Assembly: GCA_000155435.1 (NCBI GenBank)
Contig: DS990261.1
Coordinates: forward strand, 797,987-861,986
Reading direction: 5' to 3'
Origin: Clostridiales bacterium 1_7_47FAA
Lineage (GTDB): Bacteria > Bacillota > Clostridia > Lachnospirales > Lachnospiraceae
Length of the DNA stretch: 64,000 bases
In this document: piece by piece, positions 1-64,000 of the stretch
Layout: the number at the start of each line of letters is the position of its first letter
How positions within the stretch are numbered: position 1 is the first letter of the stretch
Program-made: the position numbers and the translations under genes
The notes under the pieces: model-generated
Told to the model about the DNA's origin: nothing
The model's input: only the letters and a program-made list of their open reading frames with translations
The model's database searches: none

Positions 1-19
1 GCTCTAGGACAGTACTATA

Positions 20-322
20 TTATTTAAAAAGTATATATAAGATGAATACCACTACAATGGCTATTAAAATTATATTGGCATATGACTTTTTTTCATTATA
101 ATTTATGGGAACATAATCGTCGCTGTCACGGTGATTGGATACAGATGGCTGTTTATGATTCTTTATATCCTTTGCTTTCATTTTTGTCGGACTCATGGAT
201 TCCAGTTCTTTTTTGATTTCTTTTCGAAGGAGGAAATCATCATCAATTATATGGTTGCATTTGACACAAAATATATCTTTTTCATTGGGAAGATCGCTTC
301 CGCAGTATGGGCATTGTTTCAT
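20..322 (-). CDS. Zinc-ribbon protein with C-terminal membrane anchor
   Basis: A 100-residue protein of unknown role. The N-terminus carries a double-CxxC zinc ribbon (CPYC at residues 4-7 and CVKC at 19-22). A charged middle follows, then one strongly hydrophobic segment at about residues 80-99 ending FILYILFK, so it is probably a tail-anchored membrane protein with the ribbon in the cytoplasm. It lies 51 bases downstream of the XRE repressor gene on the same strand and is probably co-transcribed with it. No strong ribosome binding site precedes the start. Such zinc-ribbon membrane proteins are common and mostly uncharacterised; no function is claimed. Confidence 0.7.
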   Translation of the reverse strand: MKQCPYCGSDLPNEKDIFCVKCNHIIDDDFLLRKEIKKELESMSPTKMKAKDIKNHKQPSVSNHRDSDDYVPINYNEKKSYANIILIAIVVVFILYILFK

Positions 323-373
323 AAATTATCCGGGTATGTGTTCAATATATCCCGTGTCCCCCTTTTTCACATA

Positions 374-589
374 TTATTCATTATCGACAAACTTAATGTC
401 CATTGCAATATTAAGAGCTTCACATATCTGTAAAACCGTAGACAATTGTGGATTTGATTTTCCGAAAATCTTACTTACTGTTTGTTGGGATACATTTAAA
501 CGTGACGCAAGATCTTTCATTGGGATGTCTCTTAAGTCCATTATATGTTTAATCTCAGACAACAATTCTTTTGGGGTATTATATATCAT
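374..589 (-). CDS. XRE-family helix-turn-helix repressor
   Basis: Small DNA-binding protein, 71 residues from the start at 589. A HTH_3-type domain fills it: the segment MKDLASRLNVSQQTVSKIFG gives the turn and recognition helix, followed by NPQLSTVLQICEALNI, the usual helices 4-5. An ATG at 595 is also in frame, but GGAGA touches it directly, whereas the ATG at 589 has a 6-base spacer, so 589 is preferred. The palindrome just upstream overlaps its own promoter and suggests autorepression. It is the first gene of a two-gene minus-strand unit with the zinc-ribbon protein. It may be the antitoxin-like or phage-like regulator of that pair, but nothing proves this. Confidence 0.8.
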   Translation of the reverse strand: MIYNTPKELLSEIKHIMDLRDIPMKDLASRLNVSQQTVSKIFGKSNPQLSTVLQICEALNIAMDIKFVDNE

Positions 590-600
590 ATCCATTCTCC

Positions 601-646
601 AATCAGCTTATAGGCTGATTATAAAACGTTTGATGCTGTTTCACAA
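601..646 (-). promoter_or_regulatory. Promoter and palindromic operator of the XRE gene
   Basis: On the minus strand TTGTGA (641-646) and TATAAT (618-623) are separated by 17 bases. A perfect inverted repeat, AATCAGC-6-GCTGATT (601-620), overlaps the -10 box and the transcription start. That is the arrangement expected for an autorepressor. The binding protein is inferred to be the adjacent XRE protein. Confidence 0.6.
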
Positions 647-968
647 CATATAGGTTTAATGATTGTGTATTATTTTACAAATTAAGAGCTGATAAATAAG
701 CTCACAGGGTGTATAATGCAAACGTGGAAATAAAGTAATCTTGGCCTCGGACCGGAATCGAGAATGTCAGACAACGCCTTGAAACACTGTGTGGAGGATA
801 CCTGCGGATACAGAGCGCCGCAGATAAGGGAACACGGGTAAGGATTTTCCTGAGGCTGAATAACCGGTAACCTGCAGGCGGATTAACCGGATATACCAGG
901 GGCATCCAATTGTGCCTGATACAAGACAATCCATACAGAAAATACACAGGATTATCAGACACAATCTA
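647..968. other. Intergenic stretch without a recognisable gene
   Basis: About 320 bases between the XRE promoter and the RpiR promoter. Open frames on the minus strand (702-962, 767-1039) have no ribosome binding site, no domain and a composition unlike the neighbours. A TATAAT at 712-717 has no matching -35 box. Nothing further is supported here. Confidence 0.5.
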
Positions 969-997
969 TTGTAGTGGTTACTCCTTTTTGATATACT
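969..997 (+). promoter_or_regulatory. Promoter of the first RpiR regulator gene
   Basis: TTGTAG (969-974), 17-base spacer, TATACT (992-997), about 65 bases upstream of the ATG. The -35 region sits inside TTGTAGT, the reverse complement of the ACTACAA motif repeated in the downstream dehydrogenase promoter, which suggests autoregulation. Confidence 0.5.
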
Positions 998-1063
998 TAT
1001 AACAGAATTCACAACGGAGATACGAAGTAGGCAGGCCAAGCAGTTTTGTTATGAGGAGGACCA

Positions 1064-1927
1064 ATGGATCGTTTATCAGATAGATTAAAGGGAGCAAAGC
1101 TGACACCGCAGCAGCGGAGGATAGCGGACTATTTTTTTAAAAATCAGGAACGGATCGGCAATATGTCATCCATGGATGTGGCGAAGGAAATCGGGGTCAG
1201 TGACGCGTCCATCATACGTTTTGCCAGGGCCATCGGATATCTGGGCTTTACGGATCTGAAAAATGACATATATAATTCCCTGATTGGGGAAACCAGTGCA
1301 TCTGTGCGGAACATGCAGCTGTCGGAACGGTTTGATGTGCTGACGGGAAGATACCAGGAGGATGACATTCCGGGTTCCTTTGTGGAGATGATGAACTATA
1401 ATATTACCAGGACCTTTCAGCAGAATTCCCTGGAGAGTTATGAAGCATTAGCTGATATGATCATCAGATCCAGGAGAAAATATGTAGTGGGGCTCAGGGG
1501 GTGTATGGGGGTTTCCAGCCACTTTACCAGACTGCTGGGATTTGCAATTAAGGGAGTGGTCCAGATGCCCGGCAGCAGTGAGACAGAAGTGGTGGGCGCG
1601 CTGCAGGATATTGATTCAGAAGATATATTCATCTTATTTTCTTTTGCACGTTATTATAAGATTGATATGTTGTTGGTGAACATGGCCAGGGAACATAAGG
1701 CCAGGATCTGTGTGGTTACGGACAGCCTGATGGCGCCCATGGTCCAATATGCGGATATTGCCCTTTTAGTGGAAACATCACATATGAGTTTCTTTAACTC
1801 CGCTATTGGGGTTGATATGATTGCTGAATACATCATAACCCTTGTGTGCCGAAAAAATAAGGATGAATATAGAAAGCGGGCAAAAGAGCGTGATACTGTG
1901 ACCGAAGGATTCCGTCTGGTATTGTAA
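1064..1927 (+). CDS. MurR/RpiR-family transcriptional regulator
   Basis: 287-residue sugar-phosphate-type regulator. Residues 1-77 form the HTH_6 domain: LTPQQRRIADYFFKN, then a recognition region around SDASIIRFARAIGYLGF. Residues about 120-260 form the SIS domain that normally binds a phosphosugar or related effector; RKYVVGLRGCMGVSSHFTRL is the typical first SIS strand and helix. GAGGAGG at about 1052 gives a good ribosome binding site. It is followed by a terminator and then the dehydrogenase-aldolase-symporter genes, whose promoter carries repeats of a motif also seen at this gene's own promoter, so it is the probable local regulator. The inducer is not known; because the targets handle hydroxy-acids it may not be a sugar phosphate. 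Confidence 0.9.
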   Translation: MDRLSDRLKGAKLTPQQRRIADYFFKNQERIGNMSSMDVAKEIGVSDASIIRFARAIGYLGFTDLKNDIYNSLIGETSASVRNMQLSERFDVLTGRYQEDDIPGSFVEMMNYNITRTFQQNSLESYEALADMIIRSRRKYVVGLRGCMGVSSHFTRLLGFAIKGVVQMPGSSETEVVGALQDIDSEDIFILFSFARYYKIDMLLVNMAREHKARICVVTDSLMAPMVQYADIALLVETSHMSFFNSAIGVDMIAEYIITLVCRKNKDEYRKRAKERDTVTEGFRLVL

Positions 1928-1969
1928 AATATATGAACGAATTGTTAACATTTTGTAGTGAGGTGACAA

Positions 1970-2001
1970 AACAAGCTGAATTTTCCCGGCTTGTTTTTTT
2001 T
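1970..2001 (+). terminator. Intrinsic terminator after RpiR gene
   Basis: AACAAGC (1970-1976) pairs with GCTTGTT (1989-1995) around a 12-base loop and runs into a T tract ending at 2001. It separates the regulator from the downstream operon. Confidence 0.75.
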
Positions 2002-2119
2002 GTGTCAATCTTCTGGCACATATCTGAAATGAAAGAATTTATGTTAAAGGTTAGTACCTTATCCAATTAACAGCAGCAGTACAGCCTGTTTTGTCATCTG
2101 TCATGTTGTTGTCAGCCGA

Positions 2120-2203
2120 CAGGGGGAGACTCCACAGCAGGGGGAGACTCCACAGCAGGGGGACTCCACAGCAGGGGGACTCCACAGCAGAGGGATTCCA
2201 CAC
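2120..2203 (+). repeat. Short tandem repeat, five units of 16-18 bases
   Basis: Five head-to-tail copies of CAGGGGGA(GA)CTCCACAG: 2120-2137 and 2138-2155 (18 bases, identical), 2156-2171 and 2172-2187 (16 bases, identical), and a diverged copy at 2188-2203. Each unit contains GGGGGA and CTCC, so a single unit can fold on itself or pair with any other unit. It lies in the roughly 590-base gap between the RpiR gene and the dehydrogenase, upstream of that operon's promoter. There is no spacer structure as in CRISPR. Copy number is likely to vary between strains. Confidence 0.85.
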
Positions 2204-2347
2204 CAGCATACTACACCCTTCTTCCTTCGCCTTGCAGACGGACAAAATATTCAGTACTGTCACTATTATGAAAGACAGGATGGAGCACTGAGAAGTATAA
2301 GCAATAAAAAAGTACTCATAGAGATACGGATTGACGATGTCGCAAAC

Positions 2348-2470
2348 ACTACAAAAATTAACATTGTTAAAAAATATACTACAAATTAGATATTGACAGT
2401 AGTACACACAACAATTATACTTATTGTACGAAATGAAAAACACACTACAAATAATCCGGATAATTGTAGA
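2348..2470 (+). promoter_or_regulatory. Consensus promoter with repeated ACTACAAA operators
   Basis: TTGACA (2393-2398), 17 bases, TATACT (2416-2421): a near-perfect vegetative promoter. Copies of ACTACAAA/T start at 2348, 2378 and 2444, flanking it on both sides. The last pairs with an inverted TTGTAG at 2465-2470 to make an imperfect palindrome centred on TCCGGA, about 30 bases after the transcription start. The arrangement suggests strong repression by a bound protein that bridges the sites. The upstream RpiR protein is the best candidate (inference). Confidence 0.65.
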
Positions 2471-2520
2471 GTGCACAACTTTGAAAACATAAACCCAGTT
2501 AAACAAAAGGAGATGAAGTA

Positions 2521-3444
2521 ATGCTTATTTATTTAAGTGAGTACATACATCCGGATGCGGTCCGCTTAATCAGGCAGCGCGCAGAGATAACGGATAGTTT
2601 TGACCGTATACAGGATGTGGATGGAATCATATTACGCACCGTCCATATAGGACGGGACATCATGTCCCGGGCCGTGAACCTAAAAGTGATAGGGAAACAC
2701 GGCGTGGGCTGTAATACCATAGATTTGGCCGCTGCAAAGGAATTAGGGATTCCCGTCATTAATACTCCCTTTGCCAATACCAATTCCGTAGCAGAACTGA
2801 TTGTGGGGCTGATGCTGGATATAAGCAGGAATATATCGGCGTGCGATAAAAAAAGCAGGGGGGAAGGGTTTCCATGTATTGCGCCGCCGGAGATGACAGG
2901 AATTGAACTGACAGGCAAGACCGTGGGGCTTGTGGGCATGGGGAATATTGCCCGGCGTATGGGGGAAATCCTGAAAAATGGTTTCAATGCCAGACTTGTG
3001 GGGTATGATCCGTACTGTTCCAACGGGCAGGCTGATTCCTATGGGATTGAGAAGTTTGAAGATTTGGACCATATGCTGGAGGTATCGGATATTGTGAATA
3101 TCAGTGTCCCGCTGACACCTTCAACAGAAAATATGATTTCGTCAGCAAACTTTGAGCATTTCAGGAAAAATGCAATCCTGATAAATGCTGCCAGGGGAGG
3201 CGTGGTGAACGAGGATGATCTGTATCAGGCGTTAAAGGAGGGAAGGCTCAGGGCTGCTGCATGCGATGCATTTGTTGAAGAACCGCCTAATGGCAGGAAT
3301 AAGCTGATGACCCTTGACAATTTCTGTGCAACCCCCCATATCGGAGCCAATACAGAGGAAGCGCTTTACCGGATGGGGATGGAGGTAGTGGAAGGGGTAT
3401 TTCATGTAATCGATGGGCTGGAAGCAAAAAACCGTGTGGTATGA
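2521..3444 (+). CDS. D-isomer-specific 2-hydroxyacid dehydrogenase
   Basis: 307-residue NAD(P)-dependent oxidoreductase of the phosphoglycerate dehydrogenase superfamily, interconverting a 2-hydroxy acid and a 2-oxo acid in the cytoplasm. The NAD-binding motif VGLVGMGNIA lies at about residues 135-144. The catalytic Arg is in ARGGVV (about 225), the Glu in EEPP (about 254) and the His in PHIGANT (about 273). The typical catalytic-domain strand KVIGKHGVGCNTID is at 55-68. Ribosome binding site AAAGGAG is upstream. It overlaps the next gene's region closely and shares the operon with an RraA-family aldolase and a GltS-type symporter, so a 2-oxo or 2-hydroxy dicarboxylate is the likely substrate. 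It lacks the ACT domain of biosynthetic SerA, so a role in serine synthesis is unlikely. Confidence 0.88.
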   Translation: MLIYLSEYIHPDAVRLIRQRAEITDSFDRIQDVDGIILRTVHIGRDIMSRAVNLKVIGKHGVGCNTIDLAAAKELGIPVINTPFANTNSVAELIVGLMLDISRNISACDKKSRGEGFPCIAPPEMTGIELTGKTVGLVGMGNIARRMGEILKNGFNARLVGYDPYCSNGQADSYGIEKFEDLDHMLEVSDIVNISVPLTPSTENMISSANFEHFRKNAILINAARGGVVNEDDLYQALKEGRLRAAACDAFVEEPPNGRNKLMTLDNFCATPHIGANTEEALYRMGMEVVEGVFHVIDGLEAKNRVV

Positions 3445-3461
3445 ATGAGGAGGATAAGAAA

Positions 3462-4157
3462 ATGAACAAAACAGGATGCGTGGTTGTTAAGGATTTTAAG
3501 CGCCCGGCAAGGGAACTGGTAGAGAAGTTCGCAGGTGTGGCAGTGGCCAATCTGGATGACTGCATGAACCGCATCTCGGCGGTCCATGAGGACATATGTC
3601 CGGTTAATAAGAGCTGTCTGCTTGGGACCGCATTTACCGTAAAAGTACCGGAGGGTGATAACCTGATGTTCCATGTGGCCATGGATCTTGCAAAACCAGG
3701 GGATGTTATTGTGATTGACGCGGGTGGGGATACAAGGCGTTCCATCTTTGGGGAACTGATGGTTACATATTGCAGGAAGCGTGGGATTAATGGTATTGTA
3801 GTAGACGGGTCCATCCGGGATGCGGGCGCAATGGAGGACCTGACAGACTTTGCAGTATATGCCCGCGGTGTGACGCCTGATGGCCCTTATAAAAATGGAC
3901 CAGGGGAGGTTAATACGCCGGTTGTCTGCGGTGGGAGGACCGTATATCCGGGCGATATTGTCCTGGGCGATGAGGACGGCGTCATATTCATCCGCCCTTC
4001 TGAGGCAGAGGAGCTGCTGAAAAAGGTAAACGCCCTTCATGAAAATGAACTGAGGATAATTGAGACAATTGAAAAAGAGGGTACCTATATACGGCCATGG
4101 GTGGATGAGAAGATGAAATCCCTTGGTGTGGAATATGTGGAATATATGGAATTTTAA
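3462..4157 (+). CDS. RraA-family aldolase (4-hydroxy-4-methyl-2-oxoglutarate aldolase-like)
   Basis: 231-residue member of the RraA / HMG-CHA aldolase family. The family's enzymes are metal-dependent class II retro-aldolases releasing pyruvate from 4-hydroxy-2-oxo acids; some members are only RNase E inhibitors, and Clostridia lack the classic partner. The catalytic signature GIVVDGSIRDAG (about 111-122) keeps the Arg-Asp pair, and FGELM (96-100) is the upstream substrate-loop motif, so an enzyme is more likely than an RNase regulator. An ATG at 3441 overlaps the previous stop, but GAGGAGG at 3447-3453 sits 8 bases before the ATG at 3462, which decides the start. With the dehydrogenase before it and the symporter after it, uptake and cleavage of a hydroxy-dicarboxylate is plausible. 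Confidence 0.85.
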   Translation: MNKTGCVVVKDFKRPARELVEKFAGVAVANLDDCMNRISAVHEDICPVNKSCLLGTAFTVKVPEGDNLMFHVAMDLAKPGDVIVIDAGGDTRRSIFGELMVTYCRKRGINGIVVDGSIRDAGAMEDLTDFAVYARGVTPDGPYKNGPGEVNTPVVCGGRTVYPGDIVLGDEDGVIFIRPSEAEELLKKVNALHENELRIIETIEKEGTYIRPWVDEKMKSLGVEYVEYMEF

Positions 4158-4191
4158 AATGGGGTAATATCAGAATATTGGGGGTAATGTT

Positions 4192-5499
4192 ATGTTTACT
4201 ACGGCAGTAAATGAATTAATGTATCTGTTTCTTTTTTTGCTTGCAGGTGTTGCGCTGCGCTCAGTGGTTAAGCCACTGCGTAAGCTGTACCTGCCGTCAG
4301 GCCTGATTGGCGGGGCGCTTGCATTGGTCATGGGACCGCAGGTACTGGGACTTATTAAAATCCCGGAAAACTGGTCCAGCATGGCGTCTCCGATGATTAA
4401 TATTGTATTGACAACAACCCTTTTCGGCATATCCATCAGCCTTTCAAAGATGAAGTCCTTTGCAGGGGCAATCAGTTCCAACCTGCTGTCTTATTTTTCA
4501 CAGCTTGCAGTCGGAATCCTGGCAGCATTGGGGCTTCAGAAGATATGGACAGGACTTCCGAGGGAATGGGGTGTCATGACGGTCTTTACCTACTGGGGCG
4601 GCCATGGGGCAGCAACCTCTTCGGGAACCCTGTTTGAAGAACTTGGGATAGAAGGGATGTTAAGTGTCGGGCTGATTCTTGCGACGCTGGGATTGATTGT
4701 TGCCATGGTGGTAGGAATGGTATGGGTTAACATCGGCGTCAGGAGGGGATGGGCAAGGGCATTGCCGGATGCCAAGAACAAGGAGGATGAAAGGAAGAAT
4801 GACTATATACCCAGGGATAAGCAGAAACCGCTGGGGCATGCAACCGTTGCTTCTGACTCCATTAATGGCCTGGCGCTGCAGATGTGTTTTGTATTCCTCA
4901 GCATGTGGATTGGAAGCGTGATTTTCGGTGCGGTTGCAAAAGCCATCCCGGCGGCCAGCAATATCCCATCCCTTCTGTATGGTATTGTAGGCGCAATCAT
5001 CGTATGGTTTGTGTTACGGAAAACCCACCTGGATCAATATGCCGATACGGACACCATAGACAATATTGGGGGAGTGGCCCTTGAAATCTGTATCTGTTCG
5101 GCAACAGCAACCCTGGATCTGAATTTTTTCGCAAACAATCTTGCGCCGATCATGATTCATATGCTGGTGGTAATCCTGCTCATGTCATTTGTGTGTATGG
5201 TCCTCATGCGCCGCTGGTTTGGTGAGGACTGGTTCCCGCTGGCATTGATGTTCTTCGGCGCGGGATGTGGGTCGACCCCGAGCGGGCTTGCTCTGGCACG
5301 CTGTGTGGATCCGGATGTTAAAACCGAAAGCTGGGAAGCGTTCGGAGTGGCCCAGGGATGTTTTGTCCCTGTCACATCCACCCTGGTTGCCATACTTCCG
5401 GTAATCGCAATCAACAACATCTGGATACTGGTAGGTATCGGGACCGCCATATCGGCAGCGATGATTGCATTCAATGAATTTATTGTCAGGAAGCCTTAA
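4192..5499 (+). CDS. GltS-type sodium/glutamate symporter family protein
   Basis: 435-residue integral membrane protein with about ten to twelve hydrophobic segments. The pattern is that of GltS: an N-terminal half with LPSGLIGGALALVMGP near residue 36 and a second half containing FFGAGCGSTPSGLALARC, the conserved glycine-rich re-entrant loop. The family couples Na+ to uptake of glutamate or similar dicarboxylates. A charged cytoplasmic linker at about 185-215 separates the halves. Ribosome binding site GGGGG precedes the ATG. Last gene of the operon; a terminator lies about 200 bases after it. Neighbouring hydroxy-acid enzymes suggest it imports a 4-hydroxy- or 2-oxo-dicarboxylate rather than glutamate, which is an inference. 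Confidence 0.88.
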   Translation: MFTTAVNELMYLFLFLLAGVALRSVVKPLRKLYLPSGLIGGALALVMGPQVLGLIKIPENWSSMASPMINIVLTTTLFGISISLSKMKSFAGAISSNLLSYFSQLAVGILAALGLQKIWTGLPREWGVMTVFTYWGGHGAATSSGTLFEELGIEGMLSVGLILATLGLIVAMVVGMVWVNIGVRRGWARALPDAKNKEDERKNDYIPRDKQKPLGHATVASDSINGLALQMCFVFLSMWIGSVIFGAVAKAIPAASNIPSLLYGIVGAIIVWFVLRKTHLDQYADTDTIDNIGGVALEICICSATATLDLNFFANNLAPIMIHMLVVILLMSFVCMVLMRRWFGEDWFPLALMFFGAGCGSTPSGLALARCVDPDVKTESWEAFGVAQGCFVPVTSTLVAILPVIAINNIWILVGIGTAISAAMIAFNEFIVRKP

Positions 5500-5695
5500 A
5501 GGATATTATAAACGTATCCTGTAACGTGGAGGCTGTTCAGGTACTGGACTGTTGGCTGCTGTATTTGCCCCTCTTGACATTGTGGAAGAAATCCGTTTAG
5601 ATGATTAAAACTTCCTTCCGGCAAGGCTGTTTTCTATCCATATAACCGTTATCCCTTGGGACAGTGCGCTCTGCGCGTCAGGATACACTGTCTGG

Positions 5696-5734
5696 AGGCG
5701 GCGTTTTTGGGCTGGGAAACCGCCTTGTTTTTTT
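5696..5734 (+). terminator. Intrinsic terminator after the symporter gene
   Basis: AGGCGG (5696-5701) pairs with CCGCCT (5720-5725), followed by a T-rich run to 5734. The rest of the gap 5500-6112 holds the next operon's promoter and otherwise nothing recognisable. Confidence 0.7.
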
Positions 5735-5881
5735 GTGCATTTACCTGTTACTACTGCTAAAAACACATCCTGATTTTAAAGGCCCAGAGCATTGAAGCAG
5801 CCGGGAAGCCTGAAGAAGAATACGTTTATCCATACCTTTAATCCCCCAATCAGCAGTTCTTATATTGCTTTTATACAGAGA

Positions 5882-5910
5882 TTGAAAAATTTAATTTTGC
5901 ATGATATGCT
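5882..5910 (+). promoter_or_regulatory. Promoter of the RpiR-PTS-glucosidase operon
   Basis: TTGAAA (5882-5887), 17 bases, TATGCT (5905-5910). It implies an untranslated leader of about 195 bases before the RpiR ATG at 6113. No antiterminator element of the LicT type was seen in this leader. Confidence 0.5.
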
Positions 5911-6112
5911 GTATCCATGAAGCAGGAAGATACCAGCAGGTTGTTTGAACCTGCAATTCAGGGATGGTGAAAATAAGAACGCTGGGACGGATAAAAGGAA
6001 GGGGAAAAAACTGAATCGGGCTGGTTTTAAATCTGTGTGTCCGGTGGCATTTGGAATTTTTGAACGTCTGAAGATGGAGTACGGATTTCAGCCCGTGTGA
6101 GGAGGATGTCTT

Positions 6113-6997
6113 ATGTTGTTAGAGCAATTAAAAGAGCAGCTGAACTTTACAAAACATGAGAAGGATGTTGCCCTCTATATACTGGAGCACAGGGAACAGA
6201 TTCCCGGCATGTCGGCAGGTGACCTGGCCAGCGCCTCCCTGACGAGCAAGGCGACCGTGGTGCGCCTGAGCCAGAAATTAGGCCTGGCGGGGTATCAGGA
6301 GTTAAAACTCCGTCTGGTTGCGGAGATTAACCAGGACAACCGGATCAGCCAGATGCTTGCCAATGACCCAATCACGGATAAAAGCTCCTATGCGGACATT
6401 GTCAGCACGCTGCCAGTGCTTTATGACAAGGCTGTTACCAGGACGAGGCTGTCCCTGGACACCAACAGCATGAACCGGATCAACAATGTCTTACAGAAGG
6501 CGGAATGCATTGATATCTATGGCACGGGCATCAGCTACATACTGGCCCAGGCAGCCACGTTCAAGTTCGCCACGCTGGGGGTGGAGAGCTCTGCGTACGA
6601 GAGTATCAACAGCCACTACCTTGCGGCGCGGAGCCATAAAAAAACGGTTTCATTCTTAATCAGCTTTACCGGGGCCAACCGGACGGTCAACAGCATGGCC
6701 AGATATTTAAGGGAAGCCACGAATAATCATGTAGTGGGAATCATGGGACCGCACAGCAGCGACATCCGGCAATGGTGCCATGAGATTGTAGAAATCTCCA
6801 ACCGGGATTCCCTCCTGAGCCTGGACGTCATATCATCATTTACCGCAGCCAACTATGTGCTGGACATTTTCTTTGCCCTGCTCCTTTCCAGACGCTATAA
6901 GGAGCACGCGAAATCTTCCATAGAAATGCTGAAGCATATGCCATTACTGCTGAATCAGCCCTACTGGCATTTTGAGGAGGGGACAGAAAAAGAATAG
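6113..6997 (+). CDS. MurR/RpiR-family transcriptional regulator
   Basis: 294-residue regulator with an N-terminal HTH_6 domain (residues about 1-77; LTSKATVVRLSQKLGLAGYQ is the recognition region) and a SIS effector domain (about 115-250; AECIDIYGTGISYILAQAATF is its first strand-helix). SIS domains of this family bind phosphosugars. The AGGAGG ribosome binding site lies 9 bases before the ATG. Directly downstream are a beta-glucoside PTS permease and a phospho-beta-glucosidase, so the likely effector is a phospho-beta-glucoside or glucose 6-phosphate, and the gene probably controls its own operon. It is only distantly similar to the RpiR protein at 1064. Confidence 0.88.
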   Translation: MLLEQLKEQLNFTKHEKDVALYILEHREQIPGMSAGDLASASLTSKATVVRLSQKLGLAGYQELKLRLVAEINQDNRISQMLANDPITDKSSYADIVSTLPVLYDKAVTRTRLSLDTNSMNRINNVLQKAECIDIYGTGISYILAQAATFKFATLGVESSAYESINSHYLAARSHKKTVSFLISFTGANRTVNSMARYLREATNNHVVGIMGPHSSDIRQWCHEIVEISNRDSLLSLDVISSFTAANYVLDIFFALLLSRRYKEHAKSSIEMLKHMPLLLNQPYWHFEEGTEKE

Positions 6998-7100
6998 GAT
7001 ACGCGGATTCTGGATCACTGTTACAAAAACAGGGGTCCTTTTTCAGCTTATTCTGAATCGTTGAATCTCCCGGCTTTCCAGATATTTCAATGACCGGTAA

Positions 7101-10567
<3,467 letters not shown>

Positions 10568-10622
10568 AGGGAAGTATTTCATATACCGGTGTCTGTTCTG
10601 GAAATCAAATGAACAGATTAAT

Positions 10623-10671
10623 AAAAAGTGGCTGACGGAAAATGAAGATTATTTTGCGTCAGCCACTTTTT
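10623..10671. terminator. Bidirectional terminator between convergent operons
   Basis: A 15-base-pair perfect stem, AAAAAGTGGCTGACG (10623-10637) with its complement at 10656-10670, with A and T runs on either side. It can stop both the GH1 operon and the convergent AraC gene. Confidence 0.85.
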
Positions 10672-10831
10672 CTGGAACTGACAATCAAGCATCGGACTGT
10701 TAGGATATAATGTGCCTTTCTGGTTTAAACAGACTGTGGTCAGGTTTAAGAAGGCCCAGAGGGAAACCAGGTCCCTGCCGGCTGTTTTCAGGAACGTGGT
10801 ACGAAACCAGGCGCCTGTTAAAAAGCAGATA

Positions 10832-11683
10832 CTATCCAATATTCAGGCAATACCGGTGTGGTGTGATTCCCTTATACCGTTTAAATGTTTTGATAAAATA
10901 GCTTACATCGCTAAAACCACATCGATAGGCAACCTCTGTCAAGGTTAAATCAGAGGTACTTAATTCGCTGCAGGCGCGCTCAATACGATAGTAGTTCAAA
11001 TAATCAATGGGGGTTCTGTGGATGATGGAATGGAAATAACTACAGAAATATTTGGGAGACATCCCGGCAATCCTGGACAATTCGTTCAGTGTCATGGCCT
11101 TCCCGTAATTACTGTCTATGTATTCCAGCACAGGTTTAAGCTGCATCATCTTCCTGGAAGATTTTGTATCATCAGCCTTATCCTGATAAAGCTTTTTCTG
11201 GTAAATGATTCCAAAGATTTCAAATAAAGTGCCCATGGTTATCAGCTCGCTTCCAGGCTCGCTATGCTGCATGGATACGAAAAGATGGTCGATGATCCGG
11301 TGCAGGGAACGGTTGCTTTTTGTAAAATGATTCTGGACAATAATCTGATGCTTTGTAATGAGGCGGATATAAAACCGGCAGGTATCTGTGTGCATGAGAA
11401 GACGCTGGATATCAAACACAATACATTCATAAATGCAATTCTGGGGCAAACCGCCATGAATAACCCCCTCATTAATAAAAATGATATCCCCGGCTTTGGC
11501 TTCAAGCTCCTCATCGTCTAATTTTAAATAGAGGATTCCCTCCAAAATCCGGATGATTTCCAATTCTTTGTGACAGTGGAAGGGCATGTTATAACGGGGA
11601 TGGTGCACGTCCACATGGTAATATTCAATAGGAAAGTCCGGGGTCCCGTGCTGCTTTTTTTCATTATAGTCCAAATAATGCAT
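10832..11683 (-). CDS. AraC-family regulator with cupin sensor domain
   Basis: 283 residues. An N-terminal cupin (about 20-110; YHVDVHHPRYNMPFHCHKELEII followed by DDEELEAKAGDIIFINEGVIHG, cited in parts) is the usual sugar-sensing fold. Two AraC HTH motifs fill the C-terminus (about 180-280: MTLNELSRIAGMSPKYFCSY and LTEVAYRCGFSDVSYFIKTF). The AAGGAGGGG ribosome binding site is strong. It is divergent from the L-fucose operon and is therefore the probable activator of it, with L-fucose or L-fuculose as candidate effector. A direct repeat in the shared intergenic region fits AraC-type half sites. Confidence 0.9.
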   Translation of the reverse strand: MHYLDYNEKKQHGTPDFPIEYYHVDVHHPRYNMPFHCHKELEIIRILEGILYLKLDDEELEAKAGDIIFINEGVIHGGLPQNCIYECIVFDIQRLLMHTDTCRFYIRLITKHQIIVQNHFTKSNRSLHRIIDHLFVSMQHSEPGSELITMGTLFEIFGIIYQKKLYQDKADDTKSSRKMMQLKPVLEYIDSNYGKAMTLNELSRIAGMSPKYFCSYFHSIIHRTPIDYLNYYRIERACSELSTSDLTLTEVAYRCGFSDVSYFIKTFKRYKGITPHRYCLNIG

Positions 11684-11705
11684 ATTATCCCCTCCTTAAG
11701 ATAGA

Positions 11706-11757
11706 AAAATGACCATAAATACAGAGAGTTACAACGGATAGATGGGTAAAATGACCA
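11706..11757. promoter_or_regulatory. AraC-type direct-repeat operator and fucose promoter region
   Basis: The 10-mer AAAATGACCA occurs at 11706-11715 and again, identically, at 11748-11757, 42 bases apart, which is four helical turns and on the same DNA face. It lies between the divergent AraC gene and the fucose operon. A TATAAT at 11820-11825 lacks a good -35 box, as expected of an activator-dependent promoter. Binding by the adjacent AraC protein is inferred. Confidence 0.6.
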
Positions 11758-11914
11758 ATAAAATGAATATCGTCATATTTTTTGCCATTATATCACAGCA
11801 AATAGCTGTATATCAATAGTATAATACAATTATGTAAAAGGAACACAAAAAATATAATAAGAGCACGGATAAATTAAAAAGAACATAATCCAAAAATAAG
11901 AAGGAGGACACACT

Positions 11915-13708
11915 ATGGCAGCAAACAGATTGATCGGGGCTTATCCGGTCATCGGCATCAGACCCACAATAGACGGAAGACAGGGATATATGAAAGTAAG
12001 GGAATCCATGGAAGGACAGACCATGAATATGGCCAAAAGCGCGGCGGCCCTGTTTAGGGAAAACCTGTGTTACAGCAATGGGGAACCGGTAAACGTAGTG
12101 ATTGCGGATTCCACCATTGGGCGGGTGGGGGAAAGCGCTGCCTGTGCGGATAAATTCCGCAGGGCCGGAGTGGATATTACCCTGACTGTGACCCCATGCT
12201 GGTGTTACGGTGCAGAGACCATGGACATGGACCCGCATACAATCAAGGGCGTGTGGGGATTTAACGGAACGGAGCGGCCCGGCGCAGTATATCTCGCCTC
12301 TGTACTGGCTACCCATGCGCAGAAGGGGCTTCCGGCTTTTGGTATCTATGGACATGATGTCCAGGATGCGGATGATACAAGCATACCTGAGGATGTAAAG
12401 GAAAAACTTCTCCGTTTCGGACGCGCCGCAGTGGCTGCCGCTACCATGAGGGGGAAGTCATATCTCCAGATAGGTTCTATCTGCATGGGAATTGGAGGTT
12501 CCATCATAGACCCGGCATTTATTGAGGAATATCTCGGGATGCGGGTGGAATCCGTAGACGAAGTGGAACTGATCCGCCGTATGAGTGAGGAAATATACGA
12601 TAAAGAAGAGTTTGAAAAGGCCCTTGCATGGACAAAGGCAAACTGTAAGGAAGGCTTTGACAAGAACCCTCCCGAGGTCCAGAAGACCCGGGAACAGAAG
12701 GATAAGGATTGGGAATTCGTAGTTAAGATGATGTGCATCATCAAGGATTTGATGAATGGGAATCCCAATCTGCCGGAGGGGCGGGAGGAAGAGCGGATCG
12801 GACACAATGCCATCGCCGCAGGCTTCCAGGGACAGAGGCAGTGGACGGATTTTTATCCCAATGGTGACTTCGCGGAGTCCATGCTGAATTCCTCCTTTGA
12901 CTGGAACGGCGCAAGGGAGCCGTACATACTGGCTACTGAGAACGACACATTAAATGGGCTGGGAATGCTGTTCATGAAGCTGCTCACCAACAGGGCACAG
13001 ATTTTTGCAGATGTGCGTACGTACTGGAGTCCGGAGGCTGTTAAGAAGGCGGCGGGATATGATCTGGAAGGAGTCGCAAAGGAAGCAGGCGGTTTCCTGC
13101 ATCTGATCAACTCAGGAGCGGCCTGTCTGGATGCCACGGGTAAAGCCCTGGATGAGGACGGACAGCCGGTCATGAAGCCATGGTATGAGGTGACGGAGGA
13201 GGACCAGAAGGCAATGCTGGAAGCAACCACATGGAATGAGGCTGATTTTGGGTATTTCAGAGGCGGCGGCTATTCATCCAGATATGTTACTAAAGCCCAG
13301 ATGCCATGTACCATGATCCGCTTAAACCTGGTAAAGGGACTGGGACCTATGCTGCAGATTGCAGAAGGCTGGACCGTGAAGCTGCCGGAGGACGTAACGG
13401 ATATCCTATGGAAGAGGACGGACTACACATGGCCGTGCACCTGGTTTGCGCCCAGGGTGACAGGCCGGGGAGCATTTGCCTCCGCGTATGACGTGATGAA
13501 TCACTGGGGAGCCAACCACGGTGCAATCAGCTACGGACATATTGGGGCGGATCTCATTACACTCTGCTCCATCTTAAGGATTCCTGTCAGCATGCACAAT
13601 GTGCCTGAGGAAAAAATATTCCGCCCCGCAGCCTGGAACGCGTTTGGAATGGACAAAGAGGGACAGGATTTCCGGGCCTGTGCGGCTTATGGGCCTTTAT
13701 ATAAGTAA
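11915..13708 (+). CDS. fucI: L-fucose isomerase
   Basis: 597-residue cytoplasmic Mn2+-dependent isomerase converting L-fucose to L-fuculose (often also D-arabinose to D-ribulose). The length matches E. coli FucI. The N-terminal domain has [20 protein letters not shown]. Metal ligands are visible as Glu in TENDTLNG (about 341), Asp in ADVRTYW (about 365) and His in [15 protein letters not shown] (about 537-546). Ribosome binding site AGAAGGAGG is strong. First gene of an eight-gene operon with kinase, aldolase, mutarotase and ABC transporter; the kinase start follows within 13 bases. Confidence 0.95.
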
Positions 13709-13720
13709 GGCGGTGTGTCT

Positions 13721-15196
13721 ATGAACCATAAAAATGTGCTGGCAGTGGATTTCGGCGCTTCCAGTGGAAGGGTAATGCTGGGAAGCTTTGATGGGAACCG
13801 GATATCCATACAGGAAATCCATCGTTTCCCCAATGATCCGGTCATATTAAACGGAACCATGTACTGGGATTTCCTGCGGCTGTTTCATGAGGTGAAGCAG
13901 GGACTGGTGAAAGCCAGGAAGTATGGAAAGCTTGACAGCATCGGTGTGGATACCTGGGGTGTGGATTTCGGCCTGATCGACAAGGCGGGAAATCTTTTAG
14001 AAAACCCGGTACATTACCGGGACGCCCGGACCGCAGGGATGCTTGAAAAGAGTTTTGGGAAAATGGATAAGGACCGCTTTTATCAGATTACGGGCAACCA
14101 GTTCATGGAGATTAACACGGTATTCCAACTCTTGGCCCTGCTGGAACAGCGGCCCGGGCTTCTGGAGGGAACTTCCAGGCTTCTGTTGATGCCGGACTTA
14201 TTTAATTATTACCTATGTGGGGCGCAGGTCAGCGAGTACTCCATCGCGTCCACCACGCAGATGCTTAATGCCCGTACTAAGATGTGGTCAAAGGAAGTGT
14301 TGGAAAGCCTCGGCATCCCGGAACGGATCCTGTGCGGCATCGTTCCATGCGGAACAGGACTTGGTCCCATGAAAACCGGGATCTGCCAGGAGCTGGGGAT
14401 TGAGCCTGCAAAAGTCATTGCCGTGGCAGGACACGATACGCAGAGTGCGCTTGCGGCTGTTCCTGCCAGGGATAAGGATTTCATCTTCATCAGCTGCGGG
14501 ACATGGTCGCTGTTTGGCACGGAACTGGACGGACCTGTTATCAACGGGTTGTCAGAACGGCTGAATATCACAAACGAAGGCGGGTGCCAGGGAAGGATAT
14601 CCTTCCTAAAGAATATTATCGGGCTGTGGCTGGTCCAGGAAAGCAGGAGACAGTGGATTCGTGAGGGAAAGGAGTACAGTTTCGGGCATCTGGAACAAAT
14701 GGCCGCGGATGCAAAGCCATTCAAAGCGCTGATTGATCCTGATGCGCCAGAGTTTGTCCCGGCTGGAAACATTCCTGAGAGAATCCGGGGATACTGCCGT
14801 AAAAGCGGACAGGGGGTGCCGGAGAATGAGGCGGAGCTTGTGAGATGCATCGATGAGAGCCTGGCGTTTAAGTACCGCATGACATTGGATGAAATTAAGA
14901 TGTGTACCGGAAAGGAGTACCCGGCCATTCATATGGTGGGTGGCGGGACACAGAGCGGGCTTCTCTGCCAGATGACGGCCAATGCGTGTCATTGTCCGGT
15001 GATTGCCGGACCGGTGGAGGCTACCGTACTGGGCAACGCAGCCATGCAGCTGCTTGCCACAGGGGAACTTAGGGATTTGGATCAGGTGAGAAGTGTGGTA
15101 GGGGCTTCCGCCAAGGTAAGTATCTATGAGCCGAAGGATACGGATCAGTGGGAGCAGGTATACGGACAATATAAAGAAATGCTTGCCGCAGATTGA
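13721..15196 (+). CDS. Rhamnulokinase-family kinase, probably L-fuculokinase
   Basis: 491-residue FGGY-family sugar kinase. The N-terminus VLAVDFGASSGRVMLG is the RhaB-type ATP-binding start; GVDTWGVDFGLID, the ATPase loop HDTQSALAAVP and GGGTQSGLLCQMTANA are family-typical. By sequence it is a rhamnulokinase type rather than the classical FucK type, but it lies between L-fucose isomerase and L-fuculose-phosphate aldolase, with no rhamnose isomerase present, so phosphorylation of L-fuculose at O-1 is the likely job. ATG at 13721 is preferred to a GTG at 13715 on spacing from AAGGCGG. Confidence 0.88.
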   Translation: MNHKNVLAVDFGASSGRVMLGSFDGNRISIQEIHRFPNDPVILNGTMYWDFLRLFHEVKQGLVKARKYGKLDSIGVDTWGVDFGLIDKAGNLLENPVHYRDARTAGMLEKSFGKMDKDRFYQITGNQFMEINTVFQLLALLEQRPGLLEGTSRLLLMPDLFNYYLCGAQVSEYSIASTTQMLNARTKMWSKEVLESLGIPERILCGIVPCGTGLGPMKTGICQELGIEPAKVIAVAGHDTQSALAAVPARDKDFIFISCGTWSLFGTELDGPVINGLSERLNITNEGGCQGRISFLKNIIGLWLVQESRRQWIREGKEYSFGHLEQMAADAKPFKALIDPDAPEFVPAGNIPERIRGYCRKSGQGVPENEAELVRCIDESLAFKYRMTLDEIKMCTGKEYPAIHMVGGGTQSGLLCQMTANACHCPVIAGPVEATVLGNAAMQLLATGELRDLDQVRSVVGASAKVSIYEPKDTDQWEQVYGQYKEMLAAD

Positions 15197-15267
15197 GGTT
15201 TATTGCGGTGGGATGGCAGCATATGAATGACCAAAGGCCGGGGTAACCCGGCAAAGAAGGAGGTATT

Positions 15268-15972
15268 ATGGAATTAAGCTATATGGAACTAAGGGAACAG
15301 ATCTGCGATGTGTGCCATAAGATGTGGCAGCTTGGCTGGGTGGCAGCCAATGACGGCAACGTGTCCGCCAGGCTGGATGACGGAACCTTTCTTGCCACTC
15401 CCACCGGAATGAGCAAAAGTTTCATTACACCGGAAAAGCTGGTCCGTATTGATGGGAAAGGTGAGGTGTTGGAAGGCCTTCCCGGATACAGGCCCTCTTC
15501 AGAGATTAAGATGCATCTCCGCTGCTATAAAGAGCGTGAGGATGTTAATTCCGTGCTTCACGCCCACCCGCCTGTGGCCACCGGATACGCGGTAGCCAAT
15601 GTAGCGTTGGACGAGTATTCCATGATTGAGACGGTAATTGCCCTGGGTTCGATTCCGGTAACGCCTTACGGAACCCCTTCCACTTACGAAGTACCGGATA
15701 ACATAGCACCCTATCTGGGGGAACATGACGCAATGCTCCTTCAGAATCATGGGGCTTTGACCGTGGGGGCTGATGTGATTACCGCTTATTACCGCATGGA
15801 GACACTGGAACTCTTTGCAAAAATCAGCCTTAACGCCAGAATGCTGGGAGGTGCACAGGAGATATCCAGGGAAAATATTGACCGCCTTATCTCAATGAGG
15901 AAAGGATATGGGGTAACCGGCAGGCACCCCGGTTATAAAAAATACAGTAAACAGGGGGAAGACAGATGCTGA
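15268..15972 (+). CDS. fucA: L-fuculose-phosphate aldolase (class II aldolase/adducin family)
   Basis: 234-residue Zn2+-dependent aldolase splitting L-fuculose 1-phosphate into dihydroxyacetone phosphate and L-lactaldehyde. The Zn ligands are visible: HAHPP (about 95-99) and the His in LQNHGALTVG (about 156). The substrate motifs NDGNVSARL (about 27-35) and TPTGMSK (45-51) are intact, as is the catalytic Glu in RPSSEIK (about 74). The family also includes AraD (ribulose-phosphate epimerase) and methylthioribulose-phosphate dehydratase; the operon context favours FucA. It overlaps the next gene by 7 bases. Confidence 0.88.
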   Translation: MELSYMELREQICDVCHKMWQLGWVAANDGNVSARLDDGTFLATPTGMSKSFITPEKLVRIDGKGEVLEGLPGYRPSSEIKMHLRCYKEREDVNSVLHAHPPVATGYAVANVALDEYSMIETVIALGSIPVTPYGTPSTYEVPDNIAPYLGEHDAMLLQNHGALTVGADVITAYYRMETLELFAKISLNARMLGGAQEISRENIDRLISMRKGYGVTGRHPGYKKYSKQGEDRC

Positions 15973-16415
15973 GAGGAATACCCCATATACTATCTCCTGA
16001 ACTGCTAAAGATATTATGTGAAATGGGCCACGGCGACCGGCTGGTGATTGCCGATGGGAATTTCCCGGCAGAGTCCATGGGCAGGGATGCCCATGTCATA
16101 CATATGGAAGGACATGGCGTGCCGGAGATACTGGAAGCAATCCTTTTGCTTTTCCCCTTGGACACCTACGTAGGACAGCCTGTCTGCCTGATGTCGGTGA
16201 TGGACGGGGATACGGTTGAAACACCGATTTGGGATCAATACGTGACATTGGTGCAAGCGTGTGACAGCAGGGGCAGAAGTGCCGTGGGCCATATGGAACG
16301 GTTCAGGTTTTATGAGGAGGCAAAGAAAGCTTATGCGATTATCGCCACCAGCGAGCAGGCGCTTTATGCCAACATCATGCTGCAAAAAGGGGTAGTTACC
16401 GACCAGGGCCTGTAA
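15966..16415 (+). CDS. fucU: L-fucose mutarotase
   Basis: 149-residue RbsD/FucU-family protein that interconverts alpha and beta anomers of L-fucose, supplying the form used by FucI. The diagnostic start is LLKILCEMGHGDRLVIADGN, with the active-site His in MGHGD and Asp in ADGNFP. The tail RFRFYEEAKKAYAIIATSEQ is typical of FucU rather than RbsD. Translationally coupled to the aldolase gene through the 7-base overlap. Confidence 0.92.
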   Translation: MLRGIPHILSPELLKILCEMGHGDRLVIADGNFPAESMGRDAHVIHMEGHGVPEILEAILLLFPLDTYVGQPVCLMSVMDGDTVETPIWDQYVTLVQACDSRGRSAVGHMERFRFYEEAKKAYAIIATSEQALYANIMLQKGVVTDQGL

Positions 16416-16465
16416 ATGGGTTCCGCCAAAACTGTTCAATTAGTAAAGAAACGGAAGGTGATGAT

Positions 16466-17959
16466 GTGGGAGAAGTAATTCTGACCATGAAAGACATTGA
16501 TAAGTCCTTTGTCGGGGTACACGCGTTAAAAAATGCCTGTCTGGAACTTAAAAAGGGCGAGGTCCATGCACTGATGGGTGAGAATGGCGCCGGAAAATCC
16601 ACCCTCATGAAGATATTGACAGGAATCTACAGCAAGGACAGCGGTACCATTGTGTATGAGGGGCGCCAGGTGGAGTTTAAGAGTCCCAGGGAAGCGCAGG
16701 ACGCCGGCATTGTGATCGTGCATCAGGAATTGAACATGATGAACCACTTAACGGTGGCCCAGAATATCTTTATCGGCAAAGAAAAAATGAACGGAAAGCT
16801 GATTGATGACCGCAGGATGGCGGAAGAGGCAGAAAAGCTGTTCGGATTACTGAATATCAAGATTGACCCAAGGGAAACAATGGGGAGGCTGACGGTGGGG
16901 CGCCAGCAGATGTGTGAGATAGCCAAGGCAATCTCTACTGATGCAAAGGTAATCGTATTTGATGAACCGACTGCCGCGCTGACCGATTCCGAAATCAGCG
17001 AGCTGTTCAAAATCATCCGTGACCTGAGGGCCAAGGATATCGGGATTGTATACATTTCCCACCGCATGGATGAGATTAACCAGATTACTGACAGGGTAAC
17101 GGTCATGAGGGACGGGGAATATGTGGGTACGCTCATAACCAGGGATTCCACGAAAGACGACATCATCCAGATGATGGTTGGGCGCACGGTGTATGAGGAG
17201 CCTAAGAGCTTCAGCAATGTAAGGCCGGATGCCCCGGTGGTGCTGAAGGTTGAACACCTGAATGTTGGAAAAACAGTAAAAGACGTAAGCTTTGAACTCC
17301 GCAAAGGAGAAATCCTGGGTTTTTCAGGACTCATGGGAGCAGGAAGGACGGAGACGGCCAGGGCTATCTTTGGTGCTGACAGGAGGGACAGCGGCGATAT
17401 TTATGTGAATGGAAAACGGGTGGATATCAGGAACCCACAGGACGCGGTTGACGCTGGGATCGGATATCTGTCGGAGGACCGCAAGCGCTATGGCGTGATA
17501 ATCGAGAAAACAGTGGCTGAGAACACGACAATGGCTTCCCTGAAAGCATTCTGCAAAGGCATGTTTATTGACAAGAAAGCGGAAAAAGAAACAGCGGAAC
17601 AATTTGTGGAGGCGCTGAGGACCAAGACGCCGTCCGTGGAACAGCAGGTGCGCAACCTGTCAGGTGGAAACCAGCAGAAGGTGGTCATTGCCAAATGGCT
17701 TACCAGGAACTGCGACATCCTGATATTTGACGAGCCCACGAGAGGGATTGACGTCGGGGCAAAAAGCGAGATTTATACATTGATGAATAATCTTGTAAAA
17801 CAGGGGAAGTCCATCATCATGATATCCTCTGAACTGACGGAAGTGCTGCGGATGAGCGACCGTATCCTGATTATGTGTGAGGGCCGTAAAACAGGAGAAA
17901 TCAGCATAGAAGAAGCTACCCAGGAAAAAATCATGCATGCCGCTACACTGAGGGAGTAA
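16466..17959 (+). CDS. Sugar ABC transporter ATP-binding protein (CUT2)
   Basis: 497-residue double-cassette ATPase of the RbsA/MglA type. First domain: Walker A GENGAGKSTL (about 37-46), signature LTVGRQQMCEIAKAI, Walker B VIVFDEPTAALTD. Second domain: degenerate Walker A region FSGLMGAGRTETA, signature LSGGNQQKVVIAKWL, Walker B ILIFDEPTRGIDVGAKSEIY. Starts at GTG 16466, 7 bases after GGAAGG; the two ATGs nearby are out of frame. With the next two genes it forms a complete CUT2 importer, most likely for L-fucose. Confidence 0.93.
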   Translation: MGEVILTMKDIDKSFVGVHALKNACLELKKGEVHALMGENGAGKSTLMKILTGIYSKDSGTIVYEGRQVEFKSPREAQDAGIVIVHQELNMMNHLTVAQNIFIGKEKMNGKLIDDRRMAEEAEKLFGLLNIKIDPRETMGRLTVGRQQMCEIAKAISTDAKVIVFDEPTAALTDSEISELFKIIRDLRAKDIGIVYISHRMDEINQITDRVTVMRDGEYVGTLITRDSTKDDIIQMMVGRTVYEEPKSFSNVRPDAPVVLKVEHLNVGKTVKDVSFELRKGEILGFSGLMGAGRTETARAIFGADRRDSGDIYVNGKRVDIRNPQDAVDAGIGYLSEDRKRYGVIIEKTVAENTTMASLKAFCKGMFIDKKAEKETAEQFVEALRTKTPSVEQQVRNLSGGNQQKVVIAKWLTRNCDILIFDEPTRGIDVGAKSEIYTLMNNLVKQGKSIIMISSELTEVLRMSDRILIMCEGRKTGEISIEEATQEKIMHAATLRE

Positions 17960-17975
17960 AGGGGAGGTTAAAGAC

Positions 17976-18992
17976 ATGTCGGATAATAAGAATCAGGTAA
18001 AAAAGGAGCCGGATGGATTGTTCAAGGCCATCGGCACTCAGAAATTGGTGGCAGTGATCGCGTTGATTGTATTATTCATGTTCTTCTGGATTTTTGGGGA
18101 CAATTTTGCAAAGTACAGCACACTAGTCAGCATTTTTGATTCGTCCTATTATATTGGCTTTATGGCGATAGGCGTGACATTTGTAATCATCACCGGAGGA
18201 ATCGACTTATCCATCGGCACGGTCTGTATCTGCTGTTCCCTGATTTCAGGGACGCTGTATACAAAACTGGGACTGCCTATGCCGCTGTGCGTTATCCTGG
18301 CCATACTGATGGGAGGTCTGTTCGGGCTTGCCAATGGACTTATGGTATCTGTCATGAGGCTTCCGGCCTTTATTGCCACACTGGGAACCATGATGATTAC
18401 CAGGGGCCTGGGCTCAATTGTGACAAACACGGCGACCGTGACATTTCCACAGGCTTCCGCCCCAGGCGGCTCATTCAGAGGCATTTTCAAGTTAAAAGGT
18501 GCAGGGCTTCCGCAGGCCGGTATCCCCACGGGATTCATACTGTTGATTGTACTCGCAATCCTGATGGCCATCCTTCTCAACAAGGCGCGTCCGGGACGCT
18601 ATATACTGTCCCTTGGGAGTAATAAGGAGGCGACCCGGCTTTCCGGTGTGAATGTGGTAAAGTGGGAGACCTTGGCTTATGTCATAAGCGGTCTGTTTGC
18701 CGGGCTGGCGGGCGTTTCTTATGCGGCAGTATACTCCACACTCATGCCTGGAACCGGAAATGGATTTGAACTGGATGCAATCGCCGGAGTCGTGATTGGC
18801 GGAACATCCCTGGCCGGTGGCGTGGGTTCCATATCGGGTACTTTAATTGGTGTTTTTATTATGTCCGTTTTGAAGACAGGCCTTCCCTTTGTGGGGGTAC
18901 AGCCACATTATCAGCTGCTGATTACGGGATTTGTATTGATCATCGCCGTATTTGTAGATGTTTTAAATAGAAGGAAACAGGGGAAGGATTAG
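17976..18992 (+). CDS. Sugar ABC transporter permease (CUT2, RbsC-like)
   Basis: 338-residue inner-membrane permease with about nine to ten hydrophobic segments. The BPD_transp_2 pattern is clear: ITGGIDLSIGTV near residue 71, RLPAFIATLGTMMI, and the EAA-like cytoplasmic loop around GSNKEATRLSGVNV. AIAGVVIGGTSLAGGVGSISG near the C-terminus is family-typical. 16 bases after the ATPase gene, ribosome binding site GGGGAGG. Confidence 0.93.
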   Translation: MSDNKNQVKKEPDGLFKAIGTQKLVAVIALIVLFMFFWIFGDNFAKYSTLVSIFDSSYYIGFMAIGVTFVIITGGIDLSIGTVCICCSLISGTLYTKLGLPMPLCVILAILMGGLFGLANGLMVSVMRLPAFIATLGTMMITRGLGSIVTNTATVTFPQASAPGGSFRGIFKLKGAGLPQAGIPTGFILLIVLAILMAILLNKARPGRYILSLGSNKEATRLSGVNVVKWETLAYVISGLFAGLAGVSYAAVYSTLMPGTGNGFELDAIAGVVIGGTSLAGGVGSISGTLIGVFIMSVLKTGLPFVGVQPHYQLLITGFVLIIAVFVDVLNRRKQGKD

Positions 18993-19009
18993 TACGCAAT
19001 TGCTAATAA

Positions 19010-19022
19010 CCCGCAAAGCGGG
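19010..19022 (+). other. Small intercistronic hairpin
   Basis: CCCGC-AAA-GCGGG between the permease and binding-protein genes, without a T tract. It could raise stability and dosage of the binding-protein message, a common need in ABC operons (inference). Confidence 0.4.
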
Positions 19023-19044
19023 ATAAAATAAGGGAGGATTATTC

Positions 19045-20193
19045 ATGAAGAAAAAATTATTAAGTACAGTCATCTGCGCAGCAATGGTGTCCACGATGGT
19101 AATGGGCTGCTCCAGCGGAGCCAGCGCGCCCGCCACGACGGCCGCGGCAACGGCCGCTCCGGAGACAGAGGTAAAGGACACGACAGCAGGGGATACGGAG
19201 GCAGCCAAGCCGGATGGGGCTGTGGATTACAGCGATGTCACGGTTGAGATTGTGGCAAAAGGCTTCCAGCATGATTTCTGGAAAGCGGTAAAGATGGGAT
19301 CAGAACAGGCTGCAAAGGATTTGGGGCTTAAGTCCACCAATTTTGTGGGTCCGGCCAGCGAGAGTGCGGTCGCTGAGCAGATTGAACAGCTGAACAATGC
19401 AGTCAACAAAGCGCCAAGCGCCATCTGCCTGGCTGCTTTGGACACACAGGCGGCCCTGGATGCTATCTCCAATGCACAGGCAGCAAATATTCCGATTGTA
19501 GGGTTTGACTCCGGTGTGCCGGATGCCCCGGCAGGCGCCATTGTAGCCAATGCAGCCACGGACAACTATGCGGCAGGCGGTCTGGCTGCGGAGAAACTAT
19601 ATGAAATGATTAAGGACAAGGTCACGGATCCGGCAGAAGCGGTCAGGATCGGCGTTGTCTCCCAGGATGCCACATCCCAGTCCATCGGGGAACGGACCGG
19701 AGGTTTCATAGACAGGATGTGTACCTTAATCGGTGAGGATAAATGCACGGTAGTGGGCCATGATAAGTATAACAAGGCAGTTGACGGAGCAAAGGTGATT
19801 ATCGATGTAGGCATTCCGGCAACCGTGGATGATGCGGCTTGCGTGACCGTGGCCAATACCCTGCTGAATAAAAATGACCTGATTGCCATTTATGCGTCCA
19901 ACGAATTTACAGCCAAGAACCTGGTGACGGCCAATGAGAGTCTTCAGGTACTGGGGGCGGATAAAGTAATCGGCGTTGGATTCGACTCTGGCGCCATCCA
20001 GCTTGATGCCATCAAGAGCGGTGTCTTAGCAGGTTCCATCACGCAGAATCCGGTACAGATTGGATATCAGGCGGTTACCCTGGCCGCCAAGGCAGCCAAA
20101 GGAGAACCGGTAGAGGATGTGGACACCGGCGCACTGTGGTATGACAGCACCAATATGGATTCGGCGGAAGTGGCTCCGTGTCTCTATAAGTAA
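19045..20193 (+). CDS. Sugar ABC transporter substrate-binding lipoprotein
   Basis: 382-residue extracellular lipoprotein. Signal peptide with lipobox VMGC, lipidated Cys at about 22, then an Ala/Thr-rich low-complexity linker to about residue 55. The rest is a Peripla_BP_4 fold (RbsB-like): VEIVAKGFQHDFWKAVKMGS, IVGFDSGVPDAP, and GVGFDSGAIQLDAIKSGVL in the second lobe. It supplies the CUT2 transporter encoded just upstream. L-fucose is inferred from FucU and FucI in the same operon. Last gene of the operon, followed by a strong terminator. Confidence 0.92.
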   Translation: MKKKLLSTVICAAMVSTMVMGCSSGASAPATTAAATAAPETEVKDTTAGDTEAAKPDGAVDYSDVTVEIVAKGFQHDFWKAVKMGSEQAAKDLGLKSTNFVGPASESAVAEQIEQLNNAVNKAPSAICLAALDTQAALDAISNAQAANIPIVGFDSGVPDAPAGAIVANAATDNYAAGGLAAEKLYEMIKDKVTDPAEAVRIGVVSQDATSQSIGERTGGFIDRMCTLIGEDKCTVVGHDKYNKAVDGAKVIIDVGIPATVDDAACVTVANTLLNKNDLIAIYASNEFTAKNLVTANESLQVLGADKVIGVGFDSGAIQLDAIKSGVLAGSITQNPVQIGYQAVTLAAKAAKGEPVEDVDTGALWYDSTNMDSAEVAPCLYK

Positions 20194-20267
20194 TATTTTA
20201 TAGAGGTATCCTGATTTTTTGAGGTTTTCAGATAATAGTCCTGAATGGATGGACATTAATAATGTGG

Positions 20268-20312
20268 AAAATCCCTGATTTCTTTGATTAGCGAAGAAAT
20301 CAGGGATTTTTT
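20268..20312 (+). terminator. Strong terminator closing the fucose operon
   Basis: A stem of about 17 base pairs (20268-20284 with 20294-20310; core ATCCCTGATTTCTT) around a short loop, followed by a T run to 20312. Confidence 0.88.
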
Positions 20313-20515
20313 CTATTTAAATTGAGATAGCTATGGATTTTCTGAAATCCCATACCGGCATTTAGACAGAACAGTTTTATTGTTTGTTCCGAAAAGGATA
20401 AAAGAATCGTATTCCAGTTCCTCATAGGAGAAGCAATCGCAGGGAAAATGGATTATAATCGGAACTATCAAAGCTTTGTACGATTTTATGCTGAGAGGGG
20501 GATGATATACAGTTG
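20313..20515. other. Leader region of the lactonase operon
   Basis: No gene is seen between the fucose terminator and the lactonase start. A TATAAT at 20454-20459 is a candidate -10 box but has no good -35 match, which would fit activator control. Nothing else is supported. Confidence 0.35.
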
Positions 20516-21382
20516 ATGGTGAGAAAATGTGCTGGTTCCATTGGGGAATTAGTCGAAGGACCTATGTGGTGTAAAAAACGGAATAGTTTATTTTTTACGG
20601 ATATATTAAACGGCACTGTCTTTGAATATATTCCGAAAACTGAAAAAATCCAGCATTGGAAGCTGGGGACTTATGTTGGATGTATTATACCTGGCAGGGA
20701 CCGTGATGAAATGATTGCTGCGGTTGACGATTGCCTGAACGTGTTTCATCCGGAGGACGGCAGGGCAGAAACCCTATGCCGCTTTCCCATGGCAGATGGT
20801 ATCCGGTTCAACGATGGCAAATGCGGACCGGGAGGACAGCTGTGGATAGGGACGATGGCAGTCAGCGGGCAGAAGGACAGGCCGGAAGGCGGGCTGTACC
20901 GGATCGGGCCGGACGGCCGGGCCTGCTGTGTGGAGCCGTCCCTGGCAATCCCGAACGGAATGGCCTGGGATTTGGAAAAGGGGATATTTTACCATGTAAG
21001 GACGGAGGAGCAGGCTGTTTATTCTTATAGCTGCCATCAGGACTGGCATACGATACGGAATCCCAAGAAGTCCGTGGATTTATCCGGTGAGAAAGGTGTT
21101 CCGGACGGAATGGCCATAGACCGGGACGGAAACCTGTGGATTGCCATGTGGGGAGGATACAAGGTCATCTGTGTCAATCCGGCGTCCGGCATGAAGCTCA
21201 TGGAAGTGGCGCTGCCGGATGCTGATGTATCCAGCTGTACCTTTGGCGGTGGACATCTGGATGAACTGTACATCACGACTGCCAGGGAAGGACAGGCCGG
21301 CGGCAATGTCTATGTGGCGGATGCTGGGGTGGCGGGAACATACCCCTATGAATTTTGTTGGAAAGAAGAGGAAGAAAAATGA
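20516..21382 (+). CDS. SMP-30/gluconolactonase-family protein
   Basis: 288-residue six-bladed beta-propeller of the SMP-30/Gnl/LRE family, divalent-metal lactonases that open sugar lactones to aldonic acids. The metal Glu is in GELVEGPMW (about 13). IRFNDGKCGPGGQLWIGTM (about 97-115) has the Asn-Asp site, AIPNGMAWD (about 145) the second ligand, and VPDGMAIDRDGNLWIAMWGG (about 197-216) the catalytic Asp. A TTG directly precedes the ATG. GAGAGGGGG lies about 14 bases upstream, rather far. The stop overlaps the next start (ATGA). First gene of a dehydrogenase-dehydratase-aldolase set. Confidence 0.88.
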   Translation: MVRKCAGSIGELVEGPMWCKKRNSLFFTDILNGTVFEYIPKTEKIQHWKLGTYVGCIIPGRDRDEMIAAVDDCLNVFHPEDGRAETLCRFPMADGIRFNDGKCGPGGQLWIGTMAVSGQKDRPEGGLYRIGPDGRACCVEPSLAIPNGMAWDLEKGIFYHVRTEEQAVYSYSCHQDWHTIRNPKKSVDLSGEKGVPDGMAIDRDGNLWIAMWGGYKVICVNPASGMKLMEVALPDADVSSCTFGGGHLDELYITTAREGQAGGNVYVADAGVAGTYPYEFCWKEEEEK

Positions 21383-22137
21383 GACGACCGGCAGCTTTAA
21401 TAACGGGGGCGGCAAAGGGGATAGGAAAACAGATTGCCATTACCCTGGCTGAAAAAGGTTATGACATAGCGGTGAATTACCATACGGACCCGCAGGCGGC
21501 AAAGGAAGTCTGCCGCGAGGCGGAGTCCTTTGGGGCCAGGACGCTGGCTATTTTTGCGGATATGTCAAAGGTTACGGACATAAAGGCGATGCACGGCCAG
21601 GCAGATGAGACCTTTGGAGGAGTTGACCTGGTGGTGAACAACGCGGGAATCAGCAGCGAGGTGTATTTCCTGGATGCAGAGGAAAAGGATTTTGACAGGA
21701 TGACGGCGATTGACTGGAAAGGGCTGTACTTCAGCTCCCAGGAAGCGGCTAAAAACATGATAGCCCGCGGGATTCAGGGAGTAATCATCAATATCTCCTC
21801 CAATCAGACGGATGGGTGCTGGCCAAGGGCCACCATCTATGGGCCTACCAAGGCGGCGGTATCAAAGTTTACGAAAAATGCCGCCATGGAGCTGGCCGGA
21901 TACGGTATACGGATGGCTGCGGTAGCCCCGGGTTATACGGATGTGGGCTGGGAGCCGGATGATATACGGTGGGAGGCTGCAAAACGCCTGCCTTTTGGAC
22001 GGTTTGCATCCACAAGGGAGATAGCCGAGGCCGTGGCATATCTGGCCTCCGGACACGCGGCATACATAACAGGCACCACCCTTACCATTGACGGAGGGGC
22101 AACGTTACCGGTGGTAGCGGCCAATGATTTCACATGA
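21379..22137 (+). CDS. SDR-family sugar or sugar-acid dehydrogenase
   Basis: 252-residue classical short-chain dehydrogenase/reductase. Rossmann motif TGAAKGIGKQIA at about residues 10-21, NNAG at about 87-90, catalytic Ser in INISS (about 139), YGPTK (Tyr about 153, Lys about 157), and the C-terminal YLASGHAAYITGTTLTIDGG. An in-frame TTG at 21355 is rejected in favour of the ATG at 21379, which overlaps the previous stop. Annotations often call this 3-oxoacyl-ACP reductase, but the lactonase and dehydratase neighbours point to oxidation of an aldose to its lactone. Confidence 0.88.
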   Translation: MRRPAALITGAAKGIGKQIAITLAEKGYDIAVNYHTDPQAAKEVCREAESFGARTLAIFADMSKVTDIKAMHGQADETFGGVDLVVNNAGISSEVYFLDAEEKDFDRMTAIDWKGLYFSSQEAAKNMIARGIQGVIINISSNQTDGCWPRATIYGPTKAAVSKFTKNAAMELAGYGIRMAAVAPGYTDVGWEPDDIRWEAAKRLPFGRFASTREIAEAVAYLASGHAAYITGTTLTIDGGATLPVVAANDFT

Positions 22138-22146
22138 GGTTGAAGA

Positions 22147-23817
22147 ATGGAAGATGAACGTTATTACAACAGATTATTAAAGGGGGACCAGGGGGCTTTG
22201 AAGCGCGCGCTCTATAAATCCATGGGATTTACGGACGAGGCCTTGCAAAAACCGCTGATAGCGGTTGTGAATTCCTACACCAATGCAACGCCGGGCCACT
22301 ATAACCTGAACCAGCTGTGCGGACAGGTACAAAAGGGGATAGAGGCCGCAGGTGGGACTGCAATGGTGTTCGGCACCATCGCACCTTGTGACGGGATTGC
22401 GGAAGGTCATGACGGGATGCGTTATGTGCTGCCTTCCAGGGATCTGATAGCCTCCTCCGTGGAGTGTATGGTGAGGGCCCACCGGTTTGACGGCATGGTC
22501 CTGCTTGGCTCCTGTGATAAGATCGTGCCGGGTATGCTGATGGCTGCGGCCAGAATCAATATCCCGTCCGTGTTCCTTAATGGGGGACCGATGTATCCGG
22601 CTGTTTATAAGGAAAAGCATTATGATGGGAATATCGTGACCGAGGCGGTTGGATGGAAACAGCGGGGCGAAATCACCCAGGAGGAATTTGAGTACATAGA
22701 AAATATCGCGGAGCCATGCGCCGGTTCCTGCGCAATGCTGGGCACGGCCAACACCATGGGATGCCTTGCGGAAGTGATGGGTATGTCCCTGCCTGGCAGC
22801 GGCACTGTCCCGGCAGTCCTGTCCCGGCGTCTTTCCCTGGCCTATGAGTCAGGACGCGCGGTCATGGAACTTGTGCACAGGGGAATCCGTGCCAGGGACA
22901 TACTCACAAAGGAGGCTTTTTATAACGGCATCACAGCTCTTATGGGCATGGGCGGTTCCACCAACGCCATCATGCATCTGCAGGCCATATACAAGGAGGC
23001 CGGGCTGGGCAGCCTGCCCCTGACCGTATTTGACGGATTCAGCAGGAAGGTTCCTCAGGTTGCGTCCATATACCCTGCCTCACCTTATGACATGGTGGAT
23101 TTTTATGAGGCGGGAGGCGTCCCGGCGTTGTTAAAAGAGCTTCAGGAGTTCCTGCATGAGGGGGCATTGACGGTATCCGGGAAAACAGTGGGGGAAATCC
23201 TTGCAGGGACCCAGCCTGCCAGCAGAAGGGAAGTAATCAGGACAGCATCCCATCCGTTTAACAGCAATGGAGGGGTGGCAATCCTGACGGGAAACCTGGC
23301 GCCCCTTGGAAGTGTGGTGAAGCCGGCGGCAATCCCCTCCCACATGATGCATTTTGAAGGCCGGGCCAGGGTGTTTGCAAGCGAGCAGGAGGCCATTGAC
23401 GGAATCCTGTCCGGCGATGTAAGGGAACAGTCCGTGGTAGTGCTCAGATATGAGGGACCGAAGGGCGGGCCGGGTATGCCGGAAATGTACCGTCCTATGA
23501 AATGCCTGGAGGGGATGGGGCTTTCAGGAAGCTGCGCCCTGATTACCGATGGCCGTTTCTCGGGTTCCAACCGCGGATGCTTTGTGGGACATATATCACC
23601 GGAAGCGTTTGAGGGCGGCCTGCTGGCCGTTGTTGAGGACGGGGACCGCATCATTATGGATATACCGGACAGGAAACTGACGCTGGACGTAACCGAAGGG
23701 GAACTGCGTGAGCGGATGGCACGGTGGAGCGTGCCGGAGAAACAGATAGAACCAGGATACCTGGAAACATACAGGAAAATCAGCAGATCAGCAGCCCAGG
23801 GGGCTGTGGTGGAATGA
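22147..23817 (+). CDS. IlvD/Edd-family dehydratase, probably a sugar-acid dehydratase
   Basis: 556-residue Fe-S dehydratase. Cluster cysteines are placed as in the family: [16 protein letters not shown] (about 82), [13 protein letters not shown] (about 121), and [16 protein letters not shown] (about 195-199). The C-terminal [24 protein letters not shown] carries the catalytic Ser region. The family covers IlvD (branched-chain synthesis), Edd, and aldonate dehydratases producing 2-keto-3-deoxy acids. No ilv gene is nearby, while a lactonase, an SDR and an RraA-type aldolase surround it, so an aldonate dehydratase is the better call; substrate unproven. Confidence 0.88.
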
Positions 23818-23828
23818 GGAGGATGCAG

Positions 23829-24515
23829 ATGCAGTGGTCGGATGACAAGGAATTATTTGGGAAAATGAGGGAAGTGTTGTATTCAGCCGTCATAGGGGAT
23901 ATATTGGATAAGATGCATTATTACCATCAATTCCTTCCGTGGAGGATACAGCCCCTGGATAAGGGCATGGTGGTGGCCGGAAGGGCCATGACCGTCCTGG
24001 AGGCAGATGCCTTTGAGGACGTATCGGATTCCCATAATCCGGTGATGAACAAGCCGTTTGGGTTGATGCTGGAAGCTTTGGATGATATAAAAGAGGATGA
24101 GGTGTACATATGCACGGGCGCTTCCCCGGATTACGCATTGGTGGGGGAACTGATGTGTACCCGCATGCAGATCCTGGGTGCGGCGGGAGCTGTGGTAAAT
24201 GGGTTCCACCGGGATACAAAAGGAATTGAGGAATTAGGCTTTCCGTGTTTTTCCTACGGAAGATATGCGCAGGACCAGGCGCCCAGGGGCAAGGTGATTG
24301 ACTACAGGGTGCCCATTGAGATAGAAGGGGTACGGATCCGCCCGGGGGATATCATATTCGGGGACATGGACGGGGTGGTGGTCATTCCCAGGGAAATTGA
24401 AGGGGAGGTAATCCGGCAATCCTATGAAAAAGCCACGGGCGAGAAGACCGTGGGGGAAGCCATTAAGAAGGGGATGCCTGCCAAGGAAGCCTTTGAGACG
24501 TACGGAATCATGTAA
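23829..24515 (+). CDS. RraA-family aldolase, second copy
   Basis: 228 residues, same family as the gene at 3462 but only distantly alike. The Arg-Asp catalytic pair is retained in VVNGFHRDTKGI (R128, D129), and VGELMCTRMQILGA (about 105-118) matches the family substrate loop. GDIIFGDMDGVVVIP (about 175) is the typical C-terminal strand. The start was chosen by GAGGAGG at 23816-23822, 6 bases before the ATG at 23829; ATGs at 23814 and 23823 fit worse. In this operon it could split a 2-keto-3-deoxy-aldonate into pyruvate and an aldehyde, a step usually done by HpcH- or DHDPS-type aldolases. Confidence 0.83.
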   Translation: MQWSDDKELFGKMREVLYSAVIGDILDKMHYYHQFLPWRIQPLDKGMVVAGRAMTVLEADAFEDVSDSHNPVMNKPFGLMLEALDDIKEDEVYICTGASPDYALVGELMCTRMQILGAAGAVVNGFHRDTKGIEELGFPCFSYGRYAQDQAPRGKVIDYRVPIEIEGVRIRPGDIIFGDMDGVVVIPREIEGEVIRQSYEKATGEKTVGEAIKKGMPAKEAFETYGIM

Positions 24516-24540
24516 AAAACAGGATGGAGAGGGATAAAAA

Positions 24541-26007
24541 ATGGAGAATAAAAAAAGGGAAATACGCACAGCTACCAACGGACAGGCAGTATGTGTGGTT
24601 GTATTGATTCTTGCATCATTAATAATTGGATTTACAGTCCTGAAGGTTGATGGTATCATCATGTTAACCGTGGCAGCCGTCATAGCGGGCCTGTTTGCAC
24701 TTTATCTGGGATATTCCTGGGATGACATTACGGGGGCGGTATCAAAGAAGATAGCGGAAGCCATGCCCGCCATATTGATCCTGCTCAGCATCGGGCTTTT
24801 GGTAGGGACCTGGATGGCAGGAGGCGTCATTCCGGCCATGATTTACTATGGACTTAAGATTGTAAACCCTAACTTCCTCCTTTTGACCGCATTCTGGGTC
24901 AGTGTGTTCATTTCCATTGCCACAGGCACATCGTGGGGAACCGTGGGAACCATCGGCGTGGCCCTGATCGGAGTGGGAGTGGGGCTGGGTGTGCCTCTTC
25001 CCATGGTTGCAGGAGCGGTTATCTCAGGCGCATACTTCGGGGATAAGATGTCACCTCTGTCAGATACCACGAACATGTCCGCATTAGCTGCAAAGGCTAA
25101 CCTTTATGACCATATTAAGCAGATGTTTGTCACAACCATACCGGCCATGATCATAGCCTGCGTTGCGTTTACAGTCATGGGACTCCAGTTTAAATCCAGT
25201 ACCATTGATTCAGAGATATATACCAACATGCTCAGGGACCTGTCTGCCAATTTCCGTTTCAGCCCGTTCCTTGTACTTCCGCCAGTCCTTGTCATCGGCG
25301 GCGCAATCCTTAAGAAGCCCACTGTTCCGGTGTTGATCCTGTCCTCGGCAGTGGCCATGGTGCTGGGACTGACCATCCAGGGGTTTGGTCATGACATTGT
25401 ATTCACGGCAGCTAAATCCGGTTTTTCTGCGGCGGCTGCATTTCCGGGAAAGGAGCTGTCAGGGGAAATCCTTACCCTGCTCAACCGCGGCGGCGCTGCC
25501 TCTATGTTCGAGGGCGTCATCTATGTCATCATAGCCTTTACCTTTGGCGGGATCATCCAGCTGACCAACTGCCTGGAAATCGCCCTTAAGCATGTCATGA
25601 AACCCTTGAAGACCATTACCTCCGTGGTGAATGCGGCCGGTTTTTCGGCTGCCGCCATTGTAGCCATTGCGCAGAACTCCTACATTTCCTATTTCCTGGT
25701 AGCGGACATATTCGGAAAGAAGTTCGAGGAACTGGATCTGAAGGAACAGAACCTGTCAAGGGTACTGGAGGATTTCGTGACAGTGACGGAAGGTATCATG
25801 CCGTGGACCATATCCGGTATCTATATGGCTACCACTTTGGGGGTTGCAACCATTGATTACCTGCCATTCTCTATATTTAACTGGTCCTGTACCCTGATGT
25901 CAATCTTCTATGCATGTACCTATAAGAGTATCGGGAAGTTTGCATTTTCCTATAAGACAGGAAAAAGGGCAGGGATAGATGACAGGAAAGCGGCAGCACA
26001 ATCATAA
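24541..26007 (+). CDS. NhaC-family Na+/H+ antiporter-type transporter
   Basis: 488-residue membrane protein with about eleven to twelve hydrophobic segments. The NhaC family signature is clear: ATGTSWGTVGTIGVALIGVG (about 121-140) and the adjacent SGAYFGDKMSPLSDTTNMSA (about 161-180), holding the conserved Asp residues. The family includes true Na+/H+ antiporters and malate/lactate exchangers (MleN). Placed 25 bases after the RraA-type aldolase gene, it could export a pathway acid or balance Na+ (inference). Confidence 0.88.
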   Translation: MENKKREIRTATNGQAVCVVVLILASLIIGFTVLKVDGIIMLTVAAVIAGLFALYLGYSWDDITGAVSKKIAEAMPAILILLSIGLLVGTWMAGGVIPAMIYYGLKIVNPNFLLLTAFWVSVFISIATGTSWGTVGTIGVALIGVGVGLGVPLPMVAGAVISGAYFGDKMSPLSDTTNMSALAAKANLYDHIKQMFVTTIPAMIIACVAFTVMGLQFKSSTIDSEIYTNMLRDLSANFRFSPFLVLPPVLVIGGAILKKPTVPVLILSSAVAMVLGLTIQGFGHDIVFTAAKSGFSAAAAFPGKELSGEILTLLNRGGAASMFEGVIYVIIAFTFGGIIQLTNCLEIALKHVMKPLKTITSVVNAAGFSAAAIVAIAQNSYISYFLVADIFGKKFEELDLKEQNLSRVLEDFVTVTEGIMPWTISGIYMATTLGVATIDYLPFSIFNWSCTLMSIFYACTYKSIGKFAFSYKTGKRAGIDDRKAAAQS

Positions 26008-26048
26008 GACCACGGATGTTATTCAGAGGAGAAGAAAGGAAGCAGATC

Positions 26049-27236
26049 ATGAAACATGTAAATGGAAATGAATGGAAGGATGCGGCCATATGCCAGCACT
26101 ATTTTGAGGATAACAGCAACTACTATGGGGCGGTCACGCCGCCGATCGTGCAGACCACGCTGTTTACATTCGATACATTTGACGCATTCATTGAAGCAAG
26201 CAACCATGAAAGGGAGAACCATCTGTACTGCCGCGGGGTGAATCCCACTACAGAAATCCTGGAGAAGAAACTGGCCAAACTGGAATGCGGGGAACGGGCA
26301 AAGGTGTTCGGTTCCGGAATGGGGGCCATATCAGCCACATTATTTACCCTTTTGGAGGCAGGCGACCACATCCTGCTGGTGAACAATGTATATGGACCGG
26401 CGACCATTTATTCGAAGACCCTGGAAAAGTTCCATGTGGAATGTACGAATGTGTTTGTCCAGGATGCCGGGGAAATAGAACAGTATGTGAAACCGAATAC
26501 AAAGATCATTTATTATGAAAGCCCATCCACCCAGATGATGTACATGCTGGACATCGATACGATAGTGGATATTGCGCGGCGCCATGACATCCTTACCATG
26601 ACGGATAATACATGGTCAACCCCGTTTTACCAGAAACCGCTTACCCATGGGGTGGATATCGTAATCCATTCCTGCACAAAGTACATTGGCGGACACAGCG
26701 ATGTAATGGCCGGGGCTGTCATATCAAGGCATGAGATCGTGGACCGGATATTTGAGATAGGGCACCAGTTTAGCGGCGCGGCCATCGGTCCTTTCGAAGC
26801 CTGGCTGCTGATCAGGGGACTGCGTTCCCTGGAGGCGCGTCTGGAACACCAGGCCCGTACCACACAGGCCGTAGTGGAAATGCTTAAGGACCATCCCATG
26901 GTCAAGACTGTGAACCATCCCCTCTGTTTTACCGGAAAACAGAAGGAACTGGCAGACAGGTACCTGACAGGGTATACTAGCCTGCTGTCCATAGACCTTC
27001 ACACAGATGCCTTTGAGGATGTGAGGACAGTGGCGGATGCATGTGGGATATTCCAGATCGGGGTCAGCTGGGGCGGATTTGAGAGCCTGATCCTGCCCCA
27101 GAACCATGGCGATAATGAGGCGTATCTGAAGGAGGCCCACATCCCTGGCGGATTGATCCGCCTGTATCTGGGGATGGAACCGGCAGAGGACCTGGTAAGC
27201 GACCTGAAACAGGCGCTGGATAAAATCATGAAATAA
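26049..27236 (+). CDS. PLP-dependent trans-sulfuration enzyme family (Cys/Met metabolism)
   Basis: 395-residue fold-type I PLP enzyme of the cystathionine gamma-synthase / beta-lyase / methionine gamma-lyase family. The PLP Lys is in HSCTKYIGGHSDVMAG (K211), PLP ring stacking and phosphate motifs are YESPSTQMM and FGSGMGAISATLF, and TDNTW (about 185-189) has the Asp binding the pyridine nitrogen. The upstream ATG at 26016 has no ribosome binding site; GAAAGGAAG favours the ATG at 26049. Which lyase it is cannot be settled here; no cysteine or methionine synthesis genes are near, so a catabolic lyase is likelier. Confidence 0.88.
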   Translation: MKHVNGNEWKDAAICQHYFEDNSNYYGAVTPPIVQTTLFTFDTFDAFIEASNHERENHLYCRGVNPTTEILEKKLAKLECGERAKVFGSGMGAISATLFTLLEAGDHILLVNNVYGPATIYSKTLEKFHVECTNVFVQDAGEIEQYVKPNTKIIYYESPSTQMMYMLDIDTIVDIARRHDILTMTDNTWSTPFYQKPLTHGVDIVIHSCTKYIGGHSDVMAGAVISRHEIVDRIFEIGHQFSGAAIGPFEAWLLIRGLRSLEARLEHQARTTQAVVEMLKDHPMVKTVNHPLCFTGKQKELADRYLTGYTSLLSIDLHTDAFEDVRTVADACGIFQIGVSWGGFESLILPQNHGDNEAYLKEAHIPGGLIRLYLGMEPAEDLVSDLKQALDKIMK

Positions 27237-27318
27237 ATCTTGGATGTGTTCCTGGAGGCAGGAGGCGCGGGCAGGTTGCCGTGCCTCCTGCCTGTGGTGG
27301 CAGAAAGGAGATGGAAGG

Positions 27319-28182
27319 ATGCGTATGGAACGGGCGGAACTGATGGAGCTGATGCAGGACAGGGATTATAGGACGGACATCTATAAGGTGGGTGTATTCC
27401 GTTTTCCATCCAGCTATAAGTTCGAGCGCCATGAACACGAGGAAATTGAAATTAATTATGTGGCCGCGGGCTGCTGCCTTATGGGGATTGGGGATGAGTT
27501 CGTGCCCATGAAAAAAGGGGAATGCATCATCATTTACCGCCATACGCCCCATTCCTTCATGGTGAACCTGAAGCAGAGCTGCCGTCTGACACAGCTGGAG
27601 ATGAAGATACAGGTTCCTGCCAGGCAATATGAAAACCGGTTTTTGGATGAACTGGGGGGAAGACGGCAGTACAGGAAATGCTCCAACTGCGAGTCCATCT
27701 GCGATTATATAGAAATGATCTGCAGACACAAAAATGCCGCACATCCGGATGGGGCGGGCCTTTTGCAGATGGATCTGCAGCTGGCCGCGCTGTATGTATC
27801 CCTGTCGGAAAAGTATAAGGAAGAGGACCGGTATGTACCAAGAAAGAACGACAGGTTTGGGCAGATTGTACAGTATATCAATGATAATTTCACGGAAGTA
27901 ATAGACATGGAGCGGCTCAGCGTGGATTACGGAATCAGTTCCCGGTATATAAGGAAGCGGTTCCAGGAGGAGATCGGGATGAACAGTTCCCAGTACATCA
28001 ACACATTGCGGGTTAATAAGGCAAAGGAATTACTGTGGAATTTCAATCTGAGCATAACGGATATAGCAAGCCTGACAGGATTCGGCAATTCCCAATACTT
28101 TTGCAGGATTTTTAAAAGCTTCACCAACCTGACACCGGTAGGATACCGGAAGCTTTGGTCCGGGGATGGGAAGCGGAAGTAG
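27319..28182 (+). CDS. AraC-family transcriptional regulator
   Basis: 287 residues. An N-terminal cupin-like domain (about 20-100; FERHEHEEIEINYVAAG is the metal-type cupin strand) precedes two AraC HTH motifs at about 190-285 (IDMERLSVDYGISSRYIRKR and ITDIASLTGFGNSQYFCRIF). A longer frame opens at 27244, but AAGGAG at 27305-27310 is spaced for the ATG at 27319. It ends the run of same-strand genes starting at the lactonase and may control them. A terminator follows. Confidence 0.87.
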   Translation: MRMERAELMELMQDRDYRTDIYKVGVFRFPSSYKFERHEHEEIEINYVAAGCCLMGIGDEFVPMKKGECIIIYRHTPHSFMVNLKQSCRLTQLEMKIQVPARQYENRFLDELGGRRQYRKCSNCESICDYIEMICRHKNAAHPDGAGLLQMDLQLAALYVSLSEKYKEEDRYVPRKNDRFGQIVQYINDNFTEVIDMERLSVDYGISSRYIRKRFQEEIGMNSSQYINTLRVNKAKELLWNFNLSITDIASLTGFGNSQYFCRIFKSFTNLTPVGYRKLWSGDGKRK

Positions 28183-28241
28183 GATTTAGGCACGTGGGAC
28201 CGTGTAAAATTAAAGACGGGATGGATATGGCCTGATAGAAA

Positions 28242-28281
28242 GACGGTGGGAGCATGGACGGACATGCCCTCACCGTTTTTT
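28242..28281 (+). terminator. Terminator after the AraC gene
   Basis: ACGGTG...GCATG pairs with CATGC...CACCGT (28243-28256 with 28263-28276, two mismatches), followed by a T run to 28281. Confidence 0.7.
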
Positions 28282-28340
28282 ATAACCGGACCGCCCCTAT
28301 TGCCCCATTGTCCTGTACCATATATATCCTTGTAACCTGA

Positions 28341-28474
28341 TTGCGTTTTGCAAAAATATAAGGTATAATGGAAAAAACATTTAATGAGCAGGACTATACC
28401 TGAACGAACGTGAAAAGTAAATCCATATACCTGCTGGTCTCTCCGGAATGGGAGACCTTTCGGCTATCCTGCTC
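28341..28474 (+). promoter_or_regulatory. Promoter and structured leader of the GGDEF/EAL gene
   Basis: TTGCGT (28341-28346), 17 bases, TATAAT (28364-28369) give a leader of about 250 bases. GAGCAGGA (28386-28393) is exactly complementary to TCCTGCTC (28467-28474), enclosing an inner hairpin GGTCTC/GAGACC (28436-28441 with 28452-28457). This three-way-like layout resembles a regulatory RNA, but the bases do not match the c-di-GMP-I, c-di-GMP-II or other riboswitch consensus sequences I know. Confidence 0.5.
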
Positions 28475-28625
28475 CTGTATGCGGGGGATGCGGAAACAGG
28501 ATGCGTGCATGGGATGAAAACGGGAAAAATCGTGGGATAAGCCGGTTTATATAAGCTGAAAGATAAAAGTACAGCCTTGGGGGATTGCGGGGAAGGACAC
28601 TGCAAAAGGCTGATGGGGGTTGAAT

Positions 28626-30476
28626 ATGAAACGTTTTTTGAAAAGTGGACTGGTTGTCCTGTTCCTGCTGCTTATGCTGTTTGGTGGAATGACCCTGCAT
28701 ACGGTGTCGCAGTCCCAGCATTACAGCCGGCTGGTTAATTATGTGGGGATTGTACGGGGAGCCACCCAGCGCCTGGTGAAGCTGGAGCTGATGGACCAGC
28801 CGAGTGAACCGCTTATTGAATACCTGGACGGAATCCTTAAGGAACTGGAAACAGGGGACGGTGAGTATGGGCTGCCCCTTCCAAAAGACAGCAATTATCA
28901 GCAGAAGCTGGCTGGACTTAGCGCTATGTGGGAAGAAATGAAAGTCCAGATATCAGCTTACCGCAATGGTCTGGATGATGGGACAACCCTTCTGTCCCTG
29001 AGTGAAACCTACTTTAAGCAGGCCAACGACACGGTTTTTGCAGCGGACGAATATGCGGCAAGGTGTATCCAGGGACTGAATGTAATCTGTATCGTAATGC
29101 TTATCATCATGCTGCTTACATGGCTGTTCATCATATGGGCCTACTGGAAAAAGCTGCTGCACCTGGAGGATACCAACCAAAAGCTGAATGACCTGGCCCG
29201 CAGGGATACATTGACCGGCGTATACCAGCTGGATGCCTTCAAGGAAGAAGCCCAGCGGTATCTGGATGCTGGGCATGACGGGAAGATAGCGTTTGTCTAT
29301 ACGGATTTTTCAGATTTCAAGTACATCAACGATGTTTTCGGGTATGCGTACGGGGACAGTATCCTGAAACGGTACGGGGAAATATTAAACAGGCTGGTTG
29401 GGGAGGGGGAGCTTTGCGGACGCGTGTCAGCGGATAATTTCGTCCTTCTGCTCCGTTACCAGGACCGGGAAGAGGTGGCGGCAAGACAGCGGGAGGCGGA
29501 TACGGAAATCATCCGTTTCATGCACAGTTCCCATAACAGGCAGTCCGTGCCCACCTGCTGCGGCATCTGCTGTGTGGAGGACGTCGTGGAGGATTTGAGG
29601 ATTGACGGTTTCCTGGACCGGGCCAACTTCGCGCGCAAGACAGTGAAGAACGGAACCCATTCCAACTATGTATTTTATGATGAGAGTATACGCAACCGTC
29701 TCCGTGAGGAAAAAAATGTGGAGAGCAGTATGCTGGCCGCCCTGGAAAATCACGAATTTACCGTGTTTTACCAGCCAAAGGTAGAGCTGGGCACGGGAAA
29801 GATAGCCTGTTCTGAATCCCTGGTGCGCTGGAAGTCACAGAGCGGTTCCATCATTCCCCCGGACCGGTTCATTCCGGTGTTTGAACGTAAATATATGATT
29901 GACCGACTGGACCAGTATGTGTTTGAAGAAGTCTGCCGGTTCTTAAACGGACGGCTGAAGGCGGGCAGGCGTGTGCTTCCGGTTTCCGTCAATGTCTCAC
30001 GGCTTCAGTTTTTTGACCAGAACTTCGTGAAACGGTATGTGGAAATCCGGAACCATTACCAGATTCCCGCCGAATTGCTGGAAATCGAATTTACAGAATC
30101 CATTGCCATTGACAATACCAGCCTGCTGACCAGTATTGTGGATCAGCTGAAGCAGGCCGGGTTTTCCTGCTCCATTGATGATTTCGGCAAGGGCTATTCA
30201 TCCCTGAGCCTGTTAAAGACCTTGCCCATTGACGTGCTTAAGATTGACCGCTTTTTCTTTTCGGAAAGCAATGACCCTGAGCGGGATATGGCCGTTGTAC
30301 AGGGGATTGTTGAACTGGTCCACAAGTTCAATATACGGACAGTGGCAGAGGGCGTGGAATCCGAAAGCCAGGTGGAGATGCTGAAGCAGATTGGATGTGA
30401 CTATGTCCAGGGCTACGTATTCTACCGTCCGGTACCCCAGGCGGAGTTTGAACGGATGCTGGACGGACAGGAGTAG
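28626..30476 (+). CDS. Membrane-bound GGDEF/EAL protein, probable c-di-GMP phosphodiesterase
   Basis: 616 residues. Membrane segments at about 6-25 and 152-175 bracket an extracytoplasmic helical sensor. A GGDEF domain follows (about 190-345), whose signature is degenerate (SADNF at about 268-272), so cyclase activity is unlikely. The EAL domain (about 365-610) keeps the catalytic residues: ESL in place of EAL (E397), NVS, EFTES, the DDFG loop, LKID, AEGVES and QGY. The likely reaction is hydrolysis of c-di-GMP to pGpG, with the GGDEF part perhaps binding GTP allosterically. A TTG at 28620 is possible; ATG at 28626 is chosen. Monocistronic, between a leader with RNA structure and a terminator. 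Confidence 0.9.
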   Translation: MKRFLKSGLVVLFLLLMLFGGMTLHTVSQSQHYSRLVNYVGIVRGATQRLVKLELMDQPSEPLIEYLDGILKELETGDGEYGLPLPKDSNYQQKLAGLSAMWEEMKVQISAYRNGLDDGTTLLSLSETYFKQANDTVFAADEYAARCIQGLNVICIVMLIIMLLTWLFIIWAYWKKLLHLEDTNQKLNDLARRDTLTGVYQLDAFKEEAQRYLDAGHDGKIAFVYTDFSDFKYINDVFGYAYGDSILKRYGEILNRLVGEGELCGRVSADNFVLLLRYQDREEVAARQREADTEIIRFMHSSHNRQSVPTCCGICCVEDVVEDLRIDGFLDRANFARKTVKNGTHSNYVFYDESIRNRLREEKNVESSMLAALENHEFTVFYQPKVELGTGKIACSESLVRWKSQSGSIIPPDRFIPVFERKYMIDRLDQYVFEEVCRFLNGRLKAGRRVLPVSVNVSRLQFFDQNFVKRYVEIRNHYQIPAELLEIEFTESIAIDNTSLLTSIVDQLKQAGFSCSIDDFGKGYSSLSLLKTLPIDVLKIDRFFFSESNDPERDMAVVQGIVELVHKFNIRTVAEGVESESQVEMLKQIGCDYVQGYVFYRPVPQAEFERMLDGQE

Positions 30477-30568
30477 GCCTGGGCTGTTTCAGCCGAATTG
30501 CTTTTTATGAAGGATATGGAAAGATGAGACAGTATAAGATGCGCAGATTTTCATAGATATATAGCAGC

Positions 30569-30616
30569 AAGGCCGGAAACCCATGACGATGGATGTACCG
30601 GCCTTTTGTATTTTTA
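30569..30616 (+). terminator. Terminator after GGDEF/EAL gene
   Basis: AAGGCCGG (30569-30576) pairs with CCGGCCTT (30598-30605); a T-rich tail runs to 30616. Confidence 0.75.
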
Positions 30617-30705
30617 TTTATATGTGTATCATTTTTTACAGACAATCAGCCGCCGTCCTTTTATAATGGGGATGCAGCGTATGGGGAGGAAGTTTCAAAC
30701 AGGCC

Positions 30706-31380
30706 CTAGGAGCGTGTCTCCTCCGAACAATACGTTTCCAGGGCAGGCAGGTCGGTTACCTGGATCTGTTTCCTCTGGGTGAGGATGATGTTATTTTCCC
30801 GGAGTTCCGACAGGCCGCGTGCCACATGGACCCGGCTCAGGCCCAGTATATCGGCAATCTCATCCTGGGTCATGTCAATGGCTGAGGAGGAACAGGATAA
30901 GCGGTTTTCTGTCAGAAGATATAACAGGTTGCAGATTTTCATAAGGGATGTATTGTATTCCTGATGTGCGGATTCAAACAGGAACCGGTTCACATACATG
31001 GCATACCAATCCACGACCTTTTCGCTGAGGTCCACATTTGTCTCAAACATGTTTTGGAATCCGTCCTTTGTGAACTCTAAGACCTCCATATCCGTGAGGG
31101 CTTCCACGATAAGGGAAAGTTCTATCTTGAAATCCAGCCGGTGGTAGCCGGGGAAGACGGTGCCGCTGCCATGGAAGCTGATGATTTTCCTATGGCCGTT
31201 TTCGTGATTGACATAGTGCATGGCCATGCCTGAAAGGATGTAATATATCTTACCGTGGGGCTGGTTTGGCTTCCAGAGAAAGTCTCCTTTTTTAAAGGCT
31301 TTTTTCTGATGGGGCTGGGAAAGGAAATATCCATGAAACGGGTCATAATCATGAGCAAAATAATAACGGGGAGTCTGCAT
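30706..31380 (-). CDS. Crp/Fnr-family transcriptional regulator
   Basis: 224 residues. A cyclic-nucleotide-binding-type beta roll (about 20-120; FKKGDFLWKPNQPHGKIYYI, SGMAMHY) is followed by a Crp-type winged helix (about 150-210; TQDEIADILGLSRVHVARGL is the HTH). No Fnr-type cysteine cluster is seen at the N-terminus, so it is not an obvious iron-sulfur oxygen sensor; the effector is unknown. The open frame extends to 31452, but AGGTGG just upstream and the promoter position fix the start at 31380. Divergent from a TIGR04076 gene. Confidence 0.87.
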   Translation of the reverse strand: MQTPRYYFAHDYDPFHGYFLSQPHQKKAFKKGDFLWKPNQPHGKIYYILSGMAMHYVNHENGHRKIISFHGSGTVFPGYHRLDFKIELSLIVEALTDMEVLEFTKDGFQNMFETNVDLSEKVVDWYAMYVNRFLFESAHQEYNTSLMKICNLLYLLTENRLSCSSSAIDMTQDEIADILGLSRVHVARGLSELRENNIILTQRKQIQVTDLPALETYCSEETRS

Positions 31381-31400
31381 GGTACCACCTCGGCATATGT

Positions 31401-31442
31401 GTAAGTTAAGCTTACTATACCATCTGGAGGAAATATTTGCAA
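31401..31442 (-). promoter_or_regulatory. Promoter and palindrome of the Crp/Fnr gene
   Basis: On the minus strand TTGCAA (31437-31442), 17 bases, then TATAGT (31414-31419). The palindrome GTAAG-5-CTTAC (31401-31415) covers the transcription start, suggesting autoregulation. It does not match the classical Crp or Fnr box. Confidence 0.55.
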
Positions 31443-31503
31443 TTTCAAACACGCCCTAACATGCGGATACCCCAGGGTAAAAGAAAATGAAAGGATGGGA
31501 AGA

Positions 31504-31851
31504 ATGGAGCACAGGTGTAAGATTACGGTAATACGCAAGGAGTGTTATGAGGATTTACAGGAGCAGTATCTGGCGGACCCGAAGTCAGGCCCATGTCCCA
31601 TGTTTGAAGTTGGCCAGGAGTTCATTTTAGAGCGGAATGGGGACAGGGACGATTTCTGGCATATGCTGGACGGGAGATTCTGTTCGGAGGCATGGGATGC
31701 CGTCAGCCGGTATGTGTATACGGCCCTCCAGGGCGGCTCCATCATGAAAGGCTGGACCAATGATGAGAAGATGATGATTGCATGCTGCAATGACGGGACC
31801 CGCCCGGTCATCTTTAAGATTGAACGGATGGATGTCCAGGACGTATTGTGA
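31504..31851 (+). CDS. TIGR04076-family protein
   Basis: A 115-residue cytoplasmic protein of a widespread but uncharacterised family. Recognisable elements are CKITVIRKE at the start, GPCPMFEVGQEFIL in the first third, FCSEAWDAVSRYVYTALQGG in the middle and CCNDGTRPVIFKIERMD at the end, with conserved cysteines. A start at 31495 touches its AAAGG; the ATG at 31504 has better spacing. It is divergent from the Crp/Fnr gene and may be its target. No biochemical function is known to me. Confidence 0.82.
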   Translation: MEHRCKITVIRKECYEDLQEQYLADPKSGPCPMFEVGQEFILERNGDRDDFWHMLDGRFCSEAWDAVSRYVYTALQGGSIMKGWTNDEKMMIACCNDGTRPVIFKIERMDVQDVL

Positions 31852-31909
31852 ATAATAGACAAAAAACCACCTTATAAAATAGTAAAAACACTGAATCTGA
31901 AATTACCAC

Positions 31910-31939
31910 TAGACAAATCTGTATTGAAGGTGCTATAGT
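31910..31939 (+). promoter_or_regulatory. Promoter of the licT-type operon
   Basis: TAGACA (31910-31915), 18 bases, TATAGT (31934-31939). Transcription would start about 8 bases before the first antiterminator element. Confidence 0.5.
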
Positions 31940-31953
31940 GATTTCAGAAAAAC

Positions 31954-32024
31954 AAGTTTGTTATTACGTTAGGGTAAGCAAGACTGTTTATGATACTTTG
32001 GGTAGTATTATAAGCAGTTTTTTT
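31954..32024 (+). promoter_or_regulatory. RNA antiterminator (RAT) and overlapping terminator, copy 1
   Basis: The RAT element (31954-31985) begins AAGTTTGTTATTA and ends AAGCAAGACT. Its last bases also form the left arm of a terminator: ACTGTTTATGATACT (31983-31997) pairs over 15 positions with 32004-32018, followed by seven T residues. This is the standard LicT/BglG switch: bound antiterminator protein stabilises the RAT and blocks the terminator. It precedes the antiterminator gene itself, so expression is autoregulated. Confidence 0.85.
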
Positions 32025-32085
32025 ATTTGGCGGGGAGTTGGATTATACGCTCCCATGACATGCCGGTTTTATGGAGGAAGGGTCA

Positions 32086-32931
32086 TTGAAGATAATCAGA
32101 GTCCTGAACACAAATGCAGTTGTAACGCTGGATAAGGACAGACGGGAGGTCATTGTCACCGGGCCGGGAATCGGGTTTCAGAAAAAGAAAGGCGAACAGC
32201 TGGCCGAGGAATTAATTGACAAGACATACTGCCTGCGAAGCGGTGAGGACAGCCGCAGGCTCCAGCAGATCGTCCAGTCCGTTTCCGAGCAGTACCTGGG
32301 CATTGCAGGGCGGGTGGTGGATGCGGCGAGGAATGAGGGGCTGAAGGTGAATGACGTGTTATATATCACGCTCACCGACCACATCAATTCAGCGGTGGAA
32401 CGCCTCCGGTCCGGCATTGCCCTGAAGAACATGATGAAGATGGATATGCGCAGGTTCTATGAAAAGGAATATGCCATAGGGCAAATGGCGGTGGGCAGGG
32501 TCCTTGAGGAAACCGGAATAGACCTGGGGGATGATGAGGCGGCCTTCATCGCCATGCACATCGTGACCTCGGAACTGGATAACAGTAAGATGATGGACAT
32601 CCAGAAGATAACGGAGCTGATGAACGCCATCCTTCAGATTGTCAGGTTCCATTTTAAGATTGAGTTCCATGAGGACTCCGTTTCCTACCAGCGGTTTGTG
32701 ACGCACCTGAAGTTTTTCTCAGCAAGGGTGTTTGACCACGGGGCTTACCAGGACAGCATGAAAGAAATCTACCAGGTGCTTGTGGCCCAGAATGAGGAGG
32801 CTTATTCCGGCGTCAGGAAAGTGGCTGATTTTATTAAAAAGCAGTACAGTTACACCTTATCCGTGGATGAACAGCTCTACTTACTGATCCATTTAAAGCG
32901 GATATTGGATGAGGAGAGGGAACTCCCCTGA
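32086..32931 (+). CDS. BglG/LicT-family transcriptional antiterminator
   Basis: 281-residue RNA-binding antiterminator regulated by PTS phosphorylation. Residues 1-55 form the CAT RNA-binding domain (LKIIRVLNTNAVVTLD, then GPGIGFQKKKGE). PRD1 spans about 60-165 and PRD2 about 170-277; conserved His occur in LTDHINSAVERL, FIAMHIVTSEL, FVTHLKFF and LLIHLKRIL. The start is a TTG at 32086, 8 bases after GGAGG; an ATG at 32071 would place the ribosome binding site inside the gene, and family members begin exactly at this Leu/Met-Lys-Ile-Ile. It acts on the two RAT elements flanking this gene. Confidence 0.92.
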   Translation: MKIIRVLNTNAVVTLDKDRREVIVTGPGIGFQKKKGEQLAEELIDKTYCLRSGEDSRRLQQIVQSVSEQYLGIAGRVVDAARNEGLKVNDVLYITLTDHINSAVERLRSGIALKNMMKMDMRRFYEKEYAIGQMAVGRVLEETGIDLGDDEAAFIAMHIVTSELDNSKMMDIQKITELMNAILQIVRFHFKIEFHEDSVSYQRFVTHLKFFSARVFDHGAYQDSMKEIYQVLVAQNEEAYSGVRKVADFIKKQYSYTLSVDEQLYLLIHLKRILDEERELP

Positions 32932-32979
32932 CCGGATGGAGCGGCATCCGTTAAAGGGACAACTGAATAGATGATGATT

Positions 32980-33066
32980 AAGTTTGTTATTATTAAGTTA
33001 AGCAAGACTTGGTTATGAAAGGCGCAGACCCCGGGAAGGTGTGCCTTTTGTAATCAGGTCTTTATT
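32980..33066 (+). promoter_or_regulatory. RNA antiterminator (RAT) and overlapping terminator, copy 2
   Basis: RAT at 32980-33010 shares AAGTTTGTTATTA and AAGCAAGACT with copy 1. The overlapping terminator is unusually long: 33005-33026 pairs with 33040-33061 at all 22 positions when G-U pairs are allowed, with a 13-base loop and a T-rich tail. It gates the PTS and glucosidase genes separately from the antiterminator gene. Confidence 0.85.
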
Positions 33067-33096
33067 TATTTCAATCATGAAGAAGAGGTGGATGAT

Positions 33097-35055
33097 ATGG
33101 ATTATGAAGTGATGGCAAAAAAAATCTTACAGCGTGTGGGCGGCAGTGAAAATGTAATCAGCCTTATCCACTGTATGACAAGGCTGCGTTTTACCCTGAA
33201 GGATGAGTCCGTGGTGGATGACGAGGCGGTAAAAAAGACAAAGGGCGTTATGGGAATCATGAAGAAGGCTGGCCAGTACCAGATCATTATCGGCAACGAC
33301 GTGGCGAATGTTTACGCGGAATTGTGCAGGCTGGGGAATTTCTCAGATAAGGTTCCTGAGAAACAGGGCAAACCAAAAGAAAAGCAGAACCTGTTCTCCA
33401 TGCTGATGGACACCATTTCCGGAATCATGACTCCGGTCATCCCGGCCATCATCGGCGCGGCCATGATCAAGGTCCTCCTTACCCTGCTTCCGATGATCGG
33501 AATCCTGGACACCGCGGGTGAGACATATCAGCTGCTCAGCGTAATCGGCGACGGCGCGTTCTTTTTCATGCCTGTGCTGATTGCGGTCTCGGCTTCCAGG
33601 AAGTTTGGCACAAACGTATATTATTCGGCCAGTATCGCACTCATCATGCTGCATCCTAATTTCATCAGCATGATGGGCCAGGCCCACGACGCAGGGCAGA
33701 CCATTCATTTCCTGAGTGTAATGCCGGTCACCTATGCATCCTACTCCTACTCGGTCATCCCCATCATCCTGGCCGTATGGTCGCTGAAATACGTGGAAAA
33801 GCTGGCTGACAGGATTACTCCGGTCATCACCAAGAACTTCTTAAAACCCATGCTGGTCATGCTGATTGAGGCTCCCATTGCCCTGATTGTCCTTGGGCCG
33901 CTGGGCGCTATTATGGGAAATGTCCTGTCAGATGCGGTCTACTTCATCCACGACAAGCTGGGATTCATTGCAATCGGGCTGGTCGCGGGAATCTATCCAT
34001 TTGTTGTCATGGCAGGCATGCACCACGCGTTTACGCCCATTAAGCTGGGAATGATAGCCACAACGGGATTTGAGAACTTTATCTGCATTGGCGAGCTTTG
34101 CTCCAATATGGCCCAGGGCGCTGCTTCCGCGGCCGTTGCACTGAAAAGTAAGAACAAGGATTTTAAGCAGGTTGCAGGTTCCTCCGCATTCTCCGCCCTT
34201 GTGGCAGGCATAACCGAGCCTGCGCTCTACGGGGTCACCCTGAGGCTGAAGAAACCCATGCTGGGGGCGTGTATCGGCGCGCTGGCCGGAGGACTGTTCG
34301 GAGGATTTTTCCAGATGAAATGCTTCGGCATCGCAACCCCCGCCATCGTGACCATCGTACAGTACGTGGAGGACAGCCGTCCCATGAGCCTGGTCATTGC
34401 GGCGCTGACCATCCTGCTTACCGTGGTAGTTGCATTCATCGCCACATTAATCATCGGGTTTGAGGATGTGGTGGATGAGGATGAGGCAGATGAGGATGTG
34501 GCGTATGAGGACGAGAAGGTGGAAGCAGAAGTGGAAGAGTCAGGGGAAATGAAGGCGTCAGGCAAGGAAACCGCCGTCATCCAGGCAGCGGACGAACCAG
34601 CGGAAACATTCACAATCCCAAGTCCCCTGGCAGGAAAACAGATACCCCTCAGCGAAGTAAAGGACGCCACCTTTGCAAATGAAGTATTAGGGAAAGGAAC
34701 CGCCGTCATCCCATCGGCAGGAACCGTGGCGGCGCCGTTCGACGGAACCGTATCCGTCATGTTTGAGACAGGGCACGCGGTGGGGCTGGTAAGCGATACG
34801 GGTATTGAGCTGATCATCCACGTGGGCATTGACACCGTGAACCTGAAGGGCCGGCACTTCCATCCGCTGAAGCGCACTGGGGACACGGTCAAAAGGGGGG
34901 AAATGCTTCTTACCTTTGACGTACAGGAAATCCTGGACGCGGGCTATGACATCACCACGCCTGTGATTGTATCCAACACGGACCGATACAGGGAAGTCGC
35001 TTCATCTGGCAACGGCACGGTTGCCGCATTGGACCCCATCCTGTCCGTCAGATGA
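33097..35055 (+). CDS. Beta-glucoside PTS permease, EIIBCA
   Basis: 652 residues, same B-C-A order as the permease at 7158. EIIB about 1-80 with the phospho-Cys in LIHCMTRLRF (C26); EIIC about 105-455; then a strongly acidic linker (about 455-490, rich in Asp and Glu); EIIA about 520-640 with TGHAVGLVS and the active-site His in IIHVGIDTV. GTG at 33088 is also open; ATG 33097 is better placed after AGAGGTGG. Phosphoryl flow through this permease would also set the phosphorylation of the LicT-type protein. Confidence 0.92.
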   Translation: MDYEVMAKKILQRVGGSENVISLIHCMTRLRFTLKDESVVDDEAVKKTKGVMGIMKKAGQYQIIIGNDVANVYAELCRLGNFSDKVPEKQGKPKEKQNLFSMLMDTISGIMTPVIPAIIGAAMIKVLLTLLPMIGILDTAGETYQLLSVIGDGAFFFMPVLIAVSASRKFGTNVYYSASIALIMLHPNFISMMGQAHDAGQTIHFLSVMPVTYASYSYSVIPIILAVWSLKYVEKLADRITPVITKNFLKPMLVMLIEAPIALIVLGPLGAIMGNVLSDAVYFIHDKLGFIAIGLVAGIYPFVVMAGMHHAFTPIKLGMIATTGFENFICIGELCSNMAQGAASAAVALKSKNKDFKQVAGSSAFSALVAGITEPALYGVTLRLKKPMLGACIGALAGGLFGGFFQMKCFGIATPAIVTIVQYVEDSRPMSLVIAALTILLTVVVAFIATLIIGFEDVVDEDEADEDVAYEDEKVEAEVEESGEMKASGKETAVIQAADEPAETFTIPSPLAGKQIPLSEVKDATFANEVLGKGTAVIPSAGTVAAPFDGTVSVMFETGHAVGLVSDTGIELIIHVGIDTVNLKGRHFHPLKRTGDTVKRGEMLLTFDVQEILDAGYDITTPVIVSNTDRYREVASSGNGTVAALDPILSVR

Positions 35056-35115
35056 ATACCGGTCCCATCCGCTTTTTGTTCCATTCACTTTCTAAATAAA
35101 TGCAATACATGTTAA

Positions 35116-36588
<1,473 letters not shown>

Positions 36589-36632
36589 GCCTGATAGGAA
36601 ATATCCGTGAACCAGGCGCACAGGATTAAATG

Positions 36633-36681
36633 AAAAGGTCTGCGGCTTCGTGATGGAAGGAGGAAGCCGCAGGCCTTTTTT
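36633..36681 (+). terminator. Terminator after the LicT operon
   Basis: AAAAGG-CTGCGGCTTC on the left (36633-36649) pairs with GAAGCCGCAG-CCTTTT on the right (36662-36679), followed by T residues. Confidence 0.85.
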
Positions 36682-36804
36682 GCATTCCGATCATCATGAA
36701 AAACATCCTGTTCCATGTCACATATGCAAACCCTGTATCCCACACTACTATCAACCCCTTCCCGTCTCTGATATAATAATGTCAATATGAAAGCAGGTGA
36801 GGCC

Positions 36805-37749
36805 ATGAAGAAGACAGGAGCCGTGCTGGTGGCGGCGGGACTCTCATCCAGGATGGGGGATTTTAAGCCTATGCTGCCCTTTGGGGATTCTACCATTGCG
36901 CTGCATATTGTCATGATGTTAAAGCGCCTGGAGGTATCGCCCCTGGTGGTGGTGACGGGATACCGGGCAGAGGAGCTGGAACGCCATCTTTCCCATGCAG
37001 GCGTTCGGTTTGTGAGGAACGAACGGTACAGGGAAACGCAGATGTTTGATTCGGTCAGGCTGGGCTTGAAGGCCATTGCCGGACAATGTGAGCGGATTAT
37101 GGTGATGCCCATGGATACACCGGCCATCATGCCCCGGACCATCCGCCAGGTGCTGATGATTGACGCCGGGATCGTGCGCACCGTGTGCAAAGGCGAGCCT
37201 GGGCATCCAATCATGTTCCAAAATGAGATAGCAGGGCAGCTGTGCGCCTATGAGGGCGGACGGGGACTCAGGGGGGCCATTGAGGAATCCGGCATCAGCG
37301 TCACGGACCTGGAAGTGGAGGATGAGGGGATTTACCGCGATGTGGACACAAAGGAGGAGTACCAGGAACTGGTTGAATGGAATTACAGGAGGGGCATGGG
37401 GCATCCGATCAGCCCCCTGGTGCAGGTCAGGCTCAGGGCCGGGGATGTGTTCTTCGGGCCGGGTACAGGACAGCTCCTCCATATGATACGCCAGACCGGC
37501 TCCATCCAGGAGGCCTGCCTGCGGATTGGGCTTTCCTACAGCAAGGGGACCAGGATGATAAAGGAAGTGGAGCGCCAGCTGGGAATCCCGGTGGTCAACC
37601 GCAGGACCGGGGGCATGGGCGGAGGCGGCTCCAGCCTGACAGAGGAAGGCACAAGGCTTTTAGAAGGCTATGAACAGATGGTTGCAGAGGTTTCACGGAG
37701 CACGGAAGTGATTTTCCGGAAATATTTCGGAAAGGGGCTTTACGGCTAA
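36805..37749 (+). CDS. MobA-like NTP transferase fused to ModE-type DNA-binding domain
   Basis: 314 residues. The first about 200 form a nucleotidyltransferase of the MobA/MocA type: AAGLSSRMGDFKPMLPFG keeps the NTP-binding Arg and Lys, and MPMDTPAIMP keeps the metal-binding Asp. From about 205 a ModE winged helix follows: DVFFGPGTGQLLHMIRQTGS, SYSKGTRMIKEVERQLG, then the Gly-rich wing GGMGGGGSSLTEEG. The molybdate-binding Di-MOP domain of ModE is absent. A start at 36787 lies only about 10 bases after the TATAAT at 36772, so the ATG at 36805 after AGGTGAGG is preferred. Possible role: cofactor nucleotidylation linked to gene control in the molybdenum block it opens. A diverged paralogue lies at 45653. 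Confidence 0.85.
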   Translation: MKKTGAVLVAAGLSSRMGDFKPMLPFGDSTIALHIVMMLKRLEVSPLVVVTGYRAEELERHLSHAGVRFVRNERYRETQMFDSVRLGLKAIAGQCERIMVMPMDTPAIMPRTIRQVLMIDAGIVRTVCKGEPGHPIMFQNEIAGQLCAYEGGRGLRGAIEESGISVTDLEVEDEGIYRDVDTKEEYQELVEWNYRRGMGHPISPLVQVRLRAGDVFFGPGTGQLLHMIRQTGSIQEACLRIGLSYSKGTRMIKEVERQLGIPVVNRRTGGMGGGGSSLTEEGTRLLEGYEQMVAEVSRSTEVIFRKYFGKGLYG

Positions 37750-37759
37750 AGGAGGATAT

Positions 37760-38815
37760 ATGAGGACGGTATATCTTGTAAGGCATGGCATGGTGGATTT
37801 TCCGGGAGGAAAGAGGCGCTGCATCGGCCGCACCGACCTTCCGCTTAGTGAGGTGGGCAGGAAACAGGCAGAGGATCTGGGGGAGTATTTCCGCACCAGG
37901 CCCGTGGAGGCGGTCTTCTGCAGTCCCCTGGCCCGTTCGGTGGAAACCGCTAAAATCCTTGCGGGAGGCAGGTTCCCTGTGCTGGAGACAGAGGGACTGG
38001 CCGAGCTTGATATGGGGGAGTGGGAAAATGTCCCTCTCTGCGACCTTAAGAAGGAACTGGAATCCGAACCTCTTTTGGGGGAGGGCCGGGAGCACGGACT
38101 TATGCGGATGGACCACACCATCAAGCATATCCTTTCACATACGCAGGGGGATGTGGTGGCAGTGGCCCATGCAGGGATTAACTGCTGTTATCTGGCCGGG
38201 CTTACGGGCCATCCACTTAACACCTCCAGGGCGCTGACCCAGCCCTACGGCGGGATCAGCCGGATCATAGTTGACGACAGGGGAGCTGTCTTTGCCGCTG
38301 AGTCTGGCAGGAAACCAAGGATATCCCCCTGTGACAGGGAGTGCAGGGACATATGGGACCACTATGGGACCCCGGAGCGTGTAAGGCTCCACTGTAAGGC
38401 CGTGGCCCAGCAGGCGGACCGTCTGGGGCGTGCGCTTAAGGAGGCCGGATATTATGTCAATATGGAGCTGATACACAGCGCGGCCCTGCTGCACGACGTG
38501 GTCAGGGACAGGAAGGACCATGCCGCGGAAGGGGCCAGGGTCCTCACAAGGGAGGGCTACCCCCTGGTGGCTGAGATCATACGCTGTCATCATGACCTGG
38601 AGCATGAAATCATCAACGAAACCTCGGTGGTATACCTGGCGGATAAATGGATCCAGGGGGAACAGGAAATGTCCCTGGATGAACGGTTTTCCAGGAGCAG
38701 GGCCAGATGCGGGGGAAATCCTGGCGCCCTGGCGGCCCATGAGCGGCGCTACCGCCAGGCCAGGACCATGGAGGAAAAGGTAAGGAACTGCCTGTCAGGA
38801 TTGAGGACGGGATGA
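37760..38815 (+). CDS. Histidine phosphatase-HD domain fusion protein
   Basis: 351 residues. An N-terminal histidine phosphatase (phosphoglycerate mutase-like) domain shows the catalytic LVRHGMVDF (His about 9), SPLARSVETA and the second His in AVAHAGINC (about 136). The C-terminal part (about 205-300) is an HD domain: HSAALLHDVVRDRKDHAAEG, then IIRCHHDLE, keeping the metal-binding His-Asp. Such proteins occur beside molybdenum-cofactor and xanthine-dehydrogenase-type genes; a cobalamin-type CobC role is not supported by context. The substrate is unknown. 10 bases after the NTP-transferase gene, ribosome binding site AAGGAGG. Confidence 0.83.
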   Translation: MRTVYLVRHGMVDFPGGKRRCIGRTDLPLSEVGRKQAEDLGEYFRTRPVEAVFCSPLARSVETAKILAGGRFPVLETEGLAELDMGEWENVPLCDLKKELESEPLLGEGREHGLMRMDHTIKHILSHTQGDVVAVAHAGINCCYLAGLTGHPLNTSRALTQPYGGISRIIVDDRGAVFAAESGRKPRISPCDRECRDIWDHYGTPERVRLHCKAVAQQADRLGRALKEAGYYVNMELIHSAALLHDVVRDRKDHAAEGARVLTREGYPLVAEIIRCHHDLEHEIINETSVVYLADKWIQGEQEMSLDERFSRSRARCGGNPGALAAHERRYRQARTMEEKVRNCLSGLRTG

Positions 38816-38870
38816 GTTCCGGTGTCAGGCATCCTTTCCCTGACAATGAAATTATTGACTGTAAAAAGTG

Positions 38871-38899
38871 TTTACAAAAATCTTGAAAAGTGATATCCT
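38871..38899 (+). promoter_or_regulatory. Promoter before the MoeA-like gene
   Basis: TTTACA (38871-38876), 17 bases, TATCCT (38894-38899). It gives the cofactor synthesis genes from 38950 onward their own start. No Moco riboswitch consensus was found in the short leader. Confidence 0.45.
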
Positions 38900-38949
38900 G
38901 TAAATGGCGTTATTTTAAAAAATAAATAACGGGTGGAGGTTAAGGACAA

Positions 38950-40008
38950 ATGAAACTGATTCAGACAGTGGACGCAGAGGGAACCGTGCTGTGTCATGAT
39001 ATTACGCAGATCATCAAGGGGGTTACCAAGGACGCCGTGTTCCGCAAGGGACATGTGGTGACAAAGGAAGACATCCCCGTGCTTTTAAGCGTTGGCAAGG
39101 ACCAGCTCTATGTATGGGAGAAGGAAGAGGGGATGCTCCATGAGAATGACGCGGCGGAGATACTCTGCGCCATGTGCAGGGGCGCGCATATGGAACGCTC
39201 CCAGGCAAAGGAAGGGAAGATTGAACTGACTGCTTCCTGCGACGGCCTTTTAAAGGTGGACAATGACGGGCTTAAGGCGGTCAATGGATTCGGGCAGATG
39301 ATGATTGCCACCCGCCACGGTAATTTCGCGGTAAAGAAGGGGGACAAGCTGGCGGGCACCAGGATCATCCCTCTGGTGATTGAGGAAGAGAAGATGGCTG
39401 CTGCAAAGGAAGCCGCCTCCCAGGCAACGAAGGGAAGGCCAATCCTGGAGCTGAAGCCGTTCGTACATAAAAAAGTGGGTATTGTCACCACTGGCAATGA
39501 GGTTTTCCACGGGCGCATCAAGGATACCTTCACGCCTGTCATCGAAGAAAAAATCAGTGAGTTTGACACGGAGGTCATTGACCATGTGACCTGGGATGAC
39601 AATGATGCCAAGGTGACGGCCAGCATCCTTGACATGATTAAGAAGGGAGCCGACGTGGTAATCTGTACCGGAGGCATGAGCGTTGACCCGGACGACAAGA
39701 CGCCTCTTGCCATCCGCAACACAGGGGCCAGGGTTGTGTCATACGGGGCGCCGGTGCTTCCGGGGGCCATGTTCCTTCTGGCCTACTATGACGTGACGCA
39801 GGGGGATGAAAGGCGCACCGTTGCCATCATGGGGCTTCCGGGCTGTGTGATGTATGCAAAGCGCACCATATTCGACCTGGTGCTTCCAAGGGTCATGGCG
39901 GATGATGAGGTGACGGCCCAGGATCTTGCGGCCCTTGGACAGGGCGGCCTGTGCCTGAACTGTCCTGTCTGTACCTTCCCCAACTGCGGATTTGGAAAAG
40001 GACTGTAG
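38950..40008 (+). CDS. MoeA-like molybdopterin-binding protein with Cys-rich tail
   Basis: 352 residues. The MoCF_biosynth domain (about 175-310) is clear: KVGIVTTGNEVFHG, the GADVVICTGGMSVDPDDKTP nucleotide and Mo site, and MGLPGCVMYAKRTIFDLVLP. The N-terminal part (1-170) is shorter than in MoeA and unlike the usual domains I-II; such proteins are annotated as molybdopterin-binding or MoeA-like. The last 20 residues hold CLNCPVC and a further Cys before GFGKGL, an unusual CxxCxxC-x5-C cluster that may bind metal or an Fe-S centre. Likely role: Mo insertion or delivery of mature cofactor. Followed by moaC after 13 bases. Confidence 0.83.
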   Translation: MKLIQTVDAEGTVLCHDITQIIKGVTKDAVFRKGHVVTKEDIPVLLSVGKDQLYVWEKEEGMLHENDAAEILCAMCRGAHMERSQAKEGKIELTASCDGLLKVDNDGLKAVNGFGQMMIATRHGNFAVKKGDKLAGTRIIPLVIEEEKMAAAKEAASQATKGRPILELKPFVHKKVGIVTTGNEVFHGRIKDTFTPVIEEKISEFDTEVIDHVTWDDNDAKVTASILDMIKKGADVVICTGGMSVDPDDKTPLAIRNTGARVVSYGAPVLPGAMFLLAYYDVTQGDERRTVAIMGLPGCVMYAKRTIFDLVLPRVMADDEVTAQDLAALGQGGLCLNCPVCTFPNCGFGKGL

Positions 40009-40021
40009 GAGGGACGGCAAT

Positions 40022-40501
40022 ATGGAATTCACACATTTTGATGAACAGGGCAATGCCCTGATGGTGGACGTGGGTGACAAGGCGGACACCAAAAGGGAGG
40101 CAGTGGCAAAGGGCAGCATTTTCATGAGCAGCGAATGTCTTAAAAAGGTGGCGGAAGGCACCATGGCCAAGGGCGATGTGCTGGGGGTTGCCAGGGTGGC
40201 GGGAATCATGGGGGCAAAACGCACCTCCGACCTGATTCCCCTGTGCCATATCCTGAACCTGACAAAGCTGGCCATTGATTTTACCATCATAGAAGAAAAT
40301 CATGAGATACAGGCGGCCTGCACGGCCAGGACCACCGGCAGGACCGGGGTGGAGATGGAGGCGCTGACAGGCGTGACGGTTGCCCTCCTGACCATCTATG
40401 ACATGTGCAAGGCAGTGGACAAGACCATGGAACTTGGCAATATTTATCTGGAGCACAAATCCGGAGGCAAGAGCGGGGAGTTTCATAACCCCAGGAAGTG
40501 A
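40022..40501 (+). CDS. moaC: Cyclic pyranopterin monophosphate synthase MoaC
   Basis: 159 residues, the standard length. With MoaA it converts GTP to cyclic pyranopterin monophosphate. Conserved MoaC segments: MVDVGDKADTKREAVAKG, GIMGAKRTSDLIPLCHILNL (the active-site Lys and LCH), ARTTGRTGVEMEALTGVTVA, and the catalytic Lys in DMCKAVDK. GGAGGG before the ATG at 40022 rules out the longer frame from 39992. Stop overlaps the region of the moaA start. Confidence 0.95.
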   Translation: MEFTHFDEQGNALMVDVGDKADTKREAVAKGSIFMSSECLKKVAEGTMAKGDVLGVARVAGIMGAKRTSDLIPLCHILNLTKLAIDFTIIEENHEIQAACTARTTGRTGVEMEALTGVTVALLTIYDMCKAVDKTMELGNIYLEHKSGGKSGEFHNPRK

Positions 40502-40518
40502 TGTTGGAGCATTTTACT

Positions 40519-41580
40519 ATGAAAGATTCATTTGGAAGAAATATTGACTATATGAGGATATCCATCACGGACCGGTGCAACCTGCGGTGCAGGTACTGCA
40601 TGCCAAACGGTGTGGAAAGCCTGGCACGTTCGGAAATCCTGTCCCTGGAGGAGATTGAGGCCATTGCCATCTGCGCCGCTTCCCTTGGCATCAGCCGGAT
40701 TAAGGTGACGGGCGGGGAACCCCTGGTGCGCAGGGACTGCTGCCAGCTGGTGAAGCTGTTAAAATCCATACCCGGTATTGAGAAGGTGACCATCACCACC
40801 AACGGCGTGCTGCTGGACCGGTATCTGGAGCCTCTCATAGAGGCGGGGATTGATGGCATCAACATCAGCCTGGATACCCTGGACCCGTGTATGTATGAGA
40901 GGATTACAGGCTTTGACAGGCTGGCCGCCGTGATGAAGACCATAGAGCGGTCCGCGGATCTGCCTGTAAGGATTAAAATCAATGCTGTTTCCATTGATTT
41001 TAGTTCCATGGGCGGGGAAGACTGCCATGGCCCGGAGGGAATCTGGTGGAAGGAGCTGGTGGAACTGACCAGCCGTTATCCGGTAGACGTGCGTTTTATT
41101 GAAATGATGCCCATCGGATATGGCAGGCAGTTTAAGACCATCAACCACAAGGACCTGCTGGAAGAGATGCACAGGGAATATCCGGGGCTTACAGAGGATG
41201 ATACGGAGCACGGCTATGGACCGGCCGTATACTACCGGATACCGGGCGCCCTTGGAAGCGTTGGGCTTATCAGCGCCATCCACGGGAAGTTCTGTGATGC
41301 GTGCAACCGTGTCCGCCTGACCTCACAGGGCTTTTTAAAGACCTGCCTGTGCTATGAGGACGGTGTGGACCTGCGCGCGGTCCTGCGGGAGGGCTTAAGG
41401 ACGCCGGAGGGCGACGGCCATTACCATTGGCCATTAAGGGAATGTCCGGGCGATGAAAAGCTTCAGGCCCGTCTTGCGGCCGCCATGGAAAAGGCCATAA
41501 CAGAAAAGCCTGCGGCCCACTGCTTTGAGCGGCCGGGGATGATAACGGAATCACACAATATGATTGCTATCGGAGGATAA
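40519..41580 (+). CDS. moaA: GTP 3',8-cyclase MoaA (radical SAM)
   Basis: 353 residues. Radical SAM motif CNLRCRYC (about 17-24), GGEP (about 65-68) for SAM, and the second Fe-S site CDACNRVRLTSQGFLKTC (about 258-275). It ends in the conserved Gly-Gly. It makes 3',8-cyclo-GTP, the first step of molybdopterin synthesis. ATG at 40501 overlapping the moaC stop is possible; TTGGAG 9 bases before 40519 and the family start FGRNIDYMRISITD favour 40519. Somewhat longer than usual because of an insertion around residues 160-175 and near 300. Confidence 0.92.
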   Translation: MKDSFGRNIDYMRISITDRCNLRCRYCMPNGVESLARSEILSLEEIEAIAICAASLGISRIKVTGGEPLVRRDCCQLVKLLKSIPGIEKVTITTNGVLLDRYLEPLIEAGIDGINISLDTLDPCMYERITGFDRLAAVMKTIERSADLPVRIKINAVSIDFSSMGGEDCHGPEGIWWKELVELTSRYPVDVRFIEMMPIGYGRQFKTINHKDLLEEMHREYPGLTEDDTEHGYGPAVYYRIPGALGSVGLISAIHGKFCDACNRVRLTSQGFLKTCLCYEDGVDLRAVLREGLRTPEGDGHYHWPLRECPGDEKLQARLAAAMEKAITEKPAAHCFERPGMITESHNMIAIGG

Positions 41581-41590
41581 TGGAAGGGTT

Positions 41591-42673
41591 ATGGGAGATA
41601 TGACAGAGAAAAAGGAAAGCCCTCAGCTGGATCAGCCGGGGGAACGTGTGGAAGGAGCACTTCCTACAGGCGGGGAAGGAGCGCTTCCTACAAGTGGGGA
41701 AGGAACGCTTCCTGCAGGTGGGGAAGGCGTGCTGCCCACGGGCGTGGTGAAGGCCATCTGCATCAGCGACATCAGGGGAATTGAAAAAAGGGCCATTGAG
41801 GAAGGGCATTTCCTGGTGGATTTCGGAATCGAAGGGGATGCCCATGGCGGCAACTGGCACCGTCAGGTGAGCCTTCTTTCCTATGATAAGGTAAAGGCGT
41901 TTAACGAGAGGGGCGCTGACGTGGGCGATGGGGCCTTCGGGGAGAACCTGGTGGTGGAAGGCCTGGACTTCCGTGCCCTGCCGGTGGGCACGAAGCTGTA
42001 CGCGGGAACCGTGGAGCTTGTGATGACCCAGATCGGCAAGGAATGCCACAGCCACTGCGCCATCTACAAACGCATGGGCGAATGCATCATGCCAAGGGAG
42101 GGCGTGTTTGCCAAGGTGCTGAAGGAAGGCGTCATCCGTCCGGGCGATGAGATGCGTATTGAACTGCCAAAGGAGGACAGGCCCTTTACCGCGGCCGTCA
42201 TTACCCTCAGCGACAAAGGCGCCAGAGGCGAGCGGAAGGACGAGAGCGGCCCCGCTGCCAGGGAAATGCTGGAGCAGGCAGGCTATGAGGTGGTGGAAAC
42301 CCTTCTCATACCGGATGAACCTGCCTTGTTAAAGACACAGCTCATGCGCCTGGCGGACGGACGCCAGGTGGATCTGATCCTTACCAGCGGCGGGACCGGA
42401 TTTTCCCTGAGGGACCAGACGCCGGAGGCAACCCTGGCAGTGGCGGACCGGAATGCGCCTGGGATTGCGGAGGCAATCCGCTATAAATCCCTTCAGATCA
42501 CAGACAGGGCCATGCTCAGCAGGGGCGCGTCCGTAATCCGTAAGAAAACATTGATCGTAAACCTTCCGGGCAGCCCCAAGGCGGTTAAGGAAAGCCTTGG
42601 ATTCATCATGGATTCCCTGGAACATGGGATTAAGATACTGCGCGGAAGCGCATCCGAGTGCGCCAGACACTGA
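41591..42673 (+). CDS. MOSC domain-MogA/MoaB fusion protein
   Basis: About 360 residues. After a low-complexity N-terminus with four octapeptide repeats, a MOSC domain (about 55-195) shows DFGIEGDAHGGNWHRQVSLL and the Cys in IGKECHSHCAIY, the residue that handles sulfur in the family. A MogA/MoaB domain follows (about 200-355): LSDKGARGERKDESGP, the ILTSGGTGFSLRDQTPEA loop, and LIVNLPGSPKAVKES. It would adenylylate molybdopterin and possibly transfer sulfur to the cofactor, as needed for xanthine dehydrogenase-type enzymes. The start is uncertain among 41591 and 41600. Confidence 0.87.
   Translation: MGDMTEKKESPQLDQPGERVEGALPTGGEGALPTSGEGTLPAGGEGVLPTGVVKAICISDIRGIEKRAIEEGHFLVDFGIEGDAHGGNWHRQVSLLSYDKVKAFNERGADVGDGAFGENLVVEGLDFRALPVGTKLYAGTVELVMTQIGKECHSHCAIYKRMGECIMPREGVFAKVLKEGVIRPGDEMRIELPKEDRPFTAAVITLSDKGARGERKDESGPAAREMLEQAGYEVVETLLIPDEPALLKTQLMRLADGRQVDLILTSGGTGFSLRDQTPEATLAVADRNAPGIAEAIRYKSLQITDRAMLSRGASVIRKKTLIVNLPGSPKAVKESLGFIMDSLEHGIKILRGSASECARH
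41651..41746 (+). repeat. 24-base in-frame tandem repeat coding EG(A/T/V)LPxxG
   Basis: Three full 24-base units (41651-41674, 41675-41698, 41699-41722) and a partial fourth, each starting GAAGG and containing CTTCCT in the full units. They encode EGALPTGG, EGALPTSG, EGTLPAGG and EGVLPTG just before the MOSC domain. Probably a flexible, length-variable linker. Confidence 0.85.
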
Positions 42674-42716
42674 ATGGCGGGATGCGGGGCGGACGATTGC
42701 CGCGGCAGGCAGCAAC

Positions 42717-42738
42717 CGTTTAATCACAGCATATAACG
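42717..42738. promoter_or_regulatory. ModE-like palindrome, distal
   Basis: CGTTTAAT and ATATAACG half sites around a 6-base centre. The right half equals the ModE half-site ATATAACG and the left matches its complement at 6 of 8 positions. It lies about 45 bases after the MOSC-MogA stop and 130 upstream of modA. Confidence 0.5.
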
Positions 42739-42752
42739 GATACAACCGGCAG

Positions 42753-42777
42753 GCCCACCTGTCATGGGTGGGCTTTT
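42753..42777 (+). terminator. Weak terminator or attenuator upstream of modA
   Basis: GCCCACC (42753-42759) pairs with GGTGGGC (42767-42773), followed by only four T residues. It separates the cofactor synthesis genes from modABC, between the two ModE-like palindromes. Confidence 0.55.
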
Positions 42778-42787
42778 GCCTGGACTT

Positions 42788-42811
42788 CGATATATCCATT
42801 CGAGTATAACG
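42788..42811. promoter_or_regulatory. ModE-like palindrome proximal to modA
   Basis: CGATATAT and GTATAACG half sites, 24 bases overall, the same length and layout as the known E. coli mod operator. TATAAC inside it (42805-42810) is also a candidate -10 box with TGGACT (42781-42786) as -35, so binding would repress modABC when molybdate is plentiful. A second candidate -10 (42844-42849) lies too close to the ribosome binding site. Confidence 0.6.
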
Positions 42812-42867
42812 GATGGTTCTTGTCCGTTTACAATACATCATATTATAATAAAAAGGAGCAGAAGATT

Positions 42868-43776
42868 ATGAAAAAACACATTACCATGATGATGGCGGCC
42901 GTGATGGCAGCAACCGTACTGGCAGGATGCGGGGCATCCAAGGAAGCGGCAACCACAGCAGCGCCTTCTGAGACTGCGGCAGAAGCCGGGACCACGGCAG
43001 GGACTGAGGCGGGGACAGAAACCGAAGCAGATACCAAGGCGGAGGCAGATACCAAGGCGGAGGCGGCCTCCGGCCAGGAGACTGAAATCCTGGTGGCGGC
43101 AGCGGCCAGCCTTAAGAATGCCTATGAGGAAGAACTGATCCCCATGTTCCAGGCCAAGTATCCGGGCGTTACTGTGAAGGGGACCTATGACAGTTCAGGC
43201 AAGCTCCAGACACAGATTGAGGAAGGCCTGGAAGCCGATGTATTCATGTCGGCGGCAACTAAGCAGATGACGGCCCTTGACGGGGAAGGGATGATTGCTT
43301 CTGACACCATCACCAACCTGCTGGAGAACAAGATCGTGCTGATCGTACCCGCGGGCAGCGGTTCTGGCCTTGCCAGGTTTGAGGACATTGAAAAGGCTGA
43401 GAGCATTGCACTGGGAGACCCGGCCAGTGTCCCGGCAGGACAGTATGCGGAAGAAGCATTGACGAGCCTTGGGATTTGGGATAAAATTCAGGATAAAGTA
43501 AGCTTTGGCACAAACGTGACAGAGGTACTTAACCAGGTTGCGGTAGCCAGTGCGGACGCAGGCATCGTATATGCAACCGATGCAGCCAGCATGGCAGACC
43601 AGGTTCAGGTGGTTGCAGAGGCTCCGGAGGGCAGCCTGGCCAAGAAGGTAATCTATCCGGTTGCCGTTGTGAAGAACACTGCCAATGAAGAGGCGGCTAA
43701 GAACTTTGTCGAATTCCTGAAAACTGATGAAGCCATGAAGGTGTTTGAGTCTTACGGATTCACAAAGGGAGAATAA
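42868..43776 (+). CDS. modA: Molybdate ABC transporter substrate-binding lipoprotein ModA
   Basis: 302-residue extracellular lipoprotein binding molybdate or tungstate. Signal peptide with lipobox LAGC (Cys about 21), then an Ala/Glu/Thr-rich linker containing a short EADTKA repeat. The ModA fold starts at ILVAAAASLKNAYEEELIP; YDSSGKLQTQIEEGLEADVFMSA is the oxyanion-binding segment with the conserved Ser residues, and GDPASVPAGQYAEEAL is typical of ModA. An upstream frame to 42820 is rejected because AAAAGGAG fits the ATG at 42868. Confidence 0.93.
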   Translation: MKKHITMMMAAVMAATVLAGCGASKEAATTAAPSETAAEAGTTAGTEAGTETEADTKAEADTKAEAASGQETEILVAAAASLKNAYEEELIPMFQAKYPGVTVKGTYDSSGKLQTQIEEGLEADVFMSAATKQMTALDGEGMIASDTITNLLENKIVLIVPAGSGSGLARFEDIEKAESIALGDPASVPAGQYAEEALTSLGIWDKIQDKVSFGTNVTEVLNQVAVASADAGIVYATDAASMADQVQVVAEAPEGSLAKKVIYPVAVVKNTANEEAAKNFVEFLKTDEAMKVFESYGFTKGE

Positions 43777-43798
43777 TGAAGGTAGAGAGGGGATATAC

Positions 43799-44470
43799 AT
43801 GGATTGGTCACCCATACTGATTTCGATGAAGACAGCCAGCCTGTCGATTTTGATTACATTTTTCCTTGGGATTTTTGCTGCCTGGGCAGTGGTAAGCCTT
43901 AAAAATGAGGTGTGGAGGCTGTTCTGGGACGGGGTGCTGACGCTTCCGCTGGTGCTTCCGCCTACGGTGGCCGGCTTTTTCCTTCTCTATATATTTGGGG
44001 TCAAACGCCCGGTAGGGCAGTTTTTTATTGACTATTTCAGCATTAAGATTGCATTTTCCTGGGCGGCCACCGTCATTGCGGCCATCGTCATGTCCTTTCC
44101 GCTGATGTACAGGTCGGCCAGAGGCGCATTTGAACAGGTGGACCAGAACCTGGTGGCGGCGGCCAGGACCCTGGGTATGAGCGAGTGGAGTATTTTCTGG
44201 AAGGTATTGGTTGCCAACGCAGTGCCGGGCGTTGTCAGCGGGGGCGTGCTGGCCTTTGCAAGAGGGCTTGGGGAGTTCGGCGCCACGGCCATGATTGCCG
44301 GCAACATCGCGGGCAGGACAAGGACCCTGCCCATGGCGGTCTATTCCGAGGTGGCTGCCGGAAACATGGATAAGGCATACAGCTATGTGGCCATCATTGT
44401 GGTGATTGCATTTATTTCGGTTTTTCTTATGAACTGGGCGGCCCTTCGGACCGGAAGCAGGAGGGGTTAG
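43799..44470 (+). CDS. modB: Molybdate ABC transporter permease ModB
   Basis: 223-residue inner-membrane permease, about five hydrophobic segments. LPLVLPPTVAGFFLLYIFG and the EAA loop EQVDQNLVAAARTLGMSEWSIFWKV are ModB-typical, as is ARGLGEFGATAMIAGNIAGR. GAGAGGGG precedes the ATG at 43799. 22 bases after modA. Confidence 0.93.
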   Translation: MDWSPILISMKTASLSILITFFLGIFAAWAVVSLKNEVWRLFWDGVLTLPLVLPPTVAGFFLLYIFGVKRPVGQFFIDYFSIKIAFSWAATVIAAIVMSFPLMYRSARGAFEQVDQNLVAAARTLGMSEWSIFWKVLVANAVPGVVSGGVLAFARGLGEFGATAMIAGNIAGRTRTLPMAVYSEVAAGNMDKAYSYVAIIVVIAFISVFLMNWAALRTGSRRG

Positions 44471-44473
44471 GAT

Positions 44474-45637
44474 ATGGTTGTGGATTCAGGACATGATCTC
44501 CGTTTGGGAGTGGATATAAAAAAGAAGCTGAAGGAATTCAGCCTGGACATTGGATTTGAGGCCGGAAGGGGATGTCTTGGGATACTGGGACCATCGGGCT
44601 GCGGCAAAAGCATGACCCTTAAATCCATTGCAGGCATTGTAAGGCCGGATTCGGGCAGGATAGCAATCCAGTATGCCCAGGGGGAAGCGGCAGGGGGAAG
44701 GGTGCTTTACGATTCATCCCTAAAGGTCAATGAAAGGCCCCAGGTGCGCAGGGTAGGCTACCTGTTCCAGAATTACGCCCTGTTTCCCAACATGACGGTG
44801 GAACAGAACATATTGACCGGCTTAAACAGCGCGGGCGGAAGGAAGGCCGTGTCCAGGAAGCGCCAGCCCCTGACCCAGAAGGAGAAGGACGGAAAGGTCA
44901 GGGAAATGCTTTCAAGGTTCAGGCTGGAAGGCCTGGAACAGCGCTATCCGGCACAGCTTTCCGGGGGGCAGCAGCAGAGGGTGGCCCTGGCCCGCATCCT
45001 TGCATATGGGCCGGAGGTGCTATTGTTAGATGAACCATTTTCAGCCATGGATACGTATCTCAGGGAAGGGCTGAGGCTGGAACTGGCCAGCGTCCTGAAG
45101 GATTACGACGGGGTCAGCGTCATGGTGACCCATGACAGGGATGAGGCGTACCAGCTTTGTGACAGCCTTCTCCTGCTGGACAGGGGAAGTGTGCTGGCTG
45201 GCGGGAAGACCAGGGATATATTCCAGTGTCCCATCACCTGCCAGGCAGCCAGGCTCACGGGATGTAAGAACATATCCAGGATTGGACGTCTGGGTCCGCG
45301 GCGCATAAAGGCCCTGGACTGGGGCGGGTTAGAGCTTACAACGGACCGGGATGTGGACGGTTCCATCACAGCGGTGGGTATCAGGGCACATGATTTTGAA
45401 CCCCTGTCCGATGGGGAGGCAGAGCAATGGAAAGGCAGGGAAAACGGAAACCTGATCCAGGTGGGTTCTCCCAATATTTCCGAGATGCCCTTTGAGTGGT
45501 ATATTACATTGTCCAACGGCCTGTGGTGGAAAAAGGAAAAGGATATCCACACCCACAATACCGCCGGGCTTGTGCCGGGGTGGCTGCGGGTGGAGCCGTC
45601 GGCACTGCTGTTGCTCACAGGTGAGTTGAATGGATAA
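44474..45637 (+). CDS. modC: Molybdate ABC transporter ATP-binding protein ModC
   Basis: 387 residues. Walker A GPSGCGKSMTLKSI (about 36-49), signature LSGGQQQRVALARIL, Walker B LLLDEPFSAMD, and the H-loop VMVTHDRDEAYQL. After about 240 a TOBE-like C-terminal domain follows (VGIRAHDFEPLSDG), the likely site of trans-inhibition by molybdate in this family. An insertion of about 20 residues rich in Lys/Arg sits before the signature. 3 bases after modB. Confidence 0.92.
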   Translation: MVVDSGHDLRLGVDIKKKLKEFSLDIGFEAGRGCLGILGPSGCGKSMTLKSIAGIVRPDSGRIAIQYAQGEAAGGRVLYDSSLKVNERPQVRRVGYLFQNYALFPNMTVEQNILTGLNSAGGRKAVSRKRQPLTQKEKDGKVREMLSRFRLEGLEQRYPAQLSGGQQQRVALARILAYGPEVLLLDEPFSAMDTYLREGLRLELASVLKDYDGVSVMVTHDRDEAYQLCDSLLLLDRGSVLAGGKTRDIFQCPITCQAARLTGCKNISRIGRLGPRRIKALDWGGLELTTDRDVDGSITAVGIRAHDFEPLSDGEAEQWKGRENGNLIQVGSPNISEMPFEWYITLSNGLWWKKEKDIHTHNTAGLVPGWLRVEPSALLLLTGELNG

Positions 45638-45652
45638 AAGGAGAAGATTGAT

Positions 45653-46594
45653 ATGAGGACAGGCGCAGTGGTTGTTGCGGCAGGGCACAAAAGTTCCGTA
45701 AGCAGTTTTTCACCCATGCTCCCCATCGGGGACAGCACGGTCATCAGAAGGATCATCATCACCCTGAAACGGTCCGGCATTGACCCGGTGGTGGTGATTA
45801 CAGGGGAACAGGGGGATGAGGTGGAGAAACACATCGCGGGCCTCCGTGTCATCTGCCTGCGCAATCAGAATTATGGACATACCCAGATGTTTAACAGCAT
45901 CTGCCTGGGCCTGAACTATATTGAGGACCTGTGCGACCGGGTATTCATCCTGCCTGCCAAGTTCCCCATGTTCCTTCCGGAAACCATAAAGCGGATGATG
46001 GATACCGATGCCCAGGTGGTCTGCCCTGTATTTGAGGGAAGAAGGGGGCATCCGGTGCTGGTTTCCAGCGCCGTCATCGGTAAGCTGCTGAATTACAAGG
46101 GGGAACAGGGGCTTCGGGGCGCCCTCAGGCAGGCGGATGTGTACCGGTACGCGGCCGAGGTTGAGGTGGAGGACCAGGGAATCATCCTGGCCGTGGAGAC
46201 GGACGAGGACCGCGCCCAGAGTAACCTGGACAATGAACGGCTGGACATTTTCCCCCAGGTCCAGCTGACTCTGGAGCGGGATGACGGGTTTTTCGGTCCC
46301 TCCGTGGCCCAGTTCCTGTCCTTGATTGACCATACAGGTTCCATGCAGACAGCCTGCAGGCAGATGCACATGTCCTATACCAAGGGCTGGAAGATACTGA
46401 AGGCAGCGGAAAAACAGCTTGGATACCCCCTGCTGATTACCCAGTCAGGCGGGGCAGAGGGAGGTTCGTCCCTGCTGACCCCCAAGGCCAGGGATTTCCT
46501 GGCCCGTTTCCTCCGGATGGAGAAGGAACTGAGGGAGGATGCGCAGAAACTATATGAAAAATATTTTTCCATGGAGGATGAGACAGGTCTATGA
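45653..46594 (+). CDS. Degenerate NTP-transferase/ModE-HTH fusion, paralogue 2
   Basis: 313 residues, the same architecture as the protein at 36805. The ModE-like winged helix is well kept (about 200-290: GFFGPSVAQFLSLIDHTGS, SYTKGWKILKAAEKQLGYPL, SGGAEGGSSLLTPKA). The transferase part is not: where paralogue 1 has SSRMGDFKPMLPFG this one has KSSVSSFSPMLPIG, losing the Arg, the Gly and the Lys that bind NTP, and MPMDTP has become LPAKFP, losing the metal Asp. It is probably a pseudoenzyme that senses a nucleotide or pterin and acts as regulator. Its stop overlaps xdhC (ATGA). Confidence 0.85.
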   Translation: MRTGAVVVAAGHKSSVSSFSPMLPIGDSTVIRRIIITLKRSGIDPVVVITGEQGDEVEKHIAGLRVICLRNQNYGHTQMFNSICLGLNYIEDLCDRVFILPAKFPMFLPETIKRMMDTDAQVVCPVFEGRRGHPVLVSSAVIGKLLNYKGEQGLRGALRQADVYRYAAEVEVEDQGIILAVETDEDRAQSNLDNERLDIFPQVQLTLERDDGFFGPSVAQFLSLIDHTGSMQTACRQMHMSYTKGWKILKAAEKQLGYPLLITQSGGAEGGSSLLTPKARDFLARFLRMEKELREDAQKLYEKYFSMEDETGL

Positions 46595-47631
46595 AAGCAT
46601 TATTTGAAGAGTTATCCAATGTATTGGCAAAAGGGGAGGAGGCTGTGCTGGTCACGATCATAGCCAGCTCCGGCTCCACGCCCAGGGGCGCCGGTTCGCG
46701 CATGCTGGTGAGGCAGGACGGCACCATCAAGGGGACCGTGGGCGGCGGATCAGTGGAATACCAGGCCATACTCACGGCCATGGAAGCCATGAAACATAAA
46801 TCTTCCTATACAAAGGGATTCACCCTGAACCGGAACCAGGTAGCTGATATCGGCATGGTCTGCGGCGGCAACGTGGTGGTTTACTTTCAGTATATCCGCC
46901 CGGATGACAGGGCATTTGCAGAATTCTGCACCAAGGTGCGGGACGCCCTTGGCAGGGATGAGGACAGCTGGCTGCTCCTGGACATAACGGACGAGACCTG
47001 CTGGCAGATGGGGCTTTACAGCAAAAGCACAGGCCTTACAGGCTTGGACAGGCCGGAGCAGGCAGAGCTGGCGCTTCAGGAACCGCTCTTTACAGGCAGG
47101 ACCCTTCAGCAGGAAATCGGGGGACGCAGATATTATATTGAACCCCTGGTCCAGGCAGGGACGGTCTATATCTTCGGCGGCGGACATGTAGCCCAGGAGC
47201 TGGTGCCTGTCCTGTCCCATGTGGGGTTCCGGTGCGTGGTCATGGACGACCGGGAGGAATTTGCCAACCGTGAAGTATTTCCCCAGGCAGCAGGAACCAT
47301 TGTCGGGAACCTGGAAGAGATTGGCAGTTACATTGACGTCAGGCCCTGCGACTATGTGTGCGTCATGACCAGGGGCCACCAGTTTGACTACTATGTGCAG
47401 CGCCAGGCCCTGTCCATGAAGCCGGGCTACATCGGCATCATGGGAAGCAGGAATAAAATCAGGGTGGTAACGGACAAACTGCTGGCAGACGGCTTTACAA
47501 GGGAAGAGATAGAAGCCTGCCACATGCCCATCGGGACGGAAATCCGGGCGGAGACACCGGCAGAGATAGCCATCAGCATTGCAGGCGAGTTAATCTGTGA
47601 GCGGGCTGCCAGGATGGGACGCAGGAAGTGA
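46591..47631 (+). CDS. XdhC-family molybdoenzyme maturation protein
   Basis: 346 residues. XdhC proteins bind molybdenum cofactor, help its sulfuration and insert it into xanthine dehydrogenase-type enzymes. N-terminal XdhC_CoxI motif TIIASSGSTPRGAGSRMLV with GTVGGGSVEYQA; C-terminal Rossmann XdhC_C with VYIFGGGHVAQELVPVL, VMDDREEFAN and IGIMGSRNKIRVV. Translationally coupled to the pseudo-transferase regulator. No molybdenum hydroxylase subunit is encoded nearby, so its client is elsewhere. Confidence 0.92.
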   Translation: MKALFEELSNVLAKGEEAVLVTIIASSGSTPRGAGSRMLVRQDGTIKGTVGGGSVEYQAILTAMEAMKHKSSYTKGFTLNRNQVADIGMVCGGNVVVYFQYIRPDDRAFAEFCTKVRDALGRDEDSWLLLDITDETCWQMGLYSKSTGLTGLDRPEQAELALQEPLFTGRTLQQEIGGRRYYIEPLVQAGTVYIFGGGHVAQELVPVLSHVGFRCVVMDDREEFANREVFPQAAGTIVGNLEEIGSYIDVRPCDYVCVMTRGHQFDYYVQRQALSMKPGYIGIMGSRNKIRVVTDKLLADGFTREEIEACHMPIGTEIRAETPAEIAISIAGELICERAARMGRRK

Positions 47632-47652
47632 GGATAAGACTTCGTTAAATAA

Positions 47653-47691
47653 AATACAAAAATTTTTAGGTAACCTAAAATAATTTGTATT
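47653..47691. promoter_or_regulatory. Large AT-rich palindrome downstream of xdhC
   Basis: Two 19-base arms (47653-47671 and 47673-47691) are complementary at 16 of 19 positions. The core is TTTTAGG-TA-ACCTAAAA with outer arms AATACAAA/TTTGTATT. There is no T tract, so it is not an ordinary terminator. The TTAGG/CCTAA core resembles operators of DtxR-family metal regulators, a weak similarity. Confidence 0.5.
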
Positions 47692-47742
47692 AATAAACAA
47701 AAACAGAGGATGTACGGTCTGAAAGATCATCTATATTGCGGA

Positions 47743-47771
47743 TTGTGCGCCAGCGGGTTCCGGGCTATAAT
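47743..47771 (+). promoter_or_regulatory. Promoter before a 27-residue ORF
   Basis: TTGTGC (47743-47748), 17 bases, TATAAT (47766-47771), about 49 bases upstream of the small ORF's ATG. Confidence 0.5.
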
Positions 47772-47819
47772 CAGAGTATCCAAATGATAAGCAGAATACT
47801 TTGAAAGAAGGGAACGCAG

Positions 47820-47903
47820 ATGGCAGTAATCGCAATTATACTTGCATACGGCATCCTCAGTGTGGAGCTGTATGGCGTCATCAGGGATAACATCCGTAAA
47901 TAA
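47820..47903 (+). CDS. Small hydrophobic peptide, 27 residues
   Basis: An ATG at 47820 preceded by AGAAGGGA with a 6-base gap opens a 27-codon frame: Met, then AVIAIILAYGILSVELYGVI, then a charged end RDNIRK. It has one likely membrane segment and a basic tail, the shape of small membrane regulators or type I toxin-like peptides. It has its own promoter and lies in a 460-base gap between xdhC and yqeC. No homologue is known to me; coding status rests on the promoter, ribosome binding site and composition. Confidence 0.5.
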   Translation: MAVIAIILAYGILSVELYGVIRDNIRK

Positions 47904-48090
47904 AATGGGAAGCAATTGACCAAATGATAGGAAAAACAGTCAGGAACACAGGGCAGGGCCGCTGGTTCCCGGCTGTTTTTGTGCGTTTATGGCTTTCCTT
48001 AAATTGTAATTTATGTTAAGATAATCTGTACGGGAAACTGAAGGGTTGGAATGGGAAGGATTGGAATGGCGCACAGGAGGGAGGATGGGC

Positions 48091-48909
48091 ATGGATGCAT
48101 ACTATAAGGACGGAGGCGGATGGAACCGGTCGGACAGGCTTTTTGACGCGCTGGACCTTAAAGGGCGGATGGGACAGAAGGCAAAAAAAGGCAGCGGGCC
48201 ATATGTGATTTCCTTAACAGGCGGAGGCGGAAAAACCTCCCTGATCCGCCGTCTTGCATGGGAGGGGATGGAACAGGGGCTTAAAGTCCTTGTGACCACC
48301 ACCACCCACATGGCCGTGCCGCTGCGCCTGGGCGTTTTTTCGTGCAGGGAAGAGGATGTGAAGGCAATGCTTGACCGGGAACACGCCGTGGTGGCCGGGC
48401 AGACCAATGGGGAAGGGAAGATTTCCTACATGGGGGACGCGGCCTATCACAGGTTGTGCGCCCTGGCCGACCTGGTGCTGGTGGAGGCGGACGGGGCCAA
48501 ACGGCTGCCTCTCAAGGTGCCGCGGGGCAATGAGCCGGTCATACCGGACAATACGGATTTAATCCTCTGTGTCAGCGGACTTACGGCCGCAGGCCGCCTG
48601 GCCGCTGAAAGGTGCTTCCGCCTGGAGACGGCGCAGCGTGTCATGGAGATCCATGGGCGCAGGGATTATGATGGTGGGGAAGACGGACAGTGGCGGATAA
48701 CCCTGGAGGACATGGGCTGCCTGATGCGGTATGGGTATCTGGAACCGCTCCGGGCGCAGTATCCGCAGGCAGAGACCATACCTGTATTGAACCAGGCCGA
48801 CACGGTGGAACTTGCACGGGCTGCGTCCGGGCTTTTGGATGAAATGAAGGAGGAGGGCGGGATTGCAGCAGGCAGGCTGCTGGAGGAAACGTCCGCAGGA
48901 TTATTTTAA
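48091..48909 (+). CDS. yqeC: Selenium-dependent hydroxylase accessory protein YqeC
   Basis: 272 residues. A P-loop near the start (ISLTGGGGKTSLIRRLAWEG) and ADLVLVEADGAKRLPLKVP with PVIPDNTDLILCVSG are diagnostic of the YqeC family, found with selenium-dependent molybdenum hydroxylases. The precise reaction is not established. The frame opens at a TTG (48046), with ATGs at 48085 and 48091; GGGAGG is 6 bases before 48091, which is preferred. Confidence 0.87.
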   Translation: MDAYYKDGGGWNRSDRLFDALDLKGRMGQKAKKGSGPYVISLTGGGGKTSLIRRLAWEGMEQGLKVLVTTTTHMAVPLRLGVFSCREEDVKAMLDREHAVVAGQTNGEGKISYMGDAAYHRLCALADLVLVEADGAKRLPLKVPRGNEPVIPDNTDLILCVSGLTAAGRLAAERCFRLETAQRVMEIHGRRDYDGGEDGQWRITLEDMGCLMRYGYLEPLRAQYPQAETIPVLNQADTVELARAASGLLDEMKEEGGIAAGRLLEETSAGLF

Positions 48910-48910
48910 C

Positions 48911-49501
48911 ATGAATATATCATTTATATATATGGCGTCCGGATATGGCAGCAGGTTCGGCTCCAACAAACTGTGCGCCATGCTGGACGGCAGGCCGCTG
49001 TACCGCCATGGGCTGGAATGCCTGCTGGCGGCAGCCGGGGAACTGAGGGAAAAGGATGGATTTGACGTGCGCCTGATACTGGTCAGCCAGTACCGGGACA
49101 TATTGGAGGATGGGAACGGCCTGGGACTGGAAACCGTGTATAACGGTTCCAGCAGCCAGGGGATTACGGCTTCCCTGCGCCTGGGCACTGAAGCTGCGGG
49201 GGAGGATGCGGACATCCTTCTGTTTTTTGTGGCGGACCAGCCCTATATGAAGGGGTCTACCGTGGCCTCCTTTGTCCGCGGGTTTGCAGGATGCGGATTC
49301 GGGATCGGCTGTGTGGAAAGCGGGGGCCGGAGAGGGAATCCGGCGGCATTTTCCCGCAGATACAGAAAGGAGCTGCTGGCGCTTATGGGGGACCGGGGCG
49401 GCAGCGTGATCATGAAGGCGCACCCGGAGGATGTATGGACCATGGAGGTCCCGGCAGGGGAATTAAAGGACATCGATGTGCAGGAAGACCTGGAACGGTA
49501 A
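48911..49501 (+). CDS. mocA: Molybdenum cofactor cytidylyltransferase-type NTP transferase
   Basis: 196-residue stand-alone MobA-like transferase of the MocA/YgfJ group, thought to form the cytidine dinucleotide form of the cofactor used by molybdenum hydroxylases. MASGYGSRFGSNKLCAMLDG keeps the NTP-binding Arg and Lys; FFVADQPYMKG keeps the metal Asp; ESGGRRGNPAAFSRRY is family-typical. The frame extends upstream into yqeC (48863), but the natural start is the ATG at 48911, 2 bases after the yqeC stop. Ribosome binding site AGGA is modest, suggesting coupling to yqeC. Confidence 0.87.
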   Translation: MNISFIYMASGYGSRFGSNKLCAMLDGRPLYRHGLECLLAAAGELREKDGFDVRLILVSQYRDILEDGNGLGLETVYNGSSSQGITASLRLGTEAAGEDADILLFFVADQPYMKGSTVASFVRGFAGCGFGIGCVESGGRRGNPAAFSRRYRKELLALMGDRGGSVIMKAHPEDVWTMEVPAGELKDIDVQEDLER

Positions 49502-49552
49502 CCGTACCGCGGGACCGTGCGCGGGCCGTGCCTGTGGGAAAGGGGGGATTGT

Positions 49553-50926
49553 ATGAGTGAGATGAATGACTTTTCAAAGGGCAGCGTCATAAAGAATATC
49601 CTGAAGCTGGCCCTGCCCATGACCCTGGCCCAGCTGATTAATGTACTGTACAATATCGTGGACCGGATATACATAGGGATGATACCGGAAAACGCCACCC
49701 TGTCCCTGACCGGATTGGGGCTGTGCCTTCCCATCATATCCATTGTCATTGCCTTTGCGAACCTGTTCGGCATGGGAGGCGCCCCGCTGTGTTCCATTGA
49801 ACGGGGGCGGGGCAATACATCCGAGGCAGAGTCCATCATGGGCAATGCCTTCGTGATGATGATGGCAGTGGGGATCCTCCTGACGGCCACGGGGCTTATA
49901 TTCAAACGCCCCATGCTGTATCTGTTCGGGGCCAGCGACGCAACCATAGGCTATGCGGACGCCTACATAACCATCTACCTGATGGGCAATATCTTCGTGA
50001 TGACAGGTCTTGGCATGAACAGCTTCATCAACTCCCAGGGGTTCGGGACCGTGGGCATGATGACCGTGCTGCTGGGCGCTGTGAGCAACATCATACTGGA
50101 CCCCATATTTATTTTTGTGTTCCACATGGGCGTCAGGGGGGCTGCCCTGGCAACCATCCTGTCACAGTTCCTGTCTGCTGCGTGGATCATCGCGTTCCTC
50201 ACCGGAAAAAGGACAATCCTGCGGCTGCGCCCGTCCGCCATGAAGCTGGAAGGCGCCCGCATCCTGCGCATTGTGGGGCTGGGCATGTCCGGCTTTACCA
50301 TGTCCATCACCAACAGCTCCGTGCAGATCATGTACAATGTCATGCTCCAGAAGTTCGGCGGTGACCTGTATGTGGGGATCATGACGGTCATCAACTCGGT
50401 GCGGGAGGTCATTTCCATGCCGGTCAATGGCCTTACCAACAGCGCCCAGCCGGTGATGGGGTTTAATTACGGGGCAAGGGAATACGGCCGGGTCAGGAAG
50501 TCCATTGTGTTCATGTCCGTGGTCAGCATTGCATACACGGTGGTTGTATGGCTCTTTGTACATGAATGTCCGGAATTCTTCATCCGTATCTTTAACCGGG
50601 AAGGGGAACTGGTGGAGGCGGGCGTTCCTGCCATGCGGGTATATTTCTTCGGATTTTTCATGATGTCCCTCCAGTTTGCGGGCCAGGCCGTGTTCGTGGG
50701 GCTTGGAAAATCGAAGAATGCGGTGTTCTTTTCCATTTTCCGCAAGGTCATCATTGTCATTCCGCTGATCCTGATCCTGCCGTCCGTATTCAATCTGGGT
50801 ACGGCGGGAATATTAATGGCAGAGCCAATCTCCAACTTTATCGGCGGTACGGCATGTTTCGGGACCATGATGCTCACGGTGTGGCCGGAGCTAAAACACG
50901 GGGCGAAGGAGAAAACCAACCAATGA
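49553..50926 (+). CDS. MATE-family multidrug/organic cation exporter
   Basis: 457-residue membrane protein with about twelve hydrophobic segments in two homologous halves. MATE signatures: LPMTLAQLINVLYNIVDRIYIGM at the start (in parts), GMGGAPLCSIERGRG, NSFINSQGFGTVGM and, in the second half, PVMGFNYGAREYGRVRK. Couples Na+ or H+ entry to drug or metabolite export. AGGGGGG precedes the ATG at 49553. Its stop overlaps the start of the secreted glycosidase-like gene, so the two are co-expressed. Confidence 0.92.
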   Translation: MSEMNDFSKGSVIKNILKLALPMTLAQLINVLYNIVDRIYIGMIPENATLSLTGLGLCLPIISIVIAFANLFGMGGAPLCSIERGRGNTSEAESIMGNAFVMMMAVGILLTATGLIFKRPMLYLFGASDATIGYADAYITIYLMGNIFVMTGLGMNSFINSQGFGTVGMMTVLLGAVSNIILDPIFIFVFHMGVRGAALATILSQFLSAAWIIAFLTGKRTILRLRPSAMKLEGARILRIVGLGMSGFTMSITNSSVQIMYNVMLQKFGGDLYVGIMTVINSVREVISMPVNGLTNSAQPVMGFNYGAREYGRVRKSIVFMSVVSIAYTVVVWLFVHECPEFFIRIFNREGELVEAGVPAMRVYFFGFFMMSLQFAGQAVFVGLGKSKNAVFFSIFRKVIIVIPLILILPSVFNLGTAGILMAEPISNFIGGTACFGTMMLTVWPELKHGAKEKTNQ

Positions 50927-52539
50927 GGAAAAATGTACTTAGGATAACGGCAGCACTTGGGGCGGCGGCCTTTCTGTTCACCACCGGATTTGCCAGGGCG
51001 GAAGACCATGCATCCGGCAAGGCGGGATATTTAAGGTCCGCCACCTATTATTCCGATGACTGGGTCATCAATTTCTGGAACAGTGAAAGCAGCCGTATGG
51101 ATGAGGAACTGGCGCAGATTGCCGAAGACGGGTTCAACAACATCATCCTTGTGGTGCCCTGGAGGGAGTTCCAGCCGTACACATCGCCCTGCACCTATAA
51201 CAGCTATGCATGGGATAAGCTGGACCGGGTCATGGAAGCCGCGGCGGACCAGGGACTGAGCGTCATGCTGCGCGTGGGGTATACATGGGATTATTACGGA
51301 AGGGATAATGTGCTCTCCCGCTACCGGGGACTTATGTATGACGGGGAGGTCCGGGACGCCTGGATGGAATACGTGGGCCGTCTTTATGAACGGGCCTCGT
51401 CCCATGGGAATTTCTGCGGGGGCTTCATCACCTGGGAGGATTTCTGGAACTTTACGGACACCAGCGCCAGTCTGGGAAATAAAGCCAGCGGAAAGAAAAT
51501 GGCCAGACAGTGCGGTTATACGGAGTATGCCGGGGAACATTATACCCTTGAGGAACTGGAGGACATATACGGGCATTCCCTGGAAAGCTATGACGACCTG
51601 TATTTCCCGGAAAAGGATTCCTATGCCAGGAAGATATTCTTTGAGTTTTATGATGATTTCCTCAATGGACTGCTGGCTGAAAGCCAGGAAGCATTTCCCG
51701 GCCTTTCCATGGAGGTACGGCTGGATGTGGATCCTGTGGAACACGGGGACGGGTCGCTGGAGGGATTCATGCATTCCTCTACCTTCCCATGCGGGGATGC
51801 AGCCTATACAAGCACCATGTACAGCGTGCCAATGGGCTTTTTGAATGAACATGAAAGGGTTACGGCGGAGGAGGTCCTGGAGAAACTTCCCGTGTTCATG
51901 AACCGGCTTCACGTGTACAGTGGCGGAAAGCCGGTGTACATCGACCAGTTCCTTTTCACGGACAACACAGTGGGATATGAGCACAACGCCCAGCTGATGG
52001 ACGACCAGAAGGCACTGTTCCTGGAGAAGGCGGCCCCTGTCTTAAAAAGCATGACCATGGGATACGGCATATGGACATACCGGGATTACGGCGACAATAA
52101 GCTCTACAATGCCCAGTTCGGGCTGGGACAGGAAGGCTGGAGGTTTTCTGGCGGCAGCAGCGTGGTCACGCGGGACAGCACCAGGCAGGCCATGATCCCG
52201 GGCGGCGCAGGCATCTACCAGGATATCGGAAACCGTATGACAGGCACAACAGGAAAGGATACACATGTAAGGTTCCTGGCGGAAAGCGAGGGCAGCAGCC
52301 AGCTGTCCGTCAGCGCGTCAGGGCGTACCAGGACCTTGGAGGTAAAGGGCGCGCGCACGGTTGAGCTGGTTTTTGAAAATTGCAGCGCAAAGGATTTCTC
52401 CATCAGTGTCAGCGGAAGCACCGCCTATGTGGATGACGTCCAGGTATTTACATTCACGACCCAGGGCGAACTGTACCAGATGGACGGTTCCGAGGGAAGC
52501 TGCATTGAAGCGCTCCGTCTAATGAATCAAAATCTATAA
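50923..52539 (+). CDS. Secreted glycosidase-like protein
   Basis: 538 residues. A signal peptide (basic MRKNVLR, hydrophobic core to about 23, cleavage near ARA-ED) is followed by a (beta/alpha)8-like region: DWVINFWNSESSRMDEELAQ, NNIILVVPWREFQP, VMLRVGYTWDYYGR and GGFITWEDFWNFT, where the Glu resembles a clan GH-A acid/base. VYIDQFLFTDNT may carry later active-site strands. The last about 110 residues look like a beta-sandwich, possibly carbohydrate-binding (DTHVRFLAESEGSSQLSVSA). I cannot place it in a named GH family. Overlap with the MATE gene suggests a shared surface or glycan role, unproven. Confidence 0.75.
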   Translation: MRKNVLRITAALGAAAFLFTTGFARAEDHASGKAGYLRSATYYSDDWVINFWNSESSRMDEELAQIAEDGFNNIILVVPWREFQPYTSPCTYNSYAWDKLDRVMEAAADQGLSVMLRVGYTWDYYGRDNVLSRYRGLMYDGEVRDAWMEYVGRLYERASSHGNFCGGFITWEDFWNFTDTSASLGNKASGKKMARQCGYTEYAGEHYTLEELEDIYGHSLESYDDLYFPEKDSYARKIFFEFYDDFLNGLLAESQEAFPGLSMEVRLDVDPVEHGDGSLEGFMHSSTFPCGDAAYTSTMYSVPMGFLNEHERVTAEEVLEKLPVFMNRLHVYSGGKPVYIDQFLFTDNTVGYEHNAQLMDDQKALFLEKAAPVLKSMTMGYGIWTYRDYGDNKLYNAQFGLGQEGWRFSGGSSVVTRDSTRQAMIPGGAGIYQDIGNRMTGTTGKDTHVRFLAESEGSSQLSVSASGRTRTLEVKGARTVELVFENCSAKDFSISVSGSTAYVDDVQVFTFTTQGELYQMDGSEGSCIEALRLMNQNL

Positions 52540-52599
52540 AAAGCGCATACTATCCTTGTCATCGGTAGACGTTTAAACCATGAGAAGGAGGAAATGATC

Positions 52600-52914
52600 A
52601 TGACTAAGCTGGAATGTAGCGTTAAGAACTGTGTGCACAATGCGGATAACTGCTGCTGCAAGGCGGCCATTGCCGTGGACGGGAACAAGGCAAAGGAAGC
52701 TGAGCAGACATGCTGTGCAAGCTTTGACGAGAACAAGGGCGGAAGGTTCACCAACCTGTTTAAGACTCCTGAGACAAGGCTCGATATTGCCTGCGACGCC
52801 GTAAAATGCATTTACAACGAGGAGCACCGCTGTACTGCTGAGCGCATTGACATCAGCGGGGACGGGGCCTGTGAATGTACGGAGACCAGGTGCAATACAT
52901 TTAAAGCAAAATAA
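52600..52914 (+). CDS. DUF1540 protein (two copies of the domain)
   Basis: 104-residue Cys-rich protein. Two DUF1540 units: LECSVKNCVHNADNCCCKAA with TCCASF (residues 4-44), and IACDAVKCIYNEEHRCTAER with CECTETRCNTF (about 63-100). The cysteine spacing suggests metal binding. Typical of Clostridia; function unknown. GAAGGAGG is 8 bases from the ATG at 52600; ATG 52594 is too close. Monocistronic with its own terminator. Confidence 0.88.
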   Translation: MTKLECSVKNCVHNADNCCCKAAIAVDGNKAKEAEQTCCASFDENKGGRFTNLFKTPETRLDIACDAVKCIYNEEHRCTAERIDISGDGACECTETRCNTFKAK

Positions 52915-52935
52915 GATTGGCTTTGGCTGCAGATT

Positions 52936-52985
52936 GGGGCTGCCATACCGGAAGGATACGGTATGGTAGCCTCAATTTTCTGTTT
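52936..52985 (+). terminator. Terminator after the DUF1540 gene
   Basis: GGGGCTGCCATACCG (52936-52950) pairs with 52959-52973 except for two positions, followed by a T-rich stretch. Confidence 0.78.
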
Positions 52986-53041
52986 TTCACGAAATTCCGG
53001 TTGCCAAGGGACAGGATTAAGGGCCGGAATGTGTGAACCGC

Positions 53042-53070
53042 TTGCAAATCAGGGCGTTTTATCATATAAT
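53042..53070 (+). promoter_or_regulatory. Promoter of the lipoprotein-kinase-regulator locus
   Basis: TTGCAA (53042-53047), 17 bases, TATAAT (53065-53070), about 50 bases upstream of the lipoprotein start. It probably drives all three genes to 59156. Confidence 0.6.
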
Positions 53071-53123
53071 AATCTGGATAAGGGTCCAAGATTTTTGCCT
53101 TGGGAAAAGAGGAGATGAAGCAT

Positions 53124-55067
53124 ATGAGCCGTAGCACAGCCGGGAGGATTGCAGGTATATGGTGCATTGCCATGCTGTTGGGGGCATTGACAGGCTGCAG
53201 CAGTCAGGCAGCAGAGGAAAAGACCGTGATCAGGGTTCTCTATTTAAGCAGCTTTAAGGAGGTGGAGGCACTGGTTGAGTCCACCTATGACGATATTGAC
53301 CTGCAGGTGGAGATATCGCCTTATTCCAGCGAACAGCTAAGGCGCCTGGAACGGGGCGTGGGTCCGGACCTGGTGGTCACCATGCAGCCGGATTCCAATA
53401 TGGTGGAAAAATATCTGCTGGACATCAGCGATACAAAGGCCAGTACGGCGTATGACGGCACTGTCATGAACGCCTCCAAACTGGATGGGAAGACATATCT
53501 GATCCCGCTGCCCGGTGTGTACAGCGGATATGTGGTCAATGAAACCATGTTTGAGCGGGCAGGCCTGCCATTTCCCACAAGCAATGAAAACCTGGTGGAC
53601 TCCCTTTCCAGGCTGAAGGAAAAAGGAATCGGCATCGGGGAAGATGATATTAATTTTTCAATCATGAGTGATTATAACACGTCGGTGGGCATGTTTTACG
53701 TGGGCTGCATGGTGCCTGATTTCCTGGGGACCGTTGAGGGGGTTAAGTGGCTGGCGGATTTTAAAAATAAAGAAGCGTTCTTTTCCGGTGTCTGGGAACA
53801 ATGCTTTTCGCTGTCGGATTCCCTGGTGGAGGCCGGTGTCATGGATCCTGTCGCCATTGCCCGGCAGCGCAATTCAATACTATGCAAACAGCGTTTAAGC
53901 AATGGTACCCTGGCAGCGGCTTTTGGGGATTCGGCATTGTACTATGAATGTATTGAAGCCAACCGGAAAGAGGCAGAGGAGGGGATTTCGGAGGCATATA
54001 CCTACCGGATGCTTCCGCTTTTCAGCGATGAAGGGAATAAGCCCTGGTTTCTGTTTTCACCCTCAGCCCTCATGGGTATTAACAATGCCGCCAGCCAGGA
54101 AAAACAGGATGCCTGCAAGCGTATACTGGACCTGCTTTCAACGCCTGAGGGGCAGGACGCCCTGATTAAGGATTTGGGGGCAGGCATGTCCTGCCTGCGG
54201 GATTACAGCCAGCAGAAGGATCTGATCCCAAAGGGCGTGGAAGGATATGTGGAATCAGGATACATTTACAATGTCCTGTTCCCAAGTAAAACCGTGGAAT
54301 ACCTTGGCGGTTACGTAAGGAAAATCATGAATGGGACATGCTCTGTGGAGGAGGCATTACAGGCAATCGACCAGTTTTACTGCGAGGGGACGGACCAATC
54401 TGCCTACGATTTCACTGTCATCGGAACTGTAAGCCATGACCTGATGGCGCAGGATTTTAATGTGCGGCGTGGCGAGACCGAGATTGGGAATTTCATAGCG
54501 GATTGTGTTGCCCAGGCATCCGGGGCACCGATAGCGGTGGTCAATGGAGGCGGGATCCGCGCCAGCTTTTATCAGGGTGTGGTCTATGGCGGGGATATGG
54601 CAGCGGTATGCCCCTTTGACAACCAGGTCATTGTTCTGGAAATGGACGGCAGGACCGTGTGGGATATGCTGGAAAACGGTGTGTCTGCCTGCACGGATGA
54701 GTTTCCCGGCGGCCGCTTTTTACAGGTCTCAGGTCTCAGGTATACCTTTGACAGCAGCAGACCTGCCGGAACCAGGCTTGTAAGCGTGACATTGCCGGAT
54801 GGTCAGGATCTGGATTTAAGTGCGGACTACCAGGTGGCGGTCACGGACTATATGGCCGGTGCAAAGAGTTACGCTGAAGGCAACGGGGACGGATATACCA
54901 TGTTAAACTGCTATGACGCCGGCTTCCCAAAGGGCAATGTGGAACTGGTAAAGGAAACAGGGCTGTATTACCGCGATGCCATGTCGGCTTATTTTGAACA
55001 GCACAGGGACATCGTGGCAGATCCCCGGTTGGAAGGAAGGATCTGCGATTTAGGGCAGGACGGATAG
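53124..55067 (+). CDS. Lipoprotein fusing a solute-binding module to a 5'-nucleotidase C-terminal domain
   Basis: 647 residues. Signal peptide with lipobox LTGC (Cys 25). Residues about 35-425 look like a family 1 extracellular solute-binding protein (VIRVLYLSSFKEVEALVEST, GKTYLIPLPGVYSGYVVNE, GNKPWFLFSPSALMGINN). Residues about 430-610 are a 5'-nucleotidase C-terminal domain: GETEIGNFIADCVAQASGAP, VVNGGGIRASF, VCPFDNQVIVLEM, then YQVAVTDYMAG and GDGYTML. In true nucleotidases this part binds the nucleoside, but the catalytic metallophosphatase domain is absent. It may therefore bind a nucleotide-like ligand rather than cleave it. No transporter genes follow; a sensor kinase does, so a sensory co-receptor role is inferred. 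AGAGGAG fits the ATG at 53124. Confidence 0.82.
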   Translation: MSRSTAGRIAGIWCIAMLLGALTGCSSQAAEEKTVIRVLYLSSFKEVEALVESTYDDIDLQVEISPYSSEQLRRLERGVGPDLVVTMQPDSNMVEKYLLDISDTKASTAYDGTVMNASKLDGKTYLIPLPGVYSGYVVNETMFERAGLPFPTSNENLVDSLSRLKEKGIGIGEDDINFSIMSDYNTSVGMFYVGCMVPDFLGTVEGVKWLADFKNKEAFFSGVWEQCFSLSDSLVEAGVMDPVAIARQRNSILCKQRLSNGTLAAAFGDSALYYECIEANRKEAEEGISEAYTYRMLPLFSDEGNKPWFLFSPSALMGINNAASQEKQDACKRILDLLSTPEGQDALIKDLGAGMSCLRDYSQQKDLIPKGVEGYVESGYIYNVLFPSKTVEYLGGYVRKIMNGTCSVEEALQAIDQFYCEGTDQSAYDFTVIGTVSHDLMAQDFNVRRGETEIGNFIADCVAQASGAPIAVVNGGGIRASFYQGVVYGGDMAAVCPFDNQVIVLEMDGRTVWDMLENGVSACTDEFPGGRFLQVSGLRYTFDSSRPAGTRLVSVTLPDGQDLDLSADYQVAVTDYMAGAKSYAEGNGDGYTMLNCYDAGFPKGNVELVKETGLYYRDAMSAYFEQHRDIVADPRLEGRICDLGQDG

Positions 55068-55102
55068 ACAGGCCTCCTGCGCGGAAAGGATAGGTACCAT
55101 TG

Positions 55103-57688
55103 ATGACTCACAACAAAAGGAATGGGGAATACCAGATACCGCTTTTTGTTTCCGCGCTGCTTCTGATGGTGGCTGTCCTCTGTGTGTTTGCGGTTAATGT
55201 GTATAAAAAAGAGTCAGAACGCACCGTGACAAATATCAGTAAGGTTTACTTACAGGAAATGGCCGCCCAGATCGGCAGGCATTTCAAAACCAACCTGGAC
55301 AGCCAGTTCTTCCAGATCCGCACCATTGCCAGTGCAATATCTGAGGATGACTTAAGGGATGAGGAGAGCCTGGAACGTTTTCTGTCGCAGGTGGTGCTGG
55401 CGGACAATGACTTCACGCACGTGGCAGTCATCAGTGATAAGGGAATCGCCTATTCTCCCAGCGGCCCGGTTCCGGCCATGTCGAAAATCTCCGGTCTTGA
55501 TAAGCTTCTGGCCGGTTCGCAGGAATTGATTTCCGTCAATGAATCAATCTGGGAAAGCGATACAATCCTGCTCGGCACACCCATAAGCCCCTTGCCGTTT
55601 AAAGACGGACAGCTGGTTGCCTTCATTATCGGAATCCCCACTCCTGACATGGGGGCAAAGCTGGGACTGGACAGTGAGAAGGAAACGAATTCCTCTACCA
55701 ATATCATAACCAGGAACGGGGACTTCGTGATTAAGAGCGCCTTTTCAGAGGACGTGCTATACGGTTCCAACCTGTTTACAATCTATGGCCAGCAGGCTGT
55801 TTTTGATGAGGGCTATGACCTGGAGGGAATAAGCACAGCGGTCAGGGCAGGGGAAAGCGGCATGACGCTGCTTACCGTGGGCAACCGCCATGATTATATT
55901 TATTATATGCCGATCCAGGGAACGGACTGGTATATGGTTACCAGCATGGCATACGAGATAGTGAACCGGCAGATCTTATATCTCAGCCAGTTCATGGTTA
56001 CTGTATGCGTGGGTATTTTCCTGATCATACTTACGACGGTCCTTGCATTCTTTTTATTGCTGAGGCACAGGGAAAAGCTCAGCAGTGAACTTCTTCTTGC
56101 GGAAAAAGAGCGGGCAGAGGCGGCCAACAGGGCCAAGAGCGACTTCCTGTCCCAGATGTCCCACGAAATCAGGACTCCGCTCAACGGAATCATGGGCATG
56201 GCGGAGCTTGGAAAAAGCCATACAGGGGAGCCGGACAGGATGCGCAATTGCCTGGATAAGATCACGCTTTCATCAACACACCTTCTTTCCCTGATCAACG
56301 ACATACTGGATATGTCCAAAATCGAAAGCGGGAAAATTGAACTTCATATGGAACGGTTTGATCTGGGACAGCTTCTGCGTGCCCTGACAACCGTGTTCCA
56401 TGTGCAGGCGGTCAGCCGTCAGATTGATTACCATATTTTCCTTTACGGGGAGATAGAGGAATATCTGACAGGGGATTCGCTCCGTCTGAACCAGATCCTG
56501 ACCAACCTGCTGTCCAATGCATTAAAGTTCACGCCTGCACAGGGGCAGGTCAGCCTGAACGTATCGGAACTGCGGCGTGATGAAAGCGGGATATGGCTCC
56601 GTTTTGAAGTCAGGGACACCGGACGGGGGATTGCCCCGGAGAATATTGACCGGGTGTTTGAGGCTTTCACACAGGAAAACAGCGGAATTGCCCGCCAGTA
56701 CGGCGGGACCGGGCTGGGCCTGCCCATTACGAAGAACTTTGTGGAAATGATGGGCGGCTCCATAACCGTTTCCAGCAAGGTAGGCGCCGGCAGCATATTC
56801 ACGGTTGATATACCCTTTGCCTATGCAGGGGATGAGGGGGAACGGGATGCGGATTACTGCGGCAACGGCCAGCCGGTCCTGGTCATGAATCAGGTTACGG
56901 AATTGGAAACACATCTGGCTGCCCTGCTGACAAAGGAAAGGTTCGTGGCTGACAAGGCGTCCACTGAGGATACTGCCCTGCGCATGATGCGGGCGGCCGT
57001 GGAAAACGGGAATCCATATGAATTGTGCTTTATAAAGTGGGATTTTTCGGAAGATATGAAGCGTTTTACTGAAACTCTCCGAAAAACAGGGAAAAATAGC
57101 AATCTTAAAATCATCCTGACAGGACAGGACCAGGATGAACTGGACGATGCCGCCGCATTATGTGATGCCGATGCAACCCTGTGCCGGCCTGTATTCCATT
57201 CTGACCTTGCCGGGCTTATGACGGAGTTCAGGGCCCGGGCGCAGGGAAAGGGAATCCCGGAACAATCCGGCGGATTGAACGGGGAACAGGTTCTGGTGGT
57301 GGAGGATAATGAAATCAACCTGTATATTGCAGTGGCCCTTCTGGAGGATGCAGGGGCCATTGTCACCACGGCCAGTAACGGGCAGGAGGCGGTAAAACGG
57401 TTCCGCGAAGCCCCGGAAGGTTTCTATAAACTCATACTGATGGATGTGCAGATGCCGGTTATGGACGGTTACAGCGCGACGCGGGCCATCCGCGCGCTTC
57501 CCCGCTCCGATGCAAAACGCGCCATCATCATCGCGATGACGGCCAATTCCTTCCATGAGGATATCCAAAAATGCCTGGACAGCGGCATGGATGCCCATAT
57601 TGCAAAGCCCTTTGTCATGAATGATATTTACAGTACATATGCAGAGGTCTTGGATGAAAAGGACATGATTGATGAAAGGGAACAATGA
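55103..57688 (+). CDS. Hybrid sensor histidine kinase with dCache sensor
   Basis: 861 residues. Membrane helices at about 13-33 and 297-320 enclose a dCache-type extracellular sensor. HisKA has the phospho-acceptor His in [13 protein letters not shown] (H354). The ATPase domain shows [29 protein letters not shown] and [15 protein letters not shown]. Next comes a degenerate receiver (about 590-710; the acidic pair is missing and the conserved Lys is Arg in LCRPV), then an intact receiver (about 728-850; VVEDNEINL and phospho-Asp in [14 protein letters not shown]781). No HPt or DNA-binding domain is attached, so output goes to another protein. 35 bases after the lipoprotein gene and overlapping the GntR gene. 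Confidence 0.9.
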
Positions 57689-59156
57689 TTTGAAATACGA
57701 GATGATGATGTATGAGAGGGTATACCGGATTTTAAAAAATAAAATAGAAAGCGGCCTGCTTCCGGCCGGGTCCAGCCTTCCCTCCCGCGCGGACCTGCGC
57801 CTGGAATTCGGGGCTTCGGAAAAGACAATCCGCCGTGCCCTTAACATGTTAAAGGAAAAGGGATTCATCGAAACCGCACAGAGGAAACGCCCTGTGGTGG
57901 CCGGTCATATAAGCACGGGACATCTCGCCACAACCCTTGCATTAAAAAGAATTGACACTGACATCACCAATGATGTGCTGAAAACAGGCGTGCTGCTGTG
58001 TTATCCGGTGATTAAAAAGGGAATCGCCCTTTGTGGACAGGCTGACCTGGACATTCCGCGCAGGATCCTGGAAAACATGGACCCCCAGGATCCGTCAGGG
58101 TTTTGGAAACTGTCCAAACAGTTCTTGCGGTTCTTTGTTGCCCGCAATGGGAATGCCCTGGTTTTGCAGGCAGTGGACAGCCTGGGCCTGTCCGACTTGA
58201 AACCCCTGCAGGACAGCCTGGAAGCCAGGATCAGATATTACGGACAGCTGCGGGAGCTGATGCATGCCATTGAAACCGGAGGCGCACCGGAAAGCGTCCG
58301 TTTTGATGATATGTCCGGGATGTATGGGCTGACGGGCAGAAGCCGGCCGGCCTTTAAGGTTGCCTCCGACTCCGCGGTCCTTCTTGGCAGGAAGCAGCTT
58401 GAAAAGATGCTGCAGGGAGCCGAGGTACGGTATTCTGCGGTGTATATGGATCTTATGGGGCTGATTGCGGCGGGACGCTACCAACGCGGGGACCAGCTTC
58501 CTTCCCACAAAGAACTTCAGGAAATTTACGGCGTCAGTGTTGACACGACCCTTAAGGCGGTACAGATCCTGCAGGAATGGGGTGTCGTGAAGACCGTCCG
58601 GGGCAACGGTATATTTGTGGAGATGGACCGGAACGATATCCGGGACGTCCATATACCTCCACGCCTGATTGCTTACCATGTCAGGCGCTATCTGGATACC
58701 CTGGAACTTCTGGCCCTGACAATCGAAGGCGCCGCTGCCTGCGCGAAAGCCCATATTACCCGGGAAGGACTGCAGGCAGTGAAGGCGGAGATAGACCGCC
58801 AGTGGAATGAGGATTATCTGTATGAGCGCACGCCGGCCATCCTTCTGGATTTCATTGCCAGCCACATAGGCATAGATGCGTTCGGCGCCATTTACATGTT
58901 CCTGCAAAGGGATTTTAAGATTGGCCGCAGCATTCCGGGCCTGCTGGACACGGAAAAAATAACCGTGAACCGCCAGGTCCATGAACAGTGCGTGGAAGCC
59001 GTTGACTCGCTTTCCATGGGGGATGAAGGGGGATTCCCTGAAAAATGCGCTCGGCTATTTGATGCCATACGTCACCTGGTAATTGGGAAATGCCAAAGCC
59101 TGGGATACTATGAGGCCGCAATGGGCGTCTATGACGGAACTGCGCTATGGAAGTAA
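57672..59156 (+). CDS. Regulator with two GntR-type winged helices
   Basis: 494 residues. A first GntR winged helix at about 12-75 ([40 protein letters not shown]), a helical linker of about 170 residues, and a second complete one at about 250-318 ([40 protein letters not shown]). A helical C-terminal region (about 335-485) resembles an FCD-type effector domain. Ordinary GntR proteins have a single winged helix. AAAAGGA is 8 bases before the ATG at 57672, which overlaps the kinase gene by 17 bases; a TTG at 57690 is an alternative. Coupling suggests it works with the kinase and lipoprotein. Confidence 0.82.
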
Positions 59157-59182
59157 CCTGTAAAAATAACCTGCTAAGTTGT

Positions 59183-59231
59183 AAAATCAAGTGCGACAAG
59201 GGTTAATAACTCTATCGCACTTGATTTTTTA
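59183..59231 (+). terminator. Terminator 1 at the chromosomal/mobile boundary
   Basis: AAAATCAAGTGCGA (59183-59196) pairs with the complement at 59215-59228 around an 18-base loop, followed by T residues. Ends the kinase/GntR operon. Confidence 0.88.
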
Positions 59232-59244
59232 TTGTGGAAAATAT

Positions 59245-59289
59245 GAGTGCTACAAGAGAATTAAAAAAACTCTTGTAGCACTTTTTATT
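59245..59289. terminator. Terminator 2, related hairpin
   Basis: AGTGCTACAAGAG (59246-59258) pairs perfectly with 59270-59282, followed by T residues. Its left arm shares AGTGC-x-ACAAG with the left half of terminator 1, so the two hairpins may be related by duplication. Confidence 0.82.
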
Positions 59290-59321
59290 TTGCCAATTTT
59301 TAAGGAAAGGTGGGCGGAAAC

Positions 59322-59504
59322 GTGAAAAAAGGAGATAAGCGTATTACATACGCCGACAGACAGAAGATTGAAGCAATGGAGCGAACCGGGGCAAAGGTTA
59401 CAGATATTGCAAAGGCGGTTGGGTTTCACAGAGCAACGATTTATAACGAATTGAAGCGTGGGGGAACACCATACCGGGCAGAAGTAGCACAGAGAAGTTT
59501 ATAA
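59322..59504 (+). CDS. Small helix-turn-helix protein, IS30-type HTH
   Basis: About 60 residues. ITYADRQKIEAMERTGAKVT, then IAKAVGFHRATIYNELKRGG: the HTH_38 motif found at the N-terminus of IS30 transposases and in small phage or ICE proteins. No DDE domain follows, so it is not a transposase but either a remnant or, more likely, a small regulator of the element. Start assumed at GTG 59322, 7 bases after GGTGGG; GTG 59310 is possible. First gene of the mobile segment. Confidence 0.65.
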   Translation: MKKGDKRITYADRQKIEAMERTGAKVTDIAKAVGFHRATIYNELKRGGTPYRAEVAQRSL

Positions 59505-59539
59505 ATGCCAGGCGGCAGCAGTATAGAAAGGAACTCAAC

Positions 59540-59764
59540 ATGGAAGTGTGGATATTACGAGGGACAGACCCGGAAACATTGGAAGAAAAGATAAATAAGC
59601 AGTTGGAAGAGGTGGAAAAGGTAAAATCACTTTTCTATACGCCAACGGTTCAGTATCAAACGGCAGTAGTGCCGCAGATGCGAGGGGATAAGGTAACGGG
59701 TTACAAGGTGGAGTATTCAGCAATGGTTGCAGTAGAAGCAAAACCGTTATTCCGGGAAGCGTAG
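59540..59764 (+). CDS. Conserved small protein of the mobile element
   Basis: 74 residues, unrecognised. It starts MEVWILRGTDPETLEEKINK, has a helical, Glu/Lys-rich first half, and a second half of likely beta strands (GYKVEYSAMVAVEAKPLF). The start follows an AGAAAGGAACTCAAC cassette similar to those before other genes of this segment. It immediately precedes the methyltransferase gene. Confidence 0.6.
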   Translation: MEVWILRGTDPETLEEKINKQLEEVEKVKSLFYTPTVQYQTAVVPQMRGDKVTGYKVEYSAMVAVEAKPLFREA

Positions 59765-59774
59765 GTGGCAGCAG

Positions 59775-60791
59775 ATGAAAAGAAAATTAAAGGTTAATGA
59801 CTTCTTTTGTGGATGCGGCGGAATGGGTATTGCATTTAAAAATGCCGGGTATGAAATAGCCGGGGCATGGGACTTTGATAAATACGCCGTGGAGAGTTAC
59901 CGGGCAAACGTAGGGGACCATGTACAGAAAGCAGACATTAAGGAATTGCACCAAGCAGACATCCCACAAGCGGATGTGTGGGCGTTTGGTTTCCCGTGCC
60001 AGGATTTGAGCGTTGCCGGAAAGCAACGGGGCATGATTTTAAAATGCGAGGATTGCGGCGAGGAAATAGAGATAAACCCGGAAGAGTACACGGGCAACAC
60101 CATTTGCCCCAAGTGCAGCAGTAACAATTTTAAGGCGGCGAGCCGTAGCGGATGTTTCTTTGAAATGATGCGATTACTTGAAGAAACAGAGAGAGAGAGA
60201 GAACACGCCATGCCGGCCGTTATCATTGCGGAGAATGTGCGAGGGTTACGCCCGTATCTGCCAGTGTTACGCCTGGAATATGAACGCCACGGGTACACGG
60301 CACATATTGAAATGTTTAATTCCAAATATTGGAACGTGCCACAGAACCGGGACCGTTACGCAGTAGTAGGGACCAGAAATAAAAAGAACCTAACATTTAC
60401 ATTTCCGAAAGAGCAACACGAATTTGTACCGAAGTTATCGGATTACCTGGAAAAAGATGTGCCGGAAAAATATTACTTGCCGGATGAAAAGGCACAAACC
60501 ATTATAGCCCAGGCGTTAGAGAAACTAGAGGGTTTAGGAAAGTGCCATGCGTGCATTACGCCGGACCGTATCAACAAGCGGCAGAACGGACCGAGGGCAA
60601 AGGCAGAGGACGAGCCAATGTTTACACTTACCGCCCAGGATTTACACGGCGTTATCATCCTGGAAGATGAACAGACGGAAGAAAGCGTTGTTACGGACAT
60701 TGCAGAGGAAACCGGGCTTTTAGACCCTAACGGTTGCGGAAAAACATTACGAGTTGGGGGGGGGGGGCGGAAGCATCACAAAGAAACATAA
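59775..60791 (+). CDS. Cytosine-5 DNA methyltransferase, N-terminal part (frameshifted)
   Basis: 338 residues as read. C5-methyltransferase motifs: I (VNDFFCGCGGMGIAFKNAG), IV with catalytic Cys (GFPCQDLSVAGKQRG, about 74-88), VI (ENVRG), VIII (QNRDRYAVVGTR). A zinc-ribbon-like insert with two CxxC pairs (CEDCGEEI and CPKC, about 91-115) follows motif IV, common in phage enzymes. The frame ends in an unnatural tail after a run of 12 G at 60756-60767: removing one G (or adding two) restores a sensible continuation. Motifs IX-X are in the next frame (60988). Either phase-variable, truncated, or affected by homopolymer sequencing error. Confidence 0.85.
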   Translation: MKRKLKVNDFFCGCGGMGIAFKNAGYEIAGAWDFDKYAVESYRANVGDHVQKADIKELHQADIPQADVWAFGFPCQDLSVAGKQRGMILKCEDCGEEIEINPEEYTGNTICPKCSSNNFKAASRSGCFFEMMRLLEETEREREHAMPAVIIAENVRGLRPYLPVLRLEYERHGYTAHIEMFNSKYWNVPQNRDRYAVVGTRNKKNLTFTFPKEQHEFVPKLSDYLEKDVPEKYYLPDEKAQTIIAQALEKLEGLGKCHACITPDRINKRQNGPRAKAEDEPMFTLTAQDLHGVIILEDEQTEESVVTDIAEETGLLDPNGCGKTLRVGGGGRKHHKET

Positions 60792-61034
60792 CTACCAACA
60801 CGTTATTGTCAATCCAGGGGGGGGCAGAGAGCAACAGAGTTTCCCATAACGGTAACGGTCAATAAGTGCGGAAGAAATGTTTTAAAAATTGCGGATGTTT
60901 CCCCGTGCCTTACCGCAAGGGATTATAAAGGGTACGCCGGAAAGAAAGACATGATAGCAGTTATAGAAGAGCGAAAGGAACAAGACAATGGAAAGAGCCA
61001 ACAACCAGGGTTGCCAAATGGTGGGGATGCTTGA
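60792..61034 (+). pseudogene. Displaced middle part of the methyltransferase
   Basis: Not an independent gene. Just after the 12-G run the +1 frame reads HNYQHVIVNPG up to an 8-G run (60817-60824); after that the original frame reads EFPITVTVNKCGRNVLKIAD, then SPCLTARDYKGYAGKKDMIA, and ends at a TGA at 61032-61034. Both pieces resemble repeated target-recognition modules (LTAxDxxG) of phage methyltransferases. Changing both G runs by one base would join them to the N-terminal part. Confidence 0.7.
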
Positions 61035-61821
61035 CATAAAAGGTCAAGACCAATGCCGCCGGGTGTATTCAACGGACGGAATAGCACCAACCCTTACAAC
61101 ATCCGGGGGGGGGCAAAGGGAAGTGAAAATATTTGATACAAAGCGGTTGAGGGTGCGAAAGTTGACACCTAAAGAATACGGAATTTTACAAGCGTTCCCT
61201 ATGGACGATTGGAAACAAGTTGTTTCAGATAGCCAGGCATATAAACAATTTGGTAACGCAGTAACTACAACGGTTTTTACCGCAATAGCGGAAGAGATAG
61301 CAAAAAGCATTTATGCAGCAGAAGAAAGCGAGGAACAAAACATGGAAGCAGAAAACAAGAATTTTACCGGAATGAATGAACCGGAAGAGAAGCCAACGGC
61401 GGAAAGCATTTTGGCAGCAGCGGAAGCAGAAGCCAAGGTGGCAGCAGAACGGGAAGAAACAACTAAAACAGCAATTCCGGCAGAGGAAACCATAACACCG
61501 AACTCATTAGCCAACGGGATGTTGCAGTTTCTTCTTGATAGCGGAATTGTAGCGAGTGCGTGCGTAACGGATGAAACAGAAAAGATGTTTGCAAAGCACA
61601 TTAAAGAAGAATTGGACGGAATAACGATTGGGGAAACACCGGAGATATTGAGAGATTGGGAAGCGGCACAAAACGCCGTCAATGATATGCTTTCAAAATA
61701 TGCACCGGGCGGATATATGGGGAAAATCATTTATCCATTACTTATCCCATTAAAAGAGCGGTTGGAAGCCGGGGAAAGAACACCGGATTTATACAACGCC
61801 ATTGTAGAAGCCACAAGGTAG
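60988..61821 (+). CDS. Methyltransferase C-terminal part joined to a phage-type protein
   Basis: 277 residues. Residues 1-115 hold the methyltransferase end: VGMLDIKGQDQCRRVYSTDG, APTLTTSGGG (encoded by a 9-G run, 61105-61113), motif IX region RLRVRKLTPKEYGILQAFPM and motif X QFGNAVTTTVFTAIAEEIA. AAAGGAAC precedes the ATG at 60988, so it can be translated on its own, as in split enzymes such as M.AquI. From about 119 the frame continues into an unrelated Glu/Ala-rich part and a helical domain (SLANGMLQFLLDSGIVASAC). An internal ATG at 61342 with AGCGAGGAAC upstream could start that part separately. Confidence 0.78.
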   Translation: MERANNQGCQMVGMLDIKGQDQCRRVYSTDGIAPTLTTSGGGQREVKIFDTKRLRVRKLTPKEYGILQAFPMDDWKQVVSDSQAYKQFGNAVTTTVFTAIAEEIAKSIYAAEESEEQNMEAENKNFTGMNEPEEKPTAESILAAAEAEAKVAAEREETTKTAIPAEETITPNSLANGMLQFLLDSGIVASACVTDETEKMFAKHIKEELDGITIGETPEILRDWEAAQNAVNDMLSKYAPGGYMGKIIYPLLIPLKERLEAGERTPDLYNAIVEATR

Positions 61822-61830
61822 GTGCAGCGT

Positions 61831-62124
61831 ATGACATTAGCGGATATTGTGGCCGTTATGTCTGGCCCGGACCGTGTACGAATTACAAAAGGAAACAATG
61901 AACTATTTGCCGGATATTTGGGTAATTTGGTACACATGGCAGAATATGAAGCACTTATGGCGGAAGAGGTCACACGGATAAAAGGAACGGTGGACATAAC
62001 CCATAAAAGATATAAGGAATTAGGATTGATGCAGCCGTTACACCCGGAAGAAACACCAAATTACAGTTTTTCGGATTTGCAGTTGACTATATACCGGGAA
62101 ATCATATTGAAAAGTGAGGAATAA
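61831..62124 (+). CDS. Small protein of the mobile element, 97 residues
   Basis: Unrecognised. It starts MTLADIVAVMSGPDRVRITK and contains NNELFAGYLGNLVHM, a beta-rich pattern seen in small phage proteins of unknown function. AAGGTAGGTG precedes the ATG at 61831; the longer GTG start (61822) is less likely. 9 bases after the previous stop. Confidence 0.6.
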   Translation: MTLADIVAVMSGPDRVRITKGNNELFAGYLGNLVHMAEYEALMAEEVTRIKGTVDITHKRYKELGLMQPLHPEETPNYSFSDLQLTIYREIILKSEE

Positions 62125-62127
62125 GCC

Positions 62128-62283
62128 GTGGCAGAAATTGGAAAATTGGAAATTACCGTTTTGGATATGCCAAAAATCCAAAGGTTATTGAAGAGGTACG
62201 AGAAAATCCAAAGGCGGCGTGCCTGGAGAAATCACGCAAGGACAAAGAAAGTGAGGAATAACACATGGAAGAAAAAACAATGA
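62128..62283 (+). CDS. Small basic protein, 51 residues
   Basis: GTG start at 62128, 8-9 bases after GAGGA, 3 bases after the preceding stop. The protein begins MAEIGKLEITVLDM and turns strongly basic (PKIQRLLKRYEKI, QRRRAWRNHARTKK), ending in lysines. It overlaps the next gene by 19 bases. Composition suggests nucleic acid binding; no family recognised. Confidence 0.5.
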   Translation: MAEIGKLEITVLDMPKIQRLLKRYEKIQRRRAWRNHARTKKVRNNTWKKKQ

Positions 62284-62585
62284 TGCCTATTAACAATCAG
62301 ATTGAGCCGGATTTTTTAGAACACATCAAAAGCATCTTTAAGCGGTGGAGAGATTTAAACACCCAGGGCGTGACGATTGGGGCAAGGGAATTAAGTAATT
62401 TTGCCTTTACCTTAAAAGGTGCATCCATGAATAGCCATTTGGGATTTAAGTACAATTTCAACCCACGGGGAACGGATGCAGACGGAAACCCGGCAATCAC
62501 ATTAAAACTTTATACCAAACCGGAGCAGATGAACCCGGCAGCAGATAGGCCGGTATATGAATTTGCAGCCCCTTACATGGTTTAG
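62265..62585 (+). CDS. Hypothetical protein of the mobile element, 106 residues
   Basis: Unrecognised. Starts MEEKTMMPINNQIEPDFLEH, with IFKRWRDLNTQG and LGFKYNFNPRGTDADGN. AAAGTGAGGAATAACAC before the ATG is one of the shared start cassettes of this segment. Compact alpha/beta protein by pattern, no membrane segment. Confidence 0.6.
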   Translation: MEEKTMMPINNQIEPDFLEHIKSIFKRWRDLNTQGVTIGARELSNFAFTLKGASMNSHLGFKYNFNPRGTDADGNPAITLKLYTKPEQMNPAADRPVYEFAAPYMV

Positions 62586-62588
62586 GGT

Positions 62589-62627
62589 GCAGCAGTACAG
62601 AAAGCGAGGGAACACAACATGATGCAG
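62589..62627 (+). repeat. Start-site cassette, copy A
   Basis: GCAGCAGTACAGAAAGCGAG leads into GGAACACAACATGATGCAG. The 27 bases from 62601 to 62627 recur identically at 63915-63941, in each case carrying the ribosome binding site and first codons of a gene. Shorter relatives occur at about 59514-59542, 61324-61344 and 62250-62267. Confidence 0.8.
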
Positions 62628-62963
62628 AAATTAAAAGAAGAAATCACGGCAGCAGCCAACAGAGAATTAAACCGGGCAAATGAGCAATTCCCGTTATTTA
62701 CATCAAAACATGAGGGCGTGGCGGTTGCCTATGAGGAATTAGAAGAGAGCAAAGAAGCCCTTGAAGAGTTAGAAGCATCCTTTAAGTGCTTATGGGATGA
62801 TGTGAGAGGGAAAGAAACGCCTTGTTATCTGAAAGAAGAGATAACACCGCTTAAAATCGCAGATTACGCAATTAACCTTGCGTGCGAAGCCGTACAGACG
62901 GCCGCTATGCTTATGAAATATGAAATGAGCCTTAACCCGGCAGCAGAAAGAGAGGGCGAATAA
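62619..62963 (+). CDS. Hypothetical coiled-coil-like protein, 114 residues
   Basis: Helical, Glu-rich: AYEELEESKEALEELEASFK, then LKEEITPLKIADYAINLACE. No recognised family, but the layout resembles small phage or ICE proteins adjacent to DNA-modification genes. Its ATG lies in cassette A; ATG 62622 is an equal choice. Stop and next start overlap by one base. Confidence 0.6.
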   Translation: MMQKLKEEITAAANRELNRANEQFPLFTSKHEGVAVAYEELEESKEALEELEASFKCLWDDVRGKETPCYLKEEITPLKIADYAINLACEAVQTAAMLMKYEMSLNPAAEREGE

Positions 62964-63322
62964 TGGCAATATACGCAATTGATTTTGATAACACATTGGC
63001 TATTACCCGTTTCCCGGAAATTGTAGCCCCAAACAAAAAAATGGTTGCTTTTGCGAAAGCGGTAAAAGCCCAGGGACACCAAACAATATTGTGGACAAGC
63101 AGAGCCGGGGCAGACCTGGAAAATGCCGTGGAGTGGTGCAGATTGCAAGGGCTTGTATTTGATGCCGTGAATGAGCCGTTACCGGAGCAGATAAAGCGGT
63201 GGGGCAACGATACAAGAAAAATCTATGCGGATTATTACATAGACGATAAGAATATGACAATAGCCCAGGTGGAAAGCACCATGAACCAAATAAAAGAGAT
63301 TATGGAAGAAATAAAGGAGTGA
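62963..63322 (+). CDS. HAD-like hydrolase of the mobile element
   Basis: 119-residue small HAD-superfamily protein. Motif I is YAIDFDNTL (Asp 7 and 9), with the Thr/Ser motif II in ILWTSR (Thr/Ser about 45) and an acidic motif near YYIDDKN (about 92-98). No cap domain. Similar small HAD proteins occur in phages and conjugative elements, possibly as nucleotide or polynucleotide 5'-phosphatases; substrate unknown. Confidence 0.75.
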   Translation: MAIYAIDFDNTLAITRFPEIVAPNKKMVAFAKAVKAQGHQTILWTSRAGADLENAVEWCRLQGLVFDAVNEPLPEQIKRWGNDTRKIYADYYIDDKNMTIAQVESTMNQIKEIMEEIKE

Positions 63323-63326
63323 AATA

Positions 63327-63509
63327 ATGAAAATCAAAATTACAGATGTGTTACCTATTGTTAATCCGCCGGAAGTAGGGAGCGTACACACGGTTACAAG
63401 AAGAGAGACAGAACCACCAAGAAACAGACGCACGAAAATGTACTATATAGAAGTTGGTAAAAGGGAAATAGGGGTATATCCAAGAGAATGCAAAGTGATA
63501 GAAGAGTAG
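63327..63509 (+). CDS. Hypothetical small protein, 60 residues
   Basis: Unrecognised. Starts MKIKITDVLPIVNPPEVGSV and ends IGVYPRECKVIEE; two beta-hairpin-like halves with a basic centre (RRETEPPRNRRTK). Good ribosome binding site AAGGAG 9 bases before. Probably an accessory protein of the element. Confidence 0.6.
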   Translation: MKIKITDVLPIVNPPEVGSVHTVTRRETEPPRNRRTKMYYIEVGKREIGVYPRECKVIEE

Positions 63510-63526
63510 AAAGCGAGGATAAATAA

Positions 63527-63976
63527 ATGGGATTTATGGACAATTTTACATCAGATAGCCCGGTAACAGTAAAGCAGCCGGATTATTACGAAATGGTAAA
63601 GGAAGCAGCCAAAGCGGAGTTAATCACAAATGCGGTCAATGCGGAAGTGCCGGGGTATTACATCCAGGCAATGATTACCGGGAAAAAGCCGGATTTTCTT
63701 AATACCCTGGATGCAGAGGAAGAGAAAACCGGATTTAGAACGGAATATGAGCAGATAACCGGGGCGGCGGTATCAATATTTGAAACAATGACAAAGGAAA
63801 GAAGCATAGAAGCGGCAACCATTGGATTACACAAACTTATTAACGCCATAAGCCAAAGCCATATTGAGGAAATAAAAGCAATAGAGGAAAACCAAAAGGA
63901 AAGAGAGAAAGCGGAAAGCGAGGGAACACAACATGATGCAGACGGCAGCAGTACAGAAGATAAGCGAACAGAATAG
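63527..63976 (+). CDS. Hypothetical protein of the mobile element, 149 residues
   Basis: Unrecognised. GFMDNFTSDSPVTVKQPDYY at the start, a helical middle and a Glu/Lys-rich end. AGAAAGCGAGGATAAATAA before the ATG belongs to the same cassette family. Its last 44 bases overlap the next gene's start (63933), where cassette B doubles as coding sequence. Confidence 0.6.
   Translation: MGFMDNFTSDSPVTVKQPDYYEMVKEAAKAELITNAVNAEVPGYYIQAMITGKKPDFLNTLDAEEEKTGFRTEYEQITGAAVSIFETMTKERSIEAATIGLHKLINAISQSHIEEIKAIEENQKEREKAESEGTQHDADGSSTEDKRTE
63915..63941 (+). repeat. Start-site cassette, copy B
   Basis: The 27 bases are identical to 62601-62627. Here they lie inside the 3' end of the preceding gene and supply the ribosome binding site and start of the next one. 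GGCAGCAGTACAGAA, which precedes the cassette in copy A, follows it here (63944-63958). Confidence 0.8.
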
Positions 63977-64000
63977 CCTATATAAAGCAACATTAGACCG
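63933..64000 (+). CDS. Partial gene running off the right edge
   Basis: Opens with two Met codons at 63933 and reads MQTAAVQKISEQNSLYKATL with no stop before the window ends. GCGAGGGAAC upstream is the cassette ribosome binding site. Too short to identify. Confidence 0.5.
   Translation, partial: MMQTAAVQKISEQNSLYKATLD

Follow-up and report, generated by a model that had tools for sequence, protein, structure and literature searches.

A prophage-borne, split C5-cytosine methyltransferase whose reading frames may be set by poly-G tracts

The 64,000-nucleotide stretch of DNA analysed here, which we call the window, contains a cytosine methyltransferase gene with runs of 12, 8 and 9 G, and the question raised by this locus is whether these runs are lesions or whether their lengths govern what the gene encodes. 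A first-pass annotation had placed the runs within a split C5-cytosine methyltransferase, and this was borne out, each run lying exactly as given in Table 1. The Pfam profile PF00145 matches both parts of the gene, alpha with an E value of 1.3e-39 (best stretch, profile 2-83) and beta with one of 2.3e-12 (profile 253-323), and alpha carries the invariant FPCQ motif, with the PCQ of C5-cytosine methyltransferases. By family profile and PCQ motif, the gene is thus assigned to that class. Motifs I-VIII and IX-X do lie in separate ORFs, as had been proposed, and the frame entered behind the second run is indeed open to the stop predicted for it. The claim that all three runs sit in similar modules stood only in part: the first and third occupy an equivalent 'TL..GGG' loop, whereas the second marks the junction behind the first module. 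Behind the PCQ motif, alpha has a zinc-ribbon-like insert of the form CxxC...CPxC (window 60040-60135, residues about 90-120), which is missing from L015, a relative whose contig also bears L034. The beta extension that follows motif X (window 61321-61821) had no Pfam match of its own, and by eye it is acidic and similar in close relatives.

Table 1. Features of the methyltransferase locus, in window positions.
Feature	Position	Strand	Remarks
Left part of prophage of ~33 kb	59173..64000	+	C106 about 857159-890146; phage genes, flanking repeat
Small HTH_38 DNA-binding protein near left end of phage, upstream of methyltransferase	59310..59504	+	PF13936, E 1.5e-9
Alpha subunit, C5-cytosine methyltransferase, motifs I-VIII	59775..60791	+	338 aa at assembled tract length
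G12, first alpha tract, at recognition-loop position of K module	60756..60767	+
K module (GGSITKKHNYQHVIV)	60766..60810	+	Frame differs from that of alpha start; own-frame conservation in relatives
G8, second alpha tract, junction of K and V modules	60817..60824	+	Site of 150-bp cassette in relative L043
Open frame with V module (VNKCGRNVLKIADVSPCLTARDYKG...)	60825..61034	+	Alpha's frame; stop just beyond beta start
AAAGGA, likely ribosome-binding site of beta	60974..60979	+	8 nt upstream of beta ATG
Beta subunit, 277 aa: last recognition module, motifs IX-X, C-terminal extension of ~165 aa	60988..61821	+
Bn recognition module (GMLDIKGQDQCRRVYSTDGIAPTLTTS)	61024..61104	+	Counterpart of M.HhaI 234-254 via relative L034
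G9, beta tract	61105..61113	+	Counterpart of M.HhaI Gly255-Gly257; in frame as assembled
Methyltransferase motifs IX-X	61114..61320	+

The two sets of motifs are predicted on separate polypeptides with a start of their own each, a layout shared with M.AquI, which the excerpt of PMC3404938 describes as a C5-methyltransferase of two polypeptides. In 18 of 19 genes examined (the window counted) the beta module has upstream start codons, by eye often behind a purine-rich stretch; the one gene not found by the pattern used, L126, is an exception in which the module continues in alpha's frame up to the tract. In L032 the two parts overlap, and no tract lies where they are split. Together with the beta ATG and AAAGGA of the window, these observations bear out the earlier proposal of a natural two-subunit layout, and from the sequences we regard the split as natural and M.AquI-like. 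The prophage gene differs from M.AquI in its phage location, its poly-G tracts and its several optional cassettes. We infer that alpha and beta associate into an active enzyme.

The mobile element to which the gene had been ascribed proved to be a prophage, of which the methyltransferase gene forms the left end. It has genes for a phage replication protein, ParA/ParB, terminase, portal, head, tail, holin and endolysin, as well as an IS30-like DDE transposase, and it is flanked by a direct repeat of 15-16 bp, with CTGTAAAAATAACCT(G) at both ends and the left copy starting from 59158. No HsdS, HsdM or HsdR was found in the 29 phage-region ORFs scanned (9 of window 59310-63976 and 20 of L022/L023), and one HNH endonuclease was found among them with PHROGs. 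The prophage also carries a diversity-generating retroelement with Avd and reverse transcriptase (L023:8662-10444), and would thus have two separate ways of varying itself. A second poly-G gene lies in the same prophage, a small gene split by a G tract (L159:445-977, C106 ~888.4-889.0 kb) that is intact with other tract lengths at L043:50-595 and L038:3934-4452; no Pfam family was found for it and its PHROG matches were weak.

The ends of the element deserve separate mention. Where the ends are joined, in three free phage contigs, they make up TTGACA-N18-TAAAAT, which faces the HTH and methyltransferase genes (L043:1732-1761, L038:5611-5640 and L011:2411-2440), and the prophage keeps the TTGACA and TAAAAT halves apart (window 59158-59200 and L159 2130-2165); the sequence was absent upstream of the other 12 genes inspected. 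Circularisation may switch on these genes. A host promoter-like sequence, TTGACA...TAAAGT, lies directly downstream of the prophage (L159 2148-2200). The prophage, which has an IS30-like transposase and a repeat of 15-16 bp, resembles in this position the TnGBS-type elements, which target sites upstream of promoters. About 2.4 kb to the right of the prophage end, outside the phage, the host-side gene L023:17507-18502 matches PF13536 (transporter; putative multidrug efflux), a family match only.

How unusual are the G runs themselves? They are the sole G/C runs of at least 7 in the 64 kb window, where the numbers of G runs drop steeply with length, from 298 of 4 G to 84 of 5, 10 of 6 and none of 7. 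Those of 8, 9 and 12 G all lie inside the methyltransferase gene. By a dinucleotide (Markov) model, 7.8 runs of at least 8 G would be expected in the whole window, against three observed, so that the bare number of such runs is not remarkable on this basis; for the gene alone the model gives 0.13. Since the window model allows several such runs, the bare count proves nothing, and what counts is the placement of the tracts and their behaviour in relatives. Over 23 genes (the window and 22 relatives), 38 G/C runs of at least 7 lie in 34,806 bp of gene as compared with 6 in 259,364 bp of flank (Fisher p 2e-29, for members that are related and hence not independent). The whole 6.55 Mb genome, on both strands, has 16 distinct runs of at least 9 G by our own count, merged from 40 overlapping matches: two in the methyltransferase gene, one elsewhere in the same prophage and 13 outside the prophage. 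Some of those outside it (e.g. at L160, L163 and L166 of G000) are within long open frames, with two such runs at L160 in frames of 355 and 924 codons, and it is possible, to judge by these frames, that they mark phase-variable loci.

Relatives of the gene are mostly viral contigs. Surveys of genomes yielded few: a DNA search of 98 relatives gave five with a match, one of them the own genome and the rest short and weak, and protein searches returned the own genome only in both 397 genomes of the family and 17 of the genus, three matches (own included) in 392 genomes of the order and two in 138 genomes of the genus of G611. A scan of genome contigs gave two loci, no relative was found on plasmids, and two further scans of viral collections gave no new close contig. 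In the viral collection the beta-type pattern TL-x-x-x-G8 occurs in six contigs, each a member of this methyltransferase family, and a scan for KKHNYQH picked out ten contigs, four of them known members (L120, L121, L129 and L131) and six with no methyltransferase match by tblastn. More distant or partial sequences (L016-L018, L035-L037, L039, L053, L057 and L058-L063) were kept outside the 23-gene set. Within that set, 17 genes have G/C tracts of at least 7 and six have none. Further tract sites occur at motif I in L031, L033, L032 and L055, and as a C11 between modules in L135.

The evidence that the tracts vary comes from gene alignments of eight pairs. L009 and L043 differ by 18 substitutions over 1680 aligned bases, and all their indels are at tracts: the first differs by 1 nt and the beta tract by 2 nt, and at the second a cassette of 150 bp, in L043, stands between two G tracts. 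L009 and L011 differ by 46 substitutions and by indels at tracts only, one of these being an A adjoining the second tract; L011 and L043 have their internal indels at or adjoining tracts. L009, L011 and L043 are one lineage, to be counted once. In the comparison of the window with L025, with 256 substitutions in 1534, internal indels are confined to the three tract sites, and those between L029 and L030 are likewise confined to tracts. In five of the eight pairs, then, close relatives differ in tract length while the remainder stays in frame, and the other three differ by cassettes or a deletion: the middle part is exchanged between the window and L042, L033 has large extra cassettes against L031, which appear as cassette-sized gaps, and L049 has a 31-bp deletion relative to L047, both genes being tract-less. 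In L044 the frame is broken near 4890, where there is no tract. The tract lies inside the reading frame and its length sets the frame, as in a poly-G phase-variable gene, and the comparison with homologous elements therefore supports the suggestion of poly-G-driven variation, tract lengths differing between close relatives.

The beta tract lies in what is likely to be the DNA-recognition loop of the enzyme. M.HhaI is a monomer with one recognition domain and no tract, and its fold and recognition loops appear to be common to the prophage enzyme family. The relative L034, which has a single ORF, aligned to M.HhaI at E 1.3e-32, and via L034 the beta module corresponds to HhaI 234-257, a stretch that we take to be part of the DNA-recognition loop, with the poly-G at the glycines listed in Table 1. 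The first alpha tract of the window has the same TL..GGGG position, in the K module. The tract-less L047 writes those glycines GGA GGA GGC, so the protein needs no tract. Thirteen genes have a run of at least 6 G at the beta site, and five of these read in frame into motifs IX-X (the window, L042, L043, L030 and L026) and eight out of frame (L025, L009, L011, L038, L029, L007, L055 and L126). Since the beta tract reads into motifs IX-X in one frame of three, it would serve as an on/off switch. An AlphaFold2 model of L054 was good in its catalytic part, and Foldseek placed M.HhaI among its top matches, but in the module region (residues 247-377) pLDDT was below 50; the cassettes thus have no structural support from the model, and no claim here rests on it.

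Fifteen genes have a tract that precedes alpha cassettes; in nine of them the cassette reached from it changes with the frame, and by eye L045 looks like a tenth. In L009 the frames reach K, N or V, and in L007, L025 and L038 an early stop, K or V. In the window they reach an early stop, K, or no cassette, V being reached solely past the second tract, which makes the window a two-step version of the scheme; with a stop in the frame beside its K module, it has no clean three-way choice at the first tract. As assembled, the first tract reads into a following cassette in three of the 15 genes, namely L009, L030 and, judged by eye, L045; the remaining 12 reach none. The earlier proposal that single-base changes would restore a continuous alpha was correct in that the breaks lie at the tracts, but found no support in the form given: the first tract is more than a site of damage to one alpha frame, since the cassettes of relatives follow it in different frames. 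Tract length would for the same reason give different alpha ends. A fixed -1 frameshift joining the offset cassettes was considered and dropped, as there is often no tract after K (L007, L025, L038 and L031) and the next frame is open already from the first tract instead.

The cassettes bear marks of use as protein. For the K module the ratio of synonymous to nonsynonymous changes is 156:139 in its own frame vs 33:238 and 30:238 in the other two, and the own-frame ratios are 92:26 for N, 78:45 for V, 640:465 for Bn and 348:114 for Bc. These counts (12, 5, 5, 12 and 10 of the 23 genes entered for K, N, V, Bn and Bc; misfits in pattern or length, such as the window for K, were dropped) show synonymous changes outnumbering nonsynonymous ones in the own frame of each module alone, which indicates conservation as protein in that frame. 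Of 12 cases evaluated, with L055 frame 1 set aside for want of a cassette, nine have a second frame that stays open as far as its cassette; in the window, L055 and L047 a stop closes it, in the first two of these beside the K module. Synonymous recodings keep the second frame open just 1.3-6.8% of the time in four cases, which are overlaps with the N module, and for short K overlaps an open frame by chance is common, at 18-41%. Several sequence modules lie between motifs VIII and IX, and from the single-ORF relatives, which have one module there (Bn-type only in L034, N-type only in L035), and from the HhaI alignment each would recognise DNA. The same relatives suggest that a Bn-type or an N-type module alone could suffice as recognition domain. 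The window's alpha and beta as assembled amount to motifs I-X plus one recognition module, the same content as single-ORF L034. By the example of L034 and L035, the window as assembled is thus likely to make an active enzyme, one that is probably on and has one recognition module.

The reading that we favour, and hold with some confidence, is that the window carries a prophage-borne, naturally two-subunit, M.AquI-like C5-methyltransferase whose frames are set by poly-G, with beta switched on or off and alpha subject to a choice of specificity. Slipped-strand slippage of the DNA would alter tract lengths in the phage population. Alpha would supply motifs I-VIII. Beta, with a ribosome site and start of its own, would add motifs IX-X and a single recognition module, and the length of its tract would turn the enzyme on or off. 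The length of the first alpha tract modulo three would decide between an early alpha end, which with beta should still be active, and one or other cassette beside the beta module. If each cassette is a target-recognition domain, the choice of alpha end would be a choice of methylation specificity, and tracts at cassette borders could double as sites of cassette gain and loss. The purpose would probably be to shield phage DNA variably from the differing restriction systems of hosts; the abstract of PMC4190342 reports that lactococcal phages have adenine methyltransferases which protect in this way. We put forward more tentatively, as plausible but somewhat short of probable, a general frame selector in which a homopolymer in the recognition loop precedes overlapping cassettes in two to three frames, its length modulo three picks the cassette, and a tract in the partner subunit gives on/off control.

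The alternative that survives best, though we think it unlikely, is a plain on/off phase-variable methyltransferase in which the additional frames past the alpha tract would be functionless remnants. It accommodates the beta tract, with its five genes in frame and eight out (n=13), the 12 of 15 assembled first alpha tracts that reach no cassette, and the separate motif I tract, which is in frame in L031 and L033 and out in L032 and L055. Remnants, however, would not be conserved as protein in mutually offset frames, as K, N and V are, and the recurrence of the N module in the single-frame relatives L035 and L044 also argues against this explanation. Runs of 8-12 G could, in addition, permit transcriptional or ribosomal slippage, so that one DNA length would give mixed alpha ends in each cell. 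Such slippage would suit the offset-frame modules, but we consider it improbable as the explanation, the tract length differing between relatives that are 97-99% identical, which fits slippage at the DNA level. Least probable of all, at a very low level, is that the tract breaks are sequencing or assembly errors or decay of a prophage gene: homopolymers are error-prone in sequencing, other breaks occur in L049 and L044 and the element is integrated, yet the tracts are at homologous sites in separate assemblies, the Roseburia phage Shimadzu included, the closest pairs have their indels at tracts, the coding parts compared have a synonymous excess, and the existence of the tract, beyond its length, would be left to explain. 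Assembly error in particular is an unlikely source of the breaks, as judged from these comparisons.

Parts of this arrangement have precedents. According to PMC9577141 and PMC6789123, when the poly-G tract in hsdS1 of the Type I system NgoAV changes, so do the specificity polypeptide and the motif that is methylated. The prophage gene is like NgoAV, so described, in that a poly-G tract affects specificity; NgoAV, however, involves a Type I HsdS, N6-adenine and a truncated or fused subunit, whereas the prophage gene would choose between cassettes in several frames. The pair orf41/orf42 of the Roseburia phage Shimadzu has an alpha that is 62.7% identical, the same split, and G8 and G10 at equivalent sites; the pair is annotated as two methyltransferase genes, with no tract mentioned in the annotated features of the stretch. 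C5-methyltransferases of Bacillus phages (phi3T, SPR and H2) have several recognition domains in a variable region, in one frame and active together. The phi3T enzyme is a distant match (34.6%), and these enzymes are also phage-borne and multi-domain, but the offset frames of the prophage gene would make its cassettes alternatives; the relative L044 likewise has its modules in one frame. Both poly-G specificity switching (NgoAV) and split C5 enzymes (M.AquI) are thus already known from the excerpts cited. A phage methyltransferase with modules selected by poly-G was not found among the titles and abstract openings that searches of an open-access library listed, and within that material the combination of offset-frame cassettes behind a tract inside the recognition loop appears to be new.

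Most known cases of phase-variable methylation come from restriction-modification systems of bacteria, and the methyltransferases of phages are as a rule regarded as fixed protection. If the frame selector exists as proposed, a single short gene could provide a phage population with several patterns of methylation, and the tracts could take up further cassettes. Homopolymer slippage that re-rolls methylation would let a phage answer directly the restriction of diverse or switching hosts, and the cassettes would offer small natural material for the study of C5-methyltransferase specificity.
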